Under the pieces are notes generated by a model, which did no database searches, was not told where the DNA came from, and worked only from the letters and a program-made list of their open reading frames with translations. Shown here in pieces: positions 1 to 64,000 of a DNA stretch of 64,000 nt. The DNA comes from Ceratodon purpureus (taxonomy: Eukaryota; Streptophyta; Bryopsida; Pseudoditrichales; Ditrichaceae). Each line of letters starts with the position of its first letter. Within the stretch, counting starts at the first letter, position 1. The DNA lies in the NCBI GenBank assembly GCA_014871385.1, contig CM026421.1, positions 22,682,865-22,746,864 on the forward strand. Reading direction: 5' to 3'. The position numbers and the translations under genes were made by a program.

Positions 1-59
1 CATTCCTCTGTTGTGCCTTTTCCCCCAGGCCATCTCACCTCATCCCCTCACCTTAGCTG

Positions 60-580
60 CAGCTTTCATTAAGCTTAACTCTTGCACTTCACTCATCTCT
101 GCCATCAAGCTCCATTACCACCACCAGCATTCACAGCCGATTCAATCACCGTCATGATCAGATACATGACCTGATAACTACTGTATTCAATCCCATTGCT
201 TTAAATTCTACACCTACACTTATACACACACTCAACTAACTTAACTTAACTTAACCAAACCTTCCTATTCATCTTTACAGTAGAAATGAGAGACAGTTAA
301 GAAATGGATTTACCTGCAATGAGTTCATCATTGGTGAAAAAAAGCTCTTACAAGTTAGTACGCGCACTCTAGTGTTACAGCGAGCTAAAATGTGGATCTT
401 TGTCAGAGAGGTAAGAAGATTGTGCCATGGATGGAGTCATTATTGGACTCACAATTGTTGCTTTGCTGGACAATGTCTCATATAAAACATTCAACAAAGG
501 TGTTGAAGGATTGTACAAGCCAAAAGGGCAGCTTGAGCAAGCTGTATTTTGCAATATTGTCTGATGTGACGCCATGATAT
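60..580. repeat. Left copy (A) of a duplicated spacer, CesA-upstream part
   Basis: Positions 60-180 align with 16216-16320, which is just upstream of the CesA gene: both contain a CTTTCA-TTAA-CTTAACTCT block, an ATCTCTGCCAT block and a GGCATTCACAGC / ATCACCGTCAT block. Positions 440-560 align with 16700-16820 (GTCATTATTGG, TTGTACAA, CTTGAGCAAGCTGTAT). Both pairs are in the same orientation. The inference is that another CesA-like unit lies, or once lay, to the left of this window. A 43-residue open stretch at 431-560 has a hydrophobic start, but the aligned copy at 16700 has stop codons, so I do not call it a gene. Confidence 0.6.
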
Positions 581-899
581 ATCTCTGCAGCTACAAGTTG
601 CATTGGGATCACTGATTGCGTAATATGTGGAGGAGTTGAGTTGCCTGTGAGTGATACTATCTGTTGTCAAGTAGATGGAAGAAATTACGAGTATCACAGC
701 CTGTGGCGCAATTATGTACAGAAACTGCAACAACTACCGCTCATCAAGCGCCCCGGGGATTGGTTGCGGCAGAGAACTTCACCATGCATGATGCGTGGTT
801 GGATAGACTCTTTAACTCTGGTCACTTGCATAAGTGCAAGACAGAGTTCATGGAACATGAATAACTGTAAACTGTTTTTATTCTCATCCTTAATGGGTT

Positions 900-958
900 C
901 TGTTTTTCTTTTCGTTTTTTTCTTTTTTTTTTCCTTTTTTTTTTCTTTTTTTCCCTCT
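900..958 (+). repeat. Polypyrimidine (T-rich) tract
   Basis: About 55 bases are almost entirely T with interspersed C. A similar T/G-rich tract lies at 4131-4195. This is low-complexity DNA and nothing shows a function. The short open frames running through both tracts are translations of low-complexity sequence. Confidence 0.8.
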
Positions 959-1229
959 TTGGATTTGCTTCTTTGGGTTGGAATATATTTGGGGATACTC
1001 AGACTCAGACACAGCCCTTATTATACGGGCCGACATTCTGACCGCCTTGGTATTTGTGAGCTTTATGGACTTTTATGTACTGCTTTTCCTTTTTACTTTC
1101 CTGCATATTACAGAAGTTTCTTATACTGTATTTTCCTAGATTGGGCTTGTCAAGTACAGAGATTATCATGGAGACCATGGTTTGTCATATGGACGTGTAT
1201 GTATATATGTGTGTCTGACACTGAGTAAT

Positions 1230-2935
1230 AGCATATTCATGAACCAAATACATATGCCATATTAATAATAATGTTCTTTGTGGATAGCCTAAAGTGTGTT
1301 CCCGTGGAACTACCCAACTTGACATTACCAAAAAAATTAAAAAATTAAAATGATGTCAATAAAGTTGAAATTGACGGAAAAATAAGAACAAATTCAAATC
1401 ATTGAATACATGAAATCATTTTTTCCAAAATTCATGTCATGTTCCTTCAAAAGGAAATATATTAGAAGTTTCATCCTCATGGGCCAAGAAGGTAAGGGTC
1501 CAATACAGAGACATGCCTCTAGAATGTGACCATCAAACCTGACTAAGCTATCGCAAATGTAGGCATTAGGAAATTTCAGTTTTATCTTTTTTTGCAACAT
1601 ATTTTACCTTTTAATGTAATTATCAGGTTAAGTGGGTACAAGGAACACATTCTTTACTGAGGTTTACAGCCCGGAGGTAATCACTTGTAATTTTGATTTA
1701 AAAGGATTGTTGGTTTCAAGTGCTAGTAAGGTTCCAAATTAGGCATGATGATTTTGGTGCTGGGCTGCCATTGTCAGACACTCACTTCCTACGCATTCCA
1801 ACACTGGTGGACACCAAGCTATCTCTCAGTTACCCTTATTGAATGATTTGTAGATTCTCATTGCAACTTGCACGGGCAGGGAGAAGTAATTTATATTGGT
1901 ACACTAATAATTCTATTTTTAATTCTGCTTAGCGTGGATCACATTACTTGGAGCAACTTGAATTATTAAAAAAATCCTTTATTATTGTGGGTTACTTCAA
2001 TTGAGAATCCTGCATTATTTGAGCTATATCATGACTCAATGCACTATATGACAACTTAAGTTAGAACATATTCTTGTAAGGCATGCATCATAATGAAAAT
2101 TTAAAACCCACATTATAAGTGTATTTAGCACAAGCTTTGCTACTTGAGCATCACATTATTTGGTAAATCATACCAAGTAGAATTAAAAGTGTAACTTATT
2201 GCAGCTTATGTTATATTATAACACAATAGATTGTTGTGGCTTAATATTTCAATAACATTCCAATACCTAGTATATTTTTACAGAGATGTGAATTTATTTG
2301 ATTTTATCATTATTTAAAAAAAATTAGAACTATATGTTAAATTTATTTAATAAAAACAATCTGAAATTTATTTTTTATATGAGAACTGCACTCCTTGGGA
2401 TGAGCCAGTGTTGATGTGTACTGACCTGCTTGAATGAGGTATGCTGCACGCTGGTCCCCTAACTTAGTGTGCATTTCATCGTACAAGAACATCAACAGGG
2501 CCACTAAATTTGTCCCCTTCGTGATCATTCAACAGAAAATTTGGGGCATTTCTATGATGACTGTCCTCGTGCAAGCAGTCCTTCATCTCCATGGAGGCTA
2601 AGTGCTACACCCAGCTTGACATATGTGCCTTTCTGCCTAGTCCATGAGCCATGACCCATTGAATCCATCCCTCTACTTACTCATCTAATGCACGCTAAAA
2701 TCTTATAGAATTTTTTTCCAAAATCGTTACATATAAGAAAATCAATTATAAATATATTTAAAGAAATTTGGCATTGGATTTTAAATACTCATTGCTTGGA
2801 TACAGTCAATTTGGCACCTGAACCAACACTTGTTTGATAATGTACACTTACATTTATCTATCACAAATACTATTACTAACTCAACACTAAGTTTTTTTAA
2901 AAAATCACCCAAAAATGGCATCTCCAGAACCACTC
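1230..2935. other. AT-rich non-coding stretch
   Basis: I see no supportable exon, RNA gene or terminal repeat here. Composition is AT-rich with short A/T runs. The few open frames are under 70 codons, and none shows a recognisable domain or splice-flanked structure. Confidence 0.5.
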
Positions 2936-2949
2936 TGGGCACTTCAGGG

Positions 2950-3758
2950 TTAACCCTTTAGTGCCCAAGTGACCAGTTTCTGGTCGCTCGTGCATCTAAA
3001 TCTGAATTTCCGGAGAATCTAAGCACCAAAAGGTATCAGTGCCTCCGGGACGGATGTGGGCGTCGGCAATGAGCATCTCATGGAAAAATAATTTTTTGAT
3101 TTGGAGTTGTTACGCTATCATAATACCTATGTCCAAACTACCAAAATACTCCAAATACCTCAAGATATAGCAAATACTTACAAATACAACATATGTACTA
3201 TGTAGTATTCCTTGTGCTTGGGAGTTCGAATCTTGTTTTCTCTTTCGGGATTGTGTTCTCTTGTTCATGTTCCATAAATGTATAAATTTGGATCTTGATC
3301 AATGTACCAACTCTTTTCATATTTTGACGTATAAATTTATTATAGAAATTGTATGCGAACCTCATGTGAGGACTTTAAAATCCTTTCAAAATTTGAATAA
3401 TCATCAGAAGGTGGTATGGAAAATTGTTCCGACAAGGTATTGAAGCTACGAGTCACGTCCAAGTTTTCAAAAAGTAAAAATAAAATAATAAAAAATTGAA
3501 ATGGAGTTCAACAGAGAGTGGTTTGTGTACACATTCAATGGCAATGAAAGTATGCCTTTGAATACAAGTTATAATCTCGCAAATGAACGGTCGGATCTAC
3601 ATGAATTTTTTATAGAATATGTGAAATTGAAGTATGCTCACTTTAGTACGGTTGGATTCTTTGCTGAGAAATCCATTTGTGCAAAAATGGCAGCCATCAG
3701 GAAACACCTCATGAAAAGTGAGTTTCATGGAAAACTGGTCTGGGCACTAAAGGGTTAA
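2950..3758. mobile_element. TTAA-flanked DNA transposon, non-autonomous (T1)
   Basis: TTAA occurs at both ends (2950-2953 and 3755-3758). Inside it are inverted termini CCCTTTAGTGCCCA plus GACCAGTTT; the left end has 3 extra bases between the two blocks. TTAA target duplication and termini beginning CCC are typical of the piggyBac superfamily. The roughly 800-bp interior has one 85-codon frame (3501-3758) that runs into the right terminus and resembles no transposase I know, so the element is probably non-autonomous. The flank just left of the element (2936-2949) reads as a second, outward-facing terminus (GGGCACTTCAGGG), which makes the junction a palindrome around TTAA. Confidence 0.7.
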
Positions 3759-6660
3759 GGGATTCTTATTCCAGTGCTTTTTTTTTGCATTAGCTTGAAA
3801 GAGAAGCACTTTACTTGCTAAGTATCTTCAAATTTACTCAATTTGTGAAGAAATGAAATTACAACTAAATGCGACCGTCATATGTGCAGGGAGGCAAACC
3901 TGACGGCCATGAAGGCACTTGCTCTTGCTCTGGGCTGACGGCCCTGCAGCCCTGCTGGCCATGGCCATACAAACATATCATTTCCCTTCCACTGCCAGGA
4001 ATTTGCCAGAAAGAGGTAGTCAACTCCACCAACACAAATGAATGGGAATCATACTCCCTCACTATACACAGGCTTAAGTGCGTATTACATACGGGTATAC
4101 TCACAACAATGCATGTGGGATATGGGAACTTGTTTTTTGTTTTTGTTTTTGTTTGTTTGTTTTGTTTTTCTTTTTTTCTTTTTTTCTTTTTTTAAATATT
4201 GGGAAGATCTTATACCCGTATTTAATTTAGAATTTATTTTCTAAATAAGGTTTTTATTACAATGATTCAGACAGAAGTGGCATGATATGCTGAATAAGGT
4301 GTAAATTAGTGAAACCCACCGACCTCCCTTACACATGGTTTACGGTAGTTACTCCAAACTTGAAGCTTACTTTACTTGGGGCTTACTACAAGCTTGAACT
4401 TTATTTTAGCAAGTCACTAATTTATGACCATTCGATCTAGGTTAACCTTCATCTAAGGGTCATAGATGATTGGATCAGCGAGGCTATTCCTGTCTATATA
4501 ACAAACAAGTGAATATCTAGAGACTTCTTTGAGGGTATAAAACCATGGGAGTTTCTTGGCCATATGCATCTGTTTACTTGTCTGCTTTGAAAGTAATTCT
4601 AGTTTGCTACATGTGTTTGAGAGATTTTTAGAGCTTGTGAAGTTTTGGTTTATGGTGGTGTGGAGCTGAAGCAAAGTACAACATGGCTGAGTCTGGTGGA
4701 ACTACTAGTCAGGTCCTCTAATTTATGTTTGCAATTAGACTCTTTCATCTCTCCCTTGTATGTTTGGTGTAGGGTTTGATTTCTCTTGTGACTGCAATAA
4801 CTAGCTGTAAAGGGCTGTTGACACCTTGTCTACAAACATAATCCTAACTGTGGTTTTGGTTGTGTTTATGGGGACAGGTGAGGTCCTTTACCTCTGGATT
4901 TTTCTTACTTTACTACACCAACATTCAAGGGATGAGAAGATTTCTGGAGACTCAAACTATTTTGTGTTTGATCTTGTATTGTCAGTTTTAAGACAAACTT
5001 TTCTCTATTATTTGGATTGTTTTGTCATACACTACTATATTGTAAGTAGTGTGTTGATTGAGAATTCTCTGGTGAAAAGCACTATGTGTCTATATTGGTA
5101 ATTTGGAATCACAAGAGAGTGTACAGATTTGTTTAGGTTTGAATTGAGAATGGGCTGATTGAGAATGAAATTTGGTGAGGAAGGTGATAAAAGCTGCCCT
5201 GTAAAGGGATGTCCCGCCCACCCACCTTTAGGGGTAGGGAAGTTTTTTTGGGCAAATGAACGAACTTCATTGCAGAAAGAAAAGTACAATCCTCATCGGA
5301 GGGATATGGGAACTTTGAAAACTCTTGACCTAAAGGACCTCACAACCTAAAGGACTTTGGATGTGTGTCAAGGTAGTGGATTGTGTTCCCGACTGAATTT
5401 CAGGTTTGCACACTTAGGCCTGTGAAAGAAACAATTTATTATTTTTGGAAGCTATGCTAAGCTAGTACAAAGGCATCCAATTTTTTTTTAAAAATAAATG
5501 AATGTTTTTATAAATTTTTATAATTTTTTTAAAATCTGAAAGTATAGAATGGCCATTAACCGTTCATAGGGTCCTTTTTTTGTGAAAAATTGGACTATGA
5601 AAATAGAGCACTTTTGCACCAATCAATAGCACTAAATTTTCCCATGCTTAGACGTGGTTCGAGCACTCTTGGAAACTTTCTGAAACCAGACCGAGTGGTT
5701 TATGGGACCCAAGCCCGAATCTAGGTGTCACCAATATGACCCGCTTGAAAATCGGTCCCACTACCTTGAAGAATCCCTTGTTGGATTTAGGGTTAGAAAT
5801 CATGCTCATCACATTCATCTCATTGCAGAATACATGTGTAACTTGTAATCAAAGAGGTCTCCATGCACCTTTCCATTGTAAAAAAATAATCAAACTTTCC
5901 AGCCTGGATAGGCTTCTGGAAAGACCTGGCAGATTCTACATCAATTAAATTTTTGCCCACTCTGATGATTTTCTAGATTATAAATTACTGCATTATTTCA
6001 TTGTATTGAATTTGTTGACAGAGTGATGCAAAGGTGTGTAAAATGTGGACGCTTGCCACTGGCACATGCCTCAGCTGAAGACATAATTGCTTGCAGCAAT
6101 GCAAGCGGACTCTCCTCAACTTGTTCTGTAACGTGTAGTCTAGAGAAGATGAGTTAGAAGAATTTTTTTCTTCTATTGAGAAAATGTACATAATCTTGAA
6201 ACACAAGATTCTTTCTGAATCCAAATTCTAGTGACCTACCAAGTACGTTAGAACCACGACGCAGCAATATCTGAGAGGTGGGTGTGCATAGTGGCACTGT
6301 TGTACCAGAAACAACCAAACAATCAAACAAAGACTGCAATCATACTTTTGAACTCAAAATTCCAAATGGCCCACAGCAGCTCCGAAGTCACAAGTGAGCC
6401 TCTCATCGCACGACCTACCACTAGGATTCTCATTGGCAACCCTTGTTAGCCTTGTGTGTTGGCTAGCAAGCACCCTGCCCAAGGCAAAAACGCAATCAAT
6501 CGACCTTGCTGTATGAGTTTTGTGATATGATTGGGCTTCAATGAGAGCTATGATCATTCAAAGTTCTCAAACGTACCAAGCTCATCATCCACGGGTATGC
6601 ACATTGTACAACTTGGCAAAGACTACTAATGTTCAACTAACTCACACACAATTATTCTCA

Positions 6661-6770
6661 AGTTAAGTGCCCTATCTTTGTTAAGGAGCCAAACTTAAGT
6701 GAAGATAAACTTAGAATGAACTTAGTTTACGACTTTGTCAAGGAGCCAAACTTAAGTGAAGTTTATAGCA
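6661..6770 (+). repeat. Short direct repeat AAGGAGCCAAACTTAAGTGAAG
   Basis: The motif AAGGAGCCAAACTTAAGTGAAG occurs at about 6680 and again at about 6739, embedded in a diverged duplication of roughly 60 bp. It is a simple local tandem duplication with no visible function. Confidence 0.6.
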
Positions 6771-6786
6771 TGTAAACCTGTTTCAG

Positions 6787-6966
6787 TACGGCAAAATCGG
6801 CCCATTCAAAGGTTTCAAAAAGAAACATGGGAAACTTTCTGAGGATGAGCTTGTATCTTCTGAATGTCCGACTGTGCTACTTGCAGATGTATCCTTGCAG
6901 ATATGCCACTTTGGTCTAAATGCCGCAGTGATTGCAGAATCAGTCAAACTAAGAGTTGCAGTGTAA
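6787..6966 (+). pseudogene. Possible orphan terminal exon (59 codons)
   Basis: After a good acceptor (CTGTTTCAG, ending at 6786) a frame of 59 codons runs to TAA at 6964-6966. It starts YGKIGPFKGFKKKHGKL and includes LSEDELVSSECPTVLL, with a basic stretch followed by an acidic one, so it reads like real protein. There is no initiator methionine, I could not find joining exons upstream, and I do not recognise the family. It could be a relic last exon or chance. Confidence is low. Confidence 0.2.
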
Positions 6967-7650
6967 GTTCAGTCCCTGGTCCCTGGTGTCCCAGGCGCCC
7001 AGCCACACTGGCAAGGCATGTCTGCAACAGTGTTTGAATGGCAACATTTCTGCAAGGAGCGAGTAATCCTTGAACATGGCAACAATTAATTTTTACATAC
7101 ACAAGATGAATTTGGTTACAGAGGAAAACTCAGGATCATAACATTTACAAGTAGATCACCATGGAAACCAACCTTACACATACCATTTGAATCTGTAAGT
7201 TAATTATTCTTCCCATTCCTGACGGTCTCAAGAAATCATCATAATATTATTGTAGAAAGTATCATTGTGCTGCAGAAAATATGGTAAATTAAGTTGAATG
7301 GGTGCTCAGATAGGTCTCGCAAGACTGCATGATAGTATACATACACAAAGCGGTACCCATTTTGCTCTGACAACTTGAGGTGCCTTGGGGTGGATTGACA
7401 AGAAGATAAACTGGAAATACATTATTGAACTCTAAAGCACCAGGAGGCTGCATCCACACTCGAAGCTGTACAAAAGCACACTGAGTACAATATTATACAA
7501 ACCTGGTGGTCCCCAACTGAATATTGGAAACTCAAGTCGGTGCTATTTATATGATTTTAAAAAAAGAAAAAAAAAAGAAAAAAAAATGGGTTCAAAGGTG
7601 GAGCACGTGATGAGCCAATACTAGTTGCTACGGCCACATCAGAGTTGTCA

Positions 7651-8690
7651 GACTGTCTTCATACAAATTCCGTAATACATCCTCATCTTTGATATAATTG
7701 TACCTTTAAAAACTAGGCTCTACTTCACACTAAGTTCTTTGCCTTATGCTTTACTGACCCGGTGCAAATTCAAGGTCATTGTCACAAACTGCCCATTGCA
7801 ACAATGAAACGGTGGTTTTTTTCACTTTATATCGAACAATTTTTATTTTGAAAAGGGAGTAGTTTCTAGCAGCCGAGCATTATAATCTTTTTTGTTTCAA
7901 GGTCATTGTCTTGTCAAACGCTTCTGAATTTTAACCTCAGTCTCAAATTCTCACAGAATTTTCATCTTTGACAGACTCTGCATGTGAAAGAACATGGACT
8001 TGAGAACTTTTAAAAGGACCTTAAGTGATTCTCAAAATCAATATGCCTCATGTATGTGAGCCAAGTACTTTAATGTCGGAAGACATCCTGTGTAATAACT
8101 TTTGACGGAGCAGTAGAAAAGGACCAAATTAAAGGATACGAGTTGCTGCAAGCTTCATCCTGAATGCGTCACCGCGTTTGTACAATTTGGCCACAATGGT
8201 GTTGAAGAAACAAAGCTACAGGGTTCACAGTACAGCCAGTACTCAGCTGGAGGAAAGTGCACTTGCAGCTGTGGGCACTGGGCAGAGCACCCTTAGAGAT
8301 GGAGTTTGTGAGTAGTACTGCCCGATTGTTGCACAGTACTTCTGATGAAATACACAAAGCCTCACGAGCAGTCCTCGTGTTTCAGGACTACTGCGAGATA
8401 GCGAAAGGGTACCAGCGAAATGTTGACGTGATGTGATTAGCGATGACCTTTGGGGTACTTCACAATTTGGGAGAATTACTTGAGCCTCAGTATTCATCGG
8501 TGACGTGAATACATATGTGTTTACGCTTGTGTACAGATTCAGTAACAAGTTGCCCAATCGTTCCTCATCATATGTATGGTGGTCGTAGTCTTATGAAAAT
8601 GCTAGCTCTCAAAGCAGGAGTTGCATCCACATCTTAAGAAATGGAGTATTTGAAGTCTACACCTCTCTCAATGCAATCGTTTATATTTAC
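7651..8690. other. Unassigned intergenic DNA
   Basis: I see no coding exon, RNA gene or terminal repeat that I can support. Small antisense frames at 8169-8557 show no domain and no splice-consistent structure. Confidence 0.4.
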
Positions 8691-8699
8691 TTCCCACAG

Positions 8700-8945
8700 A
8701 TCTAACTCGAGCTTGGAAAAAATGTAGGATTGTTCTTGTCATATGGCAATTGGTTTTAAGTTCTATTTGTACGTGGGTTTTTCTCTTTTCACATAGGCAA
8801 TGTCGACTGGATGTGTTGTTGTTTGCTGACATTTGCTTGCCCTGTCTAGATTTGATATAGAATATTGTCGCTGCATTTGTATCACTAAAGACTTGGACGT
8901 CCCTGGTAATGAATTGGAATGATCTGCTAGGCAGCCTTCAAGAAG
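8700..8945. repeat. Second copy of the CesA 3' flank
   Basis: This stretch aligns with 10310-10595, which lies directly downstream of the CesA stop codon. Both share AGCTTG-GCTGGAAAAAATGTA-type sequence, a CTTGTCA-ATG-CAAT block, TTCTA-T-GTAC, GTTGCTTGTTTGCTTGC-like and GGCAGCCTTCA. It probably marks where an earlier CesA copy ended, or a local duplication of the downstream region. Confidence 0.55.
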
Positions 8946-8972
8946 ATACGAAGAGGCATTATATGCATTTTA

Positions 8973-9054
8973 GACTGGAAAAATTATGTCGGTGCTGACG
9001 AGTGAGAGAGAGGAATTTGTGTGTCGTCAGCACCGACATATTGTTTCCAGTCTT
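8973..9054. ncRNA. Near-perfect 30-bp foldback, microRNA-precursor-like
   Basis: The left arm (8973-9002) and right arm (9025-9054) pair over 30 positions with only two mismatches, at arm positions 11 and 13, around a 22-nt loop (9003-9024). The arms carry GTCGGTGCTGACGA and its complement. Size and near-perfect pairing fit a young plant microRNA or siRNA hairpin. I do not recognise the mature sequence as any conserved plant miRNA. A very small foldback transposon is an alternative. The hairpin lies just beyond the duplicated CesA 3' flank, and the other copy of that flank lacks it. Confidence 0.4.
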
Positions 9055-9059
9055 GACCT

Positions 9060-10300
9060 TGTTTGACACCTCACTCCTTGAATGGTCTTTGAATTATATT
9101 GACAATAGACTTCACACTCATTCACTGTCTTCATGCAAGAGATGCCAGATTAGGCCATCTAAGGTGCCTATTTAAATGAGTATTTATCTCCGTCGATAGG
9201 ATGGTGCTAGCATCAATTTCAATTCCAAATTAAAAAAAGACCAGATTCATATAGATATCTGAAAACAAGAGAACTTACCTCTTCCCCGAAGTCATCATGT
9301 GATGTACTTCGTCACGGAGGCAATCGGTTGACATTGTCAAGATTCTTTAAAAATACAGGAATGGAAGAAGTACGTCGGAAAAATCTGTGCCTGAGTTTGC
9401 ATGCCCTCACAATAGTTGCGCTAAGACCCACATGATTCCAGCCCGAAAACCTCACAGAATCCTCCACCGAGGAGCGATTTAGGCATAGAGAAGTCTCATA
9501 ATCCCGCCTCTGAGCAATCAACTGGATTAGCATGTAATTCTTTCATCCTCCGAAACAACAGAATCTGAGCTCCAGAGCGCAACTTTTTGCTTCCCAGACC
9601 TCAACCTGGCGAACAGAACTCGAAACCCTCTCATGTGGATGAGAGTGAAGCAGACCGACATCCTGATTCCTGACCCCGTCACCACCGACCATAGTATGGC
9701 GGAGAGTACTACGGTACTGCCGATTGTCTGCAGCATGAACAGGAAACTTGTGGTACCATATTATACTTTATCTCTTAAATGCAGACCTGAAGTACTTCAC
9801 ACATTCCAGGAAATAAACCATGACCAAACTCAACTGTGTACTATTGGAATCATACAGATTCCAGCTAAGTGATACAAGTGAACACGATTTACAGCCCCGA
9901 TCAGAATTGTGTAATAAAACTTCCGAGGAAATTACGGATAAAACTCCTGCACAAATGGTCAGGAAACATCATAGGAAATGAAAGAATGATGAGGTGGTTC
10001 ACAAAGAGCATATCATTCACACAACTCAAGCACAGCAACATCTGACAGAGATGTCTTTCCTCCCACCGACCTCATGCACCCACAGTAATTAACTATGTAA
10101 TCAATGACGTCGACAACGCAGCAGCTCAAAATTTTGGATTGACAAGGTACAGATCTCATTCCTGCATTTTAGTATTTTAGCCTGCCCAGATGTGCATGAG
10201 CCAACTTCTTGCCAACGCCTATATCCAGCTGCATCAAGGTTTTCTGAGAAGCTGAGTAGGCGAGACTAATCTGTGAAGAAGTCACATGATTCTTACCTCA
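9060..10300. other. Unassigned DNA between the two CesA 3'-flank copies
   Basis: Base composition is more balanced than in the surrounding AT-rich DNA, especially at 9500-9750, but I cannot assemble a coding model on either strand. There are only short frames without recognisable motifs (for example 9527-9736 on minus and 9633-9872 on plus). Confidence 0.35.
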
Positions 10301-10647
10301 ACACAAAATTTAAGCTCCAGCTTGAGCTGGAAAAATGTAAGTTCGCCCTTGTCACATGACAATGCAACACTATGATATTTCAAATTCTACTAGTACAATG
10401 GATTTTCCTTTCTCTATCGATCTCTGATCTATGCTATGTCCATCTGAGGTACATTTATTATCTACAAACAGTTGCTTGTTTGCTTGCTCTGCCCAGCAAA
10501 ATACATGGGCCGCTCCACTAAACATGACTAGAGAGTATTGGACCAGCTGCCTGCTAATGAAAGAAGAATCTAGTGGCAGGCAGCCTTCACGTTGCTACAG
10601 GGTGACGCTGAAAGAATCCATTATTAAGTTAGAAGAGGGCGATTGGA

Positions 10648-13600
10648 TTACAGACAGGTGAGGCCGCACTGCACCAAGTTGGGGCCGCTTGATTTCGCCA
10701 AGAATGGGTTGATCCTCACCCACAAGAGCGAGAAGATGGAAGCCAAGAGGATAGACCACACAATGACAATGGTAGGCGTTCGGTTCTGGCGTCCCATGAG
10801 ACCCTTGAGGAAGGGGTACAAGTGAACAATCACCCAGAAGGCGAAGAAGAGCTTGCCGAACAGGGGACCCCAGGCTGAGTAACCGTTGTTGATGGCATCT
10901 GAAATGCCGGCCACCACGCCAATCATGTTGAAGATCATAATTGCAGTGGGTGGAATCAGAAGGGATGTCCACTTCAACAAATAAAGCTCGCCGAAATCCT
11001 CGTCTTCAGCTTGTTTGGATGTGACTGTGAAATTGGTGTCGATACCGGCGAGGACCTTCAACAGACCTTGGAAGAGGGCAAACAGATGCGCCGAGGTACC
11101 TCCAATGACCCAAAACTGCTCGTTCCTCCACCATTCCTCAAGCCCAATCCCAGACCATCGAATTTCGAGAATACCCGTGATGAAAATGGACAGGAAGAGT
11201 GAAATGAACCACAAACTGTCGAGGTTGCTAATCTGCATAGCAAAGGCGAGATAGCCATTAGGGAACCTTAAACCTTAGTCCTTAAACCCTAAGTCCTAAA
11301 CCTGACTACAAACAAGCAAGGAAAGTCTTGGTTGCTTCAATAGCAGAGTCACGCAGGATATAAGTAGATCTTGAGGTGATTGGAACTTACCGTAGGGATG
11401 ATAAACTTTCCAGTGAGCAGACAAATGGCCGGAAGTGTACAATAAGCGACAAGAGGCAAGGATGTCAAGGGGTAGATTGTAGTGTTGATGTATGCCAATC
11501 TCTCCAAACATTTCAGGTTGCCGGAGTAGCCATACCAAAGAGGGCAATGCCTGCTGAGCGAAATCTCCACCGAACCAAGAGCCCATCGAAGCACTTGGTT
11601 CAAACGATCTGACAAGTTGATGGGGGCTGAGCCCTTGAACGCTGGCCGGCGCGGCATGCAGTAGATCGAACGCCATCCTCGACAATGCATCTTAAAGCCC
11701 GTCAAAATATCTTCTGTCACGGACCCATAAATCCACCCAATCTGGCAAAGATCCAACAGACAAGGCCTCGGAATCAGTACAAATTTGTCTCGCCCCCACA
11801 TGTGCACACAAGATTTCGTTCCAGAATACAATGCAATACTGGTTGATTGGTAGCCCGCATTACCTCTTTTCCCCACTCGGTCTTGTCTTCGTAACCGCAA
11901 CTAATGACGTGAATGGCTTCCTTGAGGAGCGACCCTGCACTTGCAGAGTGATGCACACCCCTGCTGTCAAGCATCGTGGAGGCGACGAACACTGGCGACT
12001 GCCCGAACCGCTTCTCGAAGTCCTTGGTGGAGACGATCGATGACTTCTCATCGTGGTCCATGCCACCGTCCATACCCTCCTCAACATCCTCCAGCCGGAA
12101 GATGGGAATGCTGGAGTCGGCTCCCGAGGGCAGCTTCTTCTTCGAGTATTTACCTTTGCTCTTCTTGCTCTTCTTGCGTGGAGCGCAGCAAAATGAAGGG
12201 CAGATGCTGCTGCAACCAAACTTTGCTTTCTTCTTCGCCGGAGGCTCAAAACCATACAATGCTTGCCTCCTGAACACGCATCCCGTGCCCACGTATACTG
12301 GTCCTTGAATACCATCCAAACCCTTCATGTTAACCTGCACATAACAAAGGAAACAGCCATCGACACATATGTCAACATCCATCGGAGACTCGTCGACCAT
12401 AAACCTTGAATGTATTTCATGAAATTAGGAGCAACTGTCTCGATGCAACACTTACATCGAAGAAAACGGTGTTATGATTCGCATATCGATCGTTCCGATC
12501 AATGCCGTCGAACCGCTGCGGGAACTGCACATAGCAAACCTTGGGCCCCACGTTGGGGTCCATCATGAAGCACATCGCCTCCCGAATGGCCTTGCTGTTG
12601 TTAATGTAGTGATCACAATCCAGATTCAGCATATACGGCGCGTTCGTCAGCACCGCGCTGACTCGCACGAGCGCGTTCATAGCTCCGGCCTTCTTGTGGT
12701 GATTGAATCCCGGCCTCTTCTCCCTGGAAACGTACACCAAACGAGGGAGCTCGTTGCCATCCGTGTCTAGACCACCGCTGTGCCCCAAGAACACTTGGAT
12801 CATGCCTGGATGGTCGCGGGAGTTGTTTCCTGGCCATGGTGTGCCGTCCTGCATTGTCCATCCCTCCTCCGGCACCTTCACAGCTTTGGCTACCAACGCA
12901 TTCACGCGCACCTTGAACTCCTCATATTCTCTCTGCAAGCACACAGCACACACCTCTATTGTCAGCAATCTGGATCAAATATTTTGTGTAACATTGTCAT
13001 GGCAAGGTCAGCATAACGAGTTATGTGAGCTGGGAAATTTCTGTGAGCTGCGAGATTTTGCAAAGCTGAGTATTTGGAGGAGTTACACTACCTTCATGGC
13101 GCGGCGTTCTCCAACGAAGGTGGGCTGCACCTTATCCTTGAGGTAGTCAATCTTGAGAGCGAAGTACATTTCCGGAGCTCGCGGTTCGATGTTGAATTTC
13201 TTGCAGAAGGGCACCCACTTCCGAGCGAACTCAGAGGTCTCGGAGAGCGCCTCGAAGGTGAGCATGGCTGCTCCATCGTCGGAGAGGTAGCATGAGACTT
13301 TGTCGACCGGGTAATCCACAGCAAGGATCGACAAGATGGTGTTGGCGGTGACGATCGGGGGCTCCTTCATGGGGTCCACGGTACACACGTACACGTCCAC
13401 ATGCGCCAGGTTCGACGGCGCCCCAGGTTTCTCATAGCGGAGGGAGAGTCTGTCTAGATACGTTTCGCGCTCGATGGGCAACCACTTGGGGAATTGATCG
13501 AGAATCCAGGAAACGGCGAACCAGATCTCGCATATCACGGACGTTATCCACAAGCCGTACGCACCTTCCACAGGGTGCAGGATTCGGTAGCGCAAGAAGA

Positions 13601-15546
13601 AAGCCAGCGCCACTAGTCGAATGACAATGAGCATTCGGTAGGGATTTATCTTGGCGGACGCGATGGGAATCTTTCGGGAGAGCGGCTGCCTCGACTCATC
13701 CATTCTGCAACCAACCAACCGAAAGGTAAGCCATTAGCTTCATTGCAAATCACGAAGTCCTGTTTGAAATCTTCACACAGATATCATGTTTAAAAGCCTG
13801 GCATATGGAAAAACAGTGCCCAAATTTTCTGTCTATCCGCTTCAAGTGAAATTCAGGGATTTGGGATATGTGAGCTTTCATTGTTTTCAGGTATTAGTTG
13901 TGAGTGAAGAGTTGCAAGATTATGAGCATGATGGAGAGTCGATGTCATACATTGGCAGATCGGGGCCACCGTCGTCACCGTCCATGTCCTTGGGATGCAA
14001 CGCCCCGCCGTCACTCATCATCATCTGCATCTTCTCTTGCCGCTGCTTCCAGTCGTCCATTTTGTCTTTCCATGCGACACTGCCATACCCATACGCTGCC
14101 AAGTCTTTCGTCGGGTCCATTGGCCGCGCTTGCACTGAAACCATGACACGGATCACACGTACCACGGTTAATTAATCGCACAAGCCACGGGTCCCAAATT
14201 ACAGTGCATTATGTATGTATGCAGATGAGCTTGTGTTCTTAATTCCATACCAGGAAGTTTAGATTCAATGTAGCCGATGGGGTGGACTCGGTTGCCATTG
14301 GGCACCACGAGCGCATGATTCTCGTCGTCGTCGGAGTCGACGGCGTTGCCGTCGGTGAGCAAGGGGTAGCGAGGCTGCTGGTGCATCATGTTGTGCGTTG
14401 CCACTTCGTGCCCATACATGTTGCCGTAGTTCATGCGCCCATGCATGAGCTGATCCGGTGTGGTTTGATGGTCTTGCTTATCCATCTCGAACTCGTTTTC
14501 CAAGTCGTCGAGGCCGTCTTCGTCATCGTCTCCTGGCACACGCGCACACCCTAATTGCACAACCAACAACTCGGATTAGCCCACAATATTTTCATAATTA
14601 AAACTAATTAAACCAAAGCGACTGCGAGCTCTTAATTGATTCTTAGTTCATCGTGAGCAAAACTCTTCATGTTCCAGATTCCAGCGGCTGTTAATCTCGA
14701 ATGATTGTACTGGTTTAGCAGGTTTAGGAGATTAGCTAATCAATCCTCACCTTTCAAGCGCTTGTAGCGGGTCTTGCAGTGAGGACAGACAGAGTTGCCC
14801 TCCTTGCGCTCGTACTCATAGCAAGTGCGGCACACAGGAAACGCACACTCGTTGCAGGCAACAAACACATCACCGTCGTGGTTGAGCCCAACTGGGTCAC
14901 CGCAGATTTGGCAGAAATTGTCGTTGACAGCTTGGTTCATGTTTCTCGGCTAACAAACCACATGATGAATGGTCAGCACTTCAGCATTCGAGAGCAAGAG
15001 CCGAAACGGGCGAACGTTTCTATCATTTTACATGAACACATTCAGGAAGTTTTGCAAAAACAAGTACGACAGCAAGCTGCAATAGAACAAAGTCTGCTGC
15101 AGAGTCCATGATTCGCGCTGTAGTACCAGTCTAGGTGTTCATAGGTCAGACGGTGGCCCACAGTCCCCGACAATGACCAGATCTATTCCACCAAATTGTT
15201 CCTAACCCCTGAAGCAACGGATGGACGGAAGAAAAACCAAGAACAAAGCACTGAGATTTGCAACTCTCGAAACTGCAAACTTCCGAACAGAAGTGACCGG
15301 CCCAATCTCGACGACTCCTTTGCCTGAAATGCACACTTCTCAATAGCACTCTGACTCCACAAACTTCTATCCACAAAATCTGGTGTGCACATTAGAACTA
15401 GTCACCAAGCACCGACAAGATCACAAGACGGGTGAGGTGAGGAAAGAGAAGAGTGATCTGCGTACCCCATGGATCCCCTCCGCAGGGATGACCACGAGCT
15501 CATTCCGGTTATGTGATCCCGCAATAAGGCCAGCATTTGCCTCCAT
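10648..15546 (-). CDS. CesA: Cellulose synthase catalytic subunit (CesA), nine exons
   Basis: This is a plasma-membrane family 2 glycosyltransferase that polymerises UDP-glucose into beta-1,4-glucan in the cellulose synthase complex. Exons (minus strand): 15546-15466, 14949-14751, 14550-14251, 14134-13951, 13704-13092, 12932-12456, 12334-11864, 11741-11391, 11232-10648. All introns are GT-AG and all phases join, giving 1086 aa. The protein starts [19 protein letters not shown], followed by an eight-cysteine RING-type zinc finger (residues 40-85). The four catalytic signatures are intact: DDG (397-399), DCD (564-566), TED (784-786) and QVLRW (824-828). The plant-conserved region follows residue 460, and a Cys/Lys-rich class-specific region lies in exon 7. 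Transmembrane helices occur at about 280-320 and from about 830 to the C-terminus. The end, LVQCGLTCL, resembles moss CesA tails. The gene is complete, with no frame breaks. Confidence 0.97.
11262..11302 (+). repeat. Telomere-like CCTTAAACC repeats in CesA intron 8
   Basis: Several degenerate copies of CCTTAAACC / CCCTAAGTCC / CCTAAACC lie within the intron, close to the exon 9 acceptor. They resemble the plant telomere unit CCCTAAA and its promoter form, the telo-box. Function is unknown. Confidence 0.55.
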
Positions 15547-15903
15547 CGCTGCTTCACTTCCTGCACTCTCAAGTGCACTCCTCACCACTCCTCGCAATGG
15601 CGGCGCTAATTCCTTCTCTCCTCACCAAACGCACAGCTGTGACAACTTCGTTGACACCTCTGCTTCAGAATCGCCATGCACACTACCCTCCCTGGATTCC
15701 AACTAAACTTCCCACCTCCTCTCAAACTACCCCTTGTACAGATCCCCAAATATTCTACCTTCCACCTTTCCTGCTGCACTTTGTGATTCAATCTGAATAC
15801 TACGTCAACGTCAACGACACAATACTGGATCTCCCTCCAAACCACCCTCCATGGCAAACACAAGATGAACTTGGCTGCAGAAACAGATTCTAGAGATGAC
15901 TCA

Positions 15904-15929
15904 CTCTCTCTCTCTCTCTCTCTCTCTCC
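15904..15929 (+). repeat. (CT)13 microsatellite upstream of CesA
   Basis: About 13 perfect CT dinucleotides lie roughly 360 bp upstream of the CesA start codon, in its 5' leader or promoter. On the gene's own strand this is a GA repeat, a motif common in plant core promoters and bound by GAGA-binding BBR/BPC factors. A regulatory role here is inference. Confidence 0.75.
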
Positions 15930-16215
15930 CTGGAGAGGCGCTGCAGGTTGTCAACGATGATCTAGCTGCAGCGGCAAGGAAGGGGAGCGAGGGAGCACGG
16001 ATGTGTAGAGGAGTGCATGAATTGGCGAGGATTGGTGTCCGGGCCCCAGCAGCGTGAGAGCGGCCCCAATCATTCACAAAAGGCGATGCCAATGCAAGTG
16101 AAGCAGCAGCTGCCCAAGCCTAGACGTCCTGCATTATGGAAGGCTGCCATAGCCTGAGGTGGGCAAGTCTTGGAAGGGAATGGGGCAGGGGCAGGGGCAG
16201 AAACAGTGGAAATGG

Positions 16216-16820
16216 GCTTTCAATAAAACTTAACTCTTTCTCTTCACTGATCTCTGCCATACTCCATTGCACTACCGGCATTCACAGCTGCTTTGTATCA
16301 CCGTCATCATCGCCCTATACATACTTTCATACACAAGTACTGTATGTATACATGTACATTCATAATCCTGCTTAAATCTCCCACTTATTACCTGCTCTTC
16401 ATGAAGGAAAAAAGAAGCCTTTCATTTTGGTCATATGTGTATGTATACTGTATGTATTTACATTGATAATATTGCTTTAATTTTCACCTAATTATTACCT
16501 GCTCTTCATGAAGAAAAAGAAAAGCTTTCATTTTGGGCTAGTTGAGTGTTTGCTGGGACTATGGAGTGATTCAAAGGTGGGTAAGTTGATTGCATGGAGT
16601 TTGGTATCATTGGTAAAAGTTGTTTAGTTACTGCGCTAGTTGTGTGATGTGTGGGTGTTTTTATCCAGGGGTATGAGTTGAAAGGATTAGCCTTTTGGGG
16701 TCACAGAGAAGTCATTATTGGGGGTGGTCTCTATTGTTGCTTGGCTGTCTGCATATGAAAGTAAAATGTAGGTTTGTACAAAGGAAAAGGTACTTGAGCA
16801 AGCTGTATCTAAGTGTAGAA
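16216..16820. repeat. Right copy (B) of the duplicated spacer, CesA-proximal part
   Basis: This is the partner of 60-560 (see that entry). It also holds a local tandem duplication of about 90 bp: 16340-16430 and 16449-16536 share CTGTATGTAT, TACATT-ATAAT, TTATTACCTGCTCTTCATGAAG and CTTTCATTTTGG. Confidence 0.6.
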
Positions 16821-17099
16821 TTTGACTGGTGAGACAATAGGGTGGTGAATTTCTGAAACCACTGATTGGAGATATTTTGCTTCTGAAAATGTGACCCGGG
16901 GTCACTTAGAAGCAAAAAGGGTGAAAGAATTCGTTTACTGCAGTTTTTGGGCCTGGGTTGATGCACAAATCTCCGATTGAGCCTGAATGTTATTTGGGTA
17001 GGAGGGAGGCCCCATCCGTTCCCTCTCTAAAACCATGTGGTCAATTGTGGTAACACTTTATTCCTGCGTCAATAAACTAAGTCATAACAAAATTGATTT

Positions 17100-17958
17100 T
17101 TAACCCCTAATTGGCCAAAGTCCTAGAATGGGCGTGTTTGAAATTTGGGCAGATTCCTAAAAGTTCAAATTTACTTGAAATTTTTTGAAATATTCGGTGG
17201 AAAAAGGTTTTTTCAAAAGATTTATAAGGACATTTTTTTTATTTTTTTTGGATGAAGTAAGCAAAAGTTATGCTCCTCTGAGCATAAAACGCCCTTCCAC
17301 GGGCAGGCTCTCAGCCACTGTGAATGCAGCAATTTCTGCCCAAAACTGCCCAAAACTGCCCAAAACTGCCCAAATCTGCCTAAAGACAAAACTTTGAAAT
17401 TCCACCAAAAATCGAGATTTTATTTTTTTTCCAAAAATCAAAATTCCTATTTGTAGAAGAGGCACTAGAGCATGTTTCCACCATTTGGATTTTCAATCCA
17501 AGAATCTTTCACATGTTATTTTTATTGTAAAAAAACGGCCTTTGTATGTGAATTTCAGCATACCCCCTTGTGGAAATTGATGATTTTCTACACGTTCTAC
17601 ACCTTGCATGGGTATGAGATTTTGTGGACATGTACCTAACTCACCTAGGAACAAGAATTTAAAGAGGCGCCATCCAAATCTACTCAAAAAAATGGTTTTT
17701 TTGGACCCCAAAATACTGCTGTCTGCTTTTTGCAGGGTAAAAAAACCTTTTTTTTCAACTTTGAATGTTATGATCTCTCAAATGGTAAGGAATGAGAGTG
17801 TGAGATTTGACATGGACATAGACATAGAAGTTAGATACAAGATCTTACGGTTGGAAATACCAAAATTGGTTTCAATTTTGCACTATCCAGCTTGCTTTCA
17901 AAAGGGACTAGTTGGTGGCAGTTTTGAGCAAAAACACCCTTGGCCATTTAGGGGTTAA
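17100..17958. mobile_element. TTAA-flanked DNA transposon, non-autonomous (T2)
   Basis: TTAA occurs at 17100-17103 and 17955-17958. The termini are CCCCTAATTGGCCAAAG on the left and, inverted, CCCCTAAATGGCCAAGG on the right. The interior of about 850 bp has no transposase frame. Read from its right end, the element has a subterminal block with AACCGTAAGATCTTG followed by CCATTTGAGAGATCATAAC (17758-17856 on the plus strand). The same block occurs in T4 and T5, so the three are one family. An 11-bp minisatellite of CCCAAAACTGC units (17333-17379) lies inside. Confidence 0.8.
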
Positions 17959-18134
17959 AAAACATTACTATTATTATTTTTCTTGCCTAGTATAATAGTT
18001 CTCTTATTTGTGTAAATTTTATGCTCTTTAGATCTATATTCTTATAGACTTTAGTATTTGTCACTTTTTTTGAATTCAATCATAGATTTGTAGTCAATGA
18101 ATCTATTTATATATAGATGTAGTTGTTGTTATTT

Positions 18135-18910
18135 GCTGTCAATTTAACATAGGACACCCTTCATCCAGACCAATTATCAATATGAGATTTCACGCTATGA
18201 GACAACTAATACAGGTATAGTTGACATTAGTCATTTTTTTGAATTCCATCATAATCTGTTAAATGTGTTTAAATATGTCTATTGTTTCATGTTGTTTGCT
18301 GCCAAATTTATATAAGAAATCCTCTCATCTAGACCAAATGTCAGTATGAGATCTTGGACTATAAGACAGCTACAGTCATGACACACTTATAGTCAAATCT
18401 GTCACTTTTGTTGGATTCAATCATAATTTATTAATCGGGTTCAACATTTTTGTTGTTGTTGATGTTCCTGAGTCCTGACACACCTACAGCTGAATCTGTC
18501 ACTTCTTACATAGGACATCCTCTCATCTAGACCAAATGTCAGCATGATATCTCGGACTATAAGACAGCTACACTTCTTACATAGGACATCCCCTAGACCA
18601 AATGTCACTATGAGATCTTGGACTATAAGACAGCTATAGTCATGACTCACTTACAGTTGAATATGTCACTTCTTTTGGATTCAACTGTGGTCTATTAATC
18701 AGGTTCAACATGTCTGTTGTTGTTGTTCCCGTCACACCTACAGTTGAATCTGTCACTTCATTTGGATTGAACATATATGTTTCGACATGTCTGTTGTTGT
18801 TGTTCCTTCCAATTTAACATAAGATATGCTCTCACCCGAACCAAATATCAGTATGAGAACTCATCATCTCCTATAAGACACCTATTGTTATGACACACCT
18901 ATAATTGACA
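18135..18910. repeat. Degenerate minisatellite array, about 100-190-bp period
   Basis: Five or more diverged copies share a core: CATCTAGACCAAATGTCAGTATGAGATC, GGACTATAAGACAGCTA, CATGACACAC, AGTTGAATCTGTCACTT, TGGATTCAA and TTGTTGTTG. Copies vary in length through internal deletions (for example 18510-18600). There is no coding potential. The array may be the decayed interior of a larger repeat. Confidence 0.65.
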
Positions 18911-20680
18911 TAACATTTTAAAATCCATCCTGGTATTAAGTCTATGTAGAAGTGAATTTATAAGCCTTAGCAACAGAATTCATATCACCTCAATTGTACT
19001 CATGGTACAAAAATAATTTGAAATAGATTTTCTAGAATAATAAATAGAAATTTTATGGAGACATTATAAGCTTAAAATGCATCACATCAAGATTATAGTG
19101 CACTAGAAAAGTAAAATAGTCTAAATTTGTATTCTAACAATGTGGTATCAAAAGATAGAAGATTCATTAATTCATAGAGTTTTGTAATGGTATTACTTAC
19201 TATCTATAGTAATTACTCGAAGCACTAATGCAAGTCTAAAGTGTGAAAAGGCAAGATTAAAAATAAAAAATTCAAGTGTTTCTATAAATACTTTTTAAAA
19301 TAAAAATGGTTACTTGTTTCTACTGGTTCCTCTTTCTTGCTTGGTTTGGAATTATTTTGTCAATTATTTCAACTTTGTCACATTTCTCATTTTAGATGTC
19401 AAATTACTATAGATTTTAATGATTTAAATTCATATGTGCATTTCCATGTATGTTTCTTACAAAAGTAACAACATACAAATACACTACAGTAGCTTTTATG
19501 TGCGGTTCTCTTAGAGATTGTTAATAACATTGTTCATCATCCTCGTATTAACGAGATGAGTGTTTGTAACATAGGTGATGAGAAGTCACTAGGTACTATT
19601 GAAATGCATATGCAGAACTAGCTTGAAATTGCAACAACATATTTCAATCTTGGAATATTCCAACTTGTAAAGTGAAGCAGATTTACCACTACCAACTAAA
19701 AGGTCCATTTTATTTTTAATGTTTAGATGCAACAGTGAAAAAATAACATCCAAAAATTGAGCATTTTCATAAGCAAGAAATCAAAAAATATTGAGCTTGG
19801 CTTTAATGACATTCATGCTTCCTGAGTCACAACTATAAGTTGTTTCAAGAGAACAACTTGGCATCATTGTTGCACAAAACACATATTGTAGCACCATAGC
19901 AGGTTTGGCAACTGATGTATAAATATTCAATTTTTTTGGAAAACTAAGATTCATTTCTCAAAGACTAAAATTTTTATTTTTTAATTTTAGCAAAACAAAA
20001 TACTAAAAATGAGCTAAATGACTTATAACTATATATACAAATATGTATATAAATATTTTTCCTTTTTTTTTTTCATTTTAAGATTAATATTTTTTAAATG
20101 TATTTTTGACAAATTTGCTATATTGCTATAGTATAACAATTGTAATTATAGATACCGACTTAGTGTCTTCTCTCCAGCTACTTACATAACATTGTCATAT
20201 GAATAAAAGATTAAAGGCAAAAATATAGCACTAATATATTGCTTGCAAGTTCATGCAAACATTGGTGGTGGACAGAGTACGCTTTCAAGCTCCAAGAAAG
20301 AGGAGGTAAGAAATGACTCACACAATCTCTAGGATAGAGTAGACCATTGTAACAGAATCTAGAAGATAGCCAGACATCAACACGTAACACTTCTTTGTAG
20401 ACTCCAAATTAACAAACCAAGAACATGAAAACCATATTGGTGGACTTGATTCAAAGGCGGAAGTTGCAGAATCCATCACTAAAGTCCCCCAACTTTTATC
20501 TCTCTTGCAAAGAACAAGTTTGTAGTGTTGAAATTCAATTGTTGACTACACAAAATTTGTAATATCAATAAGCTCAAAGTATGTCATTGCAATTGTCAAT
20601 ATAAACAAATTGTTGTAAAGTAAAGGAACTAGCAAAGATCATGATAAAAATAACAAAAAAAAAGACAATTAATGAAAACA
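18911..20680. other. AT-rich non-coding stretch
   Basis: I see no exon or RNA gene. The motif CACCATAGCAGGTTTGGCAACT at about 19891 resembles the end of the MITE at 23983-24231 and the sequence at about 34853, so a decayed relative of that element may be present. Confidence 0.35.
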
Positions 20681-20690
20681 AGTATGCAAA

Positions 20691-20753
20691 CAATCAAAGG
20701 ACAATCAAAGGACGATCAAAGGACAATCAAAGGACAATCAAAGGACAATCAAA
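20691..20753 (+). repeat. 11-bp minisatellite AATCAAAGGAC, about six copies
   Basis: Six near-perfect tandem copies of AATCAAAGGAC; one copy has G for A (GATCAAAGGAC). The 61-codon frame through it is a translation of the repeat. Confidence 0.9.
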
Positions 20754-20988
20754 TACAAAGAACAATTGTGTAAGGGAAAAAAAAAGTGCCAAGAGAAGAA
20801 GGATTTTGCTTAGGCTGAAAAAGTAGTAGACCATAAGAAAGCAATGCTAGTGAAAGTCCATTGTGCCTGCTTACATGAGTTGAAAAAACCTTCAACTAAA
20901 CCATCAAGGTTGTCGCAAAGTGCTTGTCTTGTAAAAGAAGAAACATCTTAAAACATCAAGGCACTAGAAGATGTAGGAGTCACCATTC

Positions 20989-21231
20989 TTAACCCTTAAA
21001 CGTCAGACCCAGCCCGAGGGCCTGGATTTTTTTTTTGAGAGAATCTCGCTCATAACTTACACTCCATTATATCAAATGGGATTTCCAGAATGCCAAACTG
21101 AGCACCTTAAAGAGATCTATACTTTCTTAGAATAGAGTTCAAGAAAATTAAAAATAGAATAATGCTTAAAATGGATTTTAAAAGAGATTTTGGGTGTGGT
21201 ATCAGGAAAGCATATGACGTTTAAGGGTTAA
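20989..21231. mobile_element. TTAA-flanked MITE, 235 bp (T3)
   Basis: TTAA occurs at 20989-20992 and 21228-21231, with perfect 13-bp inverted termini CCCTTAAACGTCA just inside, so the match including TTAA is 17 bp. No coding capacity. It is the cleanest TTAA miniature element in the window and belongs to a different subfamily from T2, T4 and T5. Confidence 0.85.
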
Positions 21232-21994
21232 GAAAAGTCAGCTTTTTCTATCGTTGTTTGGAGAAAATGGAGATCTATTTGGCAACAGAAGTCAATTCTA
21301 AAGAAGCTTGTTCTAATTTTCCGCCTTTGAGGCATGTGTAAGATTGCCTTCTCTTGCGCTCATCTTTTCTCACAATTTTCTTTTTTACAATTGGCACTAA
21401 ATAAGGTCTTCTACTCTTCACCTAACATCTTCTCTCTCCTTCAATTTGGCATACATCCGCACACTACCACCTCTAGTGGACAATTTCTTTTGCATGTCAA
21501 GGACCTTCAATTCTTCCACAACAAAATTATGGATGGTCCACCCTAGTTCTAGAAGAAAGATAGGTAATGTAGGACAGAAAGGCAAAAAATATGTGAGAGC
21601 CGTTTCAAATGCTTTGTGGCTAGAGCCTAGATGTTGACTAAATCAAGCAAGACATATTAAAAAACAACCGCACACATTGTAGAAAAGGTTTTTTTTGGTG
21701 TATGAAGGCAAGGAGATGTGGTTCTATGGGTGGAATATGTCTATACATGGTGGTAAGTAGTCACATTTTTAGGTTGTGCTACTCAACAACTTTCAGCCAA
21801 ATTTAACTTACATTACAAGTCATAATACTTCAAGTTTTGGTCAAAGAAATTACGATTGGTTCAAAACTTTGATTTACAATTCATGGTATTGTTGTGACCA
21901 AAAAGTAACCCCCTACTGTGTAGAAATGGAAAGACCCACCGATCCAATTTCAATAACAAAATTCTTCACACTTCAAATTATTCTTTTATCAATT

Positions 21995-22114
21995 CACTAG
22001 TGGGAAGGGAGTTGTTCCCCTCGAAAATTTTGTAGAGGAATCGGTAACAATTGGAGGAACTGTTACCGATTCCTCCAAAACTTATCGAGGGGAAGGACTC
22101 ACTGTCCACTAGTG
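21995..22114. mobile_element. CACTA-type foldback MITE, 120 bp
   Basis: The element begins CACTAGTGG and ends in its inverse CCACTAGTG, flanked on both sides by the 3-bp direct repeat ATT. CACTA termini with a 3-bp target duplication define the CACTA/EnSpm superfamily. The whole element folds back: arms of about 50 bp with TTCCCCTCGA, TTTTG-AGAGGAATCGGTAACA and complements surround a loop of about 11 nt at 22050-22060. It is non-autonomous. A transcript would form a long hairpin able to yield small RNAs. Confidence 0.75.
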
Positions 22115-22587
22115 ATTTAAATAGTAAGAATAGTATTTTTGAATATTGTGAGGAACCTTCTTCTACAAAACCAGTTTAGTTTTATTTTTTATTTTTTTAT
22201 TTTTTTATTTTTAATAATTTATTGAAACGAGGCCATGTTTTGTAAGTTGCTGATTTTAGGACATCCAACTTTACATGTACAAAAACAAATTGTATCAAAT
22301 AACATTGGGAGGAAAAATCAAGAACAATTGAAGTGGTTATAATAATGGCAAGTATTTTTGAAAGAGCTATAAGGCTTAAAGTAACTTCTAGTGAAATACC
22401 TATGATCAACATATGACCAAGTTGATTTTGAAATGTGTATGCAAAACACTTATGACCAAGCTGATTTTTAAATTCATTTGTTATACAAATACAAAAGGCA
22501 GAATTCCTTTGCAATAACATATTTGTCTTGATTCATTGAACAAATACTGTGGCTCAATTTTATTAAAATTAGCCCTTTCACATTACT

Positions 22588-23670
22588 GCATTGGTCTGAA
22601 TCTGACTGCCATCACAGCACTTGCACTGCACTGACCCTGTTCAAATTGTACACAGTAACAATTTATACGTGGTGCCTGTAACTCGACACTGATGGGGTTG
22701 TCAACTCCCTGACCCAAAATAATGTAATGGAATGAAGGACTCATTCCCACATCAAGTTGTATCCATCACTTGCAGAAATGCATGTCTGTCAACGTGAAGT
22801 GGCTGGACCCCCTTGCTTGTTCCATTGGAAAATTTACCACTCTCTCCAGCCTGGCTGAGCTCTGGCTGGAAGGACCTGGAAGATTCTGGGGCACAATCTT
22901 GCCTGTTTGTTTTAAATATTTAATTTTTTATGTACTAATAATTTAAAAAAAATAGCTAAATTACAAAACCCGTGAGCCTGGCTGAAAGAGGTGAATGCTC
23001 GCAGGAAGGCAAGGACAACATGTGATTTGACCCAAACCAAATTCCATTCAATACCATTTCCCAGGCTTGTAAATGTGCTACAGTACATGTGCAAGCCTGA
23101 CAGTACAATGTCTTTTTGAAAAATCAGAAATTTATACATGGATGAAATACAGCAAACATGTTCTTATGCCAAATATTTCAAAGAATGTAGACAATTCTAA
23201 TCACTGTGTAACATTTCTTTTTAGTAGTTGGGCAACGCGTGAAATTTGAAGAAAAACTTGACAAATACCCAAGTTCGAACAAACTGAAAACATCTCCTAA
23301 ATCCAACATCTAGGTAGCATATTTCATGCACTAAAACACATCTCAACGTTGAACAGCATCTGAGAGGTCAAATGCACTTTTGTACCACTCCGCAGTACAT
23401 ACTGTATGCTCACCCCCAACCAAAACGACCAAACTGCAATCATTCCTTCAAACACAAATCGAGTTGGTCATACTAACAATTCCTTTTGGTCCCCACATGA
23501 CGATTCATTGGCAGCTGCCATTGGTCTGGAGTCACGGCCAAACTTGAACTGGGCCCCAATCCAAGGAAGAACGCAATCAAATGACCTTGGAGTATGTATT
23601 TTATAGCATGATTGAGCTTCAATGAGAGCTATGATCATCCAAAGTTCCGTATGCTCAAATATGAAGTGCA
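22588..23670. repeat. Right copy (B) of the duplicated spacer, middle part
   Basis: Partner of 3885-6580 (see that entry). The best-preserved pairs are 22750-22895 against 5790-5935, and 23560-23660 against 6480-6580. Both copies of the first pair could encode LSSL-x-x-L-x-L/E-x-PGRF-like residues on the plus strand, but the frames are otherwise broken, so coding is unproven. Confidence 0.55.
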
Positions 23671-23982
23671 TTATCTACCAGCGGTGTGAAATGCCAAGTA
23701 CTGCGCTGCTGAGTGAGCACTGAGCATTCCCCAAATGTTTTTGAACTATTATATTTACTGTAAAGCCAGTTTGAATGAAGGCCATCTGCTGAGATAGAAG
23801 ATATGTGTACAGTGAGGGAGTTTCTGTGCACCTTACTGCAAATAAGGCCTCACAATTTAACAGTCATGGCATTCGAATGGGTAAGTTTGGATCTAGCTCC
23901 AGGATGCTCATGAAGTCAGAAACATTCTGAATTTCTGATAGAGTAGAAAGTTTGGATGCTGGCCCTTATACCAGAAGGTACC

Positions 23983-24231
23983 GTAGCAGGGTAGCAAGGT
24001 AGCTGGTTCTTGCGCCTTCGAACAAATATATGAAAGATAAGGTTCATCAACTACAAATAACTTTAAAAATAAATTGTGTTTTCAAAAAATATTAAAAAAG
24101 TAGTCTCAAATGATTTAGAGATAGCTAAATATGACTAAAAATATTTGTTGGTATTTTTGAATCTTCAGAATTTTTGGATTTTTTGTTTTTTATTTTAGAA
24201 TTGTTTTTGCACAAACCAGCTACCCTGCTAC
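23983..24231. mobile_element. AT-rich MITE with GTAGCAGGGTAGC inverted ends
   Basis: A perfect 13-bp terminal inverted repeat, GTAGCAGGGTAGC, occurs at 23983-23995 and 24219-24231. An inner match follows (TAGCTGGTT on the left, AGCTGGTTTGTGC inverted on the right). The interior is about 220 bp and very AT-rich. I could not define a target duplication. A related end (CCATAGCAGGTTAGGCTTGTT) is at 34853-34875. The superfamily is not assigned. Confidence 0.6.
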
Positions 24232-24288
24232 ATGAACAACAGTGGGAAATTCTGAAGATGGCTGAGATGTGAGTGTCTGACCCAAATT

Positions 24289-24378
24289 ACAAAATTTCAC
24301 TTTACTCTAAACTCAATTTACAAAATGTCACTTTACTCTTAGCTCAGTTCACAAAATGTCACTTTACTCTAAACTGCA
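24289..24378 (+). repeat. 31-bp tandem repeat, about three copies
   Basis: Three tandem copies share CAAAATGTCACTTTACTCT, followed by AAACT or TAGCT and CA-TT. No function is visible. Confidence 0.8.
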
Positions 24379-24672
24379 CTGGTCATAGAATCAGTCATCA
24401 CAAAGCTGCACACCTACCCTGCGGTCCTGCCCACTTAATGGGTTTCAGAAACAAACAAACAATCAAAGCTGCAGAATATCTCGGCTGCCCTTCTTCCCAA
24501 GTTAGTCAATGGTGTCCAGCAAAATTAGAGATTACAATAATTGGGTATTTTGCATCTTTGTGGCCAAAAACATTTTCTTTGGTTTCACGGTGGTTAATCA
24601 TGGATTACACAATATTATGCTTGGTAATGAAAAAGAAATTAGTTGATGAGAGAGAGAGCCTAATCAGATATT

Positions 24673-25608
24673 TTAACCCCTAAAGGTTCAAGCCGTTTTT
24701 GAACCTACAAAACCAAAAACTGTGATTTTTGACAACCTTGTAGAAGTTGAAGTATGATTTTTAATTTTTAAATTTTTTTGATACATCCAACCGTAAGATC
24801 TTAAACCTTGCTACTTGCACTAAAACCATGTCAAATTTCAACAGTTGGATCTTTACCGTTCGAGAGATTATAACGTTCAAAGTCTACTGTTTTTTTTCCT
24901 TGGCTTTGCGCGAAAGGCATACTCTAAATGGTGCCAAGGGAGACTTGATTATTGCTACCTCAAACATTTTGCTCATACTTTTTTCGAGGTAGGTAATTAA
25001 GTTGAGCACCTCCATGCAAAATTTCAGAGTCTCATTATGCTTTTTTGGCCTTCATGCAAATTATTATCCAGAAGAAGGTGCAAAAACCACAATATAGTAA
25101 AACTTATTTGACGTGAAATGCTTTTGGTTATTTTAAAAAGTGAACGGTAAAAGTTACATCCATGAGTTTTTGAATTATTGGAAAAAATAAATTTGAAAAA
25201 TTCCTAAATCTCAAATTTTGACAAATTTTGAAAGAAAAAATTGTAAAATTACCAAAAACTGTGAAGGTTGTTTTTGTGATTTTTGGAGGCTGCCCTTGTA
25301 AAACTGGTAAACTTTTTGACTTAGGCCACTTTGGATTTGGAGTAGTAAATTTCTTATGAATACATTTCCAAAAAAAACATTCTAAAAAAACCTAATTTTA
25401 AGCTGCCCGTTTTGGACTTGAAACTTAAAATTTCTAGATGAAGGTTCTGAAAGTGAAATTTGGCTTTGAAAATTTTACCACATACACTTTGCGGTATAAG
25501 GAGCATCCAATAAAATTCTTAGGCAAAAATATTACTTTTAACCCCTTCATCTAGGCTGCCCGAAACAGCCGAGAGCCATTTTGGATTTCCAAAACCTTTA
25601 GGGGTTAA
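24673..25608. mobile_element. TTAA-flanked DNA transposon, non-autonomous (T4)
   Basis: TTAA occurs at 24673-24676 and 25605-25608, with inverted termini CCCCTAAAGGTT. The subterminal block shared with T2 lies at 24785-24882 (ATCCAACCGTAAGATCTT, then ACCGTTCGAGAGATTATAACGTTCAAAG). There is no transposase frame in the interior of about 930 bp. Its right TTAA is also the left boundary of T5, so the two related elements sit back to back. Confidence 0.7.
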
Positions 25609-26686
25609 CACCTAAAGCATCAACTCAACAGTTTTGGTATGATTTTGGGTCCGGTCAGGCTCCCTATGAGTCAAATTTTACCGGATGTGGATGTAACTTT
25701 CGCACAATATGGGAAATTGTCATATCTTCAAACAAGACCAAATTTTACTTTCATCGGGCCCGTAGTTAAGAAATAATTTGTGTTTAAAGATCAAAATTTA
25801 ATTCAGGGCAGCTGGGGGCAGGTTTGTGGCCGATGGGAGTGGTGTACCAAATCTGTGACATTCTACAGTGACTTCTAAATGATCCTTTCTGAAATGGTTT
25901 CACAATTTTTTTAAACTTTTTTTTGAAAAATCCAACCGTAGGATCTTGTTTAGAGCCATCCAATTAGACCACACACCAAGTTTTGTAAATTTTGACTGTA
26001 CGGATCTTGAGATATATTCAGTGAAAGTTCCAAGTTTTATAAAAACTTTCAGACATATCAACAGTGATTGGGTCGCCTTCTTCACCCATTTTTCCTTCAC
26101 TATTTTCTCCTCCTAAACCACAATATATGCTGTAAAATTCATATCTATTTTGGATTTATTTATTTTTTGGATTTCTTTCCTCTACAATTTCTTTTCTATA
26201 CAAATGCATGTATACACCATTCGGATTTCAAAAAATAGATGATCTTCTTAGGCATTTGTAGTGTGGAAAAAGAGCCCGTATATATGCATTTCATTTGATT
26301 CCGTCACTGGAAATGTGGTTTGTCAATGCTTTTGTATTGTCTTCAATTTTTTTGAGCATACTCCCAACTCACTTTAGAATCCAAAAATGAAGAGCCTCCA
26401 ACCACACGATCTCAAAAAATTGGCTATTTCACTCTCCGAAGTGGTTGTCCCTGCCAAGGAGTACCAAAAAAAAAAATTCTCTCAAGTTCAAACCTTATGA
26501 TCTCCCAAACGGTGAGGAGTTACAATCTAAAATTTTGTGTACACATACATATACAAGTTAGGTACTAGATCCTAATGTTAGATTCTTTATAAATACATTT
26601 AAATTTGCATAATTCTACCTTGAACTAATACAGGACAGAATTGAGTCAGAATTTTGGATTTTATGGCCAAAAACTTTAGGGGTTAG
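25605..26686. mobile_element. TTAA-type DNA transposon, degenerate ends (T5)
   Basis: The left end is TTAACACCTAAAG (25605) and the right end, inverted, is CTAACCCCTAAAG (26683-26686 reads TTAG). One base of the left terminus and one base of the right TTAA are altered. Subterminal blocks related to T2 and T4 occur near both ends: AATCCAACCGTAGGATCTTG at 25928, and the inverted AAACCTTATGATCTCCCAAACGGTGAGG at about 26490. No coding capacity is seen. Assignment rests on the termini and on family similarity. Confidence 0.55.
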
Positions 26687-27486
26687 ATAAAGTAGTACTT
26701 ACGGTAACCCATAATGGAATCAAGGATGTCTAGGATCAATAATATTGTATGATGTAGGCACCTTGCATACCACAGTAATAATGCGAATTTCCAACATTCA
26801 AGCTGCAACTCATGGAGTAACATGAATGACTGCCATCTACATGATAACCACGGTTGGCAATCATATGCTACTCAGCCACTCATCTGGCCTATAATTCATG
26901 TTTCATACAAGATTCAAACCACACTGATCAAATTTTCTTGTGAGTTGTGAGTTGTATTCTAAAAAGGAATATTTCACTGCATCATACTTTTGCCAGTAAA
27001 TCTGGTTTTCAGAAATACCATATTTTAACCCCCAACAACCCAAGGTGTTTCATAGTATGTAAGTTTTGCAACTTTGTTAATAATTTGCTTAAAGGAAAAA
27101 AATTAAAAGCATGATGTTTAGACCTTAATCATGTGGTTCAAATTCTAAAAATAGCTTAATAATTTTATTTAATGAATTTTGAAGTGTTTGGCTCTTTAAA
27201 AAAATCATTTATTATTATTTATTTTAACATTTGAATTTTTAATTTAATTTCAGAAAATGATCAACATATAAGTGTTGGAAAAAAAAAATTGAATAGCTTA
27301 ACATAATTATTTTCTCCAAATAAAAAAAATTAAAACTTAAGACAATGTTGAGGTGTTCTCCTTTGAAAATTTCTCAAAGGTGGAGTTTTACTCCAATTGA
27401 CAAAACTCAAGTTGGGTTGCAAAGTAGACTTGCTTTTCCATGACGAAAATGAGTTTTGAAATCTTAGCAGCTATTTCTATGAGCTG

Positions 27487-30471
27487 AAAGACCCGAATCC
27501 GGGATGAAATTAAGATGAACGGAAATTACAAACGAACGAATGACCAACCGAACATTCATCCAAAGCAACGACCGAGGGCCCAACCCAACAAGGGGCACAC
27601 AGGGCAGAGCCGCAAACATCCTGAGACATTTACAATGGGGGAAGTCAACCGTACCAAAGTCCTGATCTACGAGACAAGGACTATCACACTAGCACTAAGC
27701 CTAATGACAGACAACCTCTGAGGGCGCTGCCAAGCAAAGAACCTAAGAGATTAACGTTTCAATCTGGTTCCCGAGGAAACAGAGATTGAGCCCCCGGAGA
27801 CAACATGGGAACCGGGGGCGGCATTTGGGAGCCTGTAAAACCAGTACCATCCTGAGAATGGAACTGTTGATTGTGTGTCAAAGTAACGGGAGAGGAGCTA
27901 ATCCTTAGCTCCGGAGAAGAATTGTTCTGCGAAAGAGCCCTTTGGGGACGCGACCCGAAAGGTAGTTGGCGCTGAGTGTCAATAATGACGGGATGAGAGG
28001 AGTTCAGTGGGAACTCCGGGGTCCAGGAGTCCCATGGGTCAATGGACAGGGGGGTAGAGGGACGACCTCTACCCGAGGGATCTCCAAGCCAAAAATCTGC
28101 CTGCCATTGCAGGTCTTCTTGCGTTTGTAGAGAATCGGGTAAGTCCCAGCCCTGAGCTTGGTCTTCGTCTTCGGGTACGTTGGGAGCGATGCCTGCTTCT
28201 AAGTCCGCCATAATGCGTTGCAGCATTTCGTCTGCTATGGTGTCGTGATTAATTTGCGTGGGTCCTGGGCCTTGCGGGTCCTGGCTATCGAGGTTTGGTA
28301 TGGGCGTGGCCGCCTGTGGGGGAGGATCCGCAGTAGTGTCATCTGTCGGAGGAGTGGGTTGCGTAAGGTTGGCCCTAAAACGCGTGTACCTGTTGGCTAG
28401 ATCTCTTGTGAGAAATTCCCTATGCGGGACTAGCTGCCAGTGTATACCGTTTCTTCTTGTGCAGAAGATGTCGGCGTGGCACCAGGTATCTAAAAATTTC
28501 TGTTCCCGTTCTTGTTGGTTTCTTGATTTCGGTCCTGTTCTTCGTTTTGAGAGCCCTTGCCAAGCTCCCATCCCCGCTTGGACTGTCGTCTGCCACGCCC
28601 GGAATAAAGCAAAACCGATATGAAATTGCCCATCCCTTAAGTCATAAGCACACTTTTCGCACCATAAGAACCAGATTATGCACATCCTGAGTATATTCCA
28701 GGGTGTTTCATCTGTATGTTCTTGTGCCGGTGGATGCTCACCGGGACTGGGTGGTGGTCTAGTGTCTGGAGGGATTTCTGTCGGAGGTTGTAAACCTGAC
28801 AAGGCTTCCCACCAGTTCGTGATTCCTGGTCTCAGTCCTGATAGAGTCCTGATTCTTCGTAATTTGTCCCAGACGCCTTGGACCGAGGGACATGTAAAGA
28901 ATGTATGCTCGGGAGTCTCCCATTCTGGGGGGTTGCATAGGTTGCATACACCCTCATTTCCTGGACCTAATCGCATTCTCCAGTGGGCCAAGGGTAAGCC
29001 TCCTTGGCATGTCAGCCATACCATTGTTGAAATTTTCCTTGGCACCCACTTATGCCACATGTTCTGGTAGAAAATCTTACAATGATATGCATTGTATCCC
29101 TTGTAAAACATGAGCTGGGTAAAGGGAGGTGTAACGCCCTGTTTAACATTGATGATCTTACAGCCTCGTTTAGTCGTGTAATCGAAAAAATGGCCTGACT
29201 TCAGATGTCCTATAGCTTTCCAGGTCCACTCCTTGAGGTCCAGAGTCAGGTCTTTTATTCGCCCATGTTTGAGAGCGTAAACTTCCCAGTGGGGGAGAAC
29301 ATGAGGTACATATTGGGGATTGAAGCACTCCACCTTCCCCTCTAGATTTTTAAGTACGGTACGAGCTCTCGTGTAATTCCACGAATGCAGACGTACTGCG
29401 TAAGGGCCAGAGACTCTAATAAGTTTCTCCGTTTGAGCCTGTCTGCGATAAACAACCGCATCCATCTGCCCTTCCAAATACACCTTTTGTACGTGAAAGA
29501 ACTCCTCCGGGAGGTTTCTTTCTGGCTCATCAAACGTTAACCAATCTCCTTTCTTCCGGATGTAGTCTGTGTTAGGATTCCATAGAATTCCTGAGTGAAG
29601 CTCCGGGAGAATGGTTTCTATATTTTGTGATCGGGTAATCTGTCTGATGTCCTGATGGTGTAGCCATTGATGTCTCGGGTAATCCCACAGATGCCCTACT
29701 GTTGAGATCCCTTTCTCTTCCCATCTGCGGAACACTCCAGGACGGTCTTCCCCAAACATAGCGCCTTGGGGGTTAGTGATACTGGGATTGAAGAAGAGGG
29801 CTTGGCGCAGTGTTTCCTCTCGATTAGATGGTATGTTCTTCTTGGTTCCTGATCGGACCTCCAACCATGCCCCCCAGATGCCGTGCCATAAGGGGCTACC
29901 TTGATTTGTTACTTTTTTCCCTTTAAGTAGCCATTCATCGTTAGCAGGCCAATCCCCCTCGTGGCGAAGGCGGAGCTGGCTGACGCGGTGCTGGAGAAGA
30001 ACTTTCCACGGTTCGGGGCCGGGTTCCATCCCTCTCGTTATCATCTTCGCGAGTAATGCAGAAGCTTGAGCGTATGGGTCAAAAACCTTGATACCTCCCA
30101 GTGTAGTTGGTAAAACTACTGATGCCCATGCCACTCGCGCCCGAGGTTTGCCTTCAACTTTCCCGCTCCAGATGAAATTGCGAACCATTGTGCGAGCTTT
30201 GGCCAGCACGCTGCGGGATAAGTCCGCGCAGCTGGCTATGTACCAGATGGAGGCTAACACCACCTGGTTCGTCACTAGGATGCGTGCTGCCATAGATAAT
30301 GGCTTGTTGACCCAAAGGGCCAGCTTGCCTCTGATTTGAGATAATACCTTGGCATTTTTTTCTTTTTGTCCCATGTTGAATCCGAGAGGGAATCCAAGAC
30401 TAGTCACTGAGCTCCCCGCCGGGATCCACCTAAGTCCCTTATCCTGGCCCCAAGTCCATAACTGGGGGTTA
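27487..30471 (-). mobile_element. 5'-truncated LINE (non-LTR retrotransposon)
   Basis: This insertion of about 2985 bp has the 18-bp target duplication AGCTATTTCTATGAGCTG on both sides (27469-27486 and 30472-30489). It reads on the minus strand and begins inside the reverse-transcriptase domain, as expected for incomplete target-primed reverse transcription. One long frame is open from the very first bases to the stop at 27759. About 272 bp of 3' sequence follow and end CCCGGATTCGGGTCTTT, without a poly(A) tail. The exact target duplication and intact frame suggest a fairly recent event. Confidence 0.9.
27759..30470 (-). CDS. LINE ORF2 C-terminal fragment (RT thumb region, zf-RVT)
   Basis: About 900 codons remain open from the truncation point. 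The start (LRWIPAGSS-TSLGFPLGF, then KLALWVNKPLSMAARILV) matches the end of the LINE reverse transcriptase and the connection region. Further on, the motif W-x2-KISTMVWLTCQGGLP, a C-x2-C pair (VCNLC) and HTFFTC define the zf-RVT zinc-binding domain of plant LINE proteins. The C-terminal 250 residues are Pro/Gln-rich and low in complexity. The N-terminal endonuclease and the RT catalytic core (YxDD) are missing, so it cannot be autonomous. No initiation codon is meaningful here. Confidence 0.85.
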   Translation of the reverse strand, partial: NPQLWTWGQDKGLRWIPAGSSVTSLGFPLGFNMGQKEKNAKVLSQIRGKLALWVNKPLSMAARILVTNQVVLASIWYIASCADLSRSVLAKARTMVRNFIWSGKVEGKPRARVAWASVVLPTTLGGIKVFDPYAQASALLAKMITRGMEPGPEPWKVLLQHRVSQLRLRHEGDWPANDEWLLKGKKVTNQGSPLWHGIWGAWLEVRSGTKKNIPSNREETLRQALFFNPSITNPQGAMFGEDRPGVFRRWEEKGISTVGHLWDYPRHQWLHHQDIRQITRSQNIETILPELHSGILWNPNTDYIRKKGDWLTFDEPERNLPEEFFHVQKVYLEGQMDAVVYRRQAQTEKLIRVSGPYAVRLHSWNYTRARTVLKNLEGKVECFNPQYVPHVLPHWEVYALKHGRIKDLTLDLKEWTWKAIGHLKSGHFFDYTTKRGCKIINVKQGVTPPFTQLMFYKGYNAYHCKIFYQNMWHKWVPRKISTMVWLTCQGGLPLAHWRMRLGPGNEGVCNLCNPPEWETPEHTFFTCPSVQGVWDKLRRIRTLSGLRPGITNWWEALSGLQPPTEIPPDTRPPPSPGEHPPAQEHTDETPWNILRMCIIWFLWCEKCAYDLRDGQFHIGFALFRAWQTTVQAGMGAWQGLSKRRTGPKSRNQQEREQKFLDTWCHADIFCTRRNGIHWQLVPHREFLTRDLANRYTRFRANLTQPTPPTDDTTADPPPQAATPIPNLDSQDPQGPGPTQINHDTIADEMLQRIMADLEAGIAPNVPEDEDQAQGWDLPDSLQTQEDLQWQADFWLGDPSGRGRPSTPLSIDPWDSWTPEFPLNSSHPVIIDTQRQLPFGSRPQRALSQNNSSPELRISSSPVTLTHNQQFHSQDGTGFTGSQMPPPVPMLSPGAQSLFPREPD

Positions 30472-31099
30472 AGCTATTTCTATGAGCTGCTTAGATTTCA
30501 GTTCCTATTTATAAGAAATGGTCGCTTGGGAACTCAGGGGTTAAATTTCTTACAAATGGGAACTGTACTAAAAATTGAAATTAGTGATTCAAATTCAAAA
30601 ACATCTAAATTGTCCCAAAGTAAGCCATAACTTGTCATGACTCATGGGTTTCATCCCCATGTCTTAGTGAGTGTCACCGTCAAATACCTCGGTCCTGACT
30701 CCTCAAGGGGATGTGAGAAAAGCATGCCAGCACTGTCATTTTCTGTAAAAGCATATGGTTTTCTCTTTTTTTCGCAGAACCACTATTGGTCAGTGGCAGA
30801 CATCTTTATATTGGGAGGGTTGGCAAGTAATGGTCAACTGGTACATTGCAACAGCTGATTATCGTGATGAACACCTTAAGTGTGGGATTTTGACATTTGG
30901 CCAGAACTTTTCAAAAGCTTCGGAGATTTTATCCTCCTTGCAAGGAATTCAACATCCAAGGAGAATCCAAACCTGTAAACTTGAAAAACAATACCCATAC
31001 CATGTATTACATACAAGTCAATGAACACACATACAAGACAATTGCAAGTGATATTGTATTCGCGCACTCACAACAACGCCCCTCGTGGCTGGCTTGGCA

Positions 31100-31330
31100 A
31101 GAAGGAAAACTTGTCGCTAGCTAGTAGCAACTACATTATTGAACTCTACAGCACCAGGAGTCTGCATCTGCAGTTGAGGCTGTACAAACAAACAAGTACA
31201 ATATTGCACTAGCCGGTGGTCTCCAACAGAATATTTAGAGAATAAGTCAGTCCTGTTTTGATTATAAAAAAACATGGGTATATGGGTTCAAAGCTGGAGC
31301 ACCTGATGAGTAAAGACCAGTTGCTGCAGC
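31100..31330. repeat. Right copy (B) of the duplicated spacer, distal end
   Basis: Partner of 7390-7640. Shared blocks include CAAGAAG, ACATTATTGAACTCTA, AGCACCAGGAG, GCTGTACAAA, AGTACAATATT, GGTGGTC and GGGTTCAAAG-TGGAGCAC-TGATGAG. Beyond about 31330 similarity stops and the dehydrogenase gene follows, whereas the left copy runs into the CesA 3' flank. Confidence 0.7.
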
Positions 31331-31568
31331 TACAGTTGGTATAGCCAGTCTCCATTGGAGTTCTATAATCAGATGCTCTTCCTTCTGATGAGCATTAATA
31401 GCCTCAATCTATAGTGGCCTTATCATGGGCTACTCCTTCCACCAAGATCTTTGTTCTGTGCTTAGGTTTATCTTTATTTATTGGGGCATGAAATCTAAGT
31501 CCTACATTACGGTCTGTCTTGATAAGTGATTAACATTCAGTGTATGGAGCAGGAACAAAGTATCTGCC

Positions 31569-34464
31569 TTACTTTGACTTGTTGTTTTCGATGTAAGCTG
31601 CGACAATGTCTTGAATACTCCTGTAGTGTAAGATATGAGCTCAAATTAGAGAATAATAAATGAGCAGCATCAGATTTGAACTTTAAAGAAAGTGTATGTA
31701 GTCGGCATTTCTAAGCTCGATAGGTGAACTCTTGTTTTATTACGCTAGTTGAGTAGAATAGGACACCCAAAGGATCGCATACCTGTCTACATGGAAACCA
31801 AGAGACTTGGCAAATGGAGTGTCGACAAAGCCCGGCCAGCTATACACAATCTTTTCGATGGTAGGATCACGCTCCCACTTTACCTGTGCTCACAAAAACC
31901 GATTCATACAAAGAAAGTGTGAAGAGATTGAGTGAAAAAGTTGATGCTTTAAGAAGCGAGTTCAGCCGTTGCAGCATCTCAAGAAACATCCGAAAGTTAC
32001 ACATTGACTGAGGTCTCACCAACTTGTGGAATCTCATCATGCCAACATTTTCTTCTCATTAAAAGATTTAATGAACTCACCAGTTTGGTATCACCACCAG
32101 CCGCGCCCAATGCTTCCACCATCTCCTTGGCGTTTGTCTGCGCACAACCATGATTTGATCGATGTTTTCCTACAAGTCATTTACACAAACATTCCTAACC
32201 TAATAACAAAACCAGTAAGTTGAAATGATCGGAAAGTTCGTAATATTGAGGGAACGAGATCTCACTGTCAAGCCAGGCAAAGTGATGGCTCTCCCGCTTT
32301 CTTTCAAACTCTTAATGCTCATGGCATGCATGAGGTTGCGCACCACTGTTTTCGGAGACTGAAAAAGGCAACACGTATCACATAATTGTCAAGTGTGAAG
32401 TGACCTAATACAGCGACATAAACAACACCTGATTGTGCTCAATTCGGTACTTAGTTTTATGTTGAGTGGTACTTACCTTACGCATGAACCACATACATAG
32501 CATGTTAATTACGCTTTCGCTAACTGATAATATACTTGTTTACAGAAGACCTCTTTAAAATGAAAACTACGAAATTACACCAGTAGTGTGGCTGAAATGG
32601 AGCCAGAACATACCTGCACGAAGAGAGGATAATTTGGATCAACGGGACACACTGCTGCTTCTCCCTTCAGAGGCTCTCGAATGATGGAGGAACAGAAGGA
32701 GGATGCCGCAGTATTAGGCCTGTGAAGGAGAGACACCATAAATATTTACACGAATCCAGAAAAGCCTCATTGAAGCATCGATGATATATTACTTGCAAGA
32801 AGAAGCCGGTGGCAAACAATGTTGTAACCTGTACCTGCCAGGTCTAACAACAATTGTTGGAAGCCTGATAGAACGACCGTCAACAAAGCCCTTTCGTGTA
32901 GCGTCTGATATCAAAAGCTCGCATATTAATTTCTGTTCACATGCATCAACATCGACTGTGAAGTGGTCCCATTGAGAATGAGAGCATGACAGCACAAGCG
33001 TTAATAAAGTATCAGATACTTATGTTTTCAAGACCACAGTTTCAAATATCCTCTTCTTCCAGCTTGCAAGACTCAGGCTCTTAAGATATACAGCACAAGA
33101 AAAGACTACAACCCTAGCACAAATACTAAGAGGCTAAAAGTGCACACCTGTGTGCCATATGAGGATTGAGGATATGGAGTAGTCGAGTCTGTGAGATGCT
33201 TTCCTCCGTCCTCTCCCTGGTTCACAGTGACGTGGTTAAACATTCAGTCAGCAAGAAATCGTATAGTTTGCACACCCACAAGCAACTGTAAACTACAACA
33301 GATGAAACATTTGGAGATGGTACTCTATGACATAAACTAGTGACCATTGAGAAAGTCCAAGGGATTCGTCCCCGCATTACCGCAACACTTGCTGGCAGAG
33401 GACCGTAAACAGCAACAGAACTGGTGAACACCAAACGCGGGCAGTGCCCCACATCTTTGCACCGCTGAATAATTGCCCTCGTTCCATCAATGTTTGCCTG
33501 TGCATCACAAGCTCCATCAGCGAAATCGACCCAGGGGCTAAGGCGATTGGGAGAAATTTCATAAAAATTGTGTTCGCTTTATGAAGAATCACGAGAAGAG
33601 ATACATACCCTTAAACCCAGCTCATAATTAGCCTCCGCACCGGAACTAACTAGTGCGGCCAAGTGATAAATGCTGCACAAGAATCTCTCCATCATTAGAA
33701 CACAAGAATGGGATTCCTTATACCAATTCCACCATCTCTGTCCTACAAGCTCAATCGTGATACTGGAGCTTGGTGTAGGATACTCGATATAAAATGCTCT
33801 ACCAACATATTCACAAAGATATTCACATACCTGTGCACATCTTCCGTGATGACACTCTCTAGAAACTTAGCATCTCCTATGTCACCAGTCACCTGGTGCA
33901 CCAATACCATCCCCCAAAAAATCCATCAAACTCGCAGGATCACAACGTACAAATAAATTCCTAAAAACGAACAATCTGTCGGTAAAGCCAACCAAGTGGA
34001 AAGGAAACACAGCATCACTGAAGAACTACCAACCAAAAAAAACACCAACATCCATTAGCCCTCAATTCAATCCCAAATGACATCACACTAAACAATCCAA
34101 CACACAATTAGATAAACCTCAGTCACTCCTCACATCCCCAAACTCCAGTACGACATCCACCTAACCATTCCCAAAATGCCCCAACTCCCAGACCCACATC
34201 AATCCACCAACCAACACACAATAACAAACACAACACTCACAAAATCGCAATTGCCCATAGTCACAACACACATAAACCACAATCCTCAAATGGATTGAGA
34301 GGAGAATTACTTACATAACGGGCACCAGGGACTGGATTAGCCGGCGGTGAGAGATGGTCCAGAAGAATGAGCTTCTCCGGCCGATGCTGAGCAGCCAGAT
34401 GAGTAGCTAGCAAGCTGCCCAGGAACCCACCTGCACCCGTGATGAGCACCTTGCCGTCCTCCAT
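31569..34464 (-). CDS. Extended SDR, D-erythronate dehydrogenase-like, eleven exons
   Basis: This is an NAD(P)-dependent Rossmann oxidoreductase of the NAD-epimerase/dehydratase fold. Exons (minus strand): 34464-34315, 33892-33831, 33672-33609, 33497-33381, 33216-33148, 32932-32835, 32719-32614, 32358-32266, 32137-32081, 31883-31783, 31620-31569. All introns are GT-AG and phases are consistent, giving 322 aa. The cofactor loop GAGGFLG is near the N-terminus (about residues 8-14). The catalytic serine lies in FTSSVAVYG (118/119), and the YxxxK pair is Tyr151 and Lys155 in SSYGTQK. The segment YHLAALVSSGAEANYELGLR and the late RPGRPNTAASSF are typical of DenD-type proteins. Bacterial DenD oxidises D-erythronate; the plant substrate is unknown. 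I chose ATG 34464; the frame continues upstream but offers only a TTG. The protein has no transit peptide and is probably cytosolic. Confidence 0.85.
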
Positions 34465-34506
34465 AGCCACTGAAGATTGATGATCTTCACCGAGCTGACC
34501 CCTCAA

Positions 34507-36680
34507 TCACCAACAAGTGCTCTAATCCACAACTACAAGCTCACAGATTCATAGAAACAGATTCACAGGAGTGGCATGAGTGGCATGATTCACGCAGTGA
34601 ATGCAGAGAATTGCGAAGTGAATTCTCTTGTTTGATGCTTGTTTGGTGTGAGCTCACACAATGGCATCTTGTGGAAGTGGACTCGGAAGTGATTGAATCT
34701 ATCCCAAAATGTAGATTTTGGAAAGTCGGATGTATGGCTCTGGTAGAGGGTGTTGGTTAGAGGTGTAGTGACGGTTTTACGTGGGCGTGTAGGTGCATGT
34801 GCAGGCTGCAGAGATATTTGTCTTGATGGTTGTTGTCCTGAGGAAAAGGATACCATAGCAGGTTAGGCTTGTTTGTGCACCTCCAAACAAACATTTATTT
34901 TTTATGGAAAAAGAAGTTGTTTTCAGAAAGATATTTTTTTATTTCTATTTTCAAAAAGAATCATTAAATTATTAAATCAGTAAGTTTAATCAATTTAATT
35001 TAATCAATAAATTATATATATATACATATATATATACATAAATACATATATACACATACGAAAACTAGTTTTGAAATCCAACCTCTTCTACAAAACAATG
35101 AAAATCAGAATCACTATCTACATTGAACAATACTATTAACTATGTAACACTTTGAAATGTGAATTTCATGAAAATTATCTTGGAACACAAATTCCATGCA
35201 CAAGTTAAGTTTACTTTATTCACATTTCTATATTGAAAATTAAAATTTTATTTATTACATGTGCTAATATGTTTAATTCTTTGTATGTGTAATAAAATGA
35301 AAATGTAGGAAAATCTTACATCATTGCAATTGCTATATATTAAAAAATAAATAAATATAAAAGGATTAAACCTCTAACGTCCTCAAGAAGATTTTTCAAT
35401 TTGTATATTTATATGTTGCAGCCAAGTCTTGTATTATAGGCTACAGGTTTTGAAACTACAATATCTTCATTTAAATTAAAATCTCATTCAAATTCAATAA
35501 GTTTAGTACCTATGGAAAAGATTAAAAACAATTTCTAAATCTCTAACTCTATGTTAAAATTTGATTACCATGATAAAAAATAAAATGATATTGGGATGAC
35601 CATTTATAAATTTTGACTTCAAGATTCAAAGTAAAGTAAAACTTAATTGATTAAACTGCAAAAATGTACCCTTTGTGCATATATAAACATATAAACTTTT
35701 CATCATGTGCAATTTTTATTTTCAATTGTAATAAGTTCTAGGTTCAACTTATACATCTTAAAAAAAATATGCCAAATGAAGTTAGAAGTTTTACACAATT
35801 TTCATATCGTTTAACTTGTTATTTTTGCATAAATAAGGAACAAAAAATTGATGGAAGGGCAATGAAAAATCTCTAAAAATGATACTTAAACTATACGCAC
35901 AACAAACAAGAGTTATAAACTTACTCGGAGAACAAGAAGAAGAAATTCACTAAAGACTGTCGCAAAAAAATTGCTTGAAAATTTTATATTTCAAAAGGAT
36001 CTTCACATGTGTTTGGTACTTGATTTCAAGATTGGGCCATTTTATTATTGCAATTGTACAACTTGTTACCATTACATCAAAAGCTTGAATGCCTCTAAAT
36101 TGTGCAACCTTGAGCATGCATTACTAGCTCCTTAGAACCTTGAATGCATTACATCAATTCTATTTAGATTGGCTCTATACTTTTTATAAGCACATATGTT
36201 TTTTTATTATATGAATTAACAAAAAAAATTGAATCACCTAAGTTAATATAAAATCTTGATGATGATTATTAATCATAAATTTTAATTTTTAAATCATACA
36301 TTTTATAAAAAATTGGATTAAAATTAAAATAAAAAAAATAAAAGTTTTCTTTAATAAAATTTAAAATTATTAATAATATATGTTATTATGATGTCTTACT
36401 TTTGGAGAAATTTTAATTTCAAAAACATATGAATTGAAGTAACTAGCAAAACAAATTCTTTAGCAACATTATCATATTAATAATTAAAACAAATTTTGTT
36501 GTGATCTTGATAAACATAAAATCATAAAATACAATGGAAAAGTTTGTTTAATTTTTAAAATTTTATTGATGGTTTAATAATTTAAAAATTCAATATTAAA
36601 AAATTGTTTGACTTGAAGTATATAGCACCTTCATTTGCTTAATTGGAGCCTCACTAACTCTCACAAATGTAACGCAACCT
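34507..36680. other. AT-rich non-coding stretch
   Basis: The 5' flank of the dehydrogenase gene is followed by very AT-rich DNA. It includes a relic end resembling the 23983 MITE (34853-34875) and a TA-rich microsatellite (35012-35060, ATATATATACATATATATATACATA). I support no gene here. Confidence 0.5.
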
Positions 36681-37590
36681 TATCAATTGCAACTTGTTCA
36701 TTTTAAGTCAAATCATGAACTCTTCATGTTTTCTCATGGACGCTTCAACAATACATTTGTGCTAGTGAAAGAAAAGAAAAATGCGCACCTTATTATAGAG
36801 GGATCTAAATTGCTTGGCAAATTTGAGAGTATTCAAGGTTTTGTTAAAATTTATGCGACACACAAAAAAACTAGAGGATTAATAAAGGCTTGTCTAAAAA
36901 CGTCAACGCATGCATTTTTGTAGGTAAATTCAAAAGCATAGATGATTAGGACAAATTATTAGGCTAGGTTGACAATTGTTATCTATACTTTCCTTGACAA
37001 GTTTACTCTTAGTGAATCGTATATACATTTGTAGGAACTTAGCTTCTTCAATTCACAACAAAATAATTTAGTGCCCTTGCAATTAATTTTATGAAATTAA
37101 ACCATGAATGCAACAACTGATGTAGTACACAACTAGTGATTTTATTTGGAGAAAAATATCACCTTTGAATTTTGATTTGAGACGTATATTTTTTTTTAAT
37201 GTTTATAAAATTGACAACGCGGTTAATGACCAACTTGCACAAGATGCATGGTAATCAAATCATTCCTCCTCAAAAAAGAATGGTGCCATTGCGGACTAAA
37301 GTCACTATACACACTATACAGTACATATCTTGTATAAATATTTTGGAATGACATTTGAAGGCTTATTCAGAAACAATAGAATCTTTCAAAGTATGTTTTA
37401 TTGAATGAGAACTCAAAATGGACCCTTAAAGTTTTCTTTTAAGGTTTAGGATTGTAAAGTCAAGGAATGGTATTCAGTACAAATTTAGTGTTCCTATGGA
37501 CATTACTGTATGTAAATGTTGTATATGTTGCTTAAAGGACGTGGTACGTGAGTCTAATAAATCATGCCCTGGTGTGGCTATTTACGTAAC
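36681..37590. other. AT-rich stretch with one unassigned 78-codon frame
   Basis: A plus-strand frame at 36687-36923 begins MQLVHFKSNHELFMFSHGRF and is Lys/His/Phe-rich. I do not recognise it, and it has neither codon bias nor splice context to support it. The rest of the stretch is AT-rich with nothing else visible. Confidence 0.25.
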
Positions 37591-37599
37591 AAATCTTGA

Positions 37600-38115
37600 C
37601 ATATAAATACATCTTGGTCCTTCGTAGAGAGCGACTATCGTACAATAGTGGACCAGGTGATGATATGGACACTCCTACAGAAGTAGGAGGGACAGATCGA
37701 GTGGCGCTGCATCATGAAATGGAAACCACCCTCACGAAAGTACTGCTGGATGGTTTATGCATCATGACATGTATATTCCCTTCGAATTCAAACCTGAAGG
37801 GCTTGATCTTGTTTCCCCCTTCTGAATTGGTGGGGATTCTCCGTTTGAATTCTCTGCTGGACCGCCATCTCCTGATTCATTCACATGAATTCAGAGCAGT
37901 CTCCTCAGAGTTGTTTCATTAGCGCGTTTCAGAATACGAGTTTCCTGCAACATTGCATGTTGTAGACGGGTTGTAGAACCTGAGATTGAAGGGTTGCGGG
38001 GGACCGAGGATGGGATTGAGGTGCCGGAGAAGCATTCGAGGAGGCGGAGGGAGCACCTGCTCGGGTGTTTAGAGCGGCCGATTACATTCGCAGGGAGCGC
38101 AGGTATCTCGGTCTT
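37600..38115 (+). pseudogene. GC-richer island, possible gene remnant
   Basis: A sharp rise in GC within AT-rich DNA. A 108-codon frame (37596-37922) is followed by a stretch that, in another frame, reads PEIEGLRGTEDGIEVPEKH and then an Arg-rich run, ending at a potential donor (GCGCAG-GTATCT near 38100). I cannot assign a family or connect exons. It could be the relic first exon of a lost gene. Confidence 0.2.
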
Positions 38116-38290
38116 TCCTTGGAAGATCTTTTGTCAATCGGGTTTATTTTATTGCTCTTGAATGGTGTGTTCTATCTCTTGTACACGTTACATGTGCTGA
38201 TCATGTGATCCATCGCGGGATTCCCTATTGTAAGTAGAATTATTCATGTAGTTCTCCGCGGGTTATGTAGAATTTGCAAAGTAATCGGGG

Positions 38291-38640
38291 AATTAAATTG
38301 ACCCTTACGAGATTTATGTGACTTCAAAAAAATAAATAAAAACATTTGAATGGTGTGTAAATGCAAAATGGGGGCATTTGGTGTTGCTTGTCATTTACTT
38401 CAAGACACCATAAATTAAATTGACCCCCACGAGATTTATGTGACTTCAAAAAAAAAAAAAAAAAAAACATTCGAATGGTGTGTAAATGCCAAATGGGGGC
38501 ATTTGGTAGTGCTTGTCGTTCACTTCAAGACACCATAAATTAAATTGACCCTTACGAGATTTATGTGACTTCCAAAAAAAAAAAAAAAAAAAAAAAAAAA
38601 CATTTGAATGGTGTGTAAATTAGATAGTTCCTCCAAAGAT
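38291..38640 (+). repeat. About 125-bp tandem repeat with expanding A-tracts
   Basis: Three units start AATTAAATTGACCC (38291, 38411, 38537). Each continues ACGAGATTTATGTGACTTC, then a poly(A) run, CATT-GAATGGTGTGTAAATG, and, in the first two, GGGGGCATTTGG and ACTTCAAGACACCATA. The A-run is about 7 (interrupted), 20 and over 25 in successive units. A fourth degenerate partial unit follows. Confidence 0.9.
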
Positions 38641-38671
38641 TTATGTGACCTCGAAAATTTAAAAATAGATA

Positions 38672-38745
38672 AATCCTATACCCTAAACCCTAATCCTTAA
38701 ACCCTGAACCCTGAAACCTTGAACCTTGAACCTTCAAGCTTGAAC
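38672..38745 (+). repeat. Telomere-like CCCTAAACCC patch
   Basis: Degenerate copies of CCCTAAA (ACCCTAAACCCTAATCC, then TTAAACCCTGAACCCTGAAACC) grade into CCTTGAA units immediately after the 125-bp tandem array. Interstitial telomere-like DNA often marks old break repair. Confidence 0.65.
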
Positions 38746-38749
38746 TCAG

Positions 38750-40771
38750 AAATGCACCTATTACCCCAGCACTCCCATGAAAAGTGTGGGAACAGAAACG
38801 TGTACGCATTGGAAGCATAATTGTGATTTGTGGATGAACATAGTTGCTTTATCAAATGTTACAGAAAGTATTGAAGAATAAAACTTCCAACGTAGATGAA
38901 CGCGATTACGAGACGGTGGGGGCAGCTTTGATTGCAAGCTTACTGCTTGTTTTTAATGAGAGCCCAAATTGCTTTTGATGTAACAAGTGATGTTTTTAAT
39001 GAGAGCCTCAATTGCTTTTGATATTACTACTGACCACACTATGAGAACGGCTTGACTTTCTGTTTGTGTTTGGAATGACCACTTCCTTATTTGTCAATCT
39101 TCCCAATTGATAATAATGGATCCTTATGAGTACATTAGAAAAATTAAAAAATCAAAAAACAATAAAAGGTTTGACGATCAACAATTCCACAGTGAGATTT
39201 GGTACTTTCTAATTAAACTATTGAATATATAATCTATACTACATAAAAATGGTGTCCGTCTTCTCACAAGCCAATTCTACAAAAACCTTATATAAAACTT
39301 GAGTTATGTGTTTTTAAAAAACATACAACTTTTTTAACTATTCAAAGGATTATTTATATATTATATAAAACTCTTCAAACATTTTCATTGCAACTTCTAA
39401 CGTAATTCCCTTATTACATGCTTTTGTAGATCTTCGTACACTGCACATTATAAATGCATTCAATTTTTATTTTTTTTAAATCTCAAAAAATTTGAAAAAA
39501 TACTTAAAATTTTGTAAATTTTAAAAATGTAAAATTTGAATGTAAAACTAATAGTCAATGCAAAAATGTTTTAGCACATCACAAAAAAATTACATATTTA
39601 TGTGTATTATCACAAGATGTACATTTTGATACAAAAATTAGGTTTTTTTTTTGGTTTTTTTTTTTCTTATTTGTAGTATTTTCTAAATCAATAAATAATT
39701 GTTATTTTTTGATTATTCTAGTGTAGTGCAAATTATGAAAAATATATAACCACTTTGACGACAAAAAAACACCTTAATATAATGAATTTTTAAGTTTTTT
39801 TTTTTTTTTTTTTCATTTTAATGTTTTAAAATGTCGTCTAGATCTAAATTAGCATTTTAATCGTATGCACCAACAGTTTGCGGTGGCTAGCATAATTGAG
39901 CAATAATAAAATTTCTTGTTATTTGATTAAACATGACCTACAAAATTAAAAATGGAATTAACCACTTAATATTTATTTCAATTATGCAAACATTTTAAAA
40001 CACAAGTGTCAATTCATTTTTTAAGTATTCAAAAATATCTATTTATGTGACGTTAATATAAAAAATTGTATTTCATGATTAAAAACATCCATATTTATTT
40101 TATTTTAAATAACAAAAGTTCCCATTTAATAATAGATCATATCCTCAAATGTTATAACTAATATATTTGTATGAATAATAAAATGTTTTATAGGACAAAT
40201 GAAGCTATTTTTGTAATGTTAAAAGTATACTTCTTGATTTGGATTGCAGTCTATTCAAAGACTACGATTTATTGGTAATTTTTGAAACAATTGAAATTAC
40301 AGAAACCAAAGATACAGTCTACAAAAACATATAATATTGTGATTGACAATCTTTCAAATTTCTTTGCATAAGTCAAAGTTGGTATTCATATACATTGAAT
40401 TAAATTTTTAGATTCTAATAGAGAATTACCAATTAAAAATATTACTTGTTTGTTTGATAATAATGGTAGTTATATTATATATAAGAATTCCAAACAACTA
40501 GATCAAAATCTCAACGGCGTTTAGGCATAATGTTCGTCAAATCCTCCTTCACGCGGTGAAACCGTTCCAAATCTCTCTTGTCGATACGTGAAGAGCGCTC
40601 TTTAATTCTTTCTATCCGTTTTTTAATTTTCTCCATCCTTGCCTCCATCCTATAAAGATGGGCAGCTTGAAATCATACTTAAGAATATTTGTTAGAACTT
40701 TTAGGTTAAAAAATGATTTTAAAAGATTGCAATGAGATATTTAAACTCAATTCATCTTGAGTTTTAAAGCC
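38750..40771. other. AT-rich non-coding stretch
   Basis: I see no exon, RNA gene or element end here. Short A and T runs are frequent (for example 39797-39815). Confidence 0.5.
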
Positions 40772-41848
40772 AAGATCATTGGAAGTATTTTTAAATCAAG
40801 TATCTTAAAAAATCATTACAATCTAAATGACTAAATGTTACGTCAAAACTCACAGTCCACGCAAACTAATAAACGTAAGAAACAAAGCTAATCAAACGCA
40901 AGAAACTCAAACTAATCAACGCAAGAATTGCAACGCAAACACAGTCCACGCAAACTAATCAACACAAGAAACGAAACCAATCAAACGCAAGAAAACTTAC
41001 AGACAACGCAAGAAACTCAAAGTACAACGCAAGAAACTCACAGTACAACGGAGAAGAACACCGCAAAGAAGCAGAGACAATGAAGCCCAAGAAACTAAAA
41101 GACCTAATGCACAGAAACAAGAATTTAAAAACAAGAAATCTGCACCGCAAATTAGAACCCTATGCACAAAGAGCACAACAAACTAATCAACGTCAAAACT
41201 CACAGTCCACCGCAAGAAACTAATCAATGCAAGAAACAAAACATGCAACAAAGCTACATCGAAACTCAAACACTACAAGAAATTCACAAGGTGCAAGAAA
41301 CTTACACACCGAAACAAAACTCACACAACAACGTCAAATTCCAATGAACTACGAAATCAACGATGAAACTCACAGCCAACGCAAGAAACTAAAAATTACA
41401 AAGCAAGCAACTCACAGTACAACGCACAAGAACACAGCGAAGAATCATGACCATCAAAGCTTAAGAAACCCTGATAAACCGAACCACAATGAAACACAAA
41501 AACTAGAAACAAAAAGAGATCAAGAAACTCACACGACCGCATGCAGAACGAACGCATTTCGACCGCATGCAGAACCAAAAACAGAAAACGATAGAGAAAA
41601 CAAAAACTCGAAGAAGAACACCACGAAGAAGAAGATACGTGGAAGCTTTTAGAAACCCTGACGAACCGCCCTGTATCCGTGCAAAATACCCGTGGCAGGA
41701 CCGAATCTTGTGGCGAGGGGATCAATAAACAAAACTACACTAATCGCAGAAACTCGCACAGCAAATTGAGCATGAGGACGGTGCAGCGAAGATCATTGGA
41801 AGTATTTTTAAATCAAGTATCTTAAAAAATCATTACAATCTAAATGAC
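40772..41848. repeat. CGCAAGAAAC array bracketed by an exact 60-bp direct repeat
   Basis: The 60 bases at 40772-40831 are repeated without a mismatch at 41789-41848 (starting AAGATCATTGGAAG, ending ATCTAAATGAC). Between them, 957 bp are made largely of a degenerate 15-20-bp unit around ACGCAAGAAACTCACAGT. On the minus strand the segment is T-rich with GTGAGTTTCTTGCG units. Frames through it (41227-41652 plus, 41396-41725 minus) are repeat translations. It may be an insertion with a very long target duplication, or a tandem duplication that later filled with repeats. Confidence 0.8.
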
Positions 41849-42740
41849 AAATTTCATAATAAAGAAAGGATTTCCCATAACATCAAATTTAAGTTTTATA
41901 AGGCTCTCATCAACTTTTTCATACTTGAATGATGTTTATTTCTCTTATTTATTAAATACTGTTATAAATTTGGGACGTAACTATAAACTACAATCCAGAA
42001 AGTGAGCCAAAAAATCTTATCTCTTCTTTTAGAAATTATCTAAATATGATTTTTTATTAATTTCAACTATAACATTTTAAAATAGAATAATCACATTTAT
42101 TCAAAAAACCTCTCTATTAGTCAATTGCTAATTTAAATTCTTTACTCTACAATATAAAATAAATTTTGTAATATTAAAACCAATTTAAATCCACAACCAT
42201 TAAAAATAAAATTTTCTACTCAGAATCTTTAAATAATCTATACTAAAATTCTATCATTAAATTTAAAAAACAAAAAATGGAAAAATAAATTCCAAATTCC
42301 AACTTCATTCTCAAACATCAAATTGTTTTCCAAAGATTCCAACATTAAAAATTCCAATTAATAAACGCCAAACTCAACCTCAAAGTAGCATAGACCTTAA
42401 GCCATTAATATTAACCAACCTATTTCCAAGCATTTAAATAATTAACACAACCACTTTCAATAAATAAAATTACATTTTATCAACAAAAGAAAGACAATTC
42501 CACTGTATTTTATGGTATATTTAAATGAGTAACTTATGAATTTTTAAGATGTTTACTACTGTACATGTATAAACGTTTATATAGAATTCTATGTTCGGAA
42601 AGTTTACATTCTATTATCTATTAAGTTCTCATAATTTCCTTAGATATAAAAATATCAAAAAATAGATGTAATTTAAAAAAAGGCTCATTAACCTTAAATT
42701 AAGCATCGAAATAAATAAAGAAAAGATATGTTTGTCTTCA
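41849..42740. other. AT-rich non-coding stretch
   Basis: No coding or structural feature can be supported. GC content rises at about 42740, where the 5' flank of the next gene begins. Confidence 0.5.
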
Positions 42741-43065
42741 TTTATAACCCTAATTCAATGAATGCCTTCCACCTCTATCTGCTCTCTCCCCTTTTCGCTC
42801 TACTTGTCACACCACTTTAATGGAATTGAACTCCACCTCCTCCTCCCCACGGCCACAGGGCCCCGAACTCCGAATTTCAAAGCCACCACGCCACATGCCA
42901 AGAGCGTGAAACCAACCCCCAGAACACCCGGAGGCAAAATCCTGGAAATCCGTAGATGGCGGCAAGCACCCACGCTCTTCACTCTTCCCATGACACCACG
43001 ATAACTCCCCAGCTCTGGACCAGGGACCTAATTCCGCACCCATCACTCCACATCACATCACTTCA

Positions 43066-43084
43066 CTGCTCTGCTCTGCTCTGC
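43066..43084 (+). repeat. (CTGCT)n microsatellite in the gene 5' flank
   Basis: Three to four copies of CTGCT lie about 320 bp upstream of the start codon of the 43395 gene, in its GC-rich promoter or leader. Confidence 0.7.
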
Positions 43085-43327
43085 ACCGCAGCAGCCACAC
43101 CCACCTCGCTGCAACTTACTTAGTGCTTGAATCGGCGCCAGGCGCACAGCAATCCAACCAATTCACCTCCGAGTCACGTGATTCTTCTCATGCACTCGAC
43201 GTACCACCTACCGGTCGAATTTCCCGGGAGGCGCCGGAGGGGAGCCTGGAGCTTGGGAGCGGTAGCTTAATTCCATTACGTTGCGTGTCCGTGCAGGCGA
43301 CTGGAGTGGTACTGCATTGCGGCCATG

Positions 43328-43354
43328 TGCCTAGGGTTTTAAGGTTTAGGGTAA
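43328..43354 (+). promoter_or_regulatory. Telo-box-like AGGGTTTTAAGGTTTAGGG
   Basis: CTAGGGTTTTAAGGTTTAGGG lies 40-65 bp upstream of the ATG at 43395. AAACCCTA/TAGGGTTT boxes near transcription starts are common in plant housekeeping genes. Function here is inferred from position. Confidence 0.45.
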
Positions 43355-43394
43355 GTGATTGCGTTTGGAGAGCGGGAGGGGAGAGGCGGAGGTC

Positions 43395-45065
43395 ATGGAG
43401 GACTCGCTCGCGGCTTTTGCTGATATGTTGGAGGAGGATGGTGATGAGGTGAGTTGTGTTTTGAGTTTTTTGCGGTGGTTTGTTTGGTGAATTGTGGTAA
43501 TGTGAAGTGTTGGAGTGTTTTGGAAGGATTTGGAGTAGTTTTGGAGTGGATTGTTGGATGCGTGTTTGTGAGATCGTTTAGTGGAGTTGTGGTGGTTTTG
43601 GAGTGGTTTTTTATGCGGGTGAGTGAGGTGGCTTAGTGTTGACGTTTTTTGGACAGGGAGCTGGCGGTTTGCAGGGATTTGGTGATTATGGACGTTTGTA
43701 TGATTATGACAATGGCTTTGCGGATTTTTCGGAGTGGGAGGGAGTGTTTGAGAGCAGGCAGAGGGCGCCGCAAGGTTTTGGAAGTCAGGCGCAGGTGGGG
43801 GAGGTGGTTGATCAGAGCGGCAGTGGTGAGTCGGTGAAGATGTTGATGGATGAGTTTGGAGACGCGTCTACTTTGTCTCAGTTTCAGGGAGGTTTTAATT
43901 CCGCGCCGTCTTCGGACATTGCCCCTCCTGATCCGGAGTTGCAGTCTGAGATTCTTGAGCTTCTGAGCATTTTTCAGGCTGTGCACGATAATAAGTCGGC
44001 TATAGATACGCGAAGTTTGCTTAAGAAATGTATATACATGTGCGAGCGGATCATGCAGCGGTATTACCGACTACCTGATGTCGTGGCCATCCACGAGCAA
44101 GCGAAGGCGCTGTTGCAGATGTTTGAGAGTGTAGGACCAGAAAGTCCTTTCGCTCGTTCCAATGTATCTTCGAACTTTGCAACTGGGAATAGCACTTTGT
44201 CAGGGCCGAGGTCCTTTCGAAACAATCTTTTGGCTGATGTGAAGGAAGCTTTGGACAGGGTTGACCGTGATGCAAAAGAAAGTGGTGATTCTAAGGTACG
44301 TCCGCAGCATCAATCTTCTTTTTCTCGTCGAAACCTTGCAGAAATTATCTTCGGAAACATTTTCTTCTCTCGCTTTTTCCTGCTGTCGGCTTCGCCTGGT
44401 CCACTGAAGCAACTGATGTCGTACTCAAGGAAAGTGATGGTACTGTTTTCATTTGGTATTAAAAGCATACATATACTATCGAACTGTCACTAAAATTCCT
44501 CAGTCTCTTGAGGATGTCACGTTCTTAATTGTATGCATACTCTCTATGCTATTGTCCTTTTTGCAAAGTTTAGTGATATTCAATTCAATGTCTACTTCAT
44601 TCTGCAACAAATTTGGAAATTTGAAATTTGCCTATTTCGTTGTCATGTGCGCAGGATCCTGATGAAGGTAGAGTGGTTAACGGTGTTTATAGATGCAAGG
44701 GCATCTGGTATTGCCAGGTGCATACTGATCAGGAGCAGTGCGGACAGTGTGGGGTAGATTATCGTTTACTCAACCAGGTTCATCGTTCAAGGACTGAAGA
44801 GGCCAAGGTTGACGACATTGTCAGAAAAGAGCAGCAACGCCTGGAGGAGCTTGAGCGTCAACATACTAGTCGTGGACATGCTGATTCCAGAATCCAAGAA
44901 GGACCAAGGCAATTATATATTAATCAAGACGCTGAAGATTTTGAGTCAATAGCGAAAGAGCTGAACGAGGAGTTGGCACGTGCGAGAGAGACGGACAAAG
45001 TCAGCTCTTTGAAATGTTTCTCTCCCTTATTCCAGATTTCTGAGGAAAGGAAGCTTGTGCTGTAG
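43395..45065 (+). CDS. Unrecognised acidic protein with cysteine cluster, three exons
   Basis: Exons 43395-43448, 43657-44295 and 44655-45065 join in frame through GT-AG introns, giving 367 aa. Residues 1-110 are acidic and Gly-rich (MEDSLAAFADMLEEDGDE, then GFGDYGRLYDYDNGFADF). A helical segment follows (EILELLSIFQAVHDNK through QRYYRLPDVVAIHEQAKALL). Exon 3 opens with a compact cluster, C-x5-C-x8-C-x2-C, within YRCKGIWYCQVHTD and CGQCG, which could bind a metal. It ends in a Glu/Arg/Gln-rich probable coiled coil (VRKEQQRLEELERQ). No transmembrane segment or signal is evident. I do not recognise the family and assign no function. The true C-terminus could lie in a further exon, because a weak donor precedes the last 20 residues. 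Confidence 0.7.
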
Positions 45066-46140
45066 AATGCTGAGTTGTGAATCGATGTCTACTTTCATTT
45101 AAGGACATACTCAGCATTGTTGATTAGAAACTAGTCGATAAATAGGTTATTAGCACTGAAATTCGTGTTCATGCATGTACAGAAGCAAAGTGGCTCACAG
45201 ACAGGTAGGGTCTTATTAGACAGTTGCCTCGTGAACTTAGAATTTCACCTGTACATAGGTGCCCCTGCTTGGAGGGCTTGTCACGCTGTGTGTGACGGTT
45301 TTGTTAATATTCACATTGGAAGAGCAGATCCTACGCATTCATGTATGTTTACTCAATGAGCTGCTCACTTTTTCTTTCAGATAACCAGTTTTATTATCAT
45401 TTTTCTTTCTTTTAGCTTGAAATTCGTAATGCAGTGAATGAAATATTTAACTTACTGTTCATAGCAGACAAATTAACATTAACGCGCTGGAATTATGTGC
45501 TGCTCACAACAGTTTTCTTTGATCCTCAATTGAAACTGTTAATTGGCTGGATCAGATTTCCGTGATTAGAATGGCTCAACTCCCGAGTCCCATGTACTGA
45601 AAGAATTCAGTACTGGGGTTGTTAGCTTCAGCTTCATTCTTATGGTTTTGCCAGAAATGCTAAAACCTAACCCGAATCAGAATTTGAGATAAGGCCCACT
45701 AATACAACAAAAGCAAATATGATCTGCTGAAATCAACAAATACAAGAATTGAAATTTAACTCCGAAGATAAGAATGTGCTTCGTAGAGGTGCAGTTGCGA
45801 TGTCATTTGAAATAAACCTGTTTTGAAATTTTGTAAAAGTGATCCATGCTTCTGCCAATCCCTTGTAGTGCGTACTGGGACGGAGCTCACCCATGCTCCG
45901 ACGACTTATTTCAAACTTCCGGCTTCTGGAGGTCATGATAGTCATCGTAGCCATCCGATTTTGGTTCACTTTAGTAGAGAACTACGGTAGAACACTCAGG
46001 CTATAAACTTCATATTACTAATGAAATTTCTACTCTTATCTTCTTTGACTGAAAGCCATGGTCGAACGATGATTCCACATGTCCAACCTCCAACTCTGCC
46101 AATGAAAACTCTTCAAAAACCTCAACCGACATGGCTCAGT
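45066..46140. other. Intergenic between the 43395 gene and ELIP copy 1
   Basis: This stretch probably contains the 3' untranslated region of the upstream gene and then non-coding DNA. The 78-codon antisense frame at 45733-45969 has no recognisable domain, and I leave it uncalled. Confidence 0.5.
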
Positions 46141-46410
46141 TAAACAACACTTCTCAGCTCCTCATGAGTCCGTGATTCCCAGCCCCGATTGACACATGAT
46201 GGACGCCGCCTCCGGACAAATGGCTCCCCAGACCATCACAAACTCAGATGCACCAACATCCCACACCTTCTTCGACAGGCTCATAAAATCTACCAAAAAG
46301 AGACATCAAAAGCAGCCTCGCTCCGGCCACGACTGAGCTCCCCAAACCCCTCGTTCCCAAAAGGGCCGTGACTCAGCCCACCCTGCCCTGTTGGCCTCCC
46401 ACAGCCCCGG

Positions 46411-46464
46411 CCACGTCACCCCAAATCTACCAACACCCCCATTGGCCCCTCCCAACTATATAAA
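46411..46464 (+). promoter_or_regulatory. ELIP copy 1 promoter: CCACGTCA box and TATATAAA
   Basis: The TATA box TATATAAA is at 46457-46464, about 200 bp before the ATG. Upstream are CCACGTCA (46411-46418), an ACGT-core element of the type bound by HY5-class bZIP factors, and CCATTGG. The same three elements with the same spacing occur in the other arm. HY5 control of ELIP genes is known in flowering plants; here it is inference. Confidence 0.65.
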
Positions 46465-46660
46465 CCCATGCACCACCTGATTCTGCATATATTCAAGCTC
46501 ACATTCCAACACTAGCACTCAGAATCATCGATATACACTCACAGGACACACTTCCATTATTACTAGCACAAACATCGATCATAGATCATTTTCAAGGCGA
46601 AGCTTAGATTATCGTTGATATTTACAGCTTCCGAGAGAGTCTAGAATCGAATCTACTACG

Positions 46661-47365
46661 ATGGCAGCGGCGATGACCAACATGGTGATGACTGTCAGGG
46701 CTGATGGCTTGCAGGCCTTGCCGTTGCTGCAGACCAGCAAGTTTAGCAAGGTTGCAGGTGCGCGAGTGATGGCGGCTCCGAGGGTGCCCAGGACGTTGTT
46801 GGCGGGGTCAGTGCGGTGCGAGTCCGGGAAAAATCCCATCGCCGACGTGCGGGAGGCGGTGGACCGCAGTACGAAGAAGGTGATCACGGAGGACGAGATT
46901 CTGAGGAACCAGGAGACGAATGAGTCGGAGAAGAAGTCGGTGATGGGCACGGAGCCGACGTCGGGGGCGCCGTGGCCGCGGCCCGAGGTGGAGAGGCGGC
47001 CGGAGACGGGCAGCAAGTCGTTCTGGAGCGTGTTCGCGTTCGATGGCGCGGCGCCGGAGACGATCAACGGGCGGCTGGCGATGGTGGGGATGGTGTGGGC
47101 CGTGGTGGGCGAGCAGATGACGGGGCAGACGGTGGTGGAGCAGCTGGTCGGGCCGGGGCAGACGGGGCTGCTGTACTTCCTGGTGGCGGCGCAGGTGCTG
47201 ACGTACGCGTCGCTGGTGCCGATCATGAGCGGCGAGTCCACGGACGCGCGGCGGTCGGGGCCGTTCACGGCGAGAGCGGAGCGATGGAACGGGCGCATGG
47301 CGATGCTGGGGTTCTTCTCGCTGGTGGTGACGGAGATGTTCACGCACTCTGCCATCTTCGGCTGA
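46661..47365 (+). CDS. ELIP: Early light-induced protein, copy 1 (chloroplast)
   Basis: Intronless, 234 aa. ELIPs are thylakoid chlorophyll/carotenoid-binding proteins of the LHC superfamily that accumulate under high light, cold or desiccation and limit photo-oxidative damage. The Ala/Ser/Thr/Arg-rich N-terminus (about residues 1-50) fits a chloroplast transit peptide. Three membrane helices are visible: helix I at about 132-152 (ETINGRLAMVGMVWAVVGEQ), helix II at about 168-189, and helix III at about 206-229 (ERWNGRMAMLGFFSLVVTE). Helices I and III carry the paired E-x-x-NGR-x-AM chlorophyll-binding motif. Third positions are strongly GC-rich, unlike the flanks. It differs from copy 2 at seven residues, all within the first 43. 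Long antisense frames here are shadows of this codon bias. Confidence 0.95.
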   Translation: MAAAMTNMVMTVRADGLQALPLLQTSKFSKVAGARVMAAPRVPRTLLAGSVRCESGKNPIADVREAVDRSTKKVITEDEILRNQETNESEKKSVMGTEPTSGAPWPRPEVERRPETGSKSFWSVFAFDGAAPETINGRLAMVGMVWAVVGEQMTGQTVVEQLVGPGQTGLLYFLVAAQVLTYASLVPIMSGESTDARRSGPFTARAERWNGRMAMLGFFSLVVTEMFTHSAIFG

Positions 47366-47590
47366 ACCAGCACTGTGATGTGTAAATGAGCCCGTTGCCG
47401 GTTTTGATGAATTTGTAGGAGCTGTGCAGTTTTTGGGCGGCGTGTACAGAGGGCGATAGAGTGTATATAGAGTGTGCAATTTTTGATAGCTGATTTTCGC
47501 AAATTCGAGGCATTATTGGTGATGAATTGAGGCTGTATTCTGATTTTTAGGCTGTGCGAAGTAGAAGTTTTCACCGACTTAGAATGAGGA

Positions 47591-48890
47591 AGTATTGAAT
47601 TTGTAGAGCTGGAAATGCGTATACATATGTGATATTTTATAACGTTGACATGATAATGTCAAATTTTGCACTTGAAGTGCTAGTTTGCGACTAACAGTTT
47701 GTGCTGAAGTGAAAATGTGGAATTGTTCAAAGTGGTTTTAATTCCATAATGTGACAATAGGATGGCCAATTCATAACCTACGATTTAGACTGAATTTAAA
47801 AATTTGATAAACATTTCTATTGTAAGGTAAAATATATTTATTAATTTAATGCGAAGAAAATGTGGTCTTGCCATGCTTGAGTCATAGCATCAACAATTCT
47901 TAAACCCTCTGAGGGGAATGATGAGTAAATTTTTATGCTTCGTACTTATCTCAAATGTTAATAAAAATGTTCGGATATTATTCATAAAATCCCCAAATCC
48001 AAGATGTTCTTTCATAAGAAGCCAAAACACTTTTATCCAATTCAGGTTCGATCAATAGTCTAAATGCTCTGTAATTGAGCCCATCAAACTAAGTAGTTTA
48101 CATCTGCAAATGTATCTACTGCCATAGCAATCAAAGCAATCAAAAGGATTCTCTTCATCACAAACATCAGCCTCTGAAAGGTGAAGTAATCTGGTGAATA
48201 ACATGAACGAATATCAGAGCCGTTTACACGAGAGGAAGCAGAATAAGGGAACTCCCTTGTTGCATGTTGAATTCCCTCGTGGGAACAAGCTTTTCATACA
48301 CAACCTCCAACTGGTAAATCTATGTCAGGACTGAAATTGGGTGCACTGTTCTGAGTTCTTCGTTGTACAATGAGGATCTATTTTAAAAAGGTTCCTGCGA
48401 AACGTAATGTTACGTATTAGGACTATTGTAATAGCCTCATGCTTCAAAGGTCATCTAAATAGCAACTAGAATCATCACTCAAAAGTCTTTCCAAAAGTTG
48501 CCTGCTTGCTTCATTCTTCATGCTTGGATGTAGTTTTCTAAGAGCCCGTTGCAATGGAACCAATAACCTGGCCTCCAAATTTCAACATCCTTCCATGATA
48601 CCACGCTCTTTCACCTCTGGTTGACCCTTCTCTCCTTATAGCTACCATAGATCCTCAGAACTTTCTCTGTGCAAAATCATGTATGTGTGTGTACTTGCTT
48701 GTCCTTGGGGCTGTAGACGATGGAGTTTCCAATGGAACAAAACAGGTCCTGACGCTCTCCTCAAAGCAGTTGTCCTTTAATTTTCCAGCTGAGATTTCTC
48801 CTGAATGTTCATTAGAATTGGTATACACTTCCAGGCGCTTGAGTATGAAGTGCATGAAGTGCATGAAGTTGAAGTTGATAAAGACACGCA
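47591..48890. other. Intergenic between ELIP copy 1 and the thiouridylase gene
   Basis: No exon, repeat end or RNA gene is evident. It probably holds the 3' untranslated region of the minus-strand thiouridylase gene at its right edge. Two open frames at 48655-48976 on opposite strands overlap and have no recognisable domain. Confidence 0.5.
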
Positions 48891-48896
48891 ATGTCT

Positions 48897-51243
48897 CTAC
48901 ACAGAAACTGAAACTTGAACGTCTTCCTCATGCAGCTGATTCTGCTCAAAAAGTGAAGGGCCTGGATAAGCAATAACGCTAGCACCAAGGCACACATCGC
49001 CATCGTACAACACCAGCGCCTGCCCTGGAGTAATGGCTCGTGTAGGATCCTCGAAACGAATCTGCACGCAACAAGATATGAGCAAGGTGGCCAGCGGCAC
49101 TTAGCATTCATTGTCGTTCCACTCTCCCAAGTGTTATTTACAATTTCCACAAAGAAATCAACCTGAAGGGTCAGACTTAGCCACTACCTGCAGGAGTCGT
49201 TTTCCTTCATCGAGTGTGTGACGAACGCGGCAAAAACTGCTAGATGCAAACTCCGTCGTTTCCGTTCCAGCCACACCCATGCTTTCAGCGATGGCCTCCT
49301 CAGTATTTGAGTCCACGAAGCAAACTGTGCATTTCTCTAGTGACTGACGGTAACGGGCCTTGAACATGCATGTAAGAGGTTGACCATCCTGAAGCACCTT
49401 GGGAGGCTGTCCTGATATCCAAAACGGGTCACCTGTTTGGAAAAAAGCATTAGAATGTTTGTTGTCATGTAATTACGGGACAATTAACAAGAGCGTAAGC
49501 GAAAAGCGATACCTGTACAAGAGGTGAGAAGCTGATGAGGTTCAGAGAGAAACAATGCGAAAAGAATCGATGTGAATTATCAAATAAAACGGAAAAATAG
49601 CCAGGCAACATAAAACATAATCATAGTCAGCTGTAAATCAAGGTTACACGCAACTGGAGTTTCTTACTGTACCTGCAACAGCAGAGGTGCAGAAGAGAGC
49701 AGGATGGTCTGCACCCGGAGCGACAAAGACAGTGTTGTTTTCTACATTTTTCCCCACAACGTAAAACGGCTTGGGAACACCAGAGATTCCAGCTCTTTGA
49801 CCATGTGTGTAAGCTGCTATGCCGGTGTGCGTACCAAGATGGCTGTTCCCATCCACGCACACAAAAGGCCCGGGCTTCATTTCCACATACTCTGATATGA
49901 AATCTCGGAAGTCACGCCTTCCAACAAAGCAGATGCCAGCACTACTACGCTTGGTGGCTGTCACAAGTCCTTCGGACACGGCTAAGTTCCGGACATCAGC
50001 TTTTGTTAATGTACCCAGTGGAAACAATACCTTCTCAAACGCATCTGCACCCTATCAGCAGCGCAGGATTAGACGAGTCACATTTTGCTCAAGTCCTTCG
50101 TGTATTCTTCACCAGCAATAATATCAGAAACAGCAGCAACACCAGAGTCGAGACCATACCACATTTGCTAAGAAGTAAGACTGATCTTTATTTTCATCAA
50201 TTCCACGGAGGAGTTGCACAGGACCACCAGACTGAGGTTGGCAGAGCCTAGCATAGTGCCCTGTTGCAAGTTTGTCAGCCCCCATCTGCAAAGCGTTCTC
50301 CAGCAGGGCATCAAACTGCCACAAGCAATTTTTTTTTATTGCCGAGTGATGCAAATAGAATGAACAAAGTTTCACACCTTGCTAGTGAAGTGATGTAAGT
50401 TTACAATTCGGTATTAAAAGGAGAGGTTTATATGAAAGAGTAGTGGAGCACCTTGATATGCTGATTACAAGCAAGGTCGGGGTTAGGAGTAAGGCCCATT
50501 GCAAATTTCTGTGTGAAAGTCTCAAAGACCTGAGTCCAGTATTGCTTCTGATAATCCAAATGATGTAATTTTATGCCTGATCGCATGACATTCTACAATT
50601 AGCAAATGCGGAAGCCACCCTTGTTTAATCGTGCAAAACAACAGTGCAATGAGCTAGATCCAGACCCCACTTAAAAACAAATAAGCCCACACCGTGCAAA
50701 ACGATTTGCAACTAATTTATCCAGACAAAACCAAAGGAAAGTGAAAGGAAGCACAAGAAGGCACCAAGATGTTTGCAGACCCGTTGAGAATCTTCGTAGT
50801 CCTGATCAGCTGTGCAGTGACCACCGCCTGCTTCATCCCGTGAGTCCCAATTACGCATGTAGACTCCAAAAACCTCATACCCCTGCACAAAACCAGTAAC
50901 CATTCTTAAAAACACACTACGAAATAACCATCAGGGTTTAGGGCTTTGTTTTTAGGGTTTAAGGCCATCAGAGCAAAAACAGGGTATTGGGTTTAAGGAA
51001 ATTTGTAAAAAGAATCAACTGAAATACCTGGCGTTGGAGAAGCAGAGCGGCAACAGAAGAATCCACTCCTCCAGACATCCCCACCGCCACAACACCTCGT
51101 CTACCCTGCGACAAGGTGCTAAACCCACTCGACGCAAAACCTCCACATGAAGTAGGATCCCATGCTGCTCCATCTCCTTTCAAAACATGGGCAAAGACCC
51201 GCTTGAAAGGCCGCACAAGGCCCCTCCCTCCGTGACCCATCAT
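48897..51243 (-). CDS. tRNA-specific 2-thiouridylase (MnmA/MTU1 family), seven exons
   Basis: The enzyme adenylates and thiolates U34 of organellar Lys, Glu and Gln tRNAs. Exons (minus strand): 51243-51028, 50882-50765, 50576-50452, 50315-50163, 50051-49673, 49432-49188, 49061-48897. All introns are GT-AG and frames join, giving 466 aa. The ATP-binding PP-loop SGGVDSS is at residues 57-63. The catalytic cysteine pair is Cys148 (in [13 protein letters not shown]) and Cys245 (in [12 protein letters not shown]). NWDSRDE and THGQRAGI are family signatures. The Arg/Gly-rich N-terminal extension of about 48 residues ([17 protein letters not shown]) suggests a mitochondrial presequence. Exon 3 begins at 50576; a nearer AG would drop the conserved HHLDY segment. 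The gene is divergent from the protease gene. No frame breaks. Confidence 0.93.
50935..50998 (-). repeat. Telomere-like CCCTAAACCC in thiouridylase intron 1
   Basis: On the gene strand, CCTTAAACCC, CCTTAAACCCTAAAAAC and CCCTAAACCCTG lie within about 65 bp, just downstream of exon 1. An early-intron telo-box could be a promoter-proximal element; this is inference. Confidence 0.5.
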
Positions 51244-52196
51244 CGCAACAATATGAAAATAAAATTCTCCCCTGTTACAGCGCCCAACACCTCCACAATT
51301 CTCCTAAATTCTATTGCGTCTTAGAAGATGACAAACTCAAAACAATCCACAATTCCCACGAAGGATTGCACTCCTCCCATTACCATTCCATCAGAAAATT
51401 CCCATCTGCACTCAGAAACATGACATAATCGCAAGGCAATTCATTCCGAGGAGAACCAGCGATGATCACGTCGCCATTGCAATTGAACTCCTGAACAACA
51501 CCGCTTCACCAAAGTCGGCTATCTAGGAACCAGAAGAAGCCTCGGATCTACCACTGAAGTGCACAAAACAAAAAACCACCGTACATTTTCGGAGACCATC
51601 AGAACATGATTGCACAAACATTTTACTCTTTTGCTCATCATCAAATTCCAAAACGAAACTCGGATTACTGCACCGAAACGAGGGGATTTTGAGCGGGTCC
51701 CACATGAGAATGTCGATGTTATGCCTTTTCTCACAATGTTTATAGTTACTAGAATATGCAGAGAATTACTGTGACCCACTGGAAGGAATTCGAGAGAGAA
51801 TTCAAGGACTCAAGTCTGAAGCCTGTTGATGTTAATAAGAAACCTTATCCAGAACTAAGCCAGGCTGCTCTTCGTTTTGAGGAAGCCAGTGTCTCTCGCA
51901 GTTAGAAAACTGGAGGAGTCTTTCGACTCATCAAAGCTGCCACCCGCTTTAGAAGTGGGCTTTTGCTTTAGCAGCCTCGCAGGCTAGACGCCGCTAGGCA
52001 CTGCTCTAGGCAGTTTTTTTTTTCTTACCATTGTCGACATGTACGTAGGTGGAGAGTGCGGAGAGGAGAAGTTGTAGATGGGGAAGTAGTGGGTTGAGAC
52101 GCTTGGGTTTTGGGGCATTTCTGGGCGTGTTTTGAGAGGGGCCTGGTGCAAAGTGGGAGCTGGTGGAGAGAGAGAGGGAGAGAGGGGTCTCTTGTA
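51244..52196. promoter_or_regulatory. Divergent promoter region between thiouridylase and DEG9 genes
   Basis: The gap of about 950 bp separates the start codons of two head-to-head genes, so it must hold both promoters and leaders. A GA-rich run (52165-52190, GAGAGAGAGAGGGAGAGAG) precedes the protease start. I see no clear TATA box. Confidence 0.5.
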
Positions 52197-55100
52197 ATGG
52201 AGATGATGAGGAGCACTGCAGCAGCTGCCACTGGCAGCCCCTGCACTATGCTCGCGAATGCTGCCCAGAAGAGGAGCTCCTCGGGAGCTGTTTCTCTTGA
52301 GTCCCGATTGCTAGGAGATTTGACACTGCGGTCGGCAATTTGCAGCTTCGTGAGTCTCCTTCACTTCCTTCCGACCCCACTGCATTAGGAAAACGTTGGT
52401 GCAGGTCACTCTGTGGCGACATAGCTGATTTCTGTGACAATTTTTAGCCGGTGTACGCAGTTCTGGAAGGTGGTTTTGTAGTAGCCTCAATTGTGCTGAT
52501 TATTGAGAGAACGACAATTTTTAAAGAATTTTAATAAGCCATTCAATGACTCACACCCAAGTTCTTATCTAGACTTTGTTACAGAAAATCATTGCTTAGA
52601 AACAGTCGTTGCCTTCATTGATTGAAACTGATTCAACTTGTCGAATGGATAAGTGGTTTTAGGGTGCGGCATGCTATTGCTCTCTGTTCCAGTGAGTTTT
52701 ATCTTATGAGCTGTTACTCATCATGCTTCTGGACGAAGCTAGAATCTGAGCCAAATTATCAATGTTTAGGGTCTTTCCAATTGTATGTTTGAATTCACTG
52801 GAGCCGGTTTCTGGAAGTGTTTGAGTGCTCGTGGTCGATTTGAACTTCAGCTTAGACTCAAAAGAGTTTCTAGTTTTGAGATGGATTGGTCAAGTTTTTG
52901 GTTTTCTGTTTGGTTTATGATGTATTTTCAGATTGGTGTGGACTGACCAACTAAGGGTCATCCAGGATTACTCTGCTGTTCTTCGGAATATCGTGTGAAT
53001 TTTAGGTCACCCAGAGAGGTGGAATTTGTACTGTTCTTTAAGTGCCGAAAGCATAATGCTTCATTGAGTTAATCGTTGTGATGATTTTCTATCTCTTAGG
53101 TTAGCTACTCTTACAGATATTTTTGAACGATACAATTACACTGTGAGGGAGAATCTGTAGCATCATGTGCCTCAGTTTACATGTTAAATTTGACTGATAT
53201 TAGAGAAACTGGTGAGGTTTGGGTCATGAAGCAACTATACTAGGAAGTCGGACTATTGTTTTACGATAAGGGCACCATCTGTTTGTCATCTGTTCTTCTA
53301 TTCGTTGCTGGTTACAGTTTTAAAAATTAAACTTGCTCAGAGTCTCATGCGCTCTTCTTGGGCACTGGGAATGGATGTATTGCAGGAGCGATTATGGAAA
53401 CCGAGAAATATAGCCTTGCAAACTAGTGGAAAAAGTTTAAGGATAAATTGTATGAAACATGAGGAGCAGCAAAATAGCAAGCGTGGACGAGAGAGGGAAC
53501 GGGAGAAAAAACATGACCGGAATGGATTTGAGACACCCTATGGCGGAGGTTTTAATGGCAGCATGGAGGAGGCTGGTTTTCAAATGTCGGACTTTCCGGA
53601 CGGTGATTGGCTTTACAAGGTCAGTCATATGGGAACTCAAGAGTCAAGACCTTCAGTAGGTCATACGAATAAGCAATACCAGATCTTGATGACCATCACT
53701 AATTACTGCGGCTTGAGAGCTGTCTCCGGCCAGAAAATTATGCTCCACCTTTCCTTTACACGTGAGTACTAGCAAGGAGCTGGAATGTTTAAAAACGTCT
53801 GGTCTCTGATTTTGGCTCGTGTTCGGTGGCAGCTTGATGAAGTTGAGGAGGGTCCGGATTCTCCATTCCTAGACGCCGTTGTGAAGGTGCGTGATGTCGT
53901 ATTCTCGAATAAATCTACTTAGTATTACCGAGCCTTGTCTTCTCCTGCGTTCTGAAATTTCTGGTTTCTTCAGTTTCTTCGCGTAATTGAAACCTGTTTT
54001 CACATTTTTCCTTTTATAAATTCATCTCTTAGTTTTGCAGAAGGAGCGATTTGTTTCATGTTTCGTAGGTGTACTTTAGGATGTGTGGAGGTTTTCTAAG
54101 ACACGCGAAGAGGTTTGCAATTTAGTGCTACGTTCTGCCCTTTATATTATCTTTGTTTCTATTTTTGACTTGAGTCTGTTTTTGATCCAGGTTTATTGCA
54201 CACACACCGATCCTAATTTCTCTCTACCATGGCAAAAACGACGACAATATTCTTCTACAGGCAGGCAAGCTTAGCTTATTCATCCTGCTACCTTATAGAA
54301 GACATCTACCAGATTTTTTCTAAGGTTCAGATTTGATCATAGCCAGACTGGATAAGTAGGAAAGGAATCGTCGCCTAGGCTAGAACTGCGCACTAGGGAT
54401 TTAACTTCTGGTATTGCATCCGTTCATAGTTGATTTTCCACATTGTGCAGCGGGTTCATGATACAGGGTAGGCGATTGTTAACAAATGCGCATTGTGTTG
54501 AACACCACACCCAGGTGAGTGCTGGCATATCCCCCATTAGAGGTGACTTTATGCATGCAGTACCAGCTGTTGATGTTGCTGTTCGTGGTTGAAATAACTT
54601 TTTCTAGTCTACGGCATGGATTAAGAAGGTAGTGGAAAACTCCTTGGAGACTCAGATTTTTAGATAAACGCGGTGATTCTGAAATCATGGTTGTTTCTCA
54701 ATAGTGCTTACGAAGCTGCACGGGATGAATGCTGGATAGTCGATACATTATTCATTGTCGATTAAATCAAATATGTTCATGTCACTCATATGCACTTGTT
54801 CATAACAACAGGTGAAGGTGAAAAGGCGAGGCGACGACACAAAATTCGTAGCAAATGTAATTTATTTTGATTAATGCCCTTGCTCCGTAATGCACTTGAT
54901 TTTCTGAACAAGCATTTTCGCTTGCAAGTCTGCACTGATGGCATATGCGTACTGATATGTAGCGAATCTTCTTGAAATTGAGGCATTATATTCTCCCTCT
55001 AGATGTTATTACCTTATTTCTCTGCCTCCTCATATGGGCTCTCACACAAACTGTGCGTTCCAGGTTTTAGCGATAGGACCTGAATGTGATATAGCACTTC

Positions 55101-58100
55101 TTTCAGTCGAGGATGAGAATTTCTGGAAAGGAGTGGAACCGCTGCGGTTTGGAAGCCTTCCACGACTTCAGGTTGTTGCCCTATCTGGTCATATGCTTTT
55201 GACTGTGTTGCTTTTATCTTGTGCAAATTTTCAGGGGTGGGTATGACAAATGAATGGGACTCAGTTTCTGTCTTCGGTTTTAGTTTTACTACTCTGCATT
55301 ACTCACTAGTGTTAGAATTTTCTATGCAGGATGCTGTCACTGTTGTTGGATACCCAATTGGCGGAGAATCCATATCCGTAACAAGTGGCGTTGTCTCTCG
55401 TATCGAGGCAAGAACTGTCTCTACTCGTTGCATTTCATTATTTGATGTTGACATCATTTGAGGCGCTCTATATGCAGCTTTTCCTTGTGCTTTTGTAAGG
55501 ATTCCTGATTCTGGTGTGTTGGGAACAGGTTACATCATATGTTCATGGAGCATCAGAGCTTCTTGGAGTTCAAATAGATGCAGCTATCAATGCAGGTACT
55601 GTTCTTGAGGGAAATATTTTTGAGATTAAAATTAAGCGTGTTCACTATGTTGTTTACGATGGGAATAGCCCATCCGATGCTTTAGCGCTTGAAAAATCTG
55701 TGAGCGGTAGGACAGATAAATGATTAGGCGTATTTGTCAATGTAGAAGAGTATTACAATCTTTAAATTCCAATCTTGTTTTAGGATACAGTCACCTGTCC
55801 TTGTTGAGTAACTTCGCATGTTGTAACGCGTTTTGGTTTTCAAATGATCATTTTGGGTGCTGGTGTTGATCCTACAGGTAACAGTGGTGGTCCTGTGTTT
55901 CACAAGAATGGCGAGTGCGTTGGAATTGCCTTCCAGGTCTGCCTTCCTTCGCTATTTGTTATCATAAGATAAATGGGTTATTTTTACTGTTTATTTACAT
56001 CTGTTGCCTTAGTTAAGCTTGTCAATGCGTCATCTGGATGAAGCTGACTTTGTTAACGCTGGATGTGGCAGTCTCTTAAAGGGGTTGATGCCGAGAATAT
56101 TGGCTACGTTATTCCCACAACCGTCATTCACCACTTCCTGAGTGATTACGATACAAACGGACGGTACACAGGTACTCCTCAAACTAAAAACTCTGACTAT
56201 CTTCCAGCGTTATGTGCAAACATGGATATCCTTCGCAAAATTTGTGTGCATCATATCTCCGACCCCATGTTTCAAGAATTCTAAGTATCTAGCTCTGTAT
56301 AACTACTTCCCACCTGGAAACAAGGTCTCTTGATGCATTTTCTTCGTGAATTGTTTTCCAGGTTTCCCATCTATGGGAGTAATGTGGCAAAGACTCGAAA
56401 ATCCGGCATTAAGGACTTTCCTTCAAATGCAACCTGATCAGAAGGTAAATATTCGCACTTTGAGTGACTTCAGAACATGTAGTCGTTATATTCCTGAACG
56501 CTACTTTGGGTGTGTTAGAATCAATTATGGTTGAGCTTGTTTGATCTAGGTTTGAAGATTAGAGTTCTACTTCAAAGGCTTGGGTGCGCTTTTTTTTCCT
56601 AGTTAGAGGTCTCATGAGTAACTGCTTGTGCTCTTTACTCTGCTATTTCTACTTCTGGAACTAAATTCAGAATTCTGGAATGTGAGCAGGGTGTTTTGGT
56701 CAGGAAAGTTGAGCCTACATCTCCTGCCTTCCATGTTATCAAAGAGGTATGTTGAATCGGATCAACAAACCTATCTAACATATCCATTCGAAGTTTTATT
56801 TATTTATAAATGTTTCTTTCTTCGTCTATAGAAGTCAAGCATTGCAGAGTTGAAGCGAAGTATGATATTTGTTTCAATTTTCTCTAACTTGCAGGGTGAC
56901 GTGTTGTTGAGTTTCGACAATGTTCCAGTGGCTAACGAAGGCACTGTTCCCTTTAGGGCAGGCGAGAGAATTTCTTTTGGATTCCTGATCAGCCAAAAGT
57001 AACCTCCAGTACCCTCTAAATCTGACAGTTGATATTTTTGCTCCAAAAATTCAATAGAGATCAGATTCATAGAGATCTTCAACCTTGTAATTGACCAGGT
57101 TCACTGAGACCTTCATGTTACGTGAAACAGGTTCTCAGGAGACACAGCAAATGTCAAATTGCTGCGTGATGGCAAGGTCATCGACATTCAAACAACTCTT
57201 AAGACACCAGTCCGTTTGGTATGCTACATCCATCCCCATCCTTTCCTGTTTTGAGAGGTGTCTGCTATCTGTTGATCTTCGACCTTTGGTATCAACACCA
57301 TTTTAGTGTCCTAATGTAATTGGAGAGTGTTTGTAGGTTCCAGTGCACATTGAAGGAAAGCTGCCATCATACTTGATTGTTGCGGGGCTAGTGCTCACGC
57401 CTGTTTGCAATCCTTACCTTGAGTACGCAAGACCCTACCTTCGCAGTTACACTTCATAGCTTTGATGATAGTATAATGGTCACTGTCTTGGACCAAATAC
57501 TAAAAGTTCAAACCGACATTTTTCTCTTCGAGTTTAGGACATCATCTCATCAGCAATTTGTGCAGGATTGTAGATGTTATTCTTTTACCTTTTTATTTCC
57601 AATGTTGTTCTTGGAGAGTATCTTATTGGGCTTTGCCATGCTTGTAATGTTGCAGAACCAGTTTGGTATATTCCATATCACTATTTTTCTGTAACCATAA
57701 CTTGTGAAATTTGTGCATGACAGATCTGAATATGGAGCAGATTTTGAATTTGATGCACCGGTATGTTACACACTAGTTTGTTTAACCCCTCAATTACTAT
57801 TTTGTTTTCATGTTGTGGAGGTTCTTTGGGATATTTGATACTTCTTTGTGAGTTTGTTGACGATTTTAGGGTTTGATTTAACAGGTCAAGATTTTAGAGA
57901 AGGCACGACACGGAATGGCAGAGTTTGATGATGAACAGCTTATCGTAGTTTCCCAGGTATAGCAATGACTGTCGGCATTTATCTGAAATCCCCCCCCCCC
58001 CCCCCCCCCCCCCCAATGTCTGTTTTGATGGCCTGATTTCAGGTTATATGACTTATTTCTTCTCTGAAAACTTTGAATTTTTTTCTCTGACTACCGTGTG

Positions 58101-58704
58101 GCCTGTGAGCAGGTTCTAGCCAATGATGTCAATATTGGTTACGAAGAGATCACCAATACTTTGGTAAGCTACTTTGTTTTTTACGCTTTCCTCATACTAT
58201 CGGTGTTGGCATGACCTTTGGCAGTACTGAAAGATATGCAATGCTAGAATGGCTATAATCTTCAGAATGGATACTCACGAGATCGTTGAATATTTTTAGG
58301 TGAAAACATTCAACGGAGTCAAGATTCGCAACCTTAAACACCTTGCACATCTTGTTGACAGTAAGTATTGCTCTCAAATAGTCATATTGTTGTAGCTTTG
58401 ACCTTCAAACAGGCATTACTCAAGGTTTCCAACCAAACGAGGCCTTAGTTGAAGAACTAATGCAGTGTATCTTTGTTGATGATCAACAGCATGTACAGAT
58501 GACTTCATGAGATTCGAACTTGATTACTGCTCCTTGGTGGTTATCGAAACAAAGGTGGCTCGGTCTGTCACCTCAAAAATTCTTGCAGACAACTGTGTGC
58601 CAACTGACCGATCCCAAGATCTTATGACAAGCGACGCTATTGATGTCCAAGCCTCATCTTCTCAGGATGACACCCCTGTGGTACAGGAGAACGGTGGATT
58701 ATAA
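52197..58704 (+). CDS. DEG9: DEG9-type trypsin-like serine protease, 21 exons
   Basis: ATP-independent HtrA-family protease with PDZ-like C-terminal domains. Exon starts: 52197, 53386, 53833, 54191, 54451, 54812, 55064, 55330, 55529, 55878, 56072, 56362, 56690, 56895, 57131, 57337, 57724, 57885, 58113, 58300, 58490. Matching ends: 52349, 53619, 53886, 54264, 54514, 54856, 55171, 55407, 55595, 55936, 56171, 56444, 56746, 56998, 57218, 57422, 57760, 57956, 58163, 58360, 58704. The total is 1890 nt, about 629 aa. The triad is intact: His186 (LLTNAHCV), Asp217 (ECDIALL) and Ser295 (GNSGGP). Two introns (after exons 4 and 8) use GC donors. The segment [14 protein letters not shown] may be a nuclear signal; the Arabidopsis relative is reported as nuclear/nucleolar. 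The starts of exons 1 and 2 are the least certain. Confidence 0.88.
57990..58014 (+). repeat. Poly(C) run of 25 in a DEG9 intron
   Basis: An uninterrupted C25 tract lies between exons 18 and 19. Such runs are unstable, hard to sequence, and can form i-motif/G-quadruplex structures. The true length may differ. Confidence 0.9.
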
Positions 58705-59880
58705 TCTAAAAATTATCAATGATTTTAATAGAATAGTGATTCAATTCTTTCAATGCTGGTGCTTGGGTGCACTAGTGACCCTCGCTTAAAGTTGGAATTA
58801 CTGCTGGAATATGGATAGTTCCTCTTCGCTGAAGAACATTCAGTGGCTATTCAGTGTTTGTGCAAATTCGCTAATGCAGATAGCTTACTGTTGATTCTAC
58901 TCCACTGCATTCTGTGATATCGTGCAATGTTATCTAATGGATGTATGATTTTTAATAGTTTGCATTAAAATTGAAATTTTATGGCATGCCAGCAAATTTT
59001 GTGGTCCTGTATGTTGGATGGTACAGTTAAGATAAATGTCTTCATGACAGACTCGTTCGGAGATGCAGACGAGTTTCTATGAGGAGTATGTACTTGTTCG
59101 CAATTCTGTGCACCTTGAGGAAGGGGTGAAGGGAGCTGTTCCTATAACTTAGCTCGTAAGACATGGAAGAGAATTGAGATGACAAACCGTGGATAAATGA
59201 TATTGTGCTGAAAGTGGGAATGGTTAAAGAATTTTTTTAGTACTTTTCATCTGACTTGGAACAAAACTGAAAGTTGAGTATATTTTGAAGTATTTCCAAA
59301 GTTCTTTTGAAAACGCTGAAATCAAGTGTATAAAGTGGACAAAATCCATTTTCATTCGAGACCCTTATTGTATAGACCCACTCAGTTTCTTTCAATGCTT
59401 AAAGAGTAATCCAACCAGTTTCGATCTATTATGGGGTACCTTTCTTATAAGCTGGGAATTCGACTTCAATTTTCCCGGTCCAAGTATTTGAATGTAAATA
59501 ATGCTGGACAATCAAGGCTACATTCAAATTTTAAATGATATACATCATTTTAAATACTCACTATTCAGATCAAATAGATTTATTTCTAAAGATATCAGAT
59601 TTTATAACCTCTCCTAAACATGATTTCATCTACAATTTATCGGGCTAACACATATTCTAATCCCGTTATTTCTCCAATGTTATTTACAAAATCCTAACAA
59701 CTAATATTTACTCACTGTACACCTTCAAATATATCAAATTTCACATTCATGATCAAAATAGCTATCAAAGTATTTAATCCAAATGAAAAAGTCCATCTTA
59801 AATACCATAATCAAATGCTTAAACCAGTTTAAGCAGGTAAAAACATACAGTGATACACATAGACCACTGCGCTACAAACT
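58705..59880. other. Intergenic between DEG9 and ELIP copy 2
   Basis: The DEG9 3' untranslated region is followed by AT-rich DNA. A 35-codon frame after an AG at about 59050 (reading QTRSEMQTSFYEEYVLV, ending TAG at about 59152) looks protein-like, but it has no partner exons or known family. I do not call it a gene. Confidence 0.4.
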
Positions 59881-60103
59881 CCCATTCTAAGCCAGTGAAG
59901 ACTTCTACTTCACACAGCCTAAGAATCCGACTACAACTTCAATTCATCACCAATAATTTCTCGCATTTGCGAAGATCAGCTATCAAAAATCGCACACTCT
60001 ATGTACACTCCATCGCCCTCTGTACACGCCGCCCAAAAACTGCACAGCTCCTACAAATTCATCAAAACGGGCAACGGGCTCATTTACACATCCCAGTGCT
60101 GGT

Positions 60104-60808
60104 TCAGCCGAAGATGGCAGAGTGCGTGAACATCTCCGTCACCACCAGCGAGAAGAACCCCAGCATCGCCATGCGCCCGTTCCATCGCTCCGCCCTCGCC
60201 GTGAACGGCCCCGACCGCCGCGCGTCCGTGGACTCGCCGCTCATGATCGGCACCAGCGACGCGTACGTCAGCACCTGCGCCGCCACCAGGAAGTACAGCA
60301 GCCCCGTCTGCCCCGGCCCGACCAGCTGCTCCACCACCGTCTGCCCCGTCATCTGCTCGCCCACCACGGCCCACACCATCCCCACCATCGCCAGCCGCCC
60401 GTTGATCGTCTCCGGCGCCGCGCCGTCGAACGCGAACACGCTCCAGAACGACTTGCTGCCCGTCTCCGGCCGCCTCTCCACCTCGGGCCGCGGCCACGGC
60501 GCCCCCGACGTCGGCTCCGTGCCCATCACCGACTTCTTCTCCGACTCATTCGTCTCCTGGTTCCTCAGAATCTCGTCCTCCGTGATCACCTTCTTCGTGC
60601 TGCGGTCCACCGCCTCCCGCACGTCGGCGATGGGATTCTTCCCGGACTCGCACCGCACTGACCCCGCCAACAACGTCCTGGACACCCTCGGAGCCGCCAT
60701 CACTCGCGCACCTACAAGCTTACTAAACTTGCTGGTCTGCAGCGACGGCAAGGCCTGCAAGCCATCAGACCTGACAGTCACCGCCATGTTGGTCATCGCC
60801 GCTGCCAT
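60104..60808 (-). CDS. ELIP: Early light-induced protein, copy 2 (chloroplast)
   Basis: Intronless, 234 aa, minus strand. Role and architecture are the same as copy 1: transit peptide, three thylakoid helices, NGR-x-AM motifs in helices I and III. Residues 44-234 are identical to copy 1. The seven differences (positions 9, 10, 14, 22, 31, 32 and 43) all lie in the transit region. In the stretches of the identical part that I compared by eye, only a few silent changes were seen. Both copies keep intact frames, TATA boxes and ACGT elements, so both are probably expressed. Such uneven divergence suggests gene conversion between the arms. Confidence 0.95.
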   Translation of the reverse strand: MAAAMTNMAVTVRSDGLQALPSLQTSKFSKLVGARVMAAPRVSRTLLAGSVRCESGKNPIADVREAVDRSTKKVITEDEILRNQETNESEKKSVMGTEPTSGAPWPRPEVERRPETGSKSFWSVFAFDGAAPETINGRLAMVGMVWAVVGEQMTGQTVVEQLVGPGQTGLLYFLVAAQVLTYASLVPIMSGESTDARRSGPFTARAERWNGRMAMLGFFSLVVTEMFTHSAIFG

Positions 60809-61001
60809 CGTAGTAGATTCGGTTCTAGACTCTCTCGGAAGCTGTAGATCAACGATAATCTAAGCTTCGCCTTGAAAATGATCTATGATCGATATTGTGA
60901 TAGTAATAATGTAAGTGTGTCCTGTGAGTGTGTATCGATAATTCTCAATTACACTAGTGTTGGAATGTGAGTTGGAATGTAGAAATCAGGTGGTGCATGG
61001 G

Positions 61002-61055
61002 TTTATATAGTTGGGAGGGGCCAATGGGGGTGTTGGTAGATTTGGGGTGACGTGG
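61002..61055 (-). promoter_or_regulatory. ELIP copy 2 promoter: TATATAAA and CCACGTCA box
   Basis: Mirror of the copy 1 promoter. TATATAAA is at 61009-61002 and CCACGTCA at 61055-61048 on the minus strand, with CCATTGG between. Preservation of the box, its spacing and the TATA element in both arms supports a functional promoter. Confidence 0.65.
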
Positions 61056-61374
61056 CCGGGGCTGTGGGAGGCCAACAGGGCAGGGTGGGCTGAGTCACGG
61101 CTCTTTTGGGAACGAGGGGTTTGGGGGAGCTCAGTCGTGGCCGGAGCGAGGCTGCTTTCGATGTCTCTTTTTGGTAGATTTTATGAGGTGGAAGAAGGTG
61201 TGGGATGTTGGTGCATCTGAGTTTGTGATGGTCTGGGAAGCCATTTGTCCGGAGGCGGCGTCCCTCATGTGTCAATCGGGACTGGGAATCACGGACTCAT
61301 GAGGAGGAGTTGAGAAGTGTTGTTTACAGGGGAGGTCCAGAGTGTAGACAAGGAGTTAGTTTGAGTTACTCTAT

Positions 61375-61650
61375 TTGGAGGTAGAAAGAAGTTTGTCTAC
61401 TCATGTGATTGGAAGAGAGATCCAAGAGAGGTGGAAAGCCTTTATAGAATCAGGGATACAAATGACACAGGTCCATTGCCGGTTTAACTCGTACTTTGGT
61501 TTTAAACCATTAGTTGAGGCATTTAAACTAGTAGATCAATGTTGGAATTACCTTAGTGTTTGTGTATTCAAAGGTCAAAAGAACTTGACTGCTCTTATGA
61601 TTCGCAGAGAGCTCCAAGAGAAATGGAGAGATCTCATAGGTGAGGATTAG
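61375..61650 (+). pseudogene. Unassigned 91-codon frame next to the inverted repeat
   Basis: An open frame ends GED-stop at 61650 and has no ATG near its start (the first codon is TTG). It carries two similar segments, VIGREIQERWKAFIE and MIRRELQEKWRDLIG, which suggests an internal duplication. I do not recognise it. It could be a relic of a transposon or gene. Confidence 0.2.
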
Positions 61651-61659
61651 AAATGGTAC

Positions 61660-63080
61660 AAAGTGTGTCCCCGCATTATATACCTCTATCACGATTTAAT
61701 TGAGCCAAGTCGGTTAATTGAAGTTTAAAAGTGTCCGGTGTAGGTGGGATGCAATCAAAGGTTCAACAGTTGTATGTTTGGTGTTTCTTGCAAATGATCC
61801 TTAATTCATTTCAATTTTAAGCCCAAATTGAAAAAAAAAAAAAGATGACAAGTTGAATCATGAAGTCTGCAAAGCAAGAATTTAATTTGTTGTTTGTTCA
61901 AAGGGCCTTTTCTTACAGTGTAGGTATCTTTTACTCCTAAATTTGAAAGAATTCAAGTTTCAAAATCACAAAAATATATAATATTTAAATATTGTTATTA
62001 ATAGTTATGTTTTTAATAATAAATGTTTGATGTGTAGTTATGGAAGAGCTTGGATCTACTACACTACACTTTGGAGATGGTCTGGACCAGTTTTTGTACA
62101 TTGCATGAATGGCAAATATCCGCTTTGAATGACAAGACATTCAAATATCCTCTTTGAATAACAAGATATTTTTATTCACAGAAGGTACTATTATTCTAAG
62201 GCACAATTATAGTACAGTTAAGGTTAATTTCATAATAAATAAATTTAGAATACAATCTATTTTCATACTTTATTACTTTGATGTGATAGAAGTCCAGGCA
62301 TGCATAGCTTTTAGATTCTTTTTATGAAAGCCTTTGATATCTTTATCTAAAGAACACTAGAATATGGAATGATGCAAATTCTAAAAACTTGAAATCTTCA
62401 TGTCCAATGACAAGAAGGTAGGTGATTTTTGGAATACTCTTTATTAGCAAATGGCATATCTTTATCTCAGATGAAATTTAAATAGACAATGTCTAGGATG
62501 TTGGAAGTAGATTCCAAAATCATTGGAATTCTTGATGAATAAGTAGAATTTCTTATTAATTTCTTTAAGTTTTTGGGAGAGCTTATGTTAAATCAAAGTA
62601 AAAAATTCTATCTATTTAAATAAGAGATATACCTTCAAGATAAGTAATTTATAATATATAGAATGATTAACCTACTTCAAGCTAGAAGTTTATCCATCAT
62701 ATTTTAATTAGTGTTTGAAAGAATCTTTAGAATTCAAAATGATTAGTTTCAAATTTAGCTCTTTATTAGTGCACAAAGACATTTGTAGAAACTTTTTTTT
62801 TTTTTTTTGTTATTTACAATTTAGACTTATATAATGCACATAAAAACCATTGTTTACATGTATCTTATGAAAATGGAATTTATGATTTTTAAAAATTTTG
62901 ACAAATTATAGCATTTGTAGAATATTTATACAATAAACATCTCATTGTCATCATTTAAAAAATACCTTTATCATTTAATAACTATCTATTAGAATACCCT
63001 ATATAACAATGTTATTTAGCTCAAAGATATTTGAAGGTTACCAAAAAAAAACTTTAAAATTATATTTGATATAATAGGCT
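61660..63080. other. AT-rich non-coding stretch
   Basis: No exon or element end is supported. T- and A-runs are frequent (61828-61840, 62791-62808). Confidence 0.5.
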
Positions 63081-63169
63081 AAACTTATTTGTTGGTTGTT
63101 AAAAATCATTTAAATTCAATCATGTTCTATATTTTTGAACTTATATACATTAGCCATCTTTACCATTAC

Positions 63170-63998
63170 ATATCCTTAGCTATACATCTTACCCTTCAAA
63201 CTTCAAATCCAACTCATCTCAGTCATTTCAATTATTCCACTCATCTCACCCATATATCTTCAATCATGTTTAACACCTTATATATCAGTCATCTCACTTG
63301 TATAAGACATGAATCATTTTAAATATCAATCATTTCAATAAGTATCTAAGTCATTTTAATCAATTAAGTTGACATGTTTATCTAAATCATTTTAAACATA
63401 TCAATCATTTCAATCATCCAAGATGTCAATCATCTCACATATCTTTTAGTCATTTTGGATTTAAGTCATCTCTCCCATCTCATATTCCAATTATCTCGAT
63501 CATCTCATATATTAGCCATTAAAGTCATTTCAAATCTTATTCATCTTGATCATCTAAGTCTTTTGTTCACAATGATTATACATCTAATTCATTCAAGTCA
63601 ATTTACAACTCAATCATCTTACATATCTCATTCATCTTACGTATCTCATTCATCTTACGTATCTCATTCATCTAATTTGTTTTAATCATCTCAAATTTAA
63701 TTTGTTTGAATCACTCAAATCTTTCTTAATGAAGTCATTTCACATCTCAATCATCTATGTCTTTTTGTTCTTAGCCATCTCAAGTATCAATCAACTAAGG
63801 GATTTAACATTGACTGCATTTGAATCATTTGAGCCCCTTGAGCTATTTCAGTCATATGAGTCATTTCCATCATTCAAGTCATCTAAGCCAACTTAGTCAT
63901 TTGAGTCATCTAAGCCTTCAAAGTCTACTTATTCTCCTTAGGCATCTCAATCTTCTCACTCTACCCAATCATTTCATAATTATAAATGACTCATCATA
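63170..63998 (+). repeat. Degenerate TCATCTCA-type simple repeat
   Basis: More than 800 bp are dominated by variants of TCAATCATCTCA, TCATTTCAATCA and AAGTCATCTAAG. A cleaner 18-bp sub-array (TTCATCTTACGTATCTCA, about three copies) lies at 63615-63672. The array runs to the window end. Frames through it are Ser/His/Leu-rich repeat translations. Confidence 0.8.
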
Positions 63999-64000
63999 AT

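Follow-up and report, generated by a model that had tools for sequence, protein, structure and literature searches.

A 64,000-base stretch of DNA from one plant (the window, meaning the whole of the stretch analysed) contains five TTAA-associated elements, T1 to T5, and a probable sixth, T6. With a probability of roughly 0.8, they belong to the non-autonomous, MITE-like DNA transposons of piggyBac type, a family assignment made from the ends alone and favoured because bounds, tips, size and the lack of recognisable coding fit such elements. The unusual part is a one-sided block common to elements with different tips. The analysis covers this single window and its five or six elements, which together occupy 4,442 of the 64,000 bases (6.9%, the probable T6 included). 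Judged by its gene content, the window is plant nuclear DNA, and the plant host that had been proposed is borne out by five minus-strand ORFs at 10.6-13.7 kb assigned to cellulose synthase by Pfam (Cellulose_synt, E 1.4e-50 to 5.7e-100), as well as by a chlorophyll a/b-binding-like gene that is present twice, at 46.6 kb and at 60.1 kb (Pfam, E 1.2e-9 each). Searches of the window with Rfam and ARAGORN returned no matches. The elements and the sequences associated with them are as follows.

2937..2953, minus strand: T0, lone right end of a T1-type element, with a CCCTGAAGTGCCC tip on the minus strand
2950..3758, minus strand: T1, 809 bp, TTAA-bounded, CCCTTTAGTGCCCA tips at both ends; the block end is the right end
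17100..17958, minus strand: T2, 859 bp, TTAA-bounded, CCCCTAAWTGGCCAA tips; the block end is the right end
20989..21231, no strand assigned: T3, 243 bp, TTAA-bounded, CCCTTAAACGTCA tips; no block found
24673..25608, plus strand: T4, 936 bp, TTAA-bounded, CCCCTAAAGGTT tips; the block end is the left end
25605..26686, minus strand: T5, 1082 bp, TTAA and a CACCTAAAG tip at the left, TTAG and a CCCCTAAAG tip at the right; block at the right end
27025..30544, no strand assigned: T6, probable T1-type TTAA element, tips CCCC..CCCAAG, split by a LINE; no block found
27487..30471, minus strand: LINE copy (zf-RVT) within T6, recognised by a zf-RVT domain match and a direct repeat

The coordinates and tips of T1 to T5 in the original prediction, including the TTAG at the right end of T5, are correct, and two further ends, at 2953 and 30544 (both minus strand), were absent from it. 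The tips of T1 to T4 are 12-15 bp long and start with CCCT or CCCC, with one mismatch in T2. The perfect arms of T1 extend over 18 bp when the TTAA is counted in, those of T4 over 16 bp (100%), and those of T3 over 20 bp (100%), three arm bases of T3 falling outside the TTAA. The ends of T5 read TTAACACCTAAAG at the left and CTTTAGGGGTTAG at the right, and their tip match is shorter than those of T1 to T4; T5 is the weaker case, its identification as an element being carried by this shorter match together with the block. In two places, neighbouring ends have a single TTAA in common. T4 and T5 share the TTAA at 25605-25608, and T0 and T1 lie back to back with one TTAA (2950-2953) between them. 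The T0 tip differs from the 17-mer T1 tip by two mismatches, and no left partner was found for it among 63 left candidates, the best of which matches at only 9 of 18 positions. The end at 30544 on the minus strand is of the T1 type, and its right tip aligns with the left tip of T1 at 84% over 32 alignment columns. Among 114 candidates it pairs best with the TTAA at 27025, at 11 of 18 tip positions, tied with the left end of T4. An 18-bp direct repeat without mismatches (27469-27486 and 30472-30489) flanks the LINE, whose removal leaves 517 bp. T6 is probably a T1-type TTAA element interrupted by the LINE.

Beneath the tips, four of the elements carry a block of about 110 bp. Counted from the outer TTAA base, it starts at 97 bp in both T1 and T2, at 107 bp in T4 and at 100 bp in T5. 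Its copies are located as follows.

3547..3661, minus strand: block in T1, from the profile search; weak when T1 is left out
17745..17861, minus strand: block in T2, from the profile and leave-one-out searches
24780..24897, plus strand: block in T4, from the profile and leave-one-out searches
26472..26586, minus strand: block in T5, right end, from the profile and leave-one-out searches
25920..26012, plus strand: partial block toward the left end of T5, about 320 bp inside that end, with the first half well kept

The block profile was built from four ends, namely the right ends of T2, T5 and T1 (T2R, T5R and T1R) and the left end of T4 (T4L), and it recovers these ends at E 4.8e-27 to 1.1e-20 by construction. 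Its next match in the window is the left end of T5 (E 0.006), with nothing further below 0.1. When each end was left out in turn, nhmmer searches of the whole window retrieved T2R at E 7.5e-16, T4L at 7.5e-11 and T5R at 1.3e-8, and the partial copy toward the left end of T5 was found at E 5.3e-5 to 5.3e-3 over the four leave-one-out models. The original prediction had described a shared block inside the ends of T2, T4 and T5, and these searches uphold it for the right ends of T2 and T5 and the left end of T4; the block is present at one end, not both, of T1, T2 and T4, and the left copy in T5 is partial. Profile searches gave no clear match at the non-block ends of T1, T2 and T4, nor in T3 or T6, where the best T6 match has E 1.5. 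T1 had been placed apart from the block-bearing elements, a separation that does not stand: it carries the block too, at the expected position and the same distance from its end, with an exact CCAACCGTA in the first half and z-scores of 4.9, 5.8 and 4.3 against the three other ends, although the leave-one-out match of T1R is weak (E 0.048 in the window and 0.0028 in the set of ends) and covers the second half only.

Among these four elements, which are few for such a comparison, the block aligns in all six pairs of block-bearing ends with z-scores of 4.3-11.5 and identities of 62-70%. For the spacer that separates tip and block, the z-scores are -0.0 to 3.4 and the identities 48-56%, with two pairs above noise (z 3.4 and 3.3); the block z-scores are not blind, the block having been chosen for likeness, and the spacer is shorter, so that its z-scores are lowered. 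With the non-blind choice and the shorter spacer taken into account, the block is, on these alignments, a better-kept island beneath differing tips. Additionally, the window contains exactly four copies of TCCAACCGT, one in each of the elements T1, T2, T4 and T5; in T5 it is the left copy. The second half of the block may resemble a motif that is frequent among insect TEs. The palindrome AAGATCTT lies in the first half of the T2 and T4 blocks and is absent from the T1 and T5R blocks, and a palindrome common to all blocks was therefore rejected. The two-part block pattern had no matches in genome contigs and none in viral contigs; these collections hold prokaryotes and viruses, so the result says little. 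A single IMG/VR match to CCGTTYGRGAGATYATAAC was judged to be due to chance, its 601 bases displaying no element-like tips by eye. As a separate observation, GGGCAG/CTGCCC is found close to the non-block ends. Of its 47 window copies (both strands), 11 fall in T2 (six), T4 (three) and T5 (two), more than the sequence share of these elements, but a single 10-bp tandem repeat in T2 accounts for four of the copies, and none lies in T1.

In the mechanism proposed for these elements, the transposase would be supplied from another locus. It would recognise both the CCC(C)T tips and internal sites, excise the elements at TTAA and reintegrate them into other TTAA sites, with duplication of the TTAA. 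The block would most likely serve this transposase as an internal site of binding or regulation, which selection for mobility would keep and which would mark one end as unlike the other. By analogy with known piggyBac systems, it is a plausible candidate transposase-binding site. The piggyBac of Trichoplusia ni and the piggyBat of Myotis, as described in the available portions of PMC10140906 and PMC11707139, likewise have TTAA, two unlike ends and internal sites, which are positioned differently at the two ends. The internal sites of T. ni piggyBac consist of a 19-bp repeat located 3 bp from the 5' inverted repeat and 31 bp from the 3' one, whereas the repeats of piggyBat reach about bp 120 of the left end (PMC10140906, PMC11707139). 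The block described here, with its 110 bp at one end and its position at approximately 100-215 bp, differs from both, lying deeper within the element than the T. ni sites and reaching the piggyBat sites at the innermost one only.

The strongest competing account of the block is common descent, in which the four elements arose by internal deletion from one autonomous parent and kept its end, the block being a leftover and not a functional site. This account holds a considerable, although minority, share of the probability. In T1, T2 and T4 the block occupies a single end, with a constant orientation and a nearly constant distance, as would a homologous end, and similarity also reaches past the block in places: over the following 100 bp, z is at most 1.8 in five of the six pairs and 5.6 for T2R-T5R, and over the 88 bp still further in it ranges from 0.4 to 3.9, the highest value, that of T2R-T4L, being above noise. 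Against this, the sequence flanking the block is far more diverged in the same pairs, and unconstrained descent would be insufficient unless divergence were uneven. Common descent is compatible with function and differs from the internal-site explanation only on that point. A further step beyond the internal-site explanation is that one transposase might drive several tip subfamilies through the one-sided 110-bp site and not through the tips alone, the tips diverging while the site stays fixed, and that, by analogy with piggyBat, the block may also restrain transposition. This step is unlikely. In piggyBat, some subterminal sequence restrains activity, according to the accessible text of PMC11707139.

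The assignment to the piggyBac type can be examined through the bounds, the tips and the coding content. TTAA stands at both bounds of T1 to T4, and T5 combines TTAA with TTAG. The 12-15 bp tips of T1 to T4 lie within the span of about 12-19 bp expected for inverted tips of piggyBac. The hallmarks of piggyBac have been given as CC[C/T]T tips with TTAA duplication (PMC2872659), and its motifs as including CCCT and CCCTTT, among others (PMC12732532). In as much of these two sources as was available, the tips CCCCTAA, CCCTTTAG and CCCTTAAA fit the rule of the former and the motifs of the latter. T2, T4 and the right end of T5 start with CCCCT, which is the CC[C/T]T rule with one extra C, and the left tip of T5 starts with CACC, for which the CAC tips reported for piggyBac in bees provide a precedent (PMC10140906, available text). 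None of the 38 listed window ORFs of at least 120 aa encodes a transposase by Pfam, including the DDD type with a C-terminal Cys-rich domain that would be expected to mobilise piggyBac elements, and in the 10 ORFs scanned, out of 40 of at least 45 aa that overlap T1, T2, T4 and T5, there was no match above the Pfam curated cut-off. The earlier statement that the copies encode no transposase agrees with this, none having been found in the ORFs scanned, and the description of piggyBac-style, non-autonomous, TTAA-bounded elements in several tip subfamilies finds good support in the ends.

Non-autonomous elements of another TTAA-targeting superfamily, either Kolobok or Sola3, would be an improbable source of these ends. 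Sola3 uses TTAA. Sola has entries in the C-fern table, and Kolobok duplicates TTAA and is present in chlorophytes and red algae (PMC6890710 and PMC9587614, respectively, as far as the available text extends). Kolobok tips, however, read 5'-RR...YY-3' (PMC9587614), as opposed to 5'-CC or 5'-CA at both tips of T1 to T5, and Kolobok is ruled out by this difference. A description of Sola3 tips was not found in the literature search. Less probable still is a Tc1/mariner-like origin with TA duplication and ACCC tips, in which the outer T and A would reflect chance or target preference. TTAACCC...GGGTTAA can also be read as T[TA]ACCC...GGGT[TA]A, and a G stands outside the TA at the right end of T5, both in keeping with such an origin; however, all eight outer bases of T1 to T4 are T (left) or A (right), and although the TTAA scan selected for TTAA, the TTAA-independent scan found the same four elements. 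No mariner group is known to have ACCC tips.

The TTAA scan scored all TTAA pairs 150-2500 bp apart, 6,962 pairs in total, at a threshold of 20 or more. T1, T2, T3 and T4 are the top four pairs, in this order, with scores of 28.9, 26.4, 26.0 and 24.3, and the next pair scores 17.2. In 200 dinucleotide shuffles, pairs scoring at least 20 arose at 0.015 per window (three in total, maximum 21.7), compared with the four observed. When the flank was varied over all 256 4-mers, more than one such pair was obtained for TTAA only, and the one pair for TTCA is a poly-A match. An inverted-repeat scan without the TTAA requirement placed T2, T3, T1 and T4 at ranks 1, 2, 3 and 5 of the 10 pairs listed, among which T5 does not appear. 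Chance formation of inverted repeats in an AT-rich region, to which the 414 TTAA of the window might lend weight, has a negligible probability and is ruled out by the shuffles and the TTAA-independent scan. At the sequence level, T1 to T5 are confirmed as inverted-repeat elements at TTAA.

One close resemblance is to the coral piggyBac/TTAA MITEs (CMITEs), which, in the available part of PMC2872659, share with the present elements TTAA sites, CC[C/T]T tips (the AmiPB1 tip being CCCTTTCCCGTCC) and the lack of a transposase of their own. That family was built by insertion of one element and includes tandem copies, which the two shared-TTAA places in the window recall. The CMITEs differ in their animal host and in the isolation of an autonomous element with identical tips, and a shared subterminal block is not described in the portion of PMC2872659 available. 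The present elements look, from their sequence features, like new copies of the known piggyBac type and not like a new system.

The original prediction that piggyBac is seldom annotated in land plants is upheld in part by the sources considered, each of which was available in part. PiggyBac is among the superfamilies present in every group studied, land plants included (PMC4438587), accounts for 1,230 entries and 122,417 bases in the C-fern table (PMC6890710), and is one of seven angiosperm MITE superfamilies in a plant review (PMC10004981), all of which speak against rarity. In support of it, occasional occurrences in plants are mentioned, with red algae named (PMC12732532), and the genome table of the grass Stipa holds a single entry of 75 bases (PMC8319324). 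The land-plant annotations (PMC4438587, PMC6890710, PMC10004981, PMC8319324) carry the same superfamily name and come from the same kind of host as the present elements, but in the available text they are table or list entries without element structure. The literature searched, as far as its text was available, yielded no account of a block of this kind in piggyBac elements of land plants, and no broader absence from print is claimed.

PiggyBac is a minor entry in the fern and grass genome tables, in the portions available (PMC6890710, PMC8319324). If the present findings are borne out genome-wide, they would point to a land plant densely populated by piggyBac-type MITEs. Such a population would constitute a natural set of elements in which different tips are combined with one internal site, from which it could be learned which part of the end a piggyBac-type transposase reads, and it might open the way to a TTAA transposon native to plants.

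The probable TTAA-bounded element T6 is split by a LINE copy, which carries an open frame of 904 aa at 27759-30473 with the zf-RVT domain within it.

27487-30471, minus strand: LINE copy, zf-RVT
27469-27486 and 30472-30489: direct repeats bordering the LINE

These 18-bp direct repeats are the target duplication generated by insertion of the LINE into the TTAA element, and inspection by eye revealed no poly-T/poly-A run at the 3' junction of the LINE.

Within the piggyBac-type elements T1, T2, T4, and T5, the second half of the shared subterminal block (24857-24884 in T4, with like places in the others) presumably resembles a motif frequent in insect LINEs and SINEs, a likeness that could be coincidental. 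The GGGCAG/CTGCCC motif, according to a motif count, has 11 of its 47 window copies in T2, T4, and T5, mainly near the element ends lacking the block, with four of the 11 forming one tandem repeat.

17147-17371: GGGCAG/CTGCCC copies in T2
25290-25561: GGGCAG/CTGCCC copies in T4
25806-25821: GGGCAG/CTGCCC copies in T5

Other repeats include a degenerate direct-repeat patch between T2 and T3 (18056-18908; unit ~60-130 bp, CTAGACCAAATGTCAGTATGAGATCT...), a tandem repeat of ACAATCAAAGG at 20690-20760 (unit 11 bp, ~5-6 copies), and a further small inverted-repeat element at 23983-24231 with arms GTAGCAGGGTAGC, from which TTAA bounds are absent.

The window also contains two chlorophyll a/b-binding-like genes in inverted orientation, which we take to be ELIP-like.

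46141-47586: chlorophyll a/b-binding-like gene, first copy
59883-61326: chlorophyll a/b-binding-like gene, second copy, inverted relative to the first

Because the copies are 95% identical across 1,453 alignment columns, their sequences indicate that the pair arose by recent duplication.
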